The notes beneath the pieces were generated by a model, which saw nothing but the letters and a program-made list of their open reading frames with translations, did no database searches and was not told where the DNA came from. 64,000 nt of DNA from Gonatopus flavifemur (Eukaryota; Arthropoda; Insecta; Hymenoptera; Dryinidae): the NCBI GenBank assembly GCA_018340375.1, contig JAFFJZ010000039.1:1426001-1490000 (forward strand), in the 5' to 3' direction. Below are positions 1 to 64,000 of the stretch, piece after piece. Made by a program: the position numbers and the translations under genes. Positions within the stretch are counted from its first letter, which is position 1. Every line of letters starts with the position of its first letter.

Positions 1-1640
1 TTGTGCACTTGGATGTTGATGATGTTGAAGTTTGAACCGTTCATGGAAATTATCGTCGAATGCAAAAGTACCTTACAAAAAAGGTTATCAACGAATACAC
101 AAATACTAAATTGTTTACCTCTTTGATTTTTGTAATGTAATTCGTCGAATTTGTATATTTTATTCGAAGGAATCAATTTTTGAACCCTCTCATCAGTTTC
201 TGGTTTGATTTTCCTGTCTGACTCTGAATTTGTCTCCATGAATAATTCAAACTTCAACGATTTTGTTGACGGGTAATATGAACAATACACGAATTTATAC
301 ATACTCTTTTCTATAACAGAGCCTGTAAATTAGGATTTACTCTGTTTCAACTGAATAGTCGTGAACATTCCATCGTTGGCGAAAAATTTTCCAGGCAAAC
401 CCATCGTTTTTTTTTAAACATCACAAGCAGTATAGCAGGTAATCAATACACTAACTATCGAAGTAGTTAAGGAGGGGTTTGATTTATCTGACTTGGAGAT
501 GTAACATCTCAAGAATTCTCTTCTGAAGCAAGTTGAGAGAATGGATGGGAAATTTCTTTTGGCAATGATGAAAGAATTCGGAGAGATAGGAAGGATATGC
601 TAACGCGCTGTGGATATCATTCTTTATGGCGATGAAAAATTATAATTCAAAAAACACCTTCGTAATCGGCGTGAGTCATCCAGGCCGGTAGATTATCCTC
701 AACCCGAGAACAAAAGATTTCCTCCTCAGTCTAGAGAATATATGAAGTATTGACGATAGAAAAATCGCAAAATTCTATTCAGGAAAGATTTTTGAATGAT
801 CTTATGAAAAAAATTTTCTATTAAATTTCTTCAAATGTTGATGATTTCAAGACGTCTCCCAAATTCTGACTTTTTGATCATCAGCAGTTTATATATTCTT
901 TGAACTGGAAATAAAATCTTCGTTTTTTGGGTTATGGATAATGGTTTGATTCAATCACGCAGGTCACACAAAGTTTTCCTGAATTCTAACTCCTTACTGC
1001 TATAGGGAATAATAATTAGAACACATTTGCTTGACTTTTTCATCTTTCTGAACCTCTTCATCAGTACTGAGAGGAATTTCTCATCTCTTCGTTGTAGCTC
1101 TATTAAAGAACAATTCCAGAGATATATTTTTGAGTGAAAAGAGATCACACTCCCCCTCTTTACGTGATCAGAGATTCAATGGAGACTATCTACTATTTTT
1201 TATTGATAAAGTTTCTCATTGCTTTGGTATTTTATACTAGACAATGTTACGCGATATTGGAAGATGTTCCGAAACTTATTAATGTAGTTGGAGTTTTTAA
1301 TGTAATCACTCCGTTACAACAGCATTACAGAATGATTTTGATGGTGAGGGTGTCTCACATAACAGGATAGTTCGAAAAAAGAAGATAAAAAATTTAGAGA
1401 GAGTTTTCCAATCATAGATTAATTTTCTTCGATCAATGACTTTCGATTTGTTGTGCTGTGCGGAATGATACTACTATGACAAGTTACAGCGATATGACTG
1501 ACGTATTAGTAGAGTAATTTGTATGAGTAGGAAGTCTTCTCGTGAATCGCATAAACAAATGTATCGATATTGATGATTATATTTGATTTGTCCCAGGTTC
1601 CAGAGTGATTGGCTGAAAATTATATTCAAAGATTAAAAAA

Positions 1641-1643
<3 letters not shown>
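1..1643. other. AT-rich stretch, nothing recognised
   Basis: Short open frames of 65-78 codons (for example 951-1148 on the reverse strand and 1134-1370 on the forward strand) overlap on opposite strands. They show no motif, repeat or protein family I recognise. No RNA gene, terminal repeat or clear splice pattern was seen. The Helitron further right must have begun somewhere upstream of 1783, so its 5' end could lie here, but I could not place it. Confidence 0.5.
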
Positions 1644-1704
<61 letters not shown>

Positions 1705-1782
1705 GATGATGATGATTGATGATTGATGATTGATGATTGATGATTGATGATTGATGATTGATAATTGATGATTGATGATGAT
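1644..1782. repeat. (GAT)n / GATTGAT microsatellite
   Basis: About 40 bases of pure GAT trinucleotides pass into GATGATT-type units. This gives spurious poly-Ile and poly-His frames on the reverse strand. It directly abuts the first recognisable Helitron codons, so the repeat has replaced or expanded into the N-terminal coding part of that element. Confidence 0.95.
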
Positions 1783-4700
1783 ACTATACGTAGTGATGAG
1801 AATACGAAGAAGTTGAAATCGGTTTGTACCATGGATCCAAATGTTGAACCGTGGATTTATCCATTGTTCTATCCTTATGGTACCCAAGGATGACATCGTG
1901 ATATAACCTTGAGGACTAAAAACAAACGTGTGAGTAGAGCTGCATATTGCAAATATCGGATAGCTGTGCGTGATAATTTTAATGTAATTCTAATGGGTCG
2001 CAGATTATTCCAGCAATGAGTTGTTGATTCTTATGTTAAAATCCAAAGGGATAGAATGAATTCCTTATCGCAAAACCAAAGAAGCTTACATCTTGATAGT
2101 TATGCTGGGTTGAAAGGTCATTTGGACAGTGCTGCTAATGTTGATGATGCCGATGTAGGAAAAGTAGTCATATTACCAGCAACGTATGTAGGTTCTCCAC
2201 GAAACATGATACAACATTACCAGGACGCGATGGCAATCGTACGTGAATACGGAAAACCTGATCTTTCCATCACTATGATGTGTAATCCTCAATAGCGTGA
2301 AATCCAAGAAAATCTTCTTCCTGGTCAACAAGCATCTGATAGGCCCGAATTTATGCTCGTGTATTTAATTTGGAAAAAGATTACCTTTTGGATGTCATTG
2401 TCTGACAGAAATAAATTTGGGGATGTCCAAGCGTACGTTTACGTCGTTGAATTCCAAAAACGGGGTTTGCCACATGTACATTCATTAGTGACATTAAAAC
2501 AAAACAGTAAAATTACTACCCCTTGTATTGTTGATCAGCATATATCAGCAGAAATCCCAGATGATAAGTCAAATGCCACGTTGCACAATATTGTAATGGA
2601 ACATATGATACATGGGCCGTGTGGACAATGGTGTCTGGTAGATGGTGAATGTTATGAACATTACCCAAAGGCATTCAGGGAAGAAACTGCAATGGATGCA
2701 GATGGATATCCATTTTAACAGTGACGGAATACAGGAAAGACCTTTCAACGTCCTGGCAACTACGTAATTGATAATCGCCATGTAGTGCCCTATTCTCCAG
2801 GGTTATTAGGACTCTTCAACTGTCACATCAATGTAGAAGTTGTATCAAGTATCAAAGCTGTGATGTATTTGTACAAATACATTTATGAAGATCATGATGC
2901 AGCTATTGTTGTAGTTCGCGAGTGTCCTGGTGATAATCCTTCTATTAATTACAATGAAATACAGAATTTTATAGGAAGTCGTTATGTGGGTCCTGTTGAA
3001 GCTGTATGGCGAATTTTTAGTAGACCTCTCCAAGAAAAGAGTCATTTCATCATGAGATTGCCTGTTCATTTACCGAATCAACAAACTGTGGTCATTTCTG
3101 ATGATGATGATGCAAATGTCTTGAGAAATGCTCTTGAGAAAGTTACTATGTTGATTGACTACTTTTCACTAAATATTCGTGATGAGGAGGCGAAGAAGTA
3201 CCTCTATTCAGAGATTCCATATCATTACGTATCCAAAAAAGTCAAAGAAGATGGACACAATGTATGGCGTTGGGAACGTCGTAAAAGTTGTTTCAATGTG
3301 ATCGGACGCATGTATTCCGTTAGTCCGTCGCAGGTAGAATTATTTCATTCTCGTTTATTGTTATTAACGGTTGGAGGAGCAAACAATTTTGAAGATTTGA
3401 GAACTGTTGATGGAAAAATTTACCCAAAATTCACTGCTACGTGCCTAATTTCAGGTCTGATTGCGGATGACGAGGAATGGATTGGAACAATGCAACAAGG
3501 TGTGCTTCGGATGATGCCACAACAACTTCAAAGATTATTTGTTGGGATTTTGATACATTGTCAACCCCTGCACCCAGAACGGTTATGGAATGATTTCAAA
3601 GTCTCTCTTTCAGAGGATTATATCAGGCGAATCGGTCCAATTCTTGATCAAAAACAAGGATATTCAGAAATCTCAAGATTGTTAAATGCTGAAGGTTGGG
3701 ATTTGTCCCGTTTCCCAACAATGGAACAAATGCCATTTGACGTTCAGAATGAGGATATCTCTCCGACGGAACATATCCATGATGGGACCCGGCAATACAA
3801 CCAGTTGAATAGCCAACAAAGATTAATTTTCGACGCTATTTTAGAATCAGTTGATCTTACATTTACAGATAATCACAGAATTAATTGTTTTCATATCGAT
3901 GGACCAGGAGGATCTGGAAAAACATTTGTGTACACTACTTTGTATCGTTTGTTACAGGTTAGAGGGAAAAAGGTATGTTGTATGGCATTCACTGGAATTG
4001 CTGCAACATTACTTCCTAATGGTAAAACAGTACATAAAACATTCGGTTCACCAGTCCCTATTTTTGCAGATTCTTCTTCAAATATTGAGGTACAATCTAG
4101 AGAAGGAGAATACCTGAGGAGAGTTGATGTATTCATTTGGGATGGAGCACCAATGGCTCCTCGGTATTCATTTGACATCATAGACCGAACAATGCATGAT
4201 GTAATGAAATATGACTTACCTTTTGGAGGTAGAATTCCCATTTTAGGAGGTGATTTCAGGCAATCACTCCCTATAAAAGTACATGGAACTCGCACTGAAA
4301 CGGTTAATCTTCCAATCAAGTTCAGCCCTTCATGGCCTCTGTTCAAACAATATGTTCTAATGGAAAATATGCGTGCTCTGCCGGAAGAACTAGGATTTGC
4401 TGAGTTTCTTCTGAAGGTGGGAAATGGAGATTTATATCAACAAGATAATATTATTATTCCTGAACATTGTGTTGCTCTTCCTGATGCAGATATTGTTGAA
4501 GATGTTTATGTTGACTTGATTAATCGAAAACGATATGTCGAACTGAGTAAACGTGCAATATCATCTGCTAGAAATATCGGCGTGGAAGAAATTAATGGAG
4601 AGGTTATGGATTCATTGGATGTGAATACAGAGCGTATATATCTTAGTGTGAACAATGTCTCAAACTATGATAAAAGAGGGATTGGAGAAACTATTCTTCC

Positions 4701-5205
4701 AGAATCTTTGAATTCTTTATCTCCCCTGTCACTGCCTCCTCATGAAATACGTTCAAGACATTATAGTGTGGTAATGCTTGAAAAAAATCTCAGTATTCAT
4801 GAAGGTCTTTGCAATGGGACGAAGTTGTTAGTATTGGAACTCACAAACAATTCATTACCTTGTAGAATCTTAACTGGTGATGAAATTGGAGAAGTGGTTT
4901 TGTTTAACCGAATCACGCTTCATTCTGAAAATGATTATCCTTTTACTTTTGCAAGACGGCAGTTCCCTATCAAGTTAGCGTTCGCCATGACTATTAATAA
5001 ATCGCAAGGACAGACTTTTGGAAGAATTGGAGTGAATCTTCGGAAAGACGTCTTTGGTCATGGACAATTATATTCTACTTTGTCACGAGTTCGATCATGG
5101 AATTTCTTCAAAATATATTTAGGTCACCAGAGAAATACTTCGGAGATAAAAAATTATGTTTATAAAGGATTGGAATCTCATATGGATTTTATGTTTAGGT
5201 TATAA
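1783..5205 (+). pseudogene. Helitron Rep/helicase, decayed by in-frame stops
   Basis: Relic of the single large protein of Helitron rolling-circle transposons: HUH nickase plus a PIF1-like 5'-3' helicase. All segments lie in one forward frame without frameshifts. The N-terminal Helitron-like domain spans about 1783-2718. The HUH motif reads LPHVHS, with the two His codons at 2473-2481. The tyrosine region YLYKYIYEDHD is near 2860-2895. The helicase runs from 2785: Walker A GPGGSGKT at 3901-3924, GGDFRQ near 4250, FAMTINKSQGQTF near 4985, and QLYSTLSRVRS near 5070. Stops lie at 1891, 2017, 2293, 2716 and 2722; the first three fall where relatives usually have Trp. Walker B reads WDGAPM instead of the usual WDEAPM (Gly codon 4144-4146). 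The element is therefore doubly inactive. Neither the 5' TC end nor the 3' hairpin/CTRR end was found. Confidence 0.93.
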
Positions 5206-5216
5206 AGGATCTCATA

Positions 5217-7048
5217 TGGATTGGGACAAACGTGGTTTTCAAGAAGCCAACAGTGCCTGGAGTTTCAACCCAAAACATTGACATAGAATGAATGGATCTG
5301 TGGAAGTTCACTTTTTTTATAATATTAGTTTTGCGAATAAATTGGAGTTTCCTCTGAAAACATGAATCAATTTGGAACAGATTTCAACTCACATAGGTAT
5401 CCACTCTGTGAAGGTATGCTACAAAGCGTAATTTCAGGATAATCATAAAACTCGTCTTCTTCTACGGGGAGATATTCACCCTTGTCATCGATCTTCGTTT
5501 GGGGTTTCTATTCAATCCGAAATGTACAGTGAGGAATTGACACTCCATGATATAGTTTTTTTATGAAAATCATACAACAGAAATCATCTTCACAGCATAT
5601 ATTGACCAGATCGGTATGATATATGCAAAAAGAGGCTTCAAAATCGATGCTTCTTTATACGCCTCTCAACAAGATACATGATGTATATATATTTTCTTTA
5701 TTATGTGAAGCATCTCAAGTGGAAAAATTCCCAAGATTTACATATAATTATATAAAACTTGTGTATGCCCTGTATTGAATGTTTTAAGAATTAAACATTA
5801 TTTTGAGAGATTTTCTACCCAAAATATGGTGACGTTTGAAAAACAATTGATTGTCAAATTGGAGATTCAGCAATCATGGAATTTTGTAAGTTACCTTATG
5901 TTTGGAAATTTTTGAAAGTTATTTGGAATTTCAATTCATATATTTATACACACCATGCATCGAAACATAGACACACAACATATCATCTTCCAGTGATGTC
6001 GACAGAATTGATTTTTTACCTGTATACACTGTTTACTCAAAGTATATACACTGTTTACTCAAAAAATTCTCAAAATTATATATAATTTATATGAAGTTAT
6101 ATATGAATTGTATATAAATTTGATTGAATTATGTAAGAATCATATATAATTTTCAAAATATTTTCAACAGTGTATACAAGAAAAAAATAAATTCTGTCGA
6201 CATCACTGGAAGATGATATGTTGTGTGTCTACGTATCGATGCATAGTGTGTACGAATATATAAATTGGAATTTCAAATAACTTTCAAAAATTTCCAAACA
6301 TGAGGTTACTTACAAAATTCCATGATTGCTGAATCTCCAATTTGACAATCAATTGTTTCCCAAACGTCACCATATTTCGAGTGGAGAATCTCTCAAAATC
6401 ATGTTTAATTCTCAAAACATTCAATACAGGGCATACACAAGTTTTATAGAATTATATGTCAATCTTGGGAAGCTTCACATAATGAAGAAAATATAGATAC
6501 ATCATGTGTCTTGTTGAGAGGCGTATGAAGAAGCATCGATTTGGGAGCCTCTTTTTGCATATATCATACCGATCTGGTCAATATATGCTGTGAAGATAAT
6601 TTCTGTTATATGATTTTCATAAAAAGACTATATCATAAAGTATCAATTCCTCACATATGAATACACATTTCACGGATATACCACATTCAGGGAGCGTACG
6701 CTGAATCTACCAATCCAAAATTCAATGGTGGTAATGTACATTTCGCATTGAATATAAAACCCCATACAAAGATCGATGACAAGGGTGAATATCCCCCCGT
6801 AGAAGAAGACGAGTTTTATGATTATCCTGGAATCATGCTTCGTAGTATACCTTCACAGAGTGGATACGTATGTGAGTTGGAATCCGTTCCAAATTAATTC
6901 ATATTTTCACAGGAAACTCCAATTCATTCGCAGAACTAATATTATGAAAAAAGTGAACTCCCACAGATTCATTCATTCTATGTCAATGTTTCGGGTTAAA
7001 ATTCCAGGCACTGTTGGCTTCTTGAAAACCACATTTGTCTCAATCCAT
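5217..7048. repeat. 1.8-kb inverted duplication (foldback)
   Basis: The left arm (5217 to about 6009) is the reverse complement of the right arm (about 6190-7048) at roughly 90% identity by eye. They are separated by about 180 bases of AT-rich spacer. The left arm lacks about 79 bases present in the right arm (about 6657-6735). The right arm continues smoothly into an open frame beyond 7048, whereas the left arm starts only 12 bases after the Helitron stop codon. This suggests that the right arm is the original and the left arm is the inverted copy. I saw no clear target duplication. Confidence 0.88.
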
Positions 7049-7231
7049 GATAAGGACGGAGGTATAAATCATTATTGTGGATCATTGACCGATAAAACTT
7101 ATAAAATTGAGATGAGGGTGAACAAAGTTTGTGGAGAAATTAATCATGAAAAAGGACAAACCTTGGAAGTTTATGGGTACTTACACACTCATGGTATGTA
7201 TTCAAGACAATTTATCAATTTCTATGAATAA
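6691..7231 (+). CDS. Exon-like open frames, unrecognised product
   Basis: Two open stretches look like exons. The first (6691-6867) follows a CATTCAG acceptor and ends at a GTATGTGAG donor; it encodes a hydrophilic peptide containing EYPPVEEDEFYDYPG. The second (6913-7193) follows ATTTTCACAG and ends at GGTATGT; it encodes a peptide containing FRVKIPGTVGFLKTT and KVCGEINHEKGQTLEVYGY. The intervening 45 bases would be a very short intron, and the two frames do not join in phase at these exact sites. The first part, and the second up to 7048, are duplicated in inverted orientation at 5217-6009. I do not recognise the family. It could be a degraded host gene fragment or a passenger gene of a transposon. 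Confidence 0.3.
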
Positions 7232-8187
7232 ATATTTTATTCATATTCATATACAATTCACTGGATGTTCCGTTCCAAGCATGATTTTCCTCAATTACCG
7301 CTATCTTGGGATTCAAAAATTGACAAAATAATAAACTCACAAGAACGTGTAAAACGTGTTAACATCAGTGCCAGTAACGTTATTCGTTTTCGTTACTCAT
7401 TATATATAAAATACGTACAGTGGATATATCATTTGGAGTATATATATATATCTTATTTCTGATATTTTATATATAAATGAGTGACGAAAACGAGTAACAT
7501 TACGGTTCCTGGTTAACATATTCATAAATCAATTTTTGATTTGATATGAAAGTATCATCTAGGTGAATGAAACACATGCTCACTACTTCTACAGAGAAAC
7601 GACAGAAATCCTCAGTAACAACCGGTGTTTTGGAAATTGTTCCTGTTTGTCTTATTCTTTTATAGCAACGATCGTTGCAATGAATCAAGTGCTGATCCTT
7701 CCAGTGTTTTTTGAATGAGTTCCTTGCGAATGAATCAAATCATCACCACAAAACATATTTGATACAACACCCAATAAAGGCAATCGGCAAACGCTCCTTC
7801 TTTTTTTCAGTTAACCCATTGTATTTGGAAATCAAATTTACAAATTCGATTAGAAAGATACCTGGAGAATGAATTCTACTGGAAAAATATTGAGATGCTG
7901 ATCAGGTGCCTATTTTCCAAGACCATGATGAAGAAGATGAGGATGGAGTCTCTCCTGCAAAGGTATCTCCATTTGTTATTTACACTCATACAGCAAACTC
8001 GTCCAGATGTGATAAAAAACATTATATATTTTGTGAATCCTTCATAAGTTCGTCGTAAATGTTGTGAAATATACGTTTTGACCGCCCATAATCAGACGTT
8101 CCAGCCTTGATATTGTGAAAGATTCTTAAAAAAATATTCATATTGGATTCCTTTGGAACTAACATAACAGGGCTTCATTCAGGACTT
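7232..8187. other. Non-coding or weakly coding spacer
   Basis: No confident gene. One 79-codon open stretch (about 7807-8045) follows a polypyrimidine-CAG acceptor-like sequence. An alternative frame in the same place encodes an acidic run DHDEEDEDG. Neither matches a family I know. The block might hold another remnant exon of the unrecognised gene to the left. Confidence 0.3.
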
Positions 8188-8198
8188 ACTCGTACTGT

Positions 8199-9736
8199 CA
8201 TCATGGAGTAATCAGTCTTACGACTGGTTTGATGAAACCCTCCACCCCTGTCTATTATCCGCCAAACGTTTAATTTCTACATATCTACTACATCCCTTGT
8301 CTTGTACGATTTGCTTCATATAACTTGCTCTAGGTCTACCTTTACCAGTTTTACCATTCATTTTCCCTTCCAATATTGTTTTCAATAAACTCTCATGCCG
8401 TAATGTGTGTCCTATAAGATTGCTTCTCCTTTTCACGATGTGTTTCAAAAGATTTCTTTCTTCATTTATCTGCTCGAGTACTTCTTCATTTTTGACTTTG
8501 TCTATCCATTTTATTCTGAGCATCCTCCTATAACACCACATTTCAAAAGCTTCAAGTCTTCGTTGATCAGTTTTCCCCATTGTCCAAGTTTCGCAACCAT
8601 ATAATGCTGTGCTCCAAACGTAACTTTTCAAGAATTTCTTCCTTACTTCCAAGCTTATATTTTTTGAGCATAATAACTGTCTCTTTTGATAAAAAGCCTG
8701 TTTCCCTTGTGCTATTCTTGCTCTTATATCTCTTTCGCTTTTGCTGTTCTCTGTAATTATGCTTCCTAGATATTTGAATTCTTTCACCTGTTCAATTGCC
8801 TCGGTATCTATTTTGATTCTCGTTCTTCTAGATGTTTTCGCTGCTGTACACATCATGAATTTTGTTCTGTCTTTATTTATATTCATACAATAGTTCGTAT
8901 TGTTCTCATGGTGTTGAGAATATTTTCTAACTCAGTACTACTCGTGGCCAATATAGCTATGTCATCCGCGAATCTCAACATACTTATATTTTCTCCCTGA
9001 ATCTGTAATTTCAATTGAATTTCCTCCTTCACTTCGTTCATTGCTTCTTCTATATATAAATTGAACATCAGTGGCGATAATGAGCATCCTTGTCTCACCC
9101 CTCTTCTTATTTGTGCTTCCCCTTCCTGACCCTCTATGTCTATTATTGCACTTTGATTCTTATATAATTCGTATATTATTCTTCTATCTTTATAATTTAT
9201 TCCCACCTTCTTCAGGATCGCAAACATCTTCTCCCAGTCCACATTATCGAAAGCCTTTTGTATATCTACAAAACCTATGTACACAGATTTCTTCAGCGCT
9301 ATCCTTTTCTCTATTACTGCCCTGAGTGCTAAGATTGCTTCTCGCGTTCCCCTATTTTTTCTAAAACCAAACTGATCCTCTGCCAATCTACTCTCTATTT
9401 TATTTTCCATCCTCCTGTATATAATTTTGGTCAGTATTTTCGAAGCATGTGAAGTTAAACTGATCGTTCTGTAGTTCTCGCATTTGTCTGCCCCTTGTTT
9501 TTTCGGGATAGCGACAATTTTATTCTTTTGGAAATCTTCCGGTACTTCTCCTTTTTCGTACATATCTCTAATCAATTCAAACAGTGCGTCGCGAGTTCCT
9601 TCACTGGAGGCTTTCATAAGGTCCGCACTTATGCCATCTATGCCTGGCGCTTTATTATTTTTCAATTCTTTCAAAGCCTTGTCGAATTCTGATCTCAATA
9701 TCGAATCTCCCAATTCTTCCTCGAATTCTTCACCCA
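8199..9736 (-). mobile_element. RTE-type LINE, copy A, 5'-truncated
   Basis: The 3' half of the LINE family that is also present at 28892-32351 and 38334-41492, in the same orientation. An exact 11-bp target duplication, ACTCGTACTGT, flanks it at 8188-8198 and 9737-9747. The 3' end (left) has a short ATG-repeat tail. The 5' truncation falls inside the reverse transcriptase, just upstream of the EELGDSIL segment. The pattern is a textbook target-primed reverse transcription product that ended early. Confidence 0.93.
8218..9736 (-). pseudogene. RTE reverse transcriptase fragment (copy A)
   Basis: Reverse-strand reverse transcriptase with motif A FVDIQKAFDNVDW, RRGVRQGCSLSPLMFN, the catalytic LRFADDIAIL box, and the C-terminal YGCETWTMGK ... 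FEMWCYRRMLRIKW segment typical of RTE-like arthropod elements. The endonuclease is missing because of 5' truncation. A deletion of about 7 bases near 8885, relative to copy C, breaks the frame: 9736-8883 is one frame and 8886-8218 another. Apart from that break the C-terminus is intact, and it preserves about 215 bases that copy C has lost. It cannot encode an active enzyme. Confidence 0.93.
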
Positions 9737-9747
9737 ACTCGTACTGT

Positions 9748-10176
9748 ATGAAGTATAAAATGAATCACGATAAATTATTCTGGTCATCCACAATTCATTG
9801 ATGGAATTTCAAATAAATTATATTATTTTTCCCATTACAGCAACCAAAGCTGGATTCATCTGGAGAAATATCCGAAACTTGAACGAATCTACCAAACATC
9901 CGAATCTTTGGTGTATCTGGATTTACGGTTACTTCCTCCCGTATTCAACTGTATTTTTATTTGTTCTATTTTTTCCGTATGAGTCAATTCCATTCCCTTC
10001 ATATATGATAATATTCATTCAATTGATTTGAATTCGAACTATTATGTGATTTATAACTCACAACAAATTATATTTTAATGATTTGACACGATTGGTTGGG
10101 TTAACTTAATCCAGTTGGCTTCTTTTCTGATAAATTCAATTCGTATCATAAGAGAGAATTGTGATTAGATGTATGT
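9748..10176. other. Spacer with one exon-like stretch
   Basis: Follows the right-hand target duplication of LINE copy A. A TTTTTCCCATTACAG acceptor-like run (about 9826-9840) precedes a 47-codon open stretch containing HLEKYPKLERIYQTS and then a stop. This could be a last exon, but no family is recognised and no partner exon is evident. The rest is AT-rich with no features. Confidence 0.3.
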
Positions 10177-10722
10177 AAGACTGTTCATTACATTTTCAGA
10201 AACAGTGTGGAAATTTGACGCTCATTAGGTTCATTTTTATTATATATATTGAGTTCATATTTTTGCAGTGAATCAATTGCAATGATTTGAGGAAACTTGA
10301 GCGTTAAGAAGTGGAGAGAGGATGAATTCAAATTCTGCGTGAACTTCTTCCAGAGAAGAAACGTTATTTGCATTCAATGGAATACATGTCCAAGATTGCG
10401 CATTGCCACAACTTTCAATTTTACTATAATTTCTGAAGGAAATTCGTTAACGTTCAGAGGTTAAAATCTCATGATTCCATTTCTTAGCCTGCGGAAATGA
10501 TTTGAAAATTCGAAGTCCCTGGGAACGTACAACCTCAGGCATGCAGTTCATTACTGTTCACCCCAAATTTCTATCAACATGATGACCAGCCGTGTCAAAA
10601 ACAGTTTGTGCAAAATTTGATTTCCTTCTCTTCCCTACTTCTAGATATTAAAAGTCCCTCAACTCAATGATTGAGACTTGATTGTAATGTAAAAAAAACA
10701 CCAAAAATACAATCAACAAATC
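10177..10722. repeat. Diverged direct repeat, copy 1 (pair at 16760)
   Basis: About 550 bases align along their whole length with 16760-17322 in the same orientation, with many substitutions and small indels (roughly 75-80% identity by eye). Shared anchors include TTGCGCATTGCCA, GTTTGTGCAAAATT and CAGGCATG(C/T)AGTTCATTA. It has no coding frame. It is either an old duplication or two copies of an old non-coding repeat family. Confidence 0.8.
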
Positions 10723-10945
10723 CTGACAATTGGTCAAACTCACGAGCCCTAAACTCCTGGATCTCCTTAAGAAAGAGTTAGTGCAGAAATTTATATCATT
10801 GTAATTGGAAACACATCAGTGTTTACGGAATTCATTGATTTTAATTCAATTGAATGATCAATTTGTTCATCCTTGGAAATTCCTTCATCTATCCATTGGA
10901 TATGATTTCAGTATATTGTCGTTCAGACTTATTCTCAGTGTCATT

Positions 10946-11144
10946 ACACTGAGAGAAAAAAAATCTCAGTCCAAGAAAACTCTCTTCAAACGAAGAAAAC
11001 ATTCTCACAGTTTGAAGCTATACAACGTGATGTGGAAAAAATTCTCTCACCCCGAGTACGTATTCCATTTAGATGAGAGAAAAATTCATATTCTCAGACC
11101 AAGAAAATATGTTCTTAGGATTCAGCTAATTTTTCTCTCAGTGT
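10946..11144. mobile_element. MITE with ACACTGAGAGAAAAA termini
   Basis: About 199 bases begin with ACACTGAGAGAAAAA and end with the reverse complement TTTTTCTCTCAGTGT. ATT on both sides could be a 3-bp target duplication. The interior is AT-rich and repeats parts of the end sequence (CTCAG, TTCTCTCA). There is no coding capacity, so it would be a non-autonomous DNA element of unknown superfamily. Confidence 0.6.
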
Positions 11145-11322
11145 ATTATAACTTGGAAATAAGAATTGTTGTTGTGAACCGACGAAAGATATCAGGAAGA
11201 ATTTTCCAATATGCAATATTCTTATGATTCTAAAATATACTTAGTCAAATGTCAACTCGTGATCATTGAAATTAGTATATTCTTCCTAGTTTGTAATGTT
11301 CTGTCGTCATCTTGTTATATAT

Positions 11323-12030
11323 AGTAGTAGTAGTAGGAGTAGTAGTAATCTTTATTTATATTTTGTCGGCGCCTGCTTACAAAGCTTGCAGGCGTCGCTC
11401 TTTTCCCCCATCTCTCTCTCTTCCTTCATATTACAAAAAATAAAATCAATACACTCAAGAACAAAAGAAAATGGAATGAAAATGAAATGAAATTGAACAA
11501 CTGGAAGTAAAAACCAAGAAAAAACATTGTCTTTCCACAAACTCCTTTCGCTCCCCCTCCTATGTGCTATTCCTTCTCTCCAGCTTCTTTCTTCCTCCGC
11601 GTCTGTCTTCTCCCATAAGGTCCCGGTCCACATGAATTCCGAACCTCCTCAGTACCCATTTCCTCTCCCACACCTCCTCAGCCATCTTTTCGCTCCAACC
11701 TTATCCAGACATCCTCCCCCTCCAGTCCTATCCTTCTTATCTCATCCACCCTCAATTCCATACACATTACCTCTTCCAGCACCTTCAGTAGCCTCGGGTT
11801 ATCCTTTATCTCCCTTGCTCCCCATCCTCTCACAATCGCGTTCCTCTTCCTCCATCTTCTGTCTTTCTCCCTCCAATCTTCCATCCTCTTCGCGTGGTCT
11901 CTCGCTCCTTCCGTATCTCCTCCATCCTTCTTTCCCTCTTCCTCCTGTTCCTCCGCGTCTTTCCAACTTCCCCCTCCTTACGACCGATGTCCCTCATTCC
12001 ACTTTTCCTCCGTTCCGCTTTCTAACATAA
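11323..12030 (-). mobile_element. Internally deleted LINE remnant
   Basis: On the reverse strand, 11950-11678 encodes a charged, coiled-coil-like ORF1 segment (KDRRWRKRNAIVRGWGAREI) similar in style to ORF1 of LINE E at 33.3 kb. It is followed directly by what looks like a LINE 3' end: a stem-loop at 11367-11396 (GCGCCTGC / GCAGGCGTC), an AATAAAGA stretch, and a (CTA)n tail at 11323-11349. EN and RT are absent, so an internal deletion fused ORF1 to the 3' UTR. Assignment to the LINE E family is inference. Confidence 0.6.
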
Positions 12031-12549
12031 TATAATTCCCCGAGGAACGCAATGTATTCTTTGAACTTGGCCAACACGTTTTATAAATGTTTCAAAGATT
12101 TTCAGTGACAAGTTGTTATGCAGAGACAGGGACGGTAATTTATGCTATTTATGAGAATGCATGGATGATAATCTGTGAGTAATCTGTAGATTTCTGTTAC
12201 TCAGTCTCAATTCAATTTATTGGTTTGGATGATACAATCCGTACAATAGAGTTCGGGGTAACAAAACTGAATGATCTAGTTTCAATCCATAATTAGACTT
12301 ACTTATCCTGAAATGAAGTTATTGAACATTATGAGTGTATATGTAGTTGGACCAGTATATGTCTGTTTAACATTTACAATTCTTTGGAGGGAATAATTTT
12401 CACTCAAAATCTATTCAGATTTGATAGCGCACTTTGTATAAACAGGGCTATCTTCTTTATAATTTTGCCATCTGGCTCACTGAGTAGGAGAGGCCAAGGG
12501 TCTGGGAAGTCTGATTCAAGGATTGTAGTATTAATAGCCTTTTCGCTTC
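12031..12549. other. Spacer left of LINE D
   Basis: No gene or terminal repeat was seen. The 3' UTR of LINE D probably extends into 12384-12549, but I could not find its tail or a target duplication. Confidence 0.4.
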
Positions 12550-14640
12550 TCACGCTGGGTAGGCGAACGAAAGATGTGAGAGATCAGCCATTGGTCTCTC
12601 CTCGCAGTGGTTACAAATCATGCCCTGGTCAAATCTGAGGATTTCCGACTTTATAATGATCCTCTGCGAGTTTTTAGAGAATAATCGGGGCTGCGCAATA
12701 AATCCTCGGAGGTATATGGGAATTCTGATATTGGAATATAGCGCTCCATCTTGAGTCAAGTTCAGATGGGGGTGAAGGGTCAAGTTGGAGGAGAAATTAC
12801 ACCGTTGAAGATCCGATTTATAAAGATAGTCCTCGTGAGCTTATAAAAGGGCATTCTTTCGCTCACATAAAAAATTAGCAGATAAAAATTCCCAGTCTGG
12901 GGGTTCCCCTGACGTAATCAGCAGGTCCCTGATTCGCAGGAGCCAGGTGTACTTTGGTTGAGGGGAGCGACGTTCAGCTAAACTCCTCAATTTTACGGGG
13001 CATTTTCTGGAGTATCTTTCCTCGGGCATTTGCAAAATTTCAATTAGCCAATTGATAACGCGTTTGAGAATATTAACGGCTAGGTGTCGCCTACCCGTCT
13101 CTGAACCGACGGCATAATTCGGCGTGCTCTTTGGCAGGTGTGAAACTTTCTTGAAGAAAGCGGTTTGAATTTTGTCGATCTGCTCCAGATATTGGAGTCC
13201 CCATATTTGCACCCCATACAGTATCACGCTTGATACCAGACTGTTAAATAATTTATCTATAGGATGACACGCATCTGGTTTTACCACGTTAATCAAAGCG
13301 ATTGTGCAACTGATAGCTCGATTAGTCTTACTAACCGCCGCACCGACTGTTTTGGCGAAAGTGGCAGAGTTAGCAAATGTGAGCCCAAGATAGAGATATT
13401 GGTTCACGATTTCAATAAGTTGATTTCCGAATGAAAACGTAGAGAATTTCCTGGAGTGACCATGCCCGCCCTCCCGAAATATAACAATTTTGGTCTTGTC
13501 GATGTTAACTGAAAGGCCATAGCTCCGGCAATATACTGGAAGGGCGTCAAGAATCCTTCTCAATCCAATACTAGTATCCGCAAGTAGGACAAGGTCGTCT
13601 CCATACGCTAAAAGGAGAAATTCCGTTGAGTGATCTACTGAAACTCCCCTTATGCCCTTTTTCATGAGAAACTCTTCCAAATCCGTTATGAATATAGCAA
13701 AGAGGATTGGGCTCAGAATCTCTCCTTGCAGCACACCCTGAAAGATTTTTATCGGTTGGGAATACGCTTGGTCACTCTTGATTGAAATGGTGGCTTTGGA
13801 GTATAGGTTCATCAATATTCTGATGATTTTGGATCCCGTGCCAAATGTATGGAGCTTCTCCCAGAGCAAATCATGTCGTATGAAGTCAAACCCGCGGCGC
13901 AGATGGACAAAAAGTGCGGAAAATTTCCCTCTGTCTCTATGAAGGTGTACTTGAATAAGTGAAGTGGGAGTAAACAGGTTATCTGTGCAGCCACGACTCA
14001 TACGGAATCCTGATTGCCACTCTGGTGACAGGCCGATAGAATCTGTCCATTCAATTAATCTGGAATACAGAATCGTAGTAAAGATTTTAGTAATGGAATT
14101 GATCAGCGCGATTGGACGGTAATTGGAAGGATCTGCCTTGTCGCCCTTCTTGTGGATCATTTTCAGAAGTACACGGCTCCACGAGTCAGGAACCTCTTCT
14201 ATATCATAAATCTTATTGAAAAAGAGCTCCAAGTATGAAATCCAGTTTTGTGGAAGGTTTTTATCAAATTCAGGAGCGATTCCATCATGACCCACCGCCT
14301 TACCAGGTTTGCAGTTCCTTAGGCTCTGAATTATTTCCCCTGTCGAAATAGGCCGATCCAGAATTTCATTGCCGACAGTTGATAGTGTAAGAGGGTCAAT
14401 GTTATCGTGAGAAGGGTATAAGGGAGTGAAGAAGTCCTGCCATACAGCTAGGTCGATGAAATCGCTGACTGAATTGAAGCGTGGTCTAAATTTGTTTATG
14501 ATTTTCCAAAAGGTATTCGAATTCTTAGAAGTGGCAAGTGCGTTTGATGTATGAGTTCTGTGCTCAGATGCCTCAGTAGAAATTAAGTGCTTATACCTCC
14601 TCTTGTTATAGAAGTATTCTGATGTTCCATCTGGAGTCAA
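12550..14640 (-). pseudogene. LINE D reverse transcriptase
   Basis: Contains the thumb-side motif QGVLQGEILSPILFAIF, the catalytic box LLAYGDDLVLL (YGDD in place of the more usual YADD) and a C-terminal knuckle ICNHCEERPMADLSHL. Motif A reads FVHLRRGFDF, where relatives have FVDL; the His codon replaces the Asp that binds the catalytic metal, so this copy should be dead despite a 599-codon open frame. An in-frame TAA at 12841-12843 interrupts the C-terminus; the frame continues unchanged to 12550. It cannot transpose on its own but could still be recognised as LINE sequence. Confidence 0.9.
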
Positions 14641-15710
14641 GTTTTGTTTTTAGATTTTTTCAAGGAGTTTTTCATTTCGGCCTTACATTTTTCACATTCC
14701 CAGTCATACCATGGTTCATGGGAGGGATCCCAGCTGTTAGATGTTGTCATCCCTATATTTTGCGAGGTGCTAATAATAGAAGACGTTAAGTTATCCGAAA
14801 AATCGTTGAAGGGTGCTAAAATATAGGAAACCTTTGGAGAAAAGCTCATGCAATGTTGACAAATTTCGGCAAGATCAGAGTTCCATCTAATCCGTTCTTG
14901 TGTTTCTTTGGGAGTGGTCTTTATGTGAGCATCGATTGTAACTAGGATAGGAAAGTGGTCCGACAATGAGGTAATATCGTTAACCTCCAGATTTCTCACA
15001 ATGTTTAAACCTATGAAATTACTCCAAGCGAGGTCTATGACCGTAGAGCTCCTATGACTAACATGTGTAAAAGCAGCGGGAGTATCGCTTATTGTTCTTC
15101 CATTGGACGAAGTGTGATCTCCACTCTCCATAGTTTCGACTAGTCTACTCCCTCTGGTGTTCAATCCATCGTCTCGGCTGGATCTGGTAGTACTAATGGA
15201 GAGATTATTCACGAAGAAATTTATATCCCATTGGTTCAAATTATACACTCTGGAGTTGAAGTCCCCTCCTATTATAGTGGGGATCGAAGGGAATCTCATT
15301 GCAATGGAAGTGATTAAATCTGCAAGGTTTTCTAGAAATTCATCGAAGTCAGAGGTAGGAGAAGTATATACTGAACCTATTATCACCTTGAAGCGGTTTC
15401 TACTTATTTTGATGAAAATGAAGTCCTTAGTAAGGTACAGTAGTTCTGAGGATAGCAGGAGTGATTCCTGATGAGAGATTGAGAGACCACCCTTGGCTCT
15501 GCCCATTTGAGCGGTTTTATCCGCTGCAGGCGCGTAGATTTCAACGTTACCAAAAGCCGGAGATATTTCAAGTGGCACATCCTTGAGCCACGTTCCACAA
15601 TTACATACGATGTCTCCTGGTGTATATAGTTGGAGGATGTCGTGTAAGTTGGAGAATCCGAAAACGTTCCAGAAGATGATCCGAGAGGTATTATTGAGGT
15701 TGTTTCGTTG
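14637..15710 (-). pseudogene. LINE D apurinic-like endonuclease
   Basis: N-terminal domain of ORF2. The open frame reaches back to 15710 (stop TAG at 15711-15713). It includes the start of the fold, RIIFWNVFGF, then GTWLKDV, the IGGDFNSR metal/catalytic box and SLSDHFPI near the domain end, so the main AP-endonuclease motifs are present. No ATG suits a start; in the intact element this would be read with or after ORF1. The frame stops at 14637, where a one-base shift separates it from the reverse transcriptase frame. In the active ancestor EN and RT were surely one protein. Confidence 0.88.
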
Positions 15711-15734
15711 CTATTCCTCGTCAGTGGATAGGTA

Positions 15735-16013
15735 TTATTTGGGAATGGTCCCTTGACCCTGCAGGAATGGTATCAAAGAAGAGGAGTTCCTTTTTATTTT
15801 TTTCCCCAATGTATCCTCATTGCGAGAACCCAACGGACGACCTCTTTTTCGACTTCCCGTAGATGTAGTGGAGTTTTGCGAGCAGACACTATTGATATCA
15901 TCATCATCCGTGTCGATGTGATCTCTTTCTGACTTTTGAATTTCTGCAAGAAGTTTCCCCACGTTTGAGACATCATATGAGACGCCATCGACAAGCAGCA
16001 TTGATCCTTTCAT
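15735..16013 (-). pseudogene. LINE D pre-ORF2 peptide with AT-hook-like motif
   Basis: A 92-codon reverse-strand frame beginning MKGSMLLVDGVSYDVSNVGK, with an acidic run (DTDDDDIN) and then RKRGRPLGS, whose RGRP core matches the AT-hook DNA-binding motif (about 15826-15861). It ends 25 bases before the endonuclease frame opens. The placement suggests the C-terminal part of ORF1. An AT-hook could help target AT-rich DNA, but that role is inference. Confidence 0.5.
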
Positions 16014-16323
16014 TTTTTATGATTTTCGACTGCTTTCTGATTGTTCTTTTATCGATCTGAGCATTTTTCTGTCTTTTCTTTGGTCTTTGGTTGAATCATC
16101 GGAAATGTTAAGGTTCATGTTATGGAATACTTTGGCTGTGAGAAAGATAGACCGCTCTATTCGAATATTTGTGAGAGAGATTAACACGGGTCAATTACCG
16201 ATGCTTCGGCCTAATCGTCTTACTTGATCAATATTATGCCCCGAGACGTCAACAGTCGCAGTTTTTCATACCTCGAGGACAGATTTGAATAGATCGTGGT
16301 TTGTTTGCTGGCAGTCCTTGAGA

Positions 16324-16617
16324 CTAAACAGTAATAAGTTTCTTGAACGATGCTGATTTTCCAAGGAATTCACTTCGGCCTTCAGAGTAGGAACTTCCCC
16401 ACAGAGGTTCACTATCTTTCTTTTCTAATTCGGTGCACTGTTTTTTATTACTGTTCACGTCCTCGATGATTTTTCGATGAGAGATTTTGATTTCACTCAA
16501 ATGCGCTTCTATACCATTTACTTTGCCGGTGAGAGCAGTTACCTTGGCACTGAGAGAACTGAGATTATCATTTATCTTTGCGAGAACTGACGTTAAATTC
16601 TCTTCTTCACTACTCAT
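16324..16617 (-). pseudogene. LINE D ORF1, coiled-coil part
   Basis: Starts with ATG at 16617 (MSSEEENLTSVLAKINDNL) and continues as a heptad-rich coiled coil (SLSAKVTALTGKVNGIEAHL) of the kind that trimerises LINE ORF1 proteins. The frame ends at 16324, and about 310 bases with stops separate it from the next ORF1-like piece. It would be the RNA-binding or chaperone partner of the downstream ORF2. No RRM or zinc knuckle can be seen, so the assignment rests on position, coiled coil and orientation. Confidence 0.6.
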
Positions 16618-16759
16618 TTTTCTGTCTTCAACTCAAATTATATCACGTGTAGAAGAATATTATATTCCACGCGCAGTGTAAACATAAGAATACACGGAGC
16701 AATCGTGTGTACGTCCGTCTCGGTCGAGTGCTACAACCGAACCCCCGATTCTTGTAACT

Positions 16760-17322
16760 CAAGACTATCTATGTTATTTCCGAAAACAGTATGGAAATCC
16801 CACGAACATTGAGTTCATTTTCAAATTATATTGAGTTCGTATTTTTGAAGTTAATTCATCGCAATGGTCTAAGAAAACTTGAGCATTGAGAAATGAGAGA
16901 GAGAGGATGAAGTCGAATTCTACGTAAACTTGTTTCAGAAGAAACGTCACTTATATACAGATTTGAAGTGCATCCTATAAAATACGTATCCAAAATTGCG
17001 CATTGCCAAAAACTTTCTATTCCCCGTAACTTCTTAAGGGAATTCTTCGACGTTCAAAGGTTAAAATCTTATAATTCCATTTGTTGACCTGCAGAAATGA
17101 TTGGGAAATGCAAAATGTCCGACAACGCACAATCTCAGGCATGTAGTTCATTAGTATTAACCTAAAATTTCTACTCATAACCGGCCTTCCTCCAAACGGT
17201 TTGTGCAAAATTGGGCTTCCTTCTCTCCCTTATTCCTGGATGCTTGGGGCTCCTGAATCCATCATTATTCAATTGTATTGTAACAAAAAAAAATCAAGCA
17301 TTCCATCATTCAAAAATTCTGC
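16760..17322. repeat. Diverged direct repeat, copy 2 (pair at 10177)
   Basis: Aligns with 10177-10722 in the same orientation. It lies just upstream of the 5' region of LINE D, so the two copies bracket the LINE at a distance of 6.6 kb. It begins around AAGACT and contains TTGCGCATTGCCA and GTTTGTGCAAAATTG. No protein is encoded. Confidence 0.8.
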
Positions 17323-17478
17323 AACATCATTATTGCCGAGAGGAAAGATTCAGACCTCGGTCAGAAATGAGTTTCTACCACTTCTTCTATGTGAATGTCA
17401 ACAAAATAACTTTGAATAACTTTCATGAACTTTCCGTCATTCTACTAGATATGACGAACTTCCGCGGTAAACCGATCA

Positions 17479-17511
17479 CGCGCGCGCGAAGCGCGCGCCG
17501 AAGGCGGCTAG
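17479..17511 (+). mobile_element. Helitron-type 3' end (hairpin plus CTAG)
   Basis: An abrupt G+C island in AT-rich DNA. A perfect hairpin of alternating CG (CGCGCGCG, AAG loop, CGCGCGC) at about 17480-17497 is followed about 10 bases later by CTAG at 17508-17511 and then T. A short hairpin 10-12 bases before a CTRR terminus, inserted 5' of T, is the diagnostic 3' end of Helitrons. The body and the 5' TC end to the left were not delimited; the 16760-17322 repeat may belong to it. This hairpin was not seen near the Helitron at 1.8-5.2 kb. Confidence 0.6.
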
Positions 17512-17947
17512 TATGTATAAAATATATATCATTTTTTCACATGGGTTTCCCATTTATAGTCTGGGAGATTTGTGAGTCTTCCACTGGCTTGACGCTTACT
17601 TGGTTCTCGAATCATACTCATAAAAAGTGGAAGCAATTGAAGTGGATTGTGAAGATGATGATCATTGGGTTTTCTCATATATGTGGAATTATGCATCAGG
17701 AATTTGTACTCTCTGGTCAGACTTTTGACCAGCATTCCATTTGGAAGTTTTGAGACGGCTGTGACAGCATGTGTGAAGAACACGCCTACAACTTCGGCAG
17801 TCATGTGACTGGTTCATTCATTAGAACAACGTCCCCGCACACAAGGCCTCACGAGTGATCCGCTATTCGGCATTACAGGGATGATCTATTCCTCACCCTC
17901 TGTATTGATCAGACCTAGCTCCAGGTAACTTTTTCTTATTCCGGCGA
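17512..17947. other. Spacer before the Polinton relic
   Basis: Forward and reverse open frames of 91-180 codons overlap here without recognisable motifs. The Walker A half of the Polinton ATPase would be expected here if the gene were complete, but I do not see it. Confidence 0.4.
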
Positions 17948-18577
17948 ATGAGAGGAACACTGAAAGGGATACGTTATGAGGATGCGGAGTCGGTAAGAAC
18001 AACTTCGCGAAGGGCATTAGACCATATCAAATTTGTAGAGTTCCAGGCAAGCTGCATTTTATTATTTTATTATCCAGAATGGCAATCGGATCATGAAGAA
18101 TATGGTAAAAACATTGAATTTCGTGAAGGTTTACCATGTTCGAGCGACTGTTCGGACGATCCCCGACCAAACCTCGTAATTATCGATGATCTTATGCACG
18201 AATCATTAAACAATGCAGTCGTCGATTTGTTCGCTGAAGGCAGTCATCACAAGAATTTGAGTGTGGTTTTCATAACACAAAACATATTTCATCAAGGGGA
18301 AGGACAACAAGACATTCCCCTCAATGCTAAGTATATTTTAATTTTCAAAAACCTTCGGGGTCGTGCAGAGATTCAACATTCGTCTTGTCAAATATGTCCA
18401 GGAAATCCTCAATTTTTGGGAGAAGCGTAAAGAGACGCGACGACTGTGCCTCACGAATATTCACCTTTGGATCTGAAACAATTGACACCAGAGGAATATC
18501 GAATCCGTCTTTGTATATTTCCTACGGGACCTCTGCACTACGCATACGTACCACGTACTAGAACATCGTTATCATAA
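17948..18577 (+). pseudogene. Polinton FtsK/HerA-like ATPase, 5'-truncated
   Basis: The C-terminal part of the Polinton packaging ATPase, which in related viruses pumps DNA into capsids. The Walker B region reads PNLVIIDDLMHES near 18165-18210. It is followed by the conserved GSHHKNLSVVFITQNIFHQG and LNAKYILIFKN. An in-frame TAA at 18428-18430 interrupts it, and the same frame continues with HEYSPLDLKQLTPEEYRIRL to a stop at 18575-18577. The N-terminal Walker A P-loop is missing. Start at 17948 is only where the frame opens. Confidence 0.82.
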
Positions 18578-18622
18578 GAAGATGTGCCATCTATTGAAAG
18601 TGATCAGTTCATATTTGTGAAC

Positions 18623-18994
18623 ATGATGGCTCACTCGGTCAATCATACTGCGAAGAAGCGAATTGGGGAAGAAAACGCGATTATATTGCAAGCGCTTCGT
18701 CACTTGGATAAAAATCGACGCAGTTTGCTCTTACGATCTTTAGGGAACGGAACCAAAAAGTGCATTTGCGAGTGTGTACTTCATACGTTGTTGGGGAACA
18801 TACCTCTCAGTAACAAAGAGGAGAAAAAGCTTTCAAAATACAAAAACATTCTACGTCGTATAGCGAATTCTCGCGGGAGTTTACAGAGTAAGAAGCGTGT
18901 CATTGTACAGAGTGGAGGCGGATTCTTACCATTCCTGATAGCACCTTCACTTGGATCATTATTATCTGACGTACTGATGAAGACTATTACTTGA
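18623..18994 (+). CDS. Polinton small protein with GGGFLP tail
   Basis: A 123-residue protein from ATG 18623. It contains CICECVLHTLLGNIPLS, a basic stretch, then KRVIVQSGGGFLPFLIAPSL and a hydrophobic C-terminus. Small proteins with this ICEC...GN.PLS...VQ.GG.FLP pattern occur between the ATPase and integrase genes of many animal Polintons; their role, perhaps a virion component, is not established as far as I know. The frame is uninterrupted here, unlike its neighbours, which may be chance given its length. It lies 46 bases after the ATPase stop. Confidence 0.75.
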   Translation: MMAHSVNHTAKKRIGEENAIILQALRHLDKNRRSLLLRSLGNGTKKCICECVLHTLLGNIPLSNKEEKKLSKYKNILRRIANSRGSLQSKKRVIVQSGGGFLPFLIAPSLGSLLSDVLMKTIT

Positions 18995-19001
18995 TCACAA
19001 G

Positions 19002-19867
19002 ATGGAGTACGCGAAGGAAATCGTTTTAGTTTCACCTGAAACTTCATGACGTCAGAGTATTGATAATTTCGAAATGAACAATAGTCAACAACAACATACT
19101 GACACTCCAATTTTGGAAAGACCTTTGATTCAAACACCGAGTGATCCAGCAACATGGCTTGATGTTGAAATGAGTGAAGTTTTGAACGCTCCTGACGACA
19201 GGGATACGAACGAACATTGGAAAGGATTTGAAAAACTTTTACAAAGATCCTTATCCCTCATGAGAGGGCTTGAGAGACCTATCATTGATCAAAGAGCAGA
19301 AAACCAGGAATTTGACGAGAGAAAGAGCGATCAATGGATTCTTCAGAGTGTCTCAAAAGGTTATCAGAGAGAGGCACAACTTTTACTCGAACATATACGC
19401 GAATCACCCGAACAGCATCGCATCCAGTGGAATAAACGAGGAACTGTTACCATCGATGGAGAAGAGATTCCTGATTCAAATATCATGGATCACAAAACGA
19501 TGCGTTACGTCACAGAAAATCCGTACAAACTATCGGTTCTGAACAATTCGCTCAATTTCTCCGACATATAGGCACCTCTCGTGGGTACATTGGTAATATG
19601 AAATATTTGTGCAATAACAAAGAAAGCACAACAACTCCAACTAGAGCAAACGTGGAGGAGAAGGTTAAGAGTGGGAGTAGTTCATTATCGAGGGATAGTA
19701 TACAAGACTCCACCTCATATGAATCACCAAACACCAGTGTGCGTGTAGATCGTGAAACAGGAAGGGGTAAAAGGAGAAGGATTCGTGTATTACCTCATCA
19801 GCCACCACAAGATTCCATCAGAGACAGACTACGTGCATGGAAAAACTTGAAAATCTTGACAAAATGA
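19002..19867 (+). pseudogene. Polinton pre-integrase protein
   Basis: Begins at ATG 19002 (MEYAKEIVLVSPET), eight bases after the previous gene. An in-frame TGA lies at 19047-19049. The body contains LLEHIRESPEQHRIQWNKRG and GEEIPDSNIMDH, the conserved block of the protein that precedes the integrase in Polintons. Around 19530-19545 the frame shifts, and the second frame carries EQFAQFLRHIGTSRGYIGN and a basic low-complexity tail to 19867. The function is unknown. One stop plus one shift make it non-functional. Confidence 0.75.
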
Positions 19868-20425
19868 ATTCGATCGCTAAATTTTCTCACGATCCTTCAC
19901 ACTATGCAGGGTCCTCTGCTAGAGAAAATCTTCTACAAGCGACAAAAGACAAAGCCACGAGAGATGAAGTTACGAACTGGTTAGATTACCAAGACGCTTA
20001 TACTTCACACAAACCTATACGAAAAAAATTTCCACGTCTACAGTACAACGTCACAAACATAGATGAAGTTTGGGGAGCAGACTCGATCGACCTCAAAAAA
20101 ATTCAAATGGAGGAAGACAGATTCTGTGACATATTAGTGGCTATCGATGTACTCAGTGAATTCGTTTGGGTTGAACCCTCGGAGGATAAGACCACAACTT
20201 CGGTAGCATTATCATATGAAAAAACTCTCGAGAAATCCGGAGGAAGAATACCTGTTCCTCTGCAGACCGATAAAGTGTAGTGAGTTTATCGGCTCAGCGA
20301 CACAAGGACTCCTGAAACGCAGGAATATATCGTTCCGAGTAACACGTAACCCTGATGTGAAAGCAGCGGTGTCAGAGAGATTCAACAGAACGTTGAAAGA
20401 ACGTATGTGGAGATACGTTCATATG
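19837..20425 (+). pseudogene. Polinton retroviral-like integrase (rve), broken
   Basis: A DDE integrase that would join the linear element into chromosomal DNA. ATG at 19837 overlaps the preceding frame. The N-terminal part has the Polinton pattern HKPIRKKFPR, then VWGADSIDL (first Asp), CDILVAIDVLSEFVWV, LQTDK (second Asp) and SERFNRTLKERMWRY (catalytic Glu). A one-base-type frameshift at about 20275, right after LQTDK, moves the remainder into another frame. Homology ends abruptly near 20425, so the chromodomain-like C-terminus is missing. All three acidic residues are recognisable, but no intact product is possible. Confidence 0.88.
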
Positions 20426-20752
20426 TATATGTGTGTGTGTTTATTTTTTCATTCGTTCGAATACTATGTTATATTTTTTACATCATTCTGGTTATGACCA
20501 TCATCATCATTCATCATCATCGTCGTCGTCGTTGTCATCGTCGTTTTGATTATTTTCATCAAAAGTTAAGACTATTTGTTCCATCATTCAGAGTTCAATT
20601 TATTCATTTCTTTTGCTTTGATCGACAACGATGACAACAGTGGTCAATCTTTCCATTCACTTCAAGGTCAGGTATAAAGGTCCGTTTCTTTTTGACAATT
20701 CGAGAAATTTTCCATTCCAATTCACAAGACATCTTCGAGTTCGAAAAGCATC
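20426..20752. other. Spacer with CATCAT/CGTCGT microsatellite
   Basis: Begins with a short GT run and contains a CATCAT...CGTCGTCGT tract at about 20502-20545. No gene is seen. It separates the truncated integrase from the terminal repeat, so the missing integrase C-terminus was probably replaced here. Confidence 0.5.
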
Positions 20753-21500
20753 TCTTATATTCTATTCATTCGATTTTTTGATTATTCAATATGATTATTT
20801 CTATTGTTGGACGATAATTTTATACACTCTGTTCCATTCATTTCATTTCATATATCTTGTACATACATGTACTTTCAATCCATAATACCTTACACCCTTG
20901 TTACCGAGACCTTCATACCTGGCAATGAGGTCGAAAAACAGGAACCGCTATTGTCATCGTTGCCGATCGACTCTATTCATGAACGTTCCGTCTTCTCCTA
21001 TGGGTCGGAGCCCTTGTCACGAGTTGGAACTCTCCTTGTTTCCTGTGCGGAACATTATTTCATACAGTATACGGGGAATCTTTCTTCTTGTATCGAAGTC
21101 GAAGGTCTCTCGTACTAGTACTACGTTTTGGTAGGGGGTGCAAGGATAGAAACTCTCTCTGTTCCTCTCTCGAGCCTTCTATATACCCTACGAGATATCT
21201 TCGTTCCCTAGACAAGTCCAAGAATCTCTTTTCAGAAAGTTTATTTATATCATTCGTTTGTTCATTCATCAAATTTTTGAATCAATATTTCCTCATTATT
21301 ATAAACTTTCCTCTTCCGACATAACTTTCTATAAACACCTTTTTTTTCTTATTATTTCGGGATCTCATTTTCGAGGACTATGATGTTATCTGGTCAATCT
21401 CACTTGTCTCGGGCTCTGGACCACCTCATGGTGTGTGGTATGGGTGACCTCCAAAGAGGCGAGTGGAAGGGGTTCTTCCCATACCTGAACACTCACTACT
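20753..21500. repeat. Polinton terminal repeat, copy 1
   Basis: About 748 bases are the reverse complement of 42055-42673 plus 45532 to about 45680. Both copies end at the same outer sequence: copy 1 finishes ACTCACTACT and copy 2 begins AGTAGTAAGTG. This matches the AG/CT termini described for Polintons. The copy follows the integrase gene, as expected for a terminal inverted repeat. It lacks the 2.85-kb foldback insert of copy 2 and so records the empty site at about 20886-20896. The six bases beyond 21500 (CATGGG) do not match those before 42055 (ACGAAC), so the two repeats belong to different insertions. Confidence 0.72.
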
Positions 21501-22028
21501 CATGGGAACCAAAAAATATCCACATGATAGCAGAATTTCCAAGATTTTCAAATTCTGTTTCAAAGCTCAATATCACCATACTCACCATTCCTTACCCTCA
21601 CGTCTGATTTGCTTCAAATTCTCATCGTATAACTAAAACCTCGTGAATCGAATATGTTCGAAATTCCATGGCATTCGGATGATACGGAAATAGGAAAGGC
21701 ATGCTTTCAAATTATTGTCGAATAACGCGAAACACCAAAAAAAATTTCCCACAGTTTCCAACTGATTAGGATGAAACTCATATGGGACCACTACCTAATC
21801 ATATCTAGAACGTTGTATACGTTTCATTGTGATTGGATAACAGGAAGCCAAGATATGCGTGGTCAGAAATTACGATTTCTTATATGTTTCCTCACTCCTC
21901 CCAATCTCTCGCCAGAATTAGGTGGAAACTCATATGGGACTACTGTCGACAGTACATTCAACCGTGGTAAAAACTTGATGACGATCGAATAATGGAGACG
22001 GAAAATATCCCTGGTCGCAAAATGTGGG
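21501..22028. other. Spacer with a short duplicated segment
   Basis: No gene. A phrase of about 30 bases (ATTAGG.TGAAACTCATATGG and neighbours) occurs at about 21764 and again at about 21915, suggesting a roughly 150-base duplication that has otherwise diverged. Confidence 0.4.
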
Positions 22029-22082
22029 CCCGCACGAACGCACGCACACGCACACACACACACGCACACACACGCACGCGCA

Positions 22083-22125
<43 letters not shown>
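22029..22125. repeat. (CA)n/(CACG)n microsatellite
   Basis: A run of CA dinucleotides with interspersed CACG and CGCG units. The cysteine/valine-rich open frames on the reverse strand here are artefacts of this repeat. Confidence 0.95.
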
Positions 22126-22213
22126 CGTAATAAGAGAAGGAAAAAAAAGGGAGAAGTTTTGAGAAAGGATTGAAGCGAAAGAGAAATTCCTCGATGAAGA
22201 GCTCGACCAATCC

Positions 22214-22364
22214 GGTAGGGGGTCTTTTGGCCGAAAAAGTTTTTGACCGAATCAAGGTGATTTGACAATCGCTAGTCGCTTTCAGAGAACACTAGAGAAT
22301 GACTAGCGATTGTCAAATCATCTCGATTCGGCCAAAAACTTTTTCGGCCAAAAGACCCCCTACC
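22214..22364. mobile_element. 151-bp palindromic MITE with 9-bp duplication
   Basis: Starts GGTAGGGGGTCTTTTGGCCG and ends with its reverse complement. The two halves pair almost throughout, apart from a short loop around 22275-22300. GACCAATCC flanks it on both sides (22205-22213 and 22365-22373), a 9-bp (or 8-bp, as the edge is ambiguous) target duplication. A hAT or MULE origin would fit the duplication length. It encodes nothing. Confidence 0.88.
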
Positions 22365-23500
22365 GACCAATCCACAGTTTCCAAGTGCGCATAAAGATTG
22401 GTTTTCACTGTTATTCACACCTGAGAAAATCATTATGAATATATCATTTTCCTTGGAAGGGGTACTCTGATTATACCATACAATAATAGAGAGAATACAT
22501 TTGAAACGATCTAAAAACCAAAAATTTTAGTCTGTACACAGGCTGAACTATAGTTTAGTGACTATATAACCATAGTTATACTATAGTCAAGTATTGTTAC
22601 CTGTAGTGTAACTAGAGTTTCCAAATTAATTGGGAATCATAACATTGTATGGAGTTCCGTCAGATTTCATAACAGATATTTTGTTCCATACACACTGAGA
22701 GAAAATTTTGGTTCCCAAAACCATGTGTTTGACTATGGCACTTTGTCAGGTAGTTGTCACAACCAGATTTATGCGATCTTGTTCTGTTTACCTGGTTATC
22801 ATAATCACTTCCCAAGTCACTGTAACCATAAATTTTTTACCATGCGAGCATTGTTTCTATGGCCGTGTTGCTTCTTCCTCAGTGCACAAGCATAGGTTCA
22901 CAACTTATACAATCACACAATACTGTTCAATAGAATTCAATTGATTGAACTCACCCCATTGAATACGATCAATATAATATTCTGCTAGAATATCCTGATC
23001 ATATGTTCAACTGTTGTTCGAAATATTATAATTTAGCATTTCGAATATTCAGGCATCATTATAAAATCATTTGAGTTCAACCATATTTACCTCCACAAAT
23101 ATAAGAAAAGTACAGCGGTGATCGCTCATGTCTCTTTCCTTAATCCTCTTTTCCTGAATTCGACCTTCGCATTCCGCATCGATGAGATCATCATCTTTTC
23201 TCAATAGAGATCATCACGCGGGGAGGAAGGAGGCATGTGTCGTTACCGTTCTCGCACATACTACATATCCTTACCTCTAGTATAATCGTCTTGACTTTCC
23301 CTCACGTACGGGTACTTTTGCTTTTTGTTACACGCGTAACACGTACCTCGTATCGAGTTCTGCCTTTGTTAAGAACTGTTTGCTTACAATTAACATTGCC
23401 TTTGGATTCAGATAGTTAGATTATTGTGACAAATTGTTATAGCTCGTGTCTTGTGAGTTAATGGAATACACGTGTGAATCATAACATACTCCTACATTCA
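22365..23500. other. Spacer, nothing recognised
   Basis: AT-rich. A weak inverted pair (CACTGAGAGAAAA near 22696 and CCTCAGTGCAC near 22877) hints at another old MITE of the ACTGAG type. No coding sequence is recognised. Confidence 0.4.
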
Positions 23501-23508
23501 GTTTCAAT

Positions 23509-24243
23509 TAGGGGTGTGCGGGTACCCGAGTCATCGGGTTTTTATCGGGTCGGGTCGGGTCGGGTACCCGTCGGGTCGGGTTTTTCAATTACCCGAGTTT
23601 TTCGGGTACCCGATTACATTCGGGTAATTCAAATATAGCAAACGTTTTCCTCAGCAGGAAATATTGTGACAGCAACTCGATCAAGATTGCTGGCAAAACA
23701 TGTGGAAGAGTTGTGCTTCCTCCATTCAAATTTAAAAATATGAAAAAAGACTGATATTTATAAGAAGAATTTTTATTCTCATTGATGTTCAAGATTCTAT
23801 ATTGTGGTTACTAAATACGAAAATAGATAATATATTCTTTATGAAATATAAATGTGATTATATTTTTTAATTGAATCAAAAAATAAATATAAACATTCCA
23901 TGAAGCAATTTGGAGATTTCTTAATGCGCTGCATAATCAATTATATGGAGTAACAACCCTCATAGACTTGTGGTGAATATGGCATTCTTCATATTAGAAT
24001 TGAATTCATCTGAAATCCCCTTATTCCTACAATCGCTCAACACAATTTGTCCTTAAAATATCAACGGCAATGGCATCTTCGAATAGAAGTTGAAAATATT
24101 AAATTCAAGCGATTTTATTATATTCGGGTACCCGACTTGGAAAACCCGATTTAATCGGGTACCCAACCCGACCCGACCCGAAAAGAAATACAAATACCCG
24201 AACCCGACCCGACCCGATAAAAAGTGCTACCCGCACACCCCTA
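23509..24243. mobile_element. Non-autonomous hAT with GGGTC-rich ends
   Basis: A 735-base element beginning TAGGGGTGTGCGGGTACCCG and ending CTACCCGCACACCCCTA. A perfect 8-bp target duplication, GTTTCAAT, lies at 23501-23508 and 24244-24251, the hallmark of hAT elements. Each end is packed with short CGGGT repeats (CGGGTCGGGTCGGGT and variants), while the centre is AT-rich and non-coding. Mobilisation would need a transposase in trans. Confidence 0.93.
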
Positions 24244-24251
24244 GTTTCAAT

Positions 24252-24906
24252 GCATTTACCTACACCTTTATTGTTCATCCGCGATCCCGAGCCTTTGTAC
24301 CGGCATATTCATCTTTTTGTGCATTTGAAGTTTGGAGTTTTCACGGTTTGTGAGAAAGAAATTATACAACTGTTCAAAGATGTATAAAATGACTATAGAA
24401 TTTTCATAGAATATCTATCGAACGCTCTGAGAATATTCTCCTCCGACCTATGTTCTATGTTTCTGGAATATTTAAATAATGTGAATAAAATTCCCTTATG
24501 CTACATGGGAAAATTCTTATCTGGAGGAAAATTCAAGATTCACAAAGGTCCATCAAGCAGAACCACCGATACTCTTCTTGTGTATATGGAAGGGAGGGGA
24601 GAGAAAAATATACCCATAGAGCACAGAATGTCTCAGTCATGTCTCAGAATATTGCTGCAATATTACAATGTCGTGTCAATATTGTGAGATACCCCAGAGA
24701 AATTTGTGTCATGTGGATCAAACCTACTCTCTACATTTCACACTTGATCATGAAGAACTATTGTGGAATCCCAATTGGAGGGCACGGAGAGAGGTTGTGA
24801 GTATTAGAGAATGATATTTTATTCTGGAGAGCTTAGTGAAGACACTTTACTCCATCTCACCGATGGAAATGATATGATTTCTCATTCTAGGTTCAGAATC
24901 ATTCAA
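24252..24906. other. Spacer, nothing recognised
   Basis: AT-rich, with overlapping short frames of up to 100 codons without known motifs. Confidence 0.4.
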
Positions 24907-24914
24907 GTATTTTC

Positions 24915-25041
24915 GGATGGGGGCCAAATTAACGAAAAGACAAATCAACGAAATCAGTGTTTGAAAAGAGAGAATGTGACGTATCTCTCTTTTCAACCAA
25001 CTTTTCGTTGATTTGGTTTTTCGTTAATTTGGCCCCCATCC
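24915..25041. mobile_element. 127-bp hairpin MITE, family copy 1
   Basis: Starts GGATGGGGGCCAAATTAACG and ends with the reverse complement GGCCCCCATCC. The whole element folds into one long hairpin. Flanking 8-mers GTATTTTC (24907-24914) and GTATTCTC (25042-25049) differ at one base, consistent with an old 8-bp target duplication. Inside each arm the word AAATYAACGAAAA occurs twice. The second copy is at 31923-32047. Confidence 0.92.
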
Positions 25042-25539
25042 GTATTCTCCGCTTAGGTCTCAACTCATTCATCCCATTAAAACCCAGGAAGAACAGTGAT
25101 GGTTCAAAAGAATGAGCGAGATAGGGATAGAATACCTCCGAGCAAGAGTACATTCTCCGTTGGAAGTGATGGTGTATACCGACCAGACATCTTCGCAATG
25201 GTAATTATGGCTATTATCAACGTTCTTTTTCTCCACCTGGTACGAGCAAACATTAACATAAAAGGCAGTGATAAACGACGATGACGCTTCTTCAACGACG
25301 AAATCATATCAGGTCTCTCATTAGTCGAGACAGTTGAATTCCGTAACCAAGCTGTTTCTTGATTGCGATGATAAACAATGCTAGGATATTTGATATGTCA
25401 TTATCAGGGAGGAAACATTAGGATGAGAAACTATTCTCCATTATCACTCGATATAATGCTAGTGGAAAACAGAGAATAATTACATGCAATGTTCACTACA
25501 TGGAGAAAGATGATTCACTGTAACAGCGAAATCTGATTA

Positions 25540-25857
25540 CTCTGAACACCTTCTGCTAGAACAGCGAAGTTTTGATGGTAACAGCGAACTATTTGTTCCT
25601 CCAACTGAATTTATTTCCTGTTTTATGTATAATGCCAACAATTCAGCTGCCTCAGGGAATGATTTGTAGCTACGTCTAAATGAATAGCTCAAGTAGCGAA
25701 TATTTTCATGCGTCAGTAAATAATTCGCTGTTCCAGCACAAACTGAGATGACCAAATCACATTTTGCTAACCCAGAGAACTCTGTTTCCTCCGTGGAGGT
25801 ATGCCAATATTGATGGACCGTACTACATAGTAATATTCTACAGCCAAAGTGGAGCAA
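25540..25857 (-). CDS. Unrecognised 106-codon frame
   Basis: The reverse-strand frame has a protein-like composition (HTSTEETEFSGLAKCDLVIS, then FRRSYKSFPEAAELLALYI) without low complexity. It is open from about 25857 to 25540. I do not recognise a family, and there is no start context, splice signal or neighbour that explains it. The plain words AACAGCGAA recur around its 3' end (25524, 25561, 25579). It could be a fragment of a decayed transposon gene or chance. Confidence 0.2.
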
Positions 25858-26099
25858 ATAATTCTATATTGTGGAATTCAACTTGAAGCTCAATTCATGT
25901 GATTTAAGTATTTTTCAAAAAATCAAAATATTTCAAAAATGCAGTGATTGTCTTAGTACCAAACGGAAATGCTCTTGTCTGGTTTCCATGAGTCTCAACA
26001 CAATTAGGAAAAACATCATTCCTAGTTATGACATTTTATTCTGATTTCGGAACCGTACATCCTGGAGTCAAAAGTTTTTCACCACCTTTGTTCCTATGC

Positions 26100-26336
26100 C
26101 AGTGATCCCAGAATGCGGGAGCAGGTGACCCGCGTCGTGTATCTCTCGGGGGCTATCAGACACGGTGATTTGAAAGCGGAAGAAGGAGAAGAGAGAGAAT
26201 AAGGAATAATCGTTGTTAGTGACTACACTGTACTACTGTGAAATTTGTGGGATTTTACTTGTACGTGCAGTAGCTTGCAATAGTCACAACGGGTTGCATG
26301 ATGGGGGGCGCAGGCTCCCGCATGCTGGAATTACTG
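26100..26336. mobile_element. hAT-like MITE with CAGTGATCCCAG end
   Basis: About 237 bases between CAGTGATCCCAGAATGCGGG and the reverse complement of CAGTAATTCCAGCATGCGGG; the ends match at 19 of 23 positions. The CAGTG start is typical of hAT termini and resembles the giant hAT at 45712. Flanking 8-mers (TCCTATGC and CTCCAGGC) match at only 4 of 8 positions, so the target duplication is eroded or the edges are off. Confidence 0.6.
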
Positions 26337-26507
26337 CTCCAGGCATATGAAAGTACTTCATCACTGCGAATTTCTCACGAGATGATTTTCTCAGTCCCCT
26401 GGATTACTGAGATTGAGAATTTGATAATTTCATTCCAAGGAGGAGTCTGATAACAACACGGTATTTTCAATGATTTTTCGAAATAGAAAATATATTCATA
26501 ATTCGCA

Positions 26508-26991
26508 CGTGGAAATTCAGATATTCAACTATGAAAGATATATTCTTTTGATTCAGTTTTATGCACAAGATGACGGATCTCAAAAAACGTGTTTTTTCCC
26601 TAGTGGGGGTCATAACTCGAGAACGGGTGATCTGAAATGAAAGACACAAACGATTCCTCAATCGGTATTGTTGTGGCTATGGCCCGTACTAGAGCGATGA
26701 AGATTCATCGTCATTTAGCGATGTTATAAACAACTTGAGTTGAAAAAAAGTGGTAGAAAATTTGGATTGCCACCATTTTGTTATTTTTCGAAAAAAATTA
26801 TTGACTCTGGTACGGACTATGGCCATAACAGTGCGGATTGAGGAATCGTTCGTTTGTTTCATTTCAGATCACCCATTCTCTAATTGACCCTCGCCAGGGA
26901 AAAAAAAGTGTTTGATATCCGCCATCTTGTGCATAAAACTGATTGAAAACAGTAATTGTTTCTCATAGTCGAATATCTACATTTCCATAGG
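26508..26991. repeat. 0.5-kb foldback repeat
   Basis: About 200 bases (26508-26705) are an imperfect reverse complement of about 26795-26991. Shared words include CAGTTTTATGCACAAGATG, GGTGATCTGAAATGAAA and GATTCCTCAATC. A loop of about 90 bases lies between the arms. No target duplication was found. It is probably a MITE. Confidence 0.75.
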
Positions 26992-28891
26992 CGAGAAACT
27001 TCTTATTGAAATATATTTACTATTTTGGAGAAAAATTCATTGACAAAACCCTGTCTTTTACCAGACTCACCCCTCCTCTCGGACTGAAAAGAGGAGCCTA
27101 TTCTCATCCTCATTTGAAAAGTTTAGAGTATCCCTCTCGAAGAGGAAAAATTCCCCACGGAAAAGTGATGAGGTCTTTTCTGACTGCGAGAAGAGTGAAA
27201 TTTCACCTCCAGAGATTCACAACGGACATTTTACTAACCAACATGAATTGGTTTGCAGAAACGGAATCATGATTGTGGAATTTCCATTCGTAGAAGATAT
27301 TCATCACATTTTTGTTCAAAAATCAAACTACACGGAAAAAAATGGTATGGATGTTACAATTATACAAAGTATTGTGGAAGTCTCCTTCTTGCAATACCTA
27401 TCCGAATGCTCCCACCACCTATAAATCTAGTGATGAGGACCATCCGTTTCAGCTACCAACGAAATCCTTGTACTTGATTGTCACAACTGTGCCTTACTGT
27501 GACTGCGGGTATACGTTTAGTTCTCGACGCAAGAATTTGAATAGTGTTCAGACCAATACCTTGATATAACTGTGACAGCTATATGGTTCATTGTTGCATA
27601 GAGACGTACGTTTGCATTAACTAACTTCATATTTCATCTATCGGAGCTGTGGTACATTCGAAACATCAGTGAGTACCCAATTGTGGACGAGTGGGTGAGA
27701 ATTAAACTAACCGGAAGGGGTTTAGAGGAATTTCAATGAATTTTTGAAGGCAAGTTTGAATTTCCTCATTATTTCAAACCTCAACATTTCAATCATTCAC
27801 CTCGTTAACCTACAATCCTATTCCTCTTGAGCTTTGAATATTCTGCCATTCATAAGTTAATCAAAGCACCGAATCAAAAATTTTTTGGTTATAATTTTTT
27901 TCTTCACTGAAATAATACGAACATTCAGAATAAATAATGAATCATTTCCTTCATTTCATTCCATTTTCGAGATAAACGTTCATTCGCTGATGATTTTGTT
28001 ACATCAAAATTACACCGTCATTCCATAAGATTGATTCTTGAATTCTTTCAAATAAATTAATGAATGAGAAGAATAATGTGATATATGTTATTCAAAACGA
28101 ACATTCCTTCCAGTCGTTGTATCTCAAGTTATATATGAAGTACATCCGACTTGTCATTCCATCTGCTTTTGTTTTTAATTATTCCTTCATCATCTGATAC
28201 CATCGAAATCGCATTCTAATCCATAACACATTCTTCTATTCATATAAAAATTTTCAGGCTTTGCCTACGCTGACGATAGAATATGGTTGGGTGCAAGGCT
28301 GGCAGCCAAGCCTGGGCAATCTATGTAGAGGCAGTGGCTGACAATGGTCGAAGTATTGTAACAATGTGGGCGGCGAATAATCAACTCCGTTGATCCATCA
28401 TTGATCATAGGCTGCGCCACTCCTGGCCCATCCTTCAACCAACATTGCTTGCAGGAAAAAAAATGATTCACCCGAGGGTGTGTAGTGCATGGCGGGACAC
28501 TGTCCCAAGCATGAGGCAATCCTAGATGACAGGTCGGTCGGTCATCCTAGTCTATGGTTGACGTGTATCGTGTCGCTCTGTCATAAAATGTTTAAAAAGT
28601 GGTATTAAGTGACTCAACTTGGTTGTATCCGTTACCGGACTTTCTTTGTTGTTGTGTTGCATGCGATTAATATTGAGGTGTATGCAAGATTCACACCTTT
28701 TCGCGGAAAACTTGTGAAGGGTGACTAGGACTGTGTCGGATAAGTTCGCGAGTATCACGGTAGTTCGCGTGTGCCTGCACGGAAAATCCCGTCTACAGGA
28801 TCATTGAATACTCTCTGTGCTAGTGTATGAGGTATATTTGTGTTATGAATAAACGAAACCGATCAAAATCGGCCGAGAAAAGTGACGTTGT
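26992..28891. other. Spacer, no confident gene
   Basis: Frames of up to 88 codons have no known motif. The G+C-richer part (about 28260-28860) ends with AATAAA near 28850 just before LINE B. It might be an LTR-like or UTR-like fragment, but no partner copy, TG/CA ends or target duplication was found. Confidence 0.4.
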
Positions 28892-29088
28892 CATCATCAT
28901 GAAGTAATCAGTCTTACGACTGGTTTGATGAAACCCTCCACCCCTGTGTATTATCCGCCAAACGTTTAATTTCTACATATCTACTACATCCCTTGTCTTG
29001 TACGATTTGCTTCATATAACTTGCTCTAGGTCTACCTTCACCAGTTCTACCATTCATTTTCCCTTCCAACATTGTTTTCAATTAACTC

Positions 29089-31879
29089 TCATGCCGTAAT
29101 GTGTGTCCTATAAGATTGCTTCCTTTTCACGATGAGTTTCGAAAGATTTCTTTCTTCATTTATCTGCTCGACTACTTCTTCATTTTTGACTTTGTCTATC
29201 CATTTTATTCTGAGCATCCTCCTATGACACCACATTTCGAAAGCTTCAAGTCTTCGTTGATCAGTTTTCCCCATTGTCCAAGTTTCGCAACCATATAATG
29301 CTGTGCTCCAAACATAACTTTCCAAGAATTTCTTCCTTACTTCCAAGCTTATACTTTTTGAGCATGATAACTGTTTCTTTTGGTAAAAAGCCTGTTCCCC
29401 TTGTGCTATTCTTGCTCTTATATCTCTTCCGCTTTTGCCGTTTTCTGTAATTATGCTTCCTAGATATTTGAATTCTTTCACCTGTGCAATTGTCTCGGTA
29501 TCTATTTTGATTTTCGTTCTTCTAGCTGTTTTCGCTGCTGTACACATCATGAATTTTGTTTCGTCTTTATTTATATTCATACAATAGTTTTCCAATAATA
29601 TTGTTCTCATAGTGTTGAGAATATTTTCTAACTCAGGACTACTCGTGGCAAGTATAGTAATGTCATCCGCGAATCTCAACATACTTATATTTCCTCCCTG
29701 AATCTGTAATTTCGATTGAATTTCTCCCTGCACTTCGCTCATTGCTTCTTCTATATATAAATTGAAAATCAGTGGCGATAATGAGCATCCTTGTCTTACC
29801 CCTCTCCTTATTTGTGCTTCCCCTTCCTGACCCTCTATGTTCATTATTGCACTTTGATTCTTATATAATTCGTATATTATTCTTCTATCTTTATAATTTA
29901 TTCCCACCTTCTTCAGGATCGCAAACTTCTCCTCTCAGTCCACATTATCGAAAGCCTTTTGTTTATCTATAAAACCTATGTACATAGATTCCTTCAGCGC
30001 TATCCTTTTCTCTGTTACTGCCCTAAGTGCTAAAATTGATTCTCGCGTTCCCCTATTTTTTCTAAAACCAAATTGATCTTCTGCCAATCTACTCTCTATT
30101 TTATTTTCCATCCTCCTGTGTATAATTTCGGTCAGTATTTTCGAAGCATGTGAAGTTAAACTGATCGTTCTGTAGTTCTCGCATTTGTCTGCCCCTTGTT
30201 TTTTCGGGATAGCGACAATTTTATTCTTATGGAAATCTTCCGGTACTTCTCCTTTTTCGTACATATCTCTAATCAAATCAAACATTGCGTCACGAGTTCC
30301 TTCACTGGAGGCTTTGATGAGGTCCGCACTTATGCCATCTATGTCTGGCGCTTTATTATTTTTCAATTCTTTCAAAGCCTTGTCGGATTCTGATCTCAAT
30401 ATCGAATCTCCCAATTCTTCCTCATCTACATCCTCCTCCTTCTCTAAAAGTGCTATATCATCGTTTCCCCTATACAAGTCTTTCTAATGATTGATCCACT
30501 GTTCTATTTTCCCTTCCGTTTCCATCAATTGTCGTCCTAGAGAGTTTCTAATCTTATTGCTCCTAGATTCCATTTGTCCGAAAAATCTTCCAATAATCCT
30601 ATAGGCTTCATCTATTCTTCCTAAATGCAATCTCATTCCTATTTCCTGACATTTCTCTTCTAATCACTGTTCTTTTGCTTCCCTTGATTCTCTTATTATT
30701 TTATCTCTCAATGATTTGTATCGTTGCTGGCCCCCTTGGCTATCATTATTCTTTTATTTTCTTCTCTCATTCATCAATTCAGGAATTTCTCCCGTTATCC
30801 ATGGGTTTTTAGGTTCTACTGCATTATTCTTCGGAATCTTATCCGCACATTCTCTTATATTCCCCTTCATCTTTGTCCATCTCCTCATCATTCCTAAGTC
30901 TTTCTCTCTTTGATCTCCCAATTTTTCATCCAACATTTCCTCGAATGCCTCATGTGTCTGTTTTTGCTCGAGGTTCTTCAAATTCCATCTTTTCTGCATT
31001 TTCCTTCTCTTCTTCAGAGATTTGAATTCCAGAGAACATTTCATCATCAACATATTATGATTACTATCTATATCTGCATTGGGATGAGTTTTACAGTTTT
31101 TCACTTGGTTTCTAAATCTTTGTTTCACGAATATGTAATCAATTTGGTATCTTGCTGTATCTCCCGGCATTTTCCGAGAGTAGATTCTTCTTGGATGATT
31201 TTCAAATACAGTGTTTGTGATAATCATCTTATGATTTTCACCAAATTCGACCAAACGTTGTCCTCTATCGTCCCTCCCCCCTAACGCAAAATCTCCTATC
31301 ATGTCCTACTACCGCATTCCAATCCCCCATCACTATCAAATTCTCTTCTCCCTTTACATATTCTATCACTTCTTCTATTTCTTCGTACGGTTTTTCAATA
31401 TCTTCCTCCGAATATGCAGATGTGGGTATGTATACTTGGACTATGACTGTGTCTACCGGTTTTGTTCTGATTCTGACCATCATCACACGTTCATTAGGTT
31501 GCAAATAATTTTCCATCCTATTTCCTACTCTTTTGTGCATCACAATTCCTACACCTGCTTGACCGTTCTTTGATCCTGTATGAATTATTCTATAATCCCC
31601 ACTCCAGAAATCGCCCTCTTGTGGCCATCTCATTTCGCTAATCCTCATCACGTCTTTATTCAACCTATTCATTTCTCATTTCAAATTTTCTAATTTTCCC
31701 GCTTGCCTCAGTGATCTAACATTCCACGCTCCGACTCGAAGAGTGTTGTTTCTTTTCCCTATCCTATCCTTCGGTTCCCGTTTTTTGCTGATGAAGCTTC
31801 CTCGAGCAGCCTCCACCCAGAGATCCGAACGGGAGACTACTTCACCTCCGGAATATTTTACCCGAGAGAGCGCCATCAT
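29089..31879 (-). pseudogene. RTE endonuclease-reverse transcriptase (copy B), broken
   Basis: The endonuclease begins at 31879 (MMALSRVKYSGGEVVSRSDL) with WNVRSLRQAGKL, then SEMRWPQEGDFW, GDWNAVVG and DSNHNML; copy C has DSDHNML there, so a catalytic Asp is changed to Asn. The reverse transcriptase has FIDKQKAFDNVD (copy C: FVDIQKAFDNVD) and LRFADDITIL. Lesions: TGA at 31673-31675, a deletion of about 17 bases near 31290 that shifts the frame, a TAA between the EN and RT parts that copy C shares, a stop near 30485, and TGA at 29935-29937 where other copies have Trp (VDWEK). It is completely inactive. Confidence 0.9.
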
Positions 31880-31922
31880 GTATTTATCAATTTGTTCGTT
31901 TGTTTGTGTTACATAATATTCT

Positions 31923-32047
31923 GGGTGGGAGCCAAATCAACGAAAAGACAAATCAACGAAATCAGTGTTTGAAAAGAGATACGTCACTCTCTCCCTTTTC
32001 AACAAACTTTCCGTTGATTTGGTTTTTCGTTGATTTGGCCCCCATCC
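31923..32047. mobile_element. 125-bp hairpin MITE, family copy 2, inside LINE B
   Basis: The same family as 24915-25041, beginning GGGTGGGAGCCAAATCAACG and ending GGCCCCCATCC. Flanks AATATTCT (31915-31922) and AATATTCC (32048-32055) form an 8-bp duplication with one mismatch. The homologous spot in LINE C (about 41183) reads straight through AATATTCC once. That uninterrupted site shows both the exact element boundaries and that insertion followed LINE B. Confidence 0.95.
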
Positions 32048-32351
32048 AATATTCCAAGTTAGGAAAAGGTTTCATTCCCTCGGGAAGTATCGAAACATGT
32101 CAAGGAAGGTAGTTTCCCCTAGCTTTCCTTCCGTTTCTGCCTATGTTTCTGGCATTAGGATGATTTCGTTTCTCTCAGTTTGTATTCTTCCTTTTGAGTA
32201 GTTCATTCCACTCAAAAAAAAGATCCAACTCTGAGATACTTATCCTCCCCACCACGTGAAGGAAGCAGATACTACCAGGGATGGGTAAAAAGGATATCAA
32301 GGACAGGTTTCATTAATATCCCCCTGGAAGACCCGCAATCATCCACGGGGA

Positions 32352-32959
32352 CGTGATTTTGTATTGAATATAAATCATTGTTATGAGCTCGCCATTTTCA
32401 ATCTTGAGAAAGGGCTCGTTCACCGTTTCGTGTTACAAAGCTTGAGCCTCATATACCTGTCGGATTTCTTGGGACATCAACTATGAAGATTAGTTCTGTG
32501 CTGTGATTGGTGGAGTCTCCATCTCTTTCTTATCTACGAGTTCACGTCTTTCGGTCATAACTCCAAAAATATTATTCAAATCCTTTAGTGACCTGTACAA
32601 GGTAACCTCAGTTAGACTTTAGGAACAACATATCCAATCTAGTAATTTTTGGTGATATCCTATCCGAATTGAAATTATCGTGCCATCGGGCTGCCAATAA
32701 TCTGAGAAGTCTCTCCCGAGCTTGAAGAGACAGAATCTGTGATTAAAATAAGAATTTCCCTCAGAACAAGAATATCTCTGTCCTTGTGTGACCTCGCTTG
32801 TTTGAAGAATCTCAAGTTCTTGTGTTATTTGAGTCGCCCCCTGGGAGCTCAAAACCTTCTCGTGGTAGGAGGATATATTCTACTCATTTTAGACCCTTTA
32901 CAATCTTGGGGCGTTGCGGCGATTTATCATCCCGAATGGTGGAAAGTTCTGAAGTTAGA
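32352..32959. other. Spacer between LINE B and LINE E
   Basis: No gene recognised. The 5' leader of LINE E may begin in the last part (about 32890-32959). Confidence 0.4.
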
Positions 32960-33277
32960 TACAGAAGGTAAAAAGGAAGAGACTGGAAGAAAGAGAGTAA
33001 CAGGAGCGCAACAGCAGCGAAACAGAGAGGAGGAGGAATCAAAGTGTGAGAGAGAACAGCTGCAGATAAGGAAGAAAACTGTGAGTGAGGAAATTTCAGT
33101 GGATGGTAACACGACAGAGGATAAAAAAGGCACAACGGTAAAAGAAAAAAAGGCATAAAGAGCAAAGCAAAAAACCGGAATACAGAGAGAGCGCACAGCA
33201 TAGGTGATATAAGAGAATTTCTTGCAGGAAAAACCGATAAGCGGGAAAGAGGAAATCTGTCACCAGAGGAAATAAAA

Positions 33278-34078
33278 GTGGTTAAGAAAATAGCAATGTT
33301 TGATAGTGAAGACAAAGGTGACAAAAACAAAGGACAGGATAGTACGGTTGGGAGGACAGATAGAGAAGTACTAGATCTCTTATTCAAGAAGGTGAATGAG
33401 ATTGAAGAGCAGAATACCCGTTTGAAAGAAGAAATAAAGCAAGAAATGAGATTGGAATGGGAAGTTGAAAGTAGAGAAATAGAAGCGCAAATGAATGAAA
33501 AGTTTAAAAAATAGGAAGAAGAGATGGGCAAGGATAGGAATCAGCAGCAAGCGGGAATAGGAGAGGAGAACAATAAAGCCGCAGAGACAGACGTAGAGAA
33601 AGAGATGGGAGAAATGGAAAAAAGATGCAAAAGAATTGAAAAAGAAGAAAGGAGAAAATGCATAGTGGTAAGAGGTTTACAAAAAGAAAGGAAAGGTTTA
33701 GAAAAAGAGATGGAAAAATTGTTTGAAAGTACACTCGAGCTGAAAGTGAAGATCTAGCAGGCGAATATCATAAGTATGGACAAAAAATTAATATGGGTAG
33801 AATTGAGTTAAATAGAGGAAAAAGAAAAGGTCATGGTACCAAAGAAAAAATTAGGGCAGGAGCCAGTATTCATAGATCATGAAAGGACAAGAGAGGAAAT
33901 GGAGATGCAGAGGAACATAGTAGCACATGTGAAAAAATTGAGAAGAGAAGGAAGAGAGGTGAAAATAAGATTTGAAAAAAAATAGAAGTAGATGAAGTTT
34001 GGTATAAATGGAATGAAAGGGAAGAATTATTGAAGAAAGAGGAAGGGAATTTCCAGAAAAGAAGCGTGGAAAAATCAA
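33278..34078 (+). pseudogene. LINE E ORF1, decayed
   Basis: Highly charged coiled-coil protein fragments in the forward strand: 33278-33514 (LLFKKVNEIEEQNTRLKEEI) and 33524-33757 (KRIEKEERRKCIVVRGLQKE), separated by TAG at 33512-33514. Further stops and shifts occur after 33757. The ...RR.CIVVRGL... block is typical of ORF1 proteins in this kind of LINE, which bind the element's RNA. No zinc knuckle was seen. It is not functional. Confidence 0.65.
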
Positions 34079-34113
34079 GAATGGAGGAATAGGAATTGGA
34101 ATAAGAGACGTAG

Positions 34114-34977
34114 GAGAAACGTAAGGGTGAGAGTAACACCAGAAAGGAAGAAATTGAACAAAAGGAGAAGGAAAACATCAGGATCCTATCATGGAATGTA
34201 GCTGGAGTAAATAACAAAGATGAAAACTTCTGGGAATATATAGAACAGTTTGATGTAACTGGAATGCAAGAAACATGGCTGGATACGAAAGGATGGAATA
34301 AAATACAAGACAACGTGGCAAAAGAATTCAAATGGATCCAGCAACGCGGAAAAAAGGATAAAATCATGGCAAGATACATGGGAGGAATGATAGTAGGAGT
34401 AAGAAAAGGGATAAATATCCAAGAAGTGAGAACAGAAATAGAAGGAATTATGGAATTGAAGTTAAAAATGGAGAAGGAAAACTGGGAAATAATGTACATA
34501 TACAACAAAGGAGGAGCAAGTGGAAAACTGCAAGAAATAAAAGGAAGAATAGAAGAAAATAGAGAGGAGAACTTCATTATAATGGGGAACCTTGACGCAA
34601 GAATAGGAAAAGGAGGAACCAATATATGGCAAGGAGAAGAGGAAGGAAGATACTCGAAAGATAAAACATGCAACACACAAGGAGAAGAACTACTACAAGT
34701 GATAGGAGAAAACGGACTAGGAATACTCAACGGAAACACGGAAGGCGATGAAAAAGGAGAATGGACATTCATAGGAAAAATGGGAAGCTCGGTGGTGGAC
34801 TATGCGATAACCAACGTAGAAACTTGGGAAAAGATAGAACAATTCAGAATAGGGAATAGAACAGAATCAGACCATCAGCCACTGGGAATAGAAATAAGAG
34901 GAAGAATTACAAGAAATGAAAATAAAGAAGGAACCGATGAGATAGAGATGGAAGACTGGATAGGAACAGATAAGTGA
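34114..34977 (+). pseudogene. LINE E endonuclease
   Basis: An AP-type endonuclease frame open from 34114. NIRILSWNVAGVNN starts the fold at 34174, followed by MQETWLD (catalytic Glu), FIIMGNLDARIGK (usually GDFNAR; here Asp to Asn and Asn to Asp, so GNLDAR), then VVDYAITN and RTESDHQPLGIEI with the terminal Asp-His pair. The GDFN box change suggests lost catalysis. The frame ends at 34977, and the RT continues in a different frame, so at least one shift separates the two domains. Confidence 0.85.
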
Positions 34978-36811
34978 GTATAGAGAAGAACTTGCGAGAG
35001 CAGTATTTGTGGAAGAGAGAGTGCAAGAAGGTTCCACAGACTTACTGAAAAACATAAAAGGAGGAATAACAACGAAAACAATGAAAAAAAGAAGATGGAG
35101 AATAGGGAGAAGGAAATGGTGAAATAAAGAATGCCGAGAAAGTAAAAAAGAGGTAAACAAAAAGTTAAGAGAGTACAAGAAAGGAAGAATAATTAAGGAT
35201 GATTACATCCAAGACAGGAAAAGACATAGAAAAGTTTGTATAGAAATTGGAGAAAAGTACCGGCAAGAGGAAATGAAGAGAATAATGAGAATGAAAGATG
35301 AAACAGAAATATGGAACTACATTAGAAAGGAAAGAGGGAAAAAAGTAAAAGTTAATGAAAATATAACAATGGATGAATAGGAAAAACACTTCATGAAACA
35401 ATTGGATGGAGTAGAAGAAAGAAAGGAAGGAGAGATGAGCGGAGAAACAAATACAGAAAATATAACGAAAATAACAGAAGAAGAAATTGAAAATGCAATA
35501 AGAAAACTGAAAAAGGAGAAAAGTCCAGGAATAGATGGAATCAAGAATGAAGCATGGATATACGTAGGTGATGTAGTGAAGGGAAGGCTGAGAGTTATAA
35601 TGGTTGAAATATGGAAGGGAGAAGGATGGCCAGAAGAATGAACCGAAGGAATCATAAGCCCAATATACAAAACAGGAGATAAATCAAAGGCAAGCAATTA
35701 CAGACCGATTACACTTATGTGTACGGCATATGAAATCTATGCGAGTATAGCAGAACAGAGATCAAGGGAGGAGACAGGAAGGCTAAATATTTTACCAGAA
35801 ACACAAGCAGGCTTTAGGAAAGGAAGAGGCGGAATAGACAACATATATACGCTGAAAATTGCAGCAGAAAGAGCAATACATAGGAAGAAAGGTAGAATGT
35901 ATGCATTTTGTATAGACTTGAAAGCCGCATTCGATAGAGTGAATGGAGGAAAATTATGGAAATGTCTCGAAGAAGAAGGAATTGAAGCGAAAGTAAGAGA
36001 AAATGTGAAAAAAATGTACAAAGAAACAAAGAGCAAAGTGAGAATAGGAAGAAAATACACGGAATCATTCTGGACAGAGAAAGGAGTAAGGCAAGGATGC
36101 CCACTGAGTTCACTTCTGTTCATAATTTTCATAGCGGATGTAGAGGAGTTTTTGAGGAGAAGACAGATGGGAGGAATAACAATTGGAAGGAAGAGAATAT
36201 ACACCTTGGCATATGCAGACGACTTGGTTATGATAGCAGAGACGAAAGAAGAATCGAACGGAATGATGAAAAGTTTATATAAGTACCTCAAAGATAAGGA
36301 AATGGAATTGAATGCGGAAAAGTGGAAAGTCATGGTGTTTAGTAAAGGGAAAAAAAAGGAGACGACGGAATGGGAATGTGAAGATCAAGATATAAAAGAG
36401 GGATCCGAATTTAAATATCTAGGATACACATCCAAATGTAACAACAAAGAAGATGCACACATAAGAGAGGTAAGGAAAAAAGCGATGGCAGCAATGGTAC
36501 AAATATGGAGCATAGGAGAAAGGAAGTTCGGAAGGGATTTTAGAAGAAGAATGATTATGTTCAACTCGATGGTGAAAAGTATTTGTATGTACGCAGCAGA
36601 GATTTGGGGCACAGAAGAGAGGGGCGAAATAGAGAGTCTACAAGAAAGATACCTGAGAAGCATCCTTGGACTTGAAAGATGTACACCAGGATATCTGGTA
36701 AGGGAAGAAACAAAAGTCGAAAAGGTCAAAGTTGAAGCAGGAGAGAGAGGAATAAAATATGGAGAAAAAATGAAAAGAACGGAGAATGAGCTGACTCAGC
36801 ATGGGCAATAG
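34978..36811 (+). pseudogene. LINE E reverse transcriptase with Trp-codon stops
   Basis: One frame carries the linker and RT: REYKKG, SPGIDGIKNEAW, NYRPITLMC, ETQAGFRKGRGGIDNIYTL, CIDLKAAFDRVN (motif A, Asp intact), KGVRQGCPLSSLLFI, TLAYADDLVMIA (catalytic box intact) and FKYLGY. The stops TGA 35120-35122, TAG 35378-35380 and TGA 35639-35641 each fall where this family normally has Trp (KWWN, DEWEKHF, PEEWTEG). From 35642 the frame is open for almost 390 codons to 36811. The polymerase core looks preserved, but the protein cannot be made whole. Confidence 0.88.
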
Positions 36812-38030
36812 TTTTGCACGACTTGGGTGGGAACTTGACTCAACCGAAGCGATAACTTGGTTCAGAACGAAACTCCCTTTCCAAGTGGCAAATTATAATA
36901 ACTCTGACCAAGGTGCTGCTGGTTTCTTGTGAGTGGAGGACTGAGCATTTGATGGATATAAATGTCCCCTCGGAAGATCTCATGATAGAAATGATTTTTC
37001 ATCTGTTTCTGGACGCGCCTACTTCAACACCAGGATCATCAGATCAGCGGCATTCATCAGTTCAAACTGATCGGAAAAACTCTGATTCCCCGGAATTCCC
37101 CGAAATTGCATTCTATATCAAAATTATAGAATGAGTCTTTTATTTTATTCTCTTTGAAACTACAATGGAACATGAGAATGATCATTGTCATTAGATGGTC
37201 ACAACACTGGCGTAAAATTGCGACAAGGTTAACTCATCCTTGGCAAACAAATTTTTTCATGGTTCGCCATTGGTGGCATATGATATTACGAACCTTTCCT
37301 CAATGTTGGGTCTTGATTGTAGAAGCTATTGGGCTGAGGCCTGAATGATGTTATCATTACAGAGTTGCGCCATGCCTGGTAACCTAGGCTCGGCCCATTT
37401 TGGTGAGCCTTGCGGCAGCCTAACGCCCATGGTCAATTTTGACGTGAGACACTTTTCATTGCATGTGAATTTTTTTCAGCCCTGAAATTTTTCAATTACA
37501 ATCAGTTGTAGGAGTGTTTCATTCCCCAAATTCAGGGGAAATTATTATGATAACATAGTCCCTAGTTGAAAAAGTCTATTGAATTGCATTAACTCATGAG
37601 ATCTGATTTGAACTCTGGAATGGTGGATGATCATCACCTTTGTTCGAACTCGTTGAAACCTATTCGGATTGAATCAATTGATGAGATTTGAATAATCATC
37701 CACCGTTGCGGAGTTTGTATTGAATTCAGTTGATCAATCGGTTTCAACAGCCGTCTTTCAGCAGCAGTGATTTCATGAGAACTTGATTCTCTTGGAAAGT
37801 ATTTGGAATAACACAATTTTGGGGAGAATGAGACTGAATTCTTTTCTGCATAGCATATTGAATTTTGGAAACATCTTTAGAACATTATATGCTGACATCA
37901 TGAGGCTGGCCTCTTATGGACCCGGAATTCCAAGGAACGGAAGGAAATCCGGAGACCCAATCGGGACGTGGATAGTAACTCACCGAAACTCTTCAAAAAT
38001 CCTCTGGTAATCCCAGGCCATGGAAGAGAA
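36812..38030. other. Spacer, nothing recognised
   Basis: Short unconvincing frames only. GCCTGG..GCAGCC words near 37370-37420 recur near 28290 but do not extend into a clear repeat. Confidence 0.4.
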
Positions 38031-38203
38031 GCCTTAAGCTGGCCTCCCATGGACTGAAATACGTTCCGCTGGAATGAAAATTGAACCGATGCACAATCTT
38101 TCATGGATTTTCCATACATCGCTCTAAAAGAAATTCTGAATGCGACTGGTGACCAGTTATTCCGCCGGAATGAATTTCGGTCTATGGGAGGCCAGTCTAA
38201 GGC
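38031..38203. mobile_element. 173-bp inverted-repeat MITE candidate
   Basis: Starts GCCTTAAGCTGGCCTCCCAT and ends with the approximate reverse complement ATGGGAGGCCAGTCTAAGGC; about 55 bases pair on each side. A related half-end (GGCTGGCCTCTTATGGAC) lies outside at about 37905. No target duplication was established. Confidence 0.6.
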
Positions 38204-38356
38204 TGCAATATGTTACATTCACATTTTATCACAACGGTGTTATATTTCAGATATTTTTGGAAAGGAGAGCCAGAAAGTTGAGAGAATTTATTCATCTCTT
38301 GGATTATCATATTTGCAAGTGAAATAAAATTCATCATGATCATGAAGTAATCAGTC

Positions 38357-39960
38357 TTACGACTGGTTTGATGAAACCCTCCACCCCTGTCTATTATCCG
38401 CCAAACGTTTGATTTCTACATATCTACTACATCCCTTGTCTTGTACGATTTGCTTCATATAACTTGCTCTAGGTCTACCTTTACCAGTTTTACCATTCAT
38501 TTTCCCTTCCAATATTGTTTTCAATAAACTTTCATGCCGTAATGTGTGTCCTATAAGATTGCTTCTCCTTTTCACGATGTGTTTATATTTATATAGCTTA
38601 TATTTTTTGAGCATGATAACTGTCTCTTTTGATAAAAAGCCTGTTTTCCTTGTGCTATTCTTGCTCTTATATCTCTTTCGCTTTTGCCGTTCTCTGTAAT
38701 TATGCTTCCTAGATATTTGAATTCTTTCACCTGTTCAATTGTCTCGGTATCTATTTTGATTCTCGTTCTTCTAGCTGTTTTCGCTGCTGTACACATCATG
38801 AATTTTGTTTTGTCTTTATTTATATTCATACAATAATTATCTAGTAATATTGTTTTCATAGTGTTGAGAATATTTTCTGACTCAGTACTACTCGTGGCCA
38901 ATATAGCTATGTCATCCGCGAATCTCAACATACTTATATTTTCTCCCTGAATCTGTAATTTCGATTGAATTTCCTCCTTCACTTCGTTCATTGCTCCTTC
39001 TATATATAAATTGAACATCAGCGGCGATAATGAGCATCCTTGTCTCACCCCTCTTCTTATTTGTGCTTCCCCTTCCTGACCCTCTATGTCTATTATTGCA
39101 CTTTGATTCTTATATAATTCGTATATTATTCTTCTATCTTTATAATTTATTCCCACCTTCTTCAGGATCGCAAACATCTTCTCCCAGTCCACATTATCGA
39201 AAGCCTTTTGTATATCTACAAAACCTATGTACACAGATTTCTTCAGCGCTATCCTTTTCTCTATTACTACCCTGAGTGCTAAGATTGCTTCTCGCGTTCC
39301 CCTATTTTTTCTAAAACCAAACTGATCCTCTGCCAATCTACTCTCTATTTGATTTTCCATCCTCCTGTATATAATTTTGGTCAGTATTTTCGAAGCATGT
39401 GAAGTTAAACTGATCGTTCTGTAGTCCTCGCATTTGTCTGCCCCTCGTTTTTTCGGGATAGCGACAATTTTATTCTTTTGGAAATCTTCCGGTACTCCTC
39501 CTTTTTCGTACATATCTCTAATCAATTCAAACAGTGCGTCGCGAGTTCCTTCACTGGAGGCTTTTATAAGGTCCGCACTTATGCCATCTATGCCTGGCGC
39601 TTTATTATTTTTCAATTCTTTCAAAGCCTTGTCGAATTCTGATCTCAATATCGAATCTCCCAATTCTTCCTCATCTACATCCTCCTCCTCTCCTAATAGT
39701 GCTATATCATCGTTTCCTCTATACAAGTCTTCCAAATGATTGATCCACTGTTCTATTTTCTCTTCCGTTTTTATCAATTGTCGTCCTAGAGAGTTTCTAA
39801 TCTTATTGCTTCTAGATTTCATTGGTCCGAAAAATCTTTTAATAATCCTATATGCTTCATCTATTTTTCCTAAATGCAATCTTATTTCTATTTCCTGACA
39901 TTTCTCTTCTAACCACTGTTCTTTTGCTTCCCTTGATTCTCTTATTATTTTATCTCTCAA
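38357..39960 (-). pseudogene. RTE reverse transcriptase (copy C), internal deletion
   Basis: A long frame, 39960-38572, with NKAPGIDGISADLIK, FRKNRGTREAIL, FVDIQKAFDNVDW (motif A), RRGVRQGCSLSPLMFN and LRFADDIAIL (catalytic box), all intact. Downstream of KNIS, about 215 bases that encode the YGCETWTMG...MLRIKW block in copy A are missing and replaced by TATATTTATAT. The remaining C-terminus (38614-38357) is out of frame. Polymerase motifs are present, but the C-terminal part needed in RTE proteins is not, so the copy should be inactive. Confidence 0.9.
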
Positions 39961-40002
39961 TGATTTGTATCGTTGCTGGCCCCCTTGGCTATCATTATTC
40001 TT

Positions 40003-41145
40003 TTATTTTCTTCTCTCATTCATCAATTCAGGAATTTCTCCCGTTATCCATGGGTTTTTAGGTTCTACTGCATTATTCTTCGGAATCTTATCCGCACATT
40101 CTCTTATATTCCCCTTCATCTTTGTCCATCTCCTCATCATTCCTAAGTCTTTCTCTCTTTGATCTCCCAATTTTTCATCCAACATTTCCTCGAATGCCTC
40201 ATGTGTCTGTTTTTGCTTGAGGTTCTTCGAATTCCATCTTTTCTGCATTTTCCTTTTCTTCTTCAGAGATTTGAATTTCAGAGAACATTTCATCATCAAC
40301 ATATTATGATCACTATCTATATCTGCACCTGGATAAGTTTTACAGTTTTTCACTTGGTTTCTAAATCTTTGTTTCACTAATATGTAATCAATTTGGTATC
40401 TTGCTGTATCTCCTGGCATTTTCCAAGTGTAGATTCTTCTTGGATGATTTTCGAATAAAGTGTTTGTGATAACCATCTTATGATTTTCACAAAATTCGAC
40501 TAAACGTTGTCCTCTATCGTTCCTCCTCCCTAACGCGAAATCTCCTATAATGTTGTCCTCTTTTCCTTGTCCTACTACCGCATTCCAATCCCCCATCACT
40601 ATCAAATTCTCTTCTCCCTTCACATATTCTATCACTCCTTCTATTTCTTCGTACGTTTTTTCAATATCTTCCTCCGAATATGCAGATGTGGGCATGTATA
40701 CTTGGACTATGACTGCGTCTACCGGTTTTGTTCTGATTCTAACCATCATCACACGTTCATTGGGTTGCGAATAATTTCCTATTCTATTTCCTACTCTTTT
40801 ATGCATTACAATTCCTACACCTGCTTGACCGTTCTTTGATCCTGTATGAATTATTCTATAATCCCCACTCCAGAAATCGCCCTCTTGTGGCCATCTCATT
40901 TCGCTCATCCCCATTACGTCTATATTCAACCTATTCATTTCTAATTTCAAATTTTCTAATTTTCCTGCTTGCCTCAGTGATCTAACATTCCACGCTCTGA
41001 CTCGGAGAATGTTGTTTCTTTTCCCTATCCTATTCTTCGGTTCTCGTTCCTTGCTGATGAAGCTTCCTCGAGCAGCCTCCACCCGGAGATCCGAACGGGA
41101 GACTAGTTTACCTCCGGAATATTTTACTCGAGAGAGCGCCATCAT
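40003..41145 (-). CDS. RTE endonuclease frame (copy C)
   Basis: An uninterrupted 380-codon reverse-strand frame starting at ATG 41145 (MMALSRVKYSGG). AP-endonuclease motifs are all visible: WNVRSLRQAGKL, MSEMRWPQEGDFW (catalytic Glu), NLIVMGDWNAVVGQ, and ADIDSDHNMLMM (Asp-His pair). The enzyme would nick target DNA to prime reverse transcription. It ends with TAA at 40003-40005, and the reverse transcriptase continues in the same frame. Copy B has the same TAA, so either their common source already carried it or the family uses two frames. Confidence 0.88.
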   Translation of the reverse strand: MMALSRVKYSGGKLVSRSDLRVEAARGSFISKEREPKNRIGKRNNILRVRAWNVRSLRQAGKLENLKLEMNRLNIDVMGMSEMRWPQEGDFWSGDYRIIHTGSKNGQAGVGIVMHKRVGNRIGNYSQPNERVMMVRIRTKPVDAVIVQVYMPTSAYSEEDIEKTYEEIEGVIEYVKGEENLIVMGDWNAVVGQGKEDNIIGDFALGRRNDRGQRLVEFCENHKMVITNTLFENHPRRIYTWKMPGDTARYQIDYILVKQRFRNQVKNCKTYPGADIDSDHNMLMMKCSLKFKSLKKKRKMQKRWNSKNLKQKQTHEAFEEMLDEKLGDQREKDLGMMRRWTKMKGNIRECADKIPKNNAVEPKNPWITGEIPELMNERRK

Positions 41146-41503
41146 GTATTTATTAATTTGTTTGTTTGTTTTTGTTACATAATATTCCAGGTTGGGAGAA
41201 AGGTTTCATTTCCTCGGGAAGTATTGAAACAGGTCAAGGAAGGTACTTTCCCCTTGCTTTCCTCCCGTTTGATTTTGCCGATGTTTCTGGCATTAGGATG
41301 ATTTCGTTTCTCTCAGTTTGTATTCTTCCTCTTGAGTAGTTTATTCCACTCAAAAAAAAAGATCCAACTCTGAGATACTTATCCTCCCCACCACGTAAAG
41401 GAAGCAGATACTACCAGGGATGGATAAGAAGGATATCAAGGACAGGTATCATGAATATCCCCCTGGAAGACCCGCAATCATCCACGGGGAGGATAAAATT
41501 CAT

Positions 41504-42054
41504 TTTGGATTCAAAAATCCTTCCACCATAGATTACTGAATGGTTCCCCACAAATAAAAATATTTTTAGTTATAATTTAACCTGACTGACAATGACACTT
41601 ATGTGGGTCGAAAAAGTCGAAATAATAAAACCATCATCCTGAATTTCTCATTTATAATTCAAACTTCGTTATTAGCGATCTCAAAAACCCAGATACACAA
41701 ACTTGGAATGAGAATGCATTTTTTTTCCGTACCTATTTTGGAACGTAAGTCAGGTACAAAGATAGTTGGTATCAAGGAGTTACCGATAAGTATCCGTATG
41801 TTAAATATCCGTTTAGCTGCCCAAACTATCTATTGTGCAGTTCTATTCACTATCCTTCATGGTTCTCGGAGTCATACTACTTCATCAACACTGGTTTGAG
41901 TATCACACGAATACCGTATAGCTGCAATCACTGACTGGATAGTTTGGGGTGGGAAACCATGGAATGTCGTTACAATCACAAGAAGACAGTTGTGAGACCC
42001 AACCTTTTTTTTCAGTGTAGAATGTGAAATTGATGTGAGATAAACTATACGAAC
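41504..42054. other. Spacer before the second Polinton end
   Basis: No gene or repeat recognised. The six bases next to the Polinton terminus are ACGAAC (42049-42054) and would be half of its target duplication. Confidence 0.4.
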
Positions 42055-43065
42055 AGTAGTAAGTGTTCTGGTATGGGGGATCCCCCCCAATCGCCTTCTC
42101 AGGGGGACACCCCATACCACACGCCATAAGGTGGTCCAGAGCTCGAGACAAGTGAGATGGACCAGATAATATCATAGGTCTCGAAGATGAGATCCAGATC
42201 CCGAAATGATAAGAAAAAGAGAGGTGTTCATGGAGAGTTATGTCAAAAGAGGAAAGTTTACAATAAGGAGAAAATATTGATTTCAAAATTTTATGAATGG
42301 ACAAATGAATGATATGAATAATCATTTTGGAAAGAGATTCTTCTTGTCTAGGAGACGAAGATATATCGTAGGGTATATAGAAGGCTCAAGGAAGAAACAG
42401 AGGAAGTTTCTATCCTTGTCCCCCTCACCGGGACGTACTGCTAGTACGAGGGACCTTCGACTTCGATACAAGAAGAAGGATTCTCCGTATACTGTATGAA
42501 ATAATATTCCGTCAGTGAAACAAAAAGGGTTTGATTCGTGAAAAGCTTCGACCCATAGAAAAAGACAGAACGTTCATGAATAGAGTCGATCGGCAACGAT
42601 GACAATAGCGATCAATTCCTTTTTTTCGACTCCATTGCCAGGTAAAAAGGTCTCGGTGACAAGAGTATGAGACCTCCGTGAACTTGGCCAGAACCCGGAA
42701 CGGATTTGAAACTTATACACGGCAATCGGAAGAGCATCGTTTGTAGCTGATTGTACCGCGGAAATTTTCATTTGTACCTCAAAGGGGGCGGAGATACGGC
42801 CCGGGGGCTTATGCCCCCGCCTGTGACTGGAACCGATAGGGACGATCTGGGTGTCATTTGAAAGGGCTTCGTTTGTACTTGATCGTACCGATGATATTTT
42901 CGTTTGTACCTCAAAGGGGGAGGAGATATAAGGAAAAATAGTTTTTAGCAATTTATATCGATTTTTTTGGGGATTTCTGATGAGGAGGACTCTGGATTGC
43001 TTCAGACTGTATCCTGAACTGTGTGGGATTTTGAGGCAGAGACCCATACACCTCAAGAGTGGAAT

Positions 43066-44336
43066 GCCGTCGTTTGAACCTTCTCAGTTTTGCCACGATG
43101 AGCCCAGATTGCCCGGAAATCGATATAATTTCACGATTTTTTCTCTATCAGGACCCAGGATTAGTCCAGGCTATGTTCTGAACGGCATGGAAACTTAGAT
43201 TGAACCTCACATACTATAAAAATTTTGCCACAATCAGCCTAGATTGCCTAAAAATCGATGTATTTTCACGATTTTTTTCCCATCAGGAACCAGGATTAGT
43301 CCAGGCTATATTCTGAACTGCATGGGAACTTAGGTCAAACCTCCTCACATACTACAAAGATGATTTCGTCGTTTGTACCTCCACAGTTTTGCCAAAATTA
43401 GACTAGATTGCCCAAAAATCGATATACTTTCACGATTTTTTCTCCATCAGGACCCAGGATTAGTCCACGCTATATTCTGAACTGCATAGAAACTTGGGTA
43501 GAACCTCCTCACATACTAGAAAAATGATTCCGTCGTTTGTACCTCCACAGTTTTGCCACAATGAGCCCAGATTGCCCAAAAATCGATATACTTTCACGAT
43601 TTTTTCTCCATCAGGACCCAGGATTAGTCCGGGCTATGTTCTGAACGGCATGAAAACTTAGATTGAACCTCCTCACATACCAGCAAAATGATTCCGTCGT
43701 TTGGACCTCCACAGTTTTGCCACAGTGAGCCCAGATTGCCCAAAAATCGATATACTTTCACGATTTTTTCTCCATCAGGACCCAGGATTAGTCCAGGCTA
43801 TATTCTGAACTGCATAGAAACTTGGATAGGACCTCCTCACATACTAGGGGAATGATTTCGTCGTTCGTACATCCACAGTTTCGCCACAATCAACCTAGAT
43901 GGCCTAAAAATCGACGTATTTTCACGACCTTTCTCCATCAGGACCCAGGATTAGTCCAGGCTATATTCTGAACTGCATAGAAACTTGGGTAGAACCTCTT
44001 CACACACTAGGGAAATGATTTCGTCCTTTGTAACTCCACAGTTTTGCCACAATAAGCCCAGATTGCCCGAAAATCGATATACCTTCACGATTTTTTCCCA
44101 TCAGGACCCAGGATTAGTCCACGCTATGTCCTGAATGGCATGAGAACTTAGATTCAACCTCCTCACATACTAGAAAAATGATTCCGTCGTTTGTACCTCC
44201 ACAGTTTTGCCACAGCTAGACTAGATTGCCCAAAAATCGATATAATTTCACGATTTTCCCTCCATCAGGACCCAGGATTAGTCCAGGCTATGGTCTCAAC
44301 GGCATGGGAACTTAGATGGAACCTCCCCACATACTA
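43066..44336. repeat. 164-bp tandem array, left arm
   Basis: Eight units, the first shortened to 136 bases. Anchors TGCCA/TGCCAC fall at 43091, 43227, 43390, 43554, 43718, 43882 (as CGCCAC), 44045 and 44208, giving a period of 163-164. Each unit contains GACCCAGGATTAGTCC and ATCGATATAC. The open frames across the array are read-through of the repeat and not genes. Confidence 0.95.
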
Positions 44337-44344
44337 GAAAGAAA

Positions 44345-45130
44345 GTTTCTATGCCGTTCAGAACATAACCTGGAGTAATCCTGGGTCCTGATGGAGGAGA
44401 AATCGTGACATTACATCGAATTTTTGGGCAATCTAGGCCAATTGTGGCGAAATTTTGGAGGTACAAACGACGAAATCATTTTTCTAGTATGTGGGGAGGT
44501 TCAATCTAAGTTTCAATGCCGTTCAGAACATAGCCTGGACTAATCCTGGGTCCTGATGGAAAAAAAAGCGTGGAAGTATATCGATTTTAGGGCAATCTGG
44601 GCTTATTGTTGCAAAACTGTGGAGGTAGAAACGACGGAATCATTTTTCTAGTATGTGAGGAGGTTCTACCCAAGTTCCTATGCAGTCCAGAATATAGCCT
44701 GGACTAATCCTGGGTCCGGATGGAGAAAAAATCGTGGAAGTATATCGATTTTTGGGCAATCTGGGCTCAATGTGGCAAAACTGTGGAGGTATAAACGACG
44801 AAATCATTTTCTCAGTGTGTGAGGAGGTTCTACCCAAGTTTCTATGCAGTTCAGAATATAGCTCGGACTAATCCTGGGTCCTGATGGAGAAAAAATCGTG
44901 GAAGTATATCGATTTTTGGGCAATCTGGGCTCAATGTGGCAAAACTGTGGAGGTATAAACGACGAAATCATTTTCTCAGTGTGTGAGGAGGTTCTACCCA
45001 AGTTTCTATGCAGTTCAGAATATAGCCCGGACTAATCCTGGGTCCTGATGGAGAAAAAATCGTGAAATTATATCGATTTTCGGGCCATCTGGGCTTATTG
45101 TGGCAAAACTGAGAAGGTACAAACGACGGG
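44345..45130. repeat. 164-bp tandem array, right arm (inverted)
   Basis: Five units in reverse orientation relative to the left arm, with the inverted anchor at about 44445, 44609, 44772, 44937 and 45101 (period 163-165). Adjacent units at about 44640-45000 are nearly identical (the same 65-codon frame occurs twice), suggesting recent unit duplication. Confidence 0.95.
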
Positions 45131-46661
45131 ATCCCACTCTTGAGGTGTATGGGTCTCTGCCTCAAGATCTCACACAGTTCAGGAAACAGTCTGAAGCAAT
45201 CCAGAGTCCTCCTCATCAGAAATCCCCAAAAAAATCGATATAAATTGCTAAAAACTATTTTTCCTTATATCTCCTCTCCCTTTGAGGTACAAACGGAAAT
45301 ATCATCGGTACATTCAAGTACAAACGAAGCCCTTTCAAATGACACCCAGATCGTCCCTATCGGTTCCAGTCACAGGCGGGGGCATGAGCCCCCGGGCCGT
45401 ATCTCCGCCCCCTTTGAGGTACAAACGAAAATTTTTGCGGTACAATCAGGTACAAACGATGCTCTTCCGATTGCCGTATATAAGTTCCAAATTCGTTCCG
45501 GGTCCCGGCCAAGTTCACGGAGGTATGAGACCTATTGTGGATAGGAAGTATATGTACGTACAAGGTATATGAAATGAGATGAATGAAACAGAGTATATAA
45601 AATTATCGTTCAACGAGAGAAATAATGATAATGAATGATCAAGGGAACGTATAAATAGAATATAAGACGAGGGGCCGTTCACTCTCGAGTCAGACGATCT
45701 TGACGCTCAACCAGTGATGCCAGCATTTGGTCGACCGAGTCGATTTACCTTCTCCATCCGACCATTTCTCATCCCCACCATTCCAGCCGGGTGTACGTAC
45801 ACATTAAAACCCGTATTCATGTGATTCGGAAGTGGTCGGCTCACTTCAAGTCGGCTCGGACAATCGAGAGAGAACAGACTATCCGTCGGTCTTTGTCTTC
45901 TCAATATGTTTTACGATCGGCTAACTCCGTGCAAGACCGGGAGAAGTTTGAGGCCCACGCGGTCGACTTACCGAGAGGTTCCACCGCTTTTCCTTTTCCA
46001 AGTGACAATTTTATTGTAATCAGTATCGAACTGGCTTACCCGGCACTCCGGGCAATTCTCGGCCGGGGCCCTTCGATATTTTTTCTTTGTTTTCTTTGCA
46101 ATTATAGATCTGATGCATCGCATCATTCAATTGGATTGAAGTCGAATGTACGTAAATAATTTTCAAATTATTATTCATGTTTCATAAATTTTATGAGATT
46201 ATTGGTTATTCTTATGATTGATTATGGAGCTCTCAAGAACTCCTATATGTATTCTATGGAAATTTTCTGATAGTCCCGCATTCTTATTCATTATTTTGAA
46301 TCTTGATAATCCTCCAATGAATTCCATTGGAATTGTCAATAAATCGATGGTTGAAAAATTCTGAGATAGTTTGGGGATCCATGATGAATATCCTGCGGTG
46401 GATTCCATAATTTTTACTGGTTAATCAATTCTCAGAAATCAGTATGACATTCCAATGAGGATGATCAAATCAACATCGATTGTCAGATGTTGATCAACAT
46501 CAAAATAATGAGACTGAATATTCAATTGATTGAGTGCAAATTATTTTCAATGGACTGAAGAATTAGATGTGAGCATTCAAATTGATATTTCATCATTCCA
46601 CACACTATCAGTCTCTTTCCTCCGCTGCATTGCTTCATAGACGTGATGATCCATATATATA

Positions 46662-48693
46662 CAGGGTGGGGCATTTAAAGTGTCGCGGGCGTTTTTTCCA
46701 AAAATGAAGTGAGATACGAGAAAATTTTTCGGACAAAAGTTGTAGGGTACCGAGGGGGACATCCGATGGTGGCCTTGGCTTTGACCTCAAATCTCATCTT
46801 CAAGGGCATTCTGAGATCAACTCTTGTTTTTTGAATAGCATTTCATATTTTTCACTGCAGATTTGGATTCTAGGTCAAAAAACAAGAAACTTTTGTGTGA
46901 ACCATTTTCCTGAAATCCGCAAAAATGGCGCTCTAATCGATATTGTTCCATTTTGAATCTGACATTCGAATAACTCGAAAACGAAGGGTCTTGCGAAAGA
47001 ATGTTTGGTACAAAAAATGTCAATACACAACAGATTTCAATCGTCTACATTACCACCATTCAGAGCTCACGCGATGTAAACAAACGACGAGGTTCAGTGA
47101 AAATGCACGATTTTGAAAGTCAGTTTGTCAGTTACATTTGATTATTACTTGGTTTATGACAAATTGAGAATCATGGATATCCGACACACGGTTTCTGAAA
47201 AGATCGATATGATCTACATTTACGGTGAAGTGCATAAGAACCCCAGACAAGCATATGACTTGTATGCCGAACGATTTCCTGAAAGAACAACGCCATCCAT
47301 TAGGTATTTTCAACGCATTACAAAATTATTCTCAGAAACGGGAGGTGTTACAAGGGAAAAACGACATCGAATGAGAACTGTTAGCGGAGAAAATGCGGAA
47401 GTTAATGTACTAGCTGCAGTAGCCAATAATCCACACGTGAGCTCTCGTGAAATTGAACTCCATTCGGGAATTTCTCGAAGAAGTGTTCTTCGAATACTGA
47501 AACGTCACAAATTCCATCCGTATCACATTTGTTTGCATCAAGACCTTCACGGTGATGATTTCGAGAATCGTGTACAGTTTTGTCGATGGGGTCTAGCGCG
47601 AATGCACAATAACAACTTCATCAACATATTATTTTCTGATGAGTCGACGTTCACTAATCATGGTCAAGTAAATCGACATAATATGCATTACTGGGCGACA
47701 GAAAATCCAAGATGGTTACGTCAAGTAGAGCATCAAAGACAATGGGCTGTGAATGTTTGGTGTAGTATTTTTCGATCTCGAGTAATTGGACCGTACTTCA
47801 TTGCAGATACGCTAAATGGAGAGGAGTACAGACATGTCTCAGATCAAGTACTTCCAACATTACTTGAAGACATACCTATTCAGGAACGATTGAATATGTG
47901 GTATCAACACGATGGTTGTCCATCCCATTATGCAGTCACAGCTCGAGAAATATTGGACAGAGATTATCCTGGACGATGGATAGGACGTCGTGGACCAGTT
48001 CATTGGCCTGCCCGTTCTCCGGATCTTACTTCTCCAGATTTTTTTTTATGGGGATACATAAAAGATACAGTTTATCAACAAGCACCGACTACACCTGAGA
48101 ATATCCGTCAACGAATCATCAATGCATGCGCGAGCATCAATGAAGATATTTTAGCACGAGTTCAGCAATCTTCCGTAAAACGTTTTGAAATGTGTATTGA
48201 AGTCGAAGGCCATCATTTTGAGCATCTACTGCATTAAAATTATCCAAGTGATGTAGGCGATTGAAATGTGTTGTGTTTTGTCTGTTATACCCCATCACCT
48301 CCGTTTCAGTTCAAGGGGTCCCCCTTGGAATCAGACAACTTTTGTCCGAAACATTCTCCTCCAAGACCCTTCGTTTTCGAGTTATTCTAATGTCAGATTC
48401 AGTATGGAACGATATCGATTAGAGCGCCATCTTTGCGGATTTCAGGAAAATGGTTCAGACAAAAGTTTCTTGGTTCTTGACCTAGAATCCAAATCTGCAG
48501 TAAAAAATATGAGATGCTATGTAAAAAATAAGAGTTGACCTCAGAATGCCCTTGAAGCTGAGATTTGAGGTCAAAGCCAAGGCCACCATCGGATGTCCCC
48601 CTCGGTACCCTACAACTTTTGTCCGAAAAATTTCCTCCTATCTCATTTTATTTTCGGAAAAAACGCCTGTGACACTTTAAATGCCCCACCCTG
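46662..48693 (+). mobile_element. Mariner (DD41D) with about 350-bp TIRs
   Basis: A 2032-base element starting CAGGGTGGGGCATTTAAAGT and ending with the reverse complement, flanked by TA on both sides (46660-46661 and 48694-48695). Inverted repeats extend about 350 bases into each end (46662 to about 47010 and about 48341-48693), much longer than in classical mariners. It carries one intact transposase gene. Because it sits inside the left TIR of the giant hAT, and the right TIR shows the uninterrupted sequence near 57190, it is the younger of the two. Confidence 0.95.
47173..48237 (+). CDS. Mariner-type transposase, DD41D, intact
   Basis: A 354-codon open frame from ATG 47173 (MDIRHTVSEKIDMIYIYGEV). 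It performs cut-and-paste transposition at TA sites. The N-terminal half has helix-turn-helix segments (NPHVSSREIELHSGISRRSV). The catalytic domain has ILFSDESTF (first Asp), YQHDGCPSHYAV (second Asp) and WPARSPDLTSPDFFLWGYIK (third Asp); I count 41 residues between the second and third. Length and motif order are those of a full IS630-Tc1-mariner transposase. A longer frame begins at 47113 but only with a non-ATG codon. It lacks visible lesions, the only such transposase in the window, so recent or current activity is possible. Confidence 0.93.
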   Translation: MDIRHTVSEKIDMIYIYGEVHKNPRQAYDLYAERFPERTTPSIRYFQRITKLFSETGGVTREKRHRMRTVSGENAEVNVLAAVANNPHVSSREIELHSGISRRSVLRILKRHKFHPYHICLHQDLHGDDFENRVQFCRWGLARMHNNNFINILFSDESTFTNHGQVNRHNMHYWATENPRWLRQVEHQRQWAVNVWCSIFRSRVIGPYFIADTLNGEEYRHVSDQVLPTLLEDIPIQERLNMWYQHDGCPSHYAVTAREILDRDYPGRWIGRRGPVHWPARSPDLTSPDFFLWGYIKDTVYQQAPTTPENIRQRIINACASINEDILARVQQSSVKRFEMCIEVEGHHFEHLLH

Positions 48694-48717
48694 TATATGG
48701 ATCGAAATATTACAAGA

Positions 48718-48788
48718 CCCCATAGCCTAGCGGTAAAAGACATGGTTCCTGCGAAAGAACGGTCGAGTTCGATTCTGTGTGGAGGCAT
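48718..48788 (+). ncRNA. tRNA-like module in the hAT terminal repeat
   Basis: Has a box A-like TAGCCTAGCGG and, about 38 bases later, a box B-like GAGTTCGATTC, the internal RNA polymerase III promoter spacing of tRNAs. The inverted counterpart in the right TIR (about 57102-57172) keeps both boxes. Stems, especially the T stem, pair poorly, so it is not a working tRNA. A SINE captured by the element is one explanation. Confidence 0.4.
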
Positions 48789-48929
48789 TTCATTTTTTTT
48801 GTCATCTCTCTGGTGAATAATTTAATTTCACATCCAATTATCATTTTTCATGTCATTACATCGTCATGTTATCAATATCCCTGATGTTTCAGAATGCACT
48901 CGCGGAGTTGACCAAGGACTGGTTCGAGT

Positions 48930-49430
48930 CGATTGAAAATTTCCCAAATATTCGTGTCCGTGAGATAGAGATCGATCGATTCGAAATCTTCTGAGAATAA
49001 AAATGAATATCACTTCGGAGGAACGTTTTTGAGAAAGTATACTTGCAAATTCCATCAAACTCTTCAACGAATTGGTGGAAAAATTTGAAAACTTGGAATC
49101 TTTGTGGAATATAAACCGATCAATTCGGAATCTTCTGAAAAGAAAGACAATGGATATCACTCCGAAGGAACGTTTCTAAAAGAGTGTAGTCGCAGATCCC
49201 ATCAATTCCTGTGACAAATTGATGGAAAAATCTCAGAAACTTGTGTCCATCGATTGTGTCCAGAGACCGATCGATTCGCAATCTACTGAAATGAAAAATG
49301 AAATCACTTCGGAGGAACGTTTTCAAAAAAGTATACTTGCAAATCCCATCAAACCCTTTGACGAATTGATAAAAAAATTTCGAAACTTTGTCTCCGTGGA
49401 ATATAGACCGATCGATTCTGGATCTCCTCT
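48930..49430. repeat. Tandem repeats of the hAT left TIR
   Basis: At least three units of about 148 bases, each with GAGGAACGTTTT, CTTGCAAAT(T/C)CCATCAAA and GACCGATCGATTC-like words. They are inverted relative to the units at 56110-56950. Degenerate extra units appear at 51060-51260. Confidence 0.88.
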
Positions 49431-49431
49431 G

Positions 49432-49571
49432 AATTCATATAGAGCTCTGGAGGAGTTCAATCTGTCTGACATTAACAAGTTCTTTGAGAGTACTCAACTC
49501 ATACTCCTAATATTCTCAAAGAGCTTGTTAATGTCCGACAGATTGAAAACCTCCAGACCTCCATATGAATT
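49432..49571. repeat. 140-bp hairpin
   Basis: Two arms of about 60 bases, with shared words AATTCATAT and CTGACATTAACAAG (right arm CTTGTTAATGTC), separated by about 18 bases. It sits just inside the left TIR satellites. It may be a small MITE or a structural end of the TIR. No target duplication was seen. Confidence 0.75.
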
Positions 49572-50514
49572 TATTAGTTTGAAAAGGAATGCTTGAAGAG
49601 TTCTATTCTTGCTCTTGAGAAAGAATTCTCCGTGTGTTACCTGGGCGGGTTGGTAGCGTTCAAGTCAGTCACCTTAGCCGGTCGGCTATCGTGGCTTGCT
49701 TACGTACTTACAAATTATGGCCTTACTTAGAGAACGTCAACTCTTCAAAATGTTCATACCTCAGGATTTTTATAGTTTGTACTTGACTTCCATCAAGAAG
49801 GGAGATTATGATAATGAATATAATAAAAGATTGTCATTCATCATAACTACGTATTTCTTTGGTTCGTATGATACTATTGATGTGATCTCGATTTTATAGC
49901 TGTTGTGGAATTCTGGCTCTTTCTTGGTTGCGCCTGTAAACGGCCAGCCGTTCCTACGCTTACCACTCGCTTATGTGTGTCTGTGTGTGTGTGAATTTTC
50001 GATACGAACTGCTTGTACGCTTGGAATTCAAATTAGTCGTTACGAAGCGTTCGGTACCTCGTGCTTGTTCTCTATTCGATCGAAGCAGTGAGAAATTTCC
50101 TAGTTTTCTTGTATTTTGCGTGCGGAAATATTCTATTGTCTTTAATCGTGCTCGATAATAGGGGCTTGGAAAATCTCCTTGTGTGAAGCCTTTGTTCGAG
50201 AGTGCTGGAGTGGGTTTTACCGTGCAACTCACTGCTTCGTGTTTCGAACGTGGAGTAACGACTCGCCGCTTGTTTGGTTAGCGAAAATTTAGTTTTTAAG
50301 TGATCGTTGTGATCTATGAATTGAAGCTTGTTCAGATAAAGGTACTGAACGGATTAGTTATAAACTAATTGGGAATCGAGTCGGGAATCAGCTATTGTTT
50401 GTTGAAGGGAAATTTAACGAGTTTGAGATTATTAAACTTTTGGTTCAAACTCATTCGCTTTAGTTTTTTTTTTTTATATATAACTTCCAATTCCCTTACA
50501 ATAGCCGTAGGGAA
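49572..50514. other. hAT interior, no gene
   Basis: Includes a somewhat G+C-richer stretch (about 49900-50330) that could be promoter or leader for the transposase gene. No recognisable coding sequence. Confidence 0.35.
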
Positions 50515-50761
50515 TACACGCAGAAAAGTATACGGTAACGGTTACTATGAGAAATAGTAATTTGGTGACAGATATTCAAAAATTGTAATAAGTACCATTC
50601 AGAATCGGAGTAAGCGCGGTAAACTGTTTACGTTACCATGGAAACGATAGGTTAACATCGTAATGATCACCAAATTGCGAGTCGTCACTCAATTCCTATT
50701 CTGAAGTCGTGACGAGAACCAGAGCTAATATTGATCAATCCCATATACTTTTCTCCGTGTA
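50515..50761. mobile_element. 247-bp MITE with TACACGGAGAAAAGTATA ends
   Basis: Starts TACACGCAGAAAAGTATACG and ends with the reverse complement of TACACGGAGAAAAGTATATG. The ends match at about 18 of 20 positions. The interior has no coding sequence. A target duplication is unclear. Confidence 0.7.
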
Positions 50762-52116
50762 GAGATTCTTATGATCGAAATACGGATTCCAATGATAACT
50801 ATACATCCTGTTGGTCCATATAATACTGTTCTCGAAATTTTCATTCTGTCTTTGCAAGTAACAGGGCTCCTTATGATCGAAATACGGATTTTTATGGGAA
50901 GTATATTCTTTCTATAATAACATACAGTTCAACCGTGAGAATATCGTATTCCAGTACTAAAGAGAAAGTCAATATCCCTAAACATACAGATATTAACAGT
51001 TTGTATCTAAAGTTCTACAATGCGATTTGCATAATCCATCTCCCTCCGTGCTGTGATGAAAAATGGATAGCATTCTAGAGGAATGTTTTTAAAGAAGTTT
51101 GATTGCGAATTTTATCAAATCCTGTGACAAATTGATGATAAAATTTGTTTCCGTGGCATATAGGCCAATCAATTTGGAATCTTCTGGAATTAATAGTAAA
51201 CAGCACTTTTGAGGTACGTTTTGAAACAGTGCACTTGCAAATGTTGTACTCCTCTGTGCATCAACCAGGAGGTGAATTGGGAGCGAATGCGTTCTTTCAA
51301 CCCTTAGAGGAAGGATTTCCTAATCCCAGTCAGGAATATGAATCCAACAATTTGGATTCCACATCGAAATGATATTTCCACTGAGAAAAAAATTCACCCC
51401 TCATTCTGAACGAACAAGATATTTCTGAATTTAAAGATGTAAACAACGAGATGGAAGTTAGAATTCATTAGAATACGTTGGATTCAATACTTGGAATTCT
51501 TCCCAATTTTTATAATCCAAAATCTGGAATAATGATTGGACACTGTATGTAATTGAAAATCCAATCGCTCCAATCCAATCAATCCTCATCACATCTGGAA
51601 TGAGAGAAACGAAAAACAGTCATGAATATGAAAATTCGATTATACTGAAAATCGCATGTTTATACTGAAAACTGTGATATATTTCTCCTACACTGTCTGA
51701 CAAGGAGAGGGATATTTCCACTCACTCTGTCAATTTAGCGATTGAAAAATGTCGTCATTTACGTAATGTTTTTCTTCCTTGATGCGGAATCATTATTGGA
51801 ATTATCGTATGAGAATTACATTGATTCACAAAATGTATTGATCCATACCTAAAAAGCATTCATTACGACATTGTGTCTATGCACTGTATTGTACCAAAGG
51901 ATGGGATTTTCGAATCGCCAACGTATTTATCAAAACAAAACACTGCGCGACACCAACTGTTCATGTTCTTCTTTCCTCTCATATATTGCATATGTGATAC
52001 GGACCGAGGTCGACGTCTTTCCGATCACCTATAGTTTTGAATCCGATTTTGGATTATAAAATAATTGCAAAAGGTTTGAAGTGTTGAATTCAACAGTATT
52101 CTGATAAATTCTGTGT
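50762..52116. other. hAT interior with degenerate satellite units
   Basis: 51060-51260 contains sequence related to the TIR satellites (GGCATATAGGCCAATCAATT, GAGGTACGTTTT, CTTGCAAATG). The rest is AT-rich without features. Confidence 0.4.
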
Positions 52117-52167
52117 TTGATCTTACGGTTCATAGTTTTGTATTCAAAAATATTCAGTTTGATCAGA

Positions 52168-54405
52168 ATGGAGGGTGGTGATTTTGTAGTTGATAAGAAA
52201 AAAAAAAGCAATCCATATTTTTCGCGAAATTGGTTGCTCAAAGACCCTGAGTGGAAAATGTGGGTTCGTGAAGATCCAAGTGATAGCTCGAAATTTTTTT
52301 GTGACATATGCCGAAGGGGTGTTTGGTGTGATGGCCCTGCAAGGATCAGAGCCCATTCCAAGAGCCAACATCATTCGCAACAGAGCAAGTTGTTCCATTT
52401 CGGTCGAGATAATGTAGATTCTTCTCCTTCTCCCTCTAAAACTTTTAAAAATGTCAAATCCATAGTTTCGGATGTTCCATCTCTTGATGGGATATCACCA
52501 GGAGGGCAATGTGTCAATTCCATTCCTCAGTCTTTTCGTGATAGGATCGTTGTAGGTGGGGCCGATGCTGTTCCTTCATGCCGTGATGACTTGTCAATAA
52601 ATGATAACGTTGATCAATTGGGTGCCGTTCGTGAGGGGTATGAGAATTGAGATCTTCTCCAAGGATCTGATTCTCCTCCTGTTAGGAATAATAATAATAA
52701 TAGTCACGTATCGGATGTTTATTCTTTTGTTCATGGAAGTTCAGTCCAAAATTCACATAGACTTTTGCGAAAAGCTGACGATAGATTGGAAAATTCGTTT
52801 AATTCGTCTTCTTTGAATGATGATCGTTTGGGATGTTCCCAAGATCTAAATCCTCCTCAATTGAATGCTGCCTCGTCTTCTGCTCCTTCACAATGCCAGC
52901 AAACAATTGGATTAGAAAGTTCGAATCCGGATGATGAGCCTCCAGATCTTAAAACAAGAGTTCAAATGGCAGAAATTCGTTTTGCGACAATTTTCGCAGA
53001 AAAAAGTATTCCTTATAGTCATGCAAAGGACCTCTTGCTCCTTATGTAAGTTATAGGGAAGGAACCAGAAGTGCTTCAAAAAATGACGATGAGTCGTACA
53101 AAATTAACAAATATTGTGAATAGGGTTATCCGCGTTCAAGAAACAAACCGATTATCGGATGTTCTACGCCACACAATTTGCAGTTCACGAAGACGAAACG
53201 TCAGATATAACGGATGAAAAATGGATGACATTCATGGCTCGTTATATCGAACCACATACATTGGAAGTCAGATGTGAATTATTGCAAATGATTCATTTAG
53301 ATGCTGCTGATTGCTTCGCTTCTAAATTGTTTAAAAGTTTTAGAAACACATTATGGAAAAATCAGATTCCGATTAGCAATATTGTTGCATTAGGTACTGA
53401 CAACGCATCTGTCATGATGGGGAATAAATCTTCTTTCAAAACAAAATCGATGAAAAAAAATCCACAGATTTTGATGTTCCCATGTATTTGTCATTCTTCC
53501 GCTTAGGCAGCAAGTGTTCCATGTGCCATGAACCCACCGAATTGCGAGCAACTGATTGCAGGTTTGACTACTTTCATCAATGGTAGTCTCAAGAGAACTG
53601 CGATATTCAAAGATTTTCAGGATAGTTTTCAAGAAAGTAATTAACAAATCTTAAAATTCGCGAAAACTTGTTGGTCAACCCGGCATCAATGCATTGTGAC
53701 AATCTTAGAGAATTGGATCACTTTGGAAAACTTTTTATTTGAACAAGTGGTTTCTGATCGTTGTCAACCTGCTGAAAAATTGTTGAATCTTTTGAAGGAT
53801 CCTGCGATGCAAGCGTACTTTTTCATTTTTATCGTATACTCTCGTATAATATAATGCATCCTTCCAGAGAGAACAAACAATGATACATCTACTGCAACCA
53901 CACTCACTTGATTTGTTAGTGTTTTTCTTGAAAAAATTTTCAAACCCACGCTACTAAATCACTTGGACTTGATCAAGTGTGTGAATTTTTCTTCACCCGC
54001 GAACAATTAGCTCTGGGAAATATCGATGTGGGCAGTGAATGCGAAGGACATTTGGAAAATCTGAACCCTGAAAATATTCCAAAAGTAAATGAAGTACGCC
54101 AAAATTGTTCGAAATTTTACATCACCGCTTCTACAGAAATTTTGGAACGACTTCCTACACATGATCTTTTTTTGTATCCTGTCACTGCATTAGGAACAGA
54201 AATTGCTTCATTTGGACCGGATCGACAAAAAACTGCATCGATGATTATTCACGCTAGTCGGAAATTGGGCGGTTTCGATGAAAATTCTCTGAGGGAAGAA
54301 TGGAATTCTATGTACTTTTTGGATCTCACATTGAGACGTGATTTATTGATTGATCCACGCACATATTCTAAGAGGGATTGGAGTCTCAAAATACTGTGGG
54401 GCTGA
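52168..54405 (+). pseudogene. hAT transposase, broken and 3'-truncated
   Basis: ATG at 52168 (MEGGDFVVDKKKKSNPYFSR). A BED/U1-type zinc finger follows (FFCDICRRGVWCDGPARIRA, then HSKSQHH), then a Ser/Asn-rich linker, and the catalytic region with DETSDITDEKWMTFM near 53190, LGTDNASVMMG near 53395 and CICHSS. SLKRTAIFKDFQDSF lies further on, and GSECEGHLENL with RQNCSKFYI in 53977-54405. In-frame stops lie at 52648, 53047, 53504 and 53642. Frameshifts or deletions lie near 53160 and between 53830 and 53977. The C-terminal dimerisation block with the last catalytic Glu is missing after about 54405. It resembles the zinc-finger hAT-like proteins common in arthropods. Confidence 0.9.
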
Positions 54406-55136
54406 CGAACCACGGCGTCTTGATCTTGGATTGTGCATCTCTCTTAGTTTTCGATTATTCATCTTGGACATTTCCAATAGGTTTCGAGTTCCATAATTTC
54501 ATATCGACGAATCAGTTTCATTGCGATATCGAGGACTTCGATATTGCACATGTAAACTTGATCATCGAACACCCAGACAGCACAACGTGCCACTGCAGCG
54601 TTCATCGAATTTTTATAGAACGTAGGGGAGGTGTTCTGGACGTTCAGAAAACATCCTCGAAATGTATTTTGCTTCTGGGTCATATTTCATGTTATTTTCT
54701 CCTAATTTGTGGATAATCTCCGGTACACATTACAAAACACAAACGGTACAGTGGCATATCACATACATATATATATATATATATATATGTATACCATAGT
54801 TGATTAGGTAGTCTTCCTAATTCCCCTTCTGATTCTTGCATCGCAACATTCATAATTTTTCATTACGTTCTTTATTAGAATTAATTCAACGATAATCTTT
54901 TGGGAATATTTTGAAAGAGGAGGACATTTCAATCCCATTTTGTTGGTGAGGCTTCTTCCCCCGTCCGTATAGCATCTTCCCCTCCCCCCCCTCAGGCTGT
55001 CGGGCGAGAGTCAGGCAGTCTATTCATCACTGCACTTACTGTTTTGTAGTGTTCCGGGGATCATGATCGAGCAACAAGGACCACGCAACTCGGGACGTGA
55101 ACAGCAATTCTCATTGCTGAAGAGAAAGTATCGTGG
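54406..55136. other. hAT interior, no gene
   Basis: Overlapping frames at 54378-54716 have no recognised motif. An (AT)n tract lies at about 54768-54790. A C-rich patch at about 54958-54990 is noted. The missing transposase C-terminus is not found here. Confidence 0.4.
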
Positions 55137-55144
55137 AATAGGCC

Positions 55145-55291
55145 CAGTGGTGCCAGTATCCCCTAGAGAAATCTTAAGATTTTTTGGCATTGGTAATTTC
55201 TTTCTAAATTGAAAATATAATTGGCCGGTTATACAAGAAATAACAAATCATCAGATGCTGAAGATTTTTCTAGGGAATACTGGCAACGCTG
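55145..55291. mobile_element. 147-bp hAT MITE with perfect 8-bp duplication
   Basis: Starts CAGTGGTGCCAGTATCCCCT and ends with the reverse complement of CAGCGTTGCCAGTATTCCCT. AATAGGCC flanks it exactly at 55137-55144 and 55292-55299. The CAGTGGTGCCAG start resembles the CAGTGATGCCAG start of the giant hAT that contains it, so the same transposase family may have moved both. It has no coding capacity. Confidence 0.95.
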
Positions 55292-55299
55292 AATAGGCC

Positions 55300-56109
55300 T
55301 ACTGGGTATGCCACGTTAACCTTGAGAAGAAGGTTAGACGGAGAAATTATAATGAGTTCCCAGGTCACAATTCTGGGAAATCTACAGGAACATTCTGGAG
55401 GATTTCTCGGGATTCTGGAACATGTCTTATGGCGCACGTCAAGATAACTCGGAGATATCTTATGGGAGATGTTTTTAGTAATTCTAAAAGATACATTCAG
55501 AAAACCATGAGAAATCTCACATCAAGATTCCGAAGCCACCTTTTGGTGTTCTATGAGACTTCCTCCCAAATTCTCCAAGACATCTTGCAGAATGATCCAA
55601 AAGAATGATCCAAAATTGTGATGCGAGACACATGATTTATATTGGCTCTAGACCCCAACCAGAAAGCGAATGTCATTATAATATAGAACTGATGTCAAAC
55701 ACATCGATCCTATTGAACTCCTCCCTGATCCCCATACGCTACATCCGGGGGAAGAAGTTGTAAAATTTACATCTTATGGAGTCTAAATTTGAATGATTTC
55801 GAAAAATAATCCGAGCTATCACAATCTCAGTTGATTTTACAGCGGGAGAGTACGATATCCATGAGCTGTGGCATATCTCACATGCACTGTTATGAGATCC
55901 CCTCAAATTCTGGTAGCTCAGACTATTTCAGGAATCGTCCGAATAGGGACTCTGTGAGATATGCAATTAACAACTCCTTCTTTCTTAGTTGAGGTATCGT
56001 TTCAATCTAGAATAAAAATCGATGGATTTGTATAACTGGCTGGAATTGAGCTATTCTTCTTCTCAGGGTTGAAGAAAAAGCATTCGCTTGTACTTCACCT
56101 ACTGGGTGA
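55300..56109. other. hAT interior, no gene
   Basis: Nothing recognised before the right-hand satellite array begins near 56110. Confidence 0.4.
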
Positions 56110-58164
56110 TGCGGAAAGGAGTACAAAATTTGCAAACGCATTCCTTGAAAACGTTCTTCTGGAGTGCTGTTCATTTTTCATTTCAGAAGATTCCGGATCA
56201 ATCGGTCCAGTGGCAGTGTGAGAGCTTGTCTGTCTTCCTTCAACTGACACAAAACAAAGGGTGAGATTGAAGGGATTTTCCCGCCCCTTATCCTTGTTTT
56301 CACGCGAATTGAGAGAGGATAGAAATGTTCTCACCACGCTACTGAATCGGTCTGTATTTCACGGAGACAAAGTTTCGAAATTTTTCCACCAACTCGTCGA
56401 AGGGTTTGATGGAATTTGCAAGTATACTTTTTCAAAAACGTTCCTCAGAAGTGATTTCATTTTTCATTTCAGTGGATCGCGAGTCGATCGGTCTTTATTC
56501 GATGGACACAAGTTTCTGAAATCAATTTGTCACAGGAATTGATGGAATTTGCAAGTACACTCTTTCGAAAACGTTCCTTCGAAGTGATATTCATTGTTCT
56601 CCTTCTCAGAAGATTTCGAATCGATCGGTCTATATGCCCCGGAGACAAGTTTTTGAAATTTTTTCACCAATTCGTCGAAGAGTTTGATGGAATTTGCAAG
56701 TGGACTTCTCCAAAAACGTTCCTCCGAAGTGACTTAATTTTTCATTTCATTAGATTTCGAATCGATCGATCTTTATTCGATGAACACAAATTCTTGAAAT
56801 TTTCCCACCAATTTGTCACAGGAATTGATGGAATTTGCCAATACACTTTTCCAAAAACGTTCCTCTGAAGTGCTATTCATTTCTCATCTCAGAAGATTCT
56901 GCATCGATCGGTCTATATCTCATGGACACGAATATTTGGGAAATTTCAAATCGACTCGAACCTGTACTTGGTCAAATCCACAAGTGCATTCTGAATGATC
57001 AGGATCATCGATAACATGACGATGTGATGACATTTAAGATAATAATCGGATGTTAAATTTGATTATTCAACAGAGAGATGACAAAAAAAAATGAAATGTC
57101 TCCACACAGAATCGAACTCGACCGTTCCCTCGCGAGAACATTGTCTGTTGCCGCTAGGCTATGGGTTCTCATAGTATTTGGATCCACATATCACCTCTAT
57201 GAAGTGATGCAGCGAAGGGAAGAGACTCAAATTGTGTGAAATGATGGAATATCAGTTTGGATGCTCTCATCTCATCATTCAGTTCATTGAAAATAATTTG
57301 CACTCAATTAATTGAATATTCAGTGTTATTATTTTGATGGTGATCAACATCTGATAATCGATGTTGATTATCCTCATTGGAATATCATAGTGATTTCTGA
57401 ATATTAATTTATCAGGGAAAATCATGGAATCCATCGCAGGATATTCATCATAGATCCCCAAATTATCTTAGAACTTTTCAACCATTGATTGATTGACAAT
57501 TGTAATGGAATTCATTGAAAAATTATCAAGATTTAAAATAATGATTAAAAATGCAGAACTATCAGAAAATTTTCAGAGAATACATATAGGACTTCTTGAA
57601 AGCTCCATAATCAGTCATAAGAATAACCAATAATCTCATAAAATTCATGAAAAGTGAATAATGATTGAAAAACTATTCACTTATATTCGATTTTACTTCA
57701 ATTAAATGATGCGATGCATCAAATCTATATTTCATTGTGATAACTCGATAATCAGTAATGAACTGGCTCTTGAATTGAGAAGAAAAACGAAAAAAAAATA
57801 TCGAAGGGCCCCGGCCGAGAATTGCCCGGGGTGCTGGGTAAGTCAATCAATACTGATGACAATGAAATTGTCGCTTGGAGAACAAAAAGCGGTGAAACCT
57901 CTCGGTAAGTCGACCGCGTGGGCTTCAAACTTTCCCCGGTCTTGCACGGAGTCATCCGATCGTAAAACCTATTGAGAAGACGAGGACCAACGGACAGTTG
58001 GTTCTCTCTCGATTGTCCAAGCCGACTCGAAGTGAACCGACCGCTTCCGAATCACATGAATACGGGTTTCAATGTGTGCGTACACCCGGCTGGAATGATG
58101 GGGACGAGGAATGGTCAGATGGAGAGGGTCAATCGACTCGGTCGACCAAATGCTGGCGTCACTG
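56110..58164. repeat. Right TIR of the giant hAT
   Basis: Reverse complement of the left TIR. Satellite units (56110-56950; the word GATGGAATTTGC at 56408, 56541, 56686 and 56827, periods 133-145) are followed by the tRNA-like module (about 57102-57172), AT-rich sequence and the outer G+C-rich block. It has no mariner and so gives the pre-insertion sequence for the left TIR. The open frames at 57706-58187 lie in the outer block and mirror those of the left TIR, so they are not genes. Confidence 0.9.
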
Positions 58165-58172
58165 CGCTCAAC

Positions 58173-58597
58173 AGACATTCGAGATGAATGATGCGTTGAT
58201 TCAAAAACTGAAATCCGTAGGTGCTATTCAGAATATTTTTCTATCATGGGAAGAATCACGTACAAGAGTGAATTACTCGTGGAAGAAGCGAATGATCCGT
58301 TTAAAGAGTGAGTCGAGTGGAATCTGCGTGAGTCAGGTACTAATCTGTGCGAGTCAGAATGGATCATATCGAATCGAAGTTCAATGAAAACGGAACAGTG
58401 AGAGAATTATCTACACCAACTGCGTGAACGTAGACATGAACGACTGCCACCTCAAGATCAGGTTCCTCAAGATCTTTTGCAGTTTTTGCGAAGGGTTTCA
58501 AAATAATTTTCCAAGAATGATTCTGACTTTGCACATCATTATCGCCCTAGAGAGGGCGGATTGCCTAGAATGGATAACTTAGGTTTGCCTCTGAGAC
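58173..58597 (+). pseudogene. Unrecognised coding relic next to Polinton end 2
   Basis: An open frame from ATG about 58184 (MNDALIQKLKSVGAIQNIFL) runs to TGA at 58385-58387. It is also open leftwards through the hAT target duplication into 45681-45711, so the hAT probably landed in a longer frame. A second open stretch (about 58400-58570) carries QLRERRHERLPPQDQVPQDL and later HHYRPREGGLPRMDNLG with one stop between. Position just inside a Polinton terminal repeat suggests Polinton gene remnants from the end opposite the integrase, but I recognise no family. Confidence 0.4.
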
Positions 58598-58797
58598 TTC
58601 ACAAGATGTTCAAAATGACCACCGTTTCGCTAATGACAAAGCCCAATTCTTTTATGAAACTTGAGCACAGTTGTTCGCAACATTCTCTGAAATTCTCATT
58701 GTTCTGATTCGTTTGTTGAGCGTTGCTTAACACAAAATGCAGTAGAAGTCTTTCATCAACCTCATTCTCCACCGTTTTCATCTTCGAGAATTCAGGA

Positions 58798-59318
58798 CAA
58801 ATGTTCCGAACGAAAATTCCTCATTTTTCCGCGTAGAATCATGATATGCGATCAAAAGGAGGAGTTTCCATTTGAAAAATTGAAGTTGAACTCATTCTGA
58901 CCGACCACAGCGCCATCTACCATGGAACTGATATCGCCATTGTGTCGTCCTCTCTCTTAACAACAACATTCGAATGAGATATTTCGGCTCTTGGATGCAT
59001 TCCTCAAGATATCCGCATATTGTTCCATAGACTTCATTTTTCATCGATTGCGGCGCCATCTTAAAAAATTGAGGAGAACGTTTCAGGCGAAAGTTACCCA
59101 GTTCTTTGCGTAGAATCAAGGTATGCAATAAAAAGTGGGGGTTCCCGTTTAAAAAAATTATATTGACCCCATTTTAATCGATCATAACGCCATCTATGAT
59201 GGGACTGATATCGTAGTTTTGTGCTATCTTTGTATAACAACTTTGGTATGAAGTACTTTTGGTTTAAGATGCATGTTTTTGAGATATTCGCATTTGAAGA
59301 TTAAAATGGGACACCCTG
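58798..59318. mobile_element. Mariner-type end with duplicated subterminal unit
   Basis: The right end reads GGGACACCCTG followed by TATA, the CAGGGTGTCCC-type terminus common in insect mariners. Inward, a unit of about 277 bases occurs twice in tandem: GCGTAGAATCA at 58831 and at 59108, CATAACGCCATCTA versus CACAGCGCCATCTA, and GGAACTGATATCG versus GGGACTGATATCG. No transposase remains. The left terminus may be near 58598-58612 (CAAGATGTTCAAAATGACC), but this is uncertain. Confidence 0.6.
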
Positions 59319-59322
59319 TATA

Positions 59323-59550
59323 TTGGCTGATGGAAACGGATCCGCCATCACTGTCCGACTCAATATCGCTAGTGATTCCGTCTAATTCCCACCACCTGAT
59401 TGGTCCCGCATGACCGTCTGATCCATCATCATCGACGTAATCACCATCCGGACCTATCCTTCTGTGATCATCTTCTCTGCGCCTAGCTAGTGCCGAAGCC
59501 TCTCTCCATTCCTCGCGTGATCACTCATCTGGAGTATACAATTGCTCCAT
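59323..59550 (-). pseudogene. Unrecognised acidic protein fragment
   Basis: On the reverse strand from ATG 59550 (MEQLYTPDE), one stop, then WREASALARRREDDHRRIGP, YVDDDGSDG and GITSDIESDSDGGSVSI, ending at the mariner-type terminus at 59320. The acidic, polar composition and clean frame after one stop suggest real coding origin. The mariner insertion seems to have cut it. The family is unknown. Confidence 0.35.
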
Positions 59551-59565
59551 TTTGAGGAAAAAAAT

Positions 59566-59602
59566 ATACCAACACACACACACACATACACACACTCACT
59601 CA
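59566..59602. repeat. (CA)n microsatellite
   Basis: Short CACA/CATA/CACT repeat, followed by a region with several AACCRAACC-like words (59680-59710). Confidence 0.9.
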
Positions 59603-60154
59603 CAAAAAATCGAGCGAATTCAACCGCGAGAGTTTACAATACAAAGTCAAAATAGACACAGACTCAAAACAGACCAAACAAAATCAAACCAAACCAAACC
59701 GAACCGAACAGGAGAGAACGAAATTTTAGCACAAGTTCTCCGATGTGAACAGATCGCGATACGAATTTTCACTGACTGACAACTGTTTTCTATTTGAGGT
59801 GTGGGGTTCAGGATTGGGTGTAAGGTGGGAAATCAAAAATTTTTGAAATCTGCCAAACTTCTTCTTCCAAGTAATTTATCAGCAATAAATCCTTTTTCTC
59901 GTGGCATTGATGACAGGGTACGACGTTTCTTGAGACCTTTCAAACTTATACACTGCGTTGTCCTTAAGGAGTTGTGACAAAACCCACCGAGCGGAGAAAA
60001 ATTCGAGATTTATGTACAGCATAGAATTTGAGATATTCATCCTAATTTACAACCATTCTTACTGTCCAAGTTCAAATTCGCTGTAGCCTGGATTTGGATA
60101 CGATGGGTTGAAGAGGCAATTCTCTCTCTCGGCAAACATAGTGGTCCGAACAAT
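59603..60154. other. Spacer, nothing recognised
   Basis: No gene or repeat beyond low-complexity A/C-rich sequence. Confidence 0.4.
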
Positions 60155-62629
60155 TGAAGGGCAACGGGGAAGAGTGATCATAGTCACAAACGCAAAAATT
60201 TTCAGTATTTAATTTCCAAAGTTTGAAGTCGTTTGAGTACCTTGAAACAGGATGTGAAAAATCATTCAATGCTGTTCATGCTGTATTAGAATATTGATCA
60301 TACATCTAAAATAATGAAAAACATTGATTAATTATGAAAATTGAAAAAAAAAAATTTTGAACAAAATGAGGCTGGGACCTCGATCGTTTTCGCCAGTTAT
60401 CCAGCTTTATCAATTGGTGGGTCATCCGCAAATTCCTCATCTTCTCCTTCACATCATTCAACCAGAGGAAGTCGTGAGTTGTAGAACATTTGAGAGTCAG
60501 GGTTCGTCAGAAACTGTTTTAAATGTAGTATATCCCTCATTCTTGCAGGTTTAATTGGCAGTTTCCCATCATAAAGTTCTTTCGAATCACTGTGAGACTT
60601 TCTTGATTTCTTCTTTTCTGTGCATTGGTTCCCAACTGAAACAGCTTCCAAATAGTTTCCAAAGTAATTTGTCTTGTTTGAAATGAACCTTGGCTCTTTT
60701 TGATCAATTTTCAAGACTCTCATTGGTCGTGTAGGAAAGGGACACTTTTTAACGTAGATCTCAGATAAAAACTCAGTCCATGTTTCAAATTTCACTTCTT
60801 TAGCACAATCAATCACAATGAAAGGTGACGGTTTGATCCTGCTATTTCTGATTACATACCTCCAGTCATCAGGTGTTTCAGTGTACGATTCAGCATTGAT
60901 AAGGCTCATATTCTTATTTCCCTCCATATAAGAATACCCTCTTATGGGGAAAACTACTTTTATGGTTTGGAATTTCTTTAGTTTATTAGCCGAATAGTGC
61001 AAAAAACGCATGACAGTATAATTTTTATTTTGGCCAGCACATGAGTCACAGAACATAATTAGATGTTCCACTGTTAGGCTCAAAATATCGTCAACAAAAT
61101 GTTTTATCATTGAGCAAACATCAGCTGCCCCCTTCCTAGCAACACTTCCGTCATATGTATAAAACACTGATGTTGAGTCAAACGAAATATGAATGTTAAA
61201 AGAAATAAAGTTCAGTTGTCTACGATAGTACACATCAGATGTAGTGATGTTAGGTGTAGGGAGATTTTTCTGAAAATCAACAGTGATTGCCTCAACTTCT
61301 CCATTTTTTCTAGATTCTTCTCGGCAATTTCTTTTAATTGAATGGAACTTTTCACTTCTTGCTGAATGCACTTTTTGCTCTGTCTCATTCTTATGGAGTT
61401 CTTGTTCAAACAATGCTTTAGTTTCAGTAGACTCTGTAACTTCATCTTCTAACACTGAAATCTCTGATTTCAATATGTCACAACAGCTGCACGTGTCCTT
61501 TCGTGAATACCCGAATGAAATACTGAATTTGGTATCAAAAATTTCACAGAATGTTGTTAAACCAACCGTATGCTCTTTGTTTGCTTCATTGTACATTCGG
61601 TGTAATTTGGCTTCATTCAGTTCTTCAAGCAAGTACACTCTTGATGAATCTTTGAATGAATAGTGTGATTTCCTACCTTTGAGAGATTTGATGGAGTTAA
61701 AAACTTTTGATTTGGTCTCTTCAGAAAGTTAATTTGGTCTACTCTTATGTTTTCCTCTGCCATCTTTCTGAGCCTCCCTAAATTCAATTATTTCTCTTTT
61801 GAGAGTTTGTACACGGTGGTTTGTGGTGCCATGGAAAGATGAGGATGCTTTGTAGCGAACAGTCTCATCCTGCAACAGTTCATCACCTTCAACATGTACA
61901 CGCACACGATAACAATAAGACATATTATGATGATTTGCCTCAGTATCATCTTTTCGGTTACGTCGCCGCTGAACTGGAACAACAGTGATCAACCCACTCA
62001 GGTACTGGTTTTGTTCATTGTAGTCTCCAAGTTTCTCAAAATTCCTCATTAGACGTTGCTGTTCATCGGATGAAATAACTTCGGAACACTTGTACCGAGT
62101 ACACCTACAATTCTGTCCAATTTCATATGTTGAGGCTCGAAGTTTTTTCATTACGTCCTTCATTCTCCTTGTTCATTTTCTTCCCTTCACATTACTCTGT
62201 GTCACACTTGTCTCACCTTCACTGTCTGTTCCACTAAAATTACTCAACATGATAAACTTTACTGGTGAATGATTGGAATGAATATTCTACGTTATCTAGG
62301 TTATCCAGGATAGTTAGAATTCAATTATAGGTTAGCTCATAACAGGAAACAGCTGTAGTTGCGTGATGACTTCAAACAGCTGATGTGAGTGTTGCAGTGT
62401 CAGTGGCAGAATAATTGGACCCTGATCTCTATTGCCCGTCGACGCATGGACTATGATCGTTCTTGTCCGTTTGCTTATATCTCAAACCTGTTATAACTCA
62501 GTGACTATGATTTTTCTTGCCCGAATGAGAATACGACTGGGAACTATATGCTATGAGCTACCGGTTTTTACAAAAAACTGAGTTTGTGAGGAAAATGGAC
62601 TATGATCGTTTTTCCCCGTGGCCCTTCAA
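60155..62629 (-). mobile_element. 2.5-kb DNA transposon of unassigned type
   Basis: Terminal inverted repeats: the left starts TTGAAGGGCAACGGGGAAGA and the right is the reverse complement of TTGAAGGGCCACGGGGAAAA. Both continue into GATCATAGTC. Further subterminal copies of GGACTATGATCGTT-like words lie at about 62450 and 62500. One large reverse-strand gene (62250-60454) fills it. A TTGA/TCAA edge could be an altered TTAA-type target site or simply part of the TIR. Confidence 0.75.
60454..62250 (-). pseudogene. Transposase-like gene with two stops
   Basis: One reverse frame of about 598 codons from ATG 62250 (MLSNFSGTDSEGETSV). TGA at 62173-62175 and TAA at 61729-61731 interrupt it without changing frame. 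Blocks include NCRCTRYKCSEVI (Cys pairs), LKGRKSHYSFKDSSRVYL, RKDTCSCCD, ITVDFQKNLPTPNITTSDVY, the striking MFCDSCAGQNKNYTVMRF, PIRGYSYMEGNKNMSLI and VKKCPFPTRPMR. Multi-copy insect proteins share this pattern (CDSCxGQNKN, RGxSYxE). Spaced Asp residues (VDFQ, CDSC) could form a DDE/D-type site, but I cannot name the superfamily. Apart from two stops it is well preserved. Confidence 0.75.
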
Positions 62630-62821
62630 TCACTTTTCTCTCATTGAAACGATCCCTTCAGTCGTAAATACAGGGTGACGCAAAAGTCCGGGAACATCCC
62701 CATAACTTTTGAACGGGGCATGATAATTGCATCAAATTTTCTTTTAATCGGAGGTTTTCTTATCCCAATCTTCGCATCACCCAGAATCAACGGCGTGGAC
62801 GTGGCGGGGACCTGGTTCCTT

Positions 62822-63043
62822 GTGTGTGTGTGAGAAGGTGAGTATGGGTGTAGGTGGGTGCCGGTGTGTGTGGTTGTGTGTGGGATTGTGTGTGTGTGAG
62901 TGTGGGTGGGTGGTTCGGTCGTATGGGCCTGTGCGACCCACACACAACCACCCATACCCACACACACCGACGCCCGCACACAACCGCACGCATGCACGCA
63001 CACACACACTCACTCACACAACAACACACTCACTACACACACA
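62822..63043. repeat. (GT)n-(CA)n inverted microsatellite
   Basis: A GT-rich tract (62822-62915) is followed by a CA-rich tract (62938-63043), which can pair as a long imperfect hairpin. It is bordered by inverted copies of AACGGCGTGGACGTG (about 62788 and 63052). All frames here are artefacts. Confidence 0.9.
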
Positions 63044-63118
63044 AGGAATCACGTCCACGCCGTTGATTCTGGGTAATGCCAAGATTGGGATAGAAATAAC
63101 CTCCAACCCGAGAAAAAT

Positions 63119-63756
63119 TTGATCCAATTATCATGCCCTGTTCAAAAGTTAAGGGGGTGTTTCCAGACTTTGCCACATCAGAGTATCAAAATTACGATAA
63201 CTCAGCAAGAAATGATCCGATTTCGAAAAACAAACAACCGCTGGATTGAGGTTGGAAAGCCCTATCAAATGACGTATCACGAGCCTCCCCATCTCATTTG
63301 AGATTTTCGCCCCGTTCCCCCCACCCTCAACGCCCCCTACAGGGCTGGGGAACTCAAGGTCCCCCGTTGAGATAGCCCTTGATCCCTCCTTTGAATAAAA
63401 AAAAATTTGACCCAATTATCATGCCCCGTTCGAAAGTTATGGGGGTGTTTCCAGACTTTGCCACATCAGACTATCAAAATTACGATAACTCAGCGAAAAA
63501 TGATCCAATTCCAAAAAACAAATAATCGCTGGATTTGGATCAGAACACCCTATCGAATGACGTATCACAAGCCCTTCCGTCTCATTTGAGATTTTGGCCC
63601 CCCTTCCCCTCTCATCGTCCCCTCTTGGGCTGGGGAACTCAAAGTCCCCCGTTAATATAGCCCTTGACCCCTCCTTCAATTCAAAAAGAATGTGATTCAA
63701 ATATCATGCCCCGTTCAAAAGTTATGGGGGTGCTTCCAGACTATCGTGCCACCCTG
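63119..63756. repeat. About 286-bp tandem repeats
   Basis: Two full units (63119-63406 and 63407-63691) and the start of a third (63692-63756). Each begins TGA(C/T)CCAATTATCATGCCC or similar and contains GTGTTTCCAGACTTTGCCAC and AATTACGATAACTCAGC. The third unit ends at the element terminus. Confidence 0.93.
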
Positions 63757-63758
63757 TA

Positions 63759-64000
63759 TGTACGCGGAAGTACACGTAATAGTTGGAATGGATTCATCTG
63801 AACGAAGAATTCTCAAAAATCGATTGTATCCTCTCCGTCCAAGAAACACGTATCTTTGTGTCCACTGGAGGAACGTGTGAGTTTTGAAATGTTTTTCATA
63901 GCACACGTCAGAGTTCCCTGTTGTAGAAGTGTGTGATGTATGCAATAGTTTTCGTCTGATGATGAATCTCTGAACGCAAGTGTGATATACTCAAGATTTA
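63759..64000. other. Window end, nothing recognised
   Basis: No gene or repeat supported in the last 240 bases. Confidence 0.4.

Follow-up and report, generated by a model that had tools for sequence, protein, structure and literature searches.

The window, a stretch of 64,000 nucleotides from Gonatopus flavifemur (Hymenoptera, Dryinidae), contains two long inverted arms with several kilobases of DNA between them. This raises the question whether the region is one transposable element and, if so, to which superfamily it belongs and what its long arms do. We consider it very probable that a single copy, now inactivated, of a cut-and-paste hAT transposon with a foldback architecture lies here, moved and shaped in the way proposed in the last section.

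One insertion in the window

Positions 45712-58164 were found to be a single insertion of 12,453 bp between two copies of CGCTCAAC. Its termini read CAGTG...CACTG, with CAGTG as in the outermost bases of hAT elements. The left tip is CAGTGATGCCAGCATTTGGTCGACC and the right tip, reverse-complemented, is CAGTGACGCCAGCATTTGGTCGACC; CAGTGATGCC starts at 45712, right after CGCTCAAC, and the reverse complement of CAGTGACGCC ends at 58164, right before CGCTCAAC. The features are as follows.

45704..45711, no strand: left target-site duplication CGCTCAAC (sequence read and empty sites)
45712..46647, plus strand: outer left terminal inverted repeat, 936 bp, matching 58164-57190 and present in related copies
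46648..48693, plus strand: nested Tc1/mariner-like element, which splits the left arm and is foreign to the hAT element
48694..49433, plus strand: inner left terminal inverted repeat; units of about 147 bp are tandemly arrayed in it at 48965-49425
48720..48790, plus strand: stretch with A-box- and B-box-like words, tRNA-like on visual inspection and not recognised as a tRNA
49434..49651, plus strand: block whose counterpart is the innermost part of the terminal inverted repeat in other copies (e.g. C396), here on the left side only
49903..50760, no strand: 858-bp piece absent from all other loci fetched (comparison of copies)
52168..54318, plus strand: hAT transposase relic, in three frame segments against an 850-aa homologue
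56346..56940, minus strand: right-arm tandem units with a spacing of 133-145 bp (repeat analysis of the window)
56941..58164, minus strand: outer right terminal inverted repeat (arm alignment; related copies)
58165..58172, no strand: right target-site duplication CGCTCAAC (sequence read and empty sites)

The outer parts of the arms (45712-46647 and 58164-57190) align in inverted orientation with 83% identity over 981 columns, and the inner parts (48694-49424 and 57190-56475) with 78%. Inverted ends of about 2 kb with tandem units had been proposed from the sequence alone. Tandem units are indeed present in both arms, with a spacing of the unit cores of 133-147 bp and one step of 287 bp. The element sequence itself amounts to about 1.7 kb in the left arm and about 1.8 kb in the right, because the interruption that splits the left arm is a nested foreign element. 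This Tc1/mariner-like element of about 2 kb has 372-bp inverted ends (about 46650-47021 and 48334-48705), a 378-aa frame at 47101-48234 with DUF4817 (Pfam), and copies that are 97% identical in the loci L012 and L021. The 858-bp piece at 49903-50760 is probably a later insertion as well. A second foldback-like structure was seen just left of the element, at 42672-45524. Its 537-bp arms are 94% identical, and it has arrays of a 164-bp unit that face inward. On visual inspection the termini of this structure are CCTCCGTGAACTTGGCC, and TATGAGA is a candidate for a duplication of 7 bp.

The window flanks were joined, with the duplication kept once, and searched against the genome (636 Mb in 402 contigs). 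The best 40 of 111 candidates comprised the window's own two flanks and at least 38 other places. In the alignments the latter run unbroken over the joint at 88-91% identity, starting 35-46 bases left of the octamer. As these places span the empty joint, the insertion in the window sits in another repeat, and sister copies of that repeat are still empty. With the joined flanks of the long copy L013, the joint was spanned in 40 of the 40 matches listed (best 40 of 612 candidates); two of these empty sites were read, and each carried the octamer once, with two of its eight bases unlike that of L013.

The window region is thus confirmed as one insertion of one element, as had been claimed from the perfect 8-bp duplication and the CAGTG termini. 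Elements of 166 bp and 4 kb with the same ends are common, and unrelated DNA could in principle lie by chance between two independent insertions of MITEs or foldback elements, or owe its place to an assembly join. This has practically no probability left: the duplication is identical at both sides of the window copy, the at least 38 other places aligned across the empty joint refute it, and the same interior lies within the same arms in three other copies, J12, J27 and C396, with duplications of 8/8, 7/8 and 8/8. Other copies do, accordingly, join both ends by the same interior, and the ends are not two MITEs with unrelated flanks. The two-MITE composite was rejected on the empty sites and the repeated colinear copies.

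The transposase and an unbroken relative

A Pfam scan of the coding pieces of the window alone gave no hAT or transposase match, so the assignment of the window copy to hAT rests on an unbroken relative. Against this 850-aa homologue, residues 1-721 were matched by the window in three frame segments, and the last 129 residues, which include the hAT dimerisation region, had no match in the relic. The transposase relic postulated earlier was therefore recovered by way of the homologue, and not from the window pieces by themselves.

The genome was searched with the transposase fragment, and 150 of 454 candidates were scored. Among the matches listed there were three close stop-free frames of 870 codons, at C396, C375 and C377, of which the C396 frame alone was read. 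The copy at C396:289641-300953 is 11,313 bp long and has the exact duplication ATTTGGTG on both sides. Its arms of 2,459 bp are 99.47% identical, with 13 mismatches and no gaps. The protein has 850 aa from the first ATG and no stops, and it matched Dimer_Tnp_hAT (PF05699) at 6.6e-5, with 23.1 bits against a curated cut-off of 21.4 (Pfam). This C-terminal dimerisation domain, by which hAT transposases are recognised, was found in C396 and in seven of the eight members of an alignment (A1) of the protein family. In A1 the DET and DNAS motifs are conserved and C45, C48, H63 and H69 are invariant, and by eye the N-terminus is zinc-finger-like. In hAT transposases the catalytic DDE residues lie in an RNase H-like core. 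Hermes transposase chains from solved structures matched the profile at E about 5e-8; the C-terminal stretch, which we take to contain the catalytic glutamate, was aligned, and the RW segment was aligned weakly and not significantly on its own. Seven related proteins are 43-50% identical to it; they come from a wasp, Prorops nasuta, and an ant, Dinoponera quadriceps (43-49% in these two), and from a JGI record.

The terminus at C377 equals that of C396 over 150 bp and lies one base off the position predicted from the C396 layout. At C375 the 5' arm was found near the predicted position, and its terminus did not fit the terminus pattern. The 3' ends of both were not found in the 301-base stretches read. 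Judged by its frame, arms and duplication, the C396 copy is potentially autonomous. The window copy is old and broken.

Stop-free frames of 753 codons, 44% identical to the transposase fragment, were also seen at G000:C362:105197 and C362:331728 and belong to a sister family.

Copy classes with the same termini

The terminal 21-mer, with at most one mismatch, had 722 and 710 matches in the genome (1,432 together), and its reversed control had none on either strand. The 100 places listed included 33 pairs of neighbouring ends that converge at a distance of up to 25 kb. The pairs measured 165-170 bp in 21 cases, 3.9-4.6 kb in seven and 0.4-2.8 kb in three, and the remaining two 8.1 kb and 17.1 kb. 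MITEs of 166 bp are therefore the commonest class (21/33) among the pairs listed, and the five that were read keep 44-47 bp per end in common with the long element.

Twenty regions around end matches were fetched. Thirteen contained both ends, and L012 and L027 were completed by extension; these 15, the window copy and C396 make 17 complete long copies. A second intact end was not found in the other five regions (L021, L022, L023, L025, L026): in L021 and L026 the second arm end was not found within 20 kb, and in L023 and L025 the second arm is truncated. The hAT interior is enclosed in four of the 17 complete long copies, namely the window copy, J12, J27 and C396, and in the transposase-bearing copies it places at least 6 kb between the arms. 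J12 (C35; 15,156 bp, exact duplication TGTATACA) and J27 (C395; 14,150 bp, duplication 7/8) have both been enlarged by nested elements. In J22 (C342) the hAT interior and one end were found, and the second end was not reached across some 12 kb of nested DNA. The termini are the same in all classes, i.e. transposase-bearing copies of 11-15 kb, arm-only foldback copies of 4-5 kb and the 166-bp MITE. Copies such as L009 (4,395 bp, with arms of 2,013 bp at 99.4%) have the long arms, internal tandem repeats and little sequence between them that characterise the foldback structural class.

Some further structures were observed in these regions. In L022 and L030 (C342) about 12 kb of DNA with a different 768-aa frame, hAT-like by eye, interrupts the transposase. 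The left arm of J27 contains a nested 981-aa frame (local positions 1003-3945 of L027) that by eye resembles a non-LTR retrotransposon protein. At G000:C23:91966-96502 exact unit cores lie 853 bp apart on either side of the centre, which suggests that each arm of this copy has a larger block in duplicate.

Target-site duplications were identical at 8/8 positions in 12 of the 17 complete long copies, at 7/8 in four and at 6/8 in one; four of the five MITEs read had exact duplications and one had 7/8. Long copies and MITEs alike thus show the 8-bp duplication of the hAT superfamily. The search for other full-length copies with such duplications and an intact transposase, proposed with the sequence-only reading, was hence answered by these 12 copies and by the unbroken 850-aa frame at C396, and its search for empty sites by the at least 38 places described above. 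In the 16 exact duplications position 3 was a pyrimidine in 16 and position 6 a purine in 14, with T at position 2 in ten and A at position 7 in seven. The Ac group of hAT elements prefers targets of the form nTnnnnAn.

Foldback elements of the Mutator or P type typically have long arms with internal repeats. The element might for this reason be moved by the transposase of another superfamily, with the hAT gene as captured cargo. We rate this as very improbable. The Mutator superfamily makes duplications of 9-11 bp; here they are of 8 bp, and no MULE domain was found in the Pfam-scanned frames. Nor was a Mutator or P domain found in these frames, which are part of the interior frames, and instead of the THAP transposase and 7-bp duplications of Galileo and P there are a hAT domain and 8-bp duplications. 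The cited passages give 7 bp for Galileo (PMC2775673) and 8-10 bp for Tetris (PMC4079207). The CAGTG termini, the pyrimidine and purine bias at target positions 3 and 6, and the unbroken hAT frame within the full arms of C396 also speak against captured cargo.

The long arms and the proposed mechanism

The arm tree comprised 34 arms, of which the right C396 arm was only 41% filled. Both arms of one copy came out as sisters in 13 of the 17 copies; the exceptions were L013, which grouped with L015, and L018, which grouped with L019. Identity between the arms of one copy exceeded the best match elsewhere in nine of the 17 copies only. This sisterhood would fit conversion between the arms, or arms that were alike at transposition and decayed afterwards. 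Mean diversity in 16 arms was lowest in the outermost 200 bp, where four 50-bp windows had 0.010-0.029 against an arm mean of 0.043. The count of recognised unit cores ran from none to six per side in the 17 long copies and differed between sides and between copies, as expected from unequal recombination.

Both sides had recognisable unit cores in 16 of the 17 long copies, and words such as ACCGA are common to the units and the terminus. The long arms may accordingly be functional, their tandem units offering the transposase additional sites to bind and so increasing transposition, as has been proposed for Galileo (PMC3573991). We judge this to be unlikely, although a serious option. MITEs, with their 44-47 bp of arm, outnumber every other class among the pairs listed, and the enrichment of TCGG/CCGA was weak, its level being reached by 27 of 500 dinucleotide shuffles for the terminus and by 73 of 500 for the units. 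A binding motif common to both was not upheld on these numbers. Since the MITEs keep only about 47 bp, the long arms look dispensable for movement.

In the mechanism that we propose, the transposase from unbroken copies would act in trans on all copy classes. In the simplest reading it would recognise roughly the terminal 50-200 bp, the remainder of each arm being carried along as a passenger. Recombination between tandem units may lengthen and shorten the arms, and gene conversion through hairpins or gap repair may keep the two arms of a copy alike.

It had also been suggested that the lineage spreads satellite DNA. The units are tandem and variable in number, and Tetris of Drosophila virilis did seed free arrays (PMC4079207), so that arm arrays might do the same genome-wide. 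The unit core, with at most two mismatches, had 989 and 980 matches in the genome, and its control 11 and 10. Of 31 exact cores 29 had an element end no more than 20 kb away, a count made with orientation ignored and no random control, in the first contigs (exact matches in the contig range of the end list, against 51 of the 100 listed ends). Diverged arrays could escape this count, because the first 100 places listed were all mismatch-free. Given these positions and at most six recognised cores on a side in any of the 17 copies, the suggestion was not borne out, and we consider a satellite spreader very improbable. The tRNA-like module of the sequence-only reading was rejected. ARAGORN found no tRNA in the window and 11 loci, Rfam found none in the window and L009, and the diversity of the stretch (0.054, above 80% of 70-bp arm windows) indicates conservation no higher than in its surroundings.

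Described hAT elements are 2.5-5 kb long with inverted ends of 10-25 bp (PMC3942097), and high-copy grapevine hATs have ends of 8-23 bp (PMC2528002). These sizes are descriptive and not defining, and C396 lies outside them with 11,313 bp and arms of 2,459 bp; the length of the terminal inverted repeats is held to be an unreliable feature for classification (PMC3573991). The family shares with Hermes, hobo, Ac and BuT2 the 8-bp duplications, the C-terminal dimerisation domain and, by eye, a zinc-finger-like N-terminus, and differs from them in the size of the element and of its arms. The architecture had been called unusual for hAT. A foldback-type hAT was indeed found, and the claim is softened by gadMor-hAT-1784 of Atlantic cod, which is hAT-type and has long inverted ends of 167-169-bp tandem units (PMC12368964). 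According to the cited passages, the ends in cod are about 600 bp and the consensus is non-autonomous and has no reading frame (PMC12368964), whereas here the frame is unbroken and the arms reach 2.46 kb. Galileo has similar long, internally repetitive arms, arm-only derivatives and a variable number of units, but it has a P-type transposase, 7-bp duplications and arms of up to about 1.2 kb (PMC2775673, PMC3573991). Tetris/DAIBAM of the Drosophila virilis group resembles the family in its foldback arms, tandem units of about 220 bp, end-sharing MITE and 8-10-bp duplications. It differs in that, in the passages cited, no transposase was found, the authors suggest Mutator, and units also occur in free satellite-like arrays (PMC4079207). 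Among the titles, abstract starts and passages of the open literature covered, no transposase-bearing hAT with kilobase-long inverted ends was recognised, which is not proof of absence. We regard a hAT with foldback architecture and a potentially autonomous copy as a real and well-supported new variant form, and a moderately surprising one.

A wider reading, which we hold tentatively and rate somewhat below an even chance, is that this potentially autonomous hAT lineage evolved a full foldback architecture independently. The two 2.5-kb arms of each copy would be kept near-identical by conversion between them during transposition and repair, one transposase would feed three tiers of elements (giants, arm-only foldbacks, 166-bp MITEs), and dispersed substrates for rearrangement would be provided by the arms. 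Galileo is known to cause inversions (PMC2775673).

Some foldback elements, e.g. Tetris, have no identified transposase in the passages cited (PMC4079207); here a hAT transposase frame is present. One and the same genome has these ends in giant and in minimal form, together with arm-only intermediates and an unbroken hAT frame. As these copy classes coexist, it becomes testable whether the arms help or hitch-hike, how arms grow and stay alike, and whether they cause chromosome breaks.
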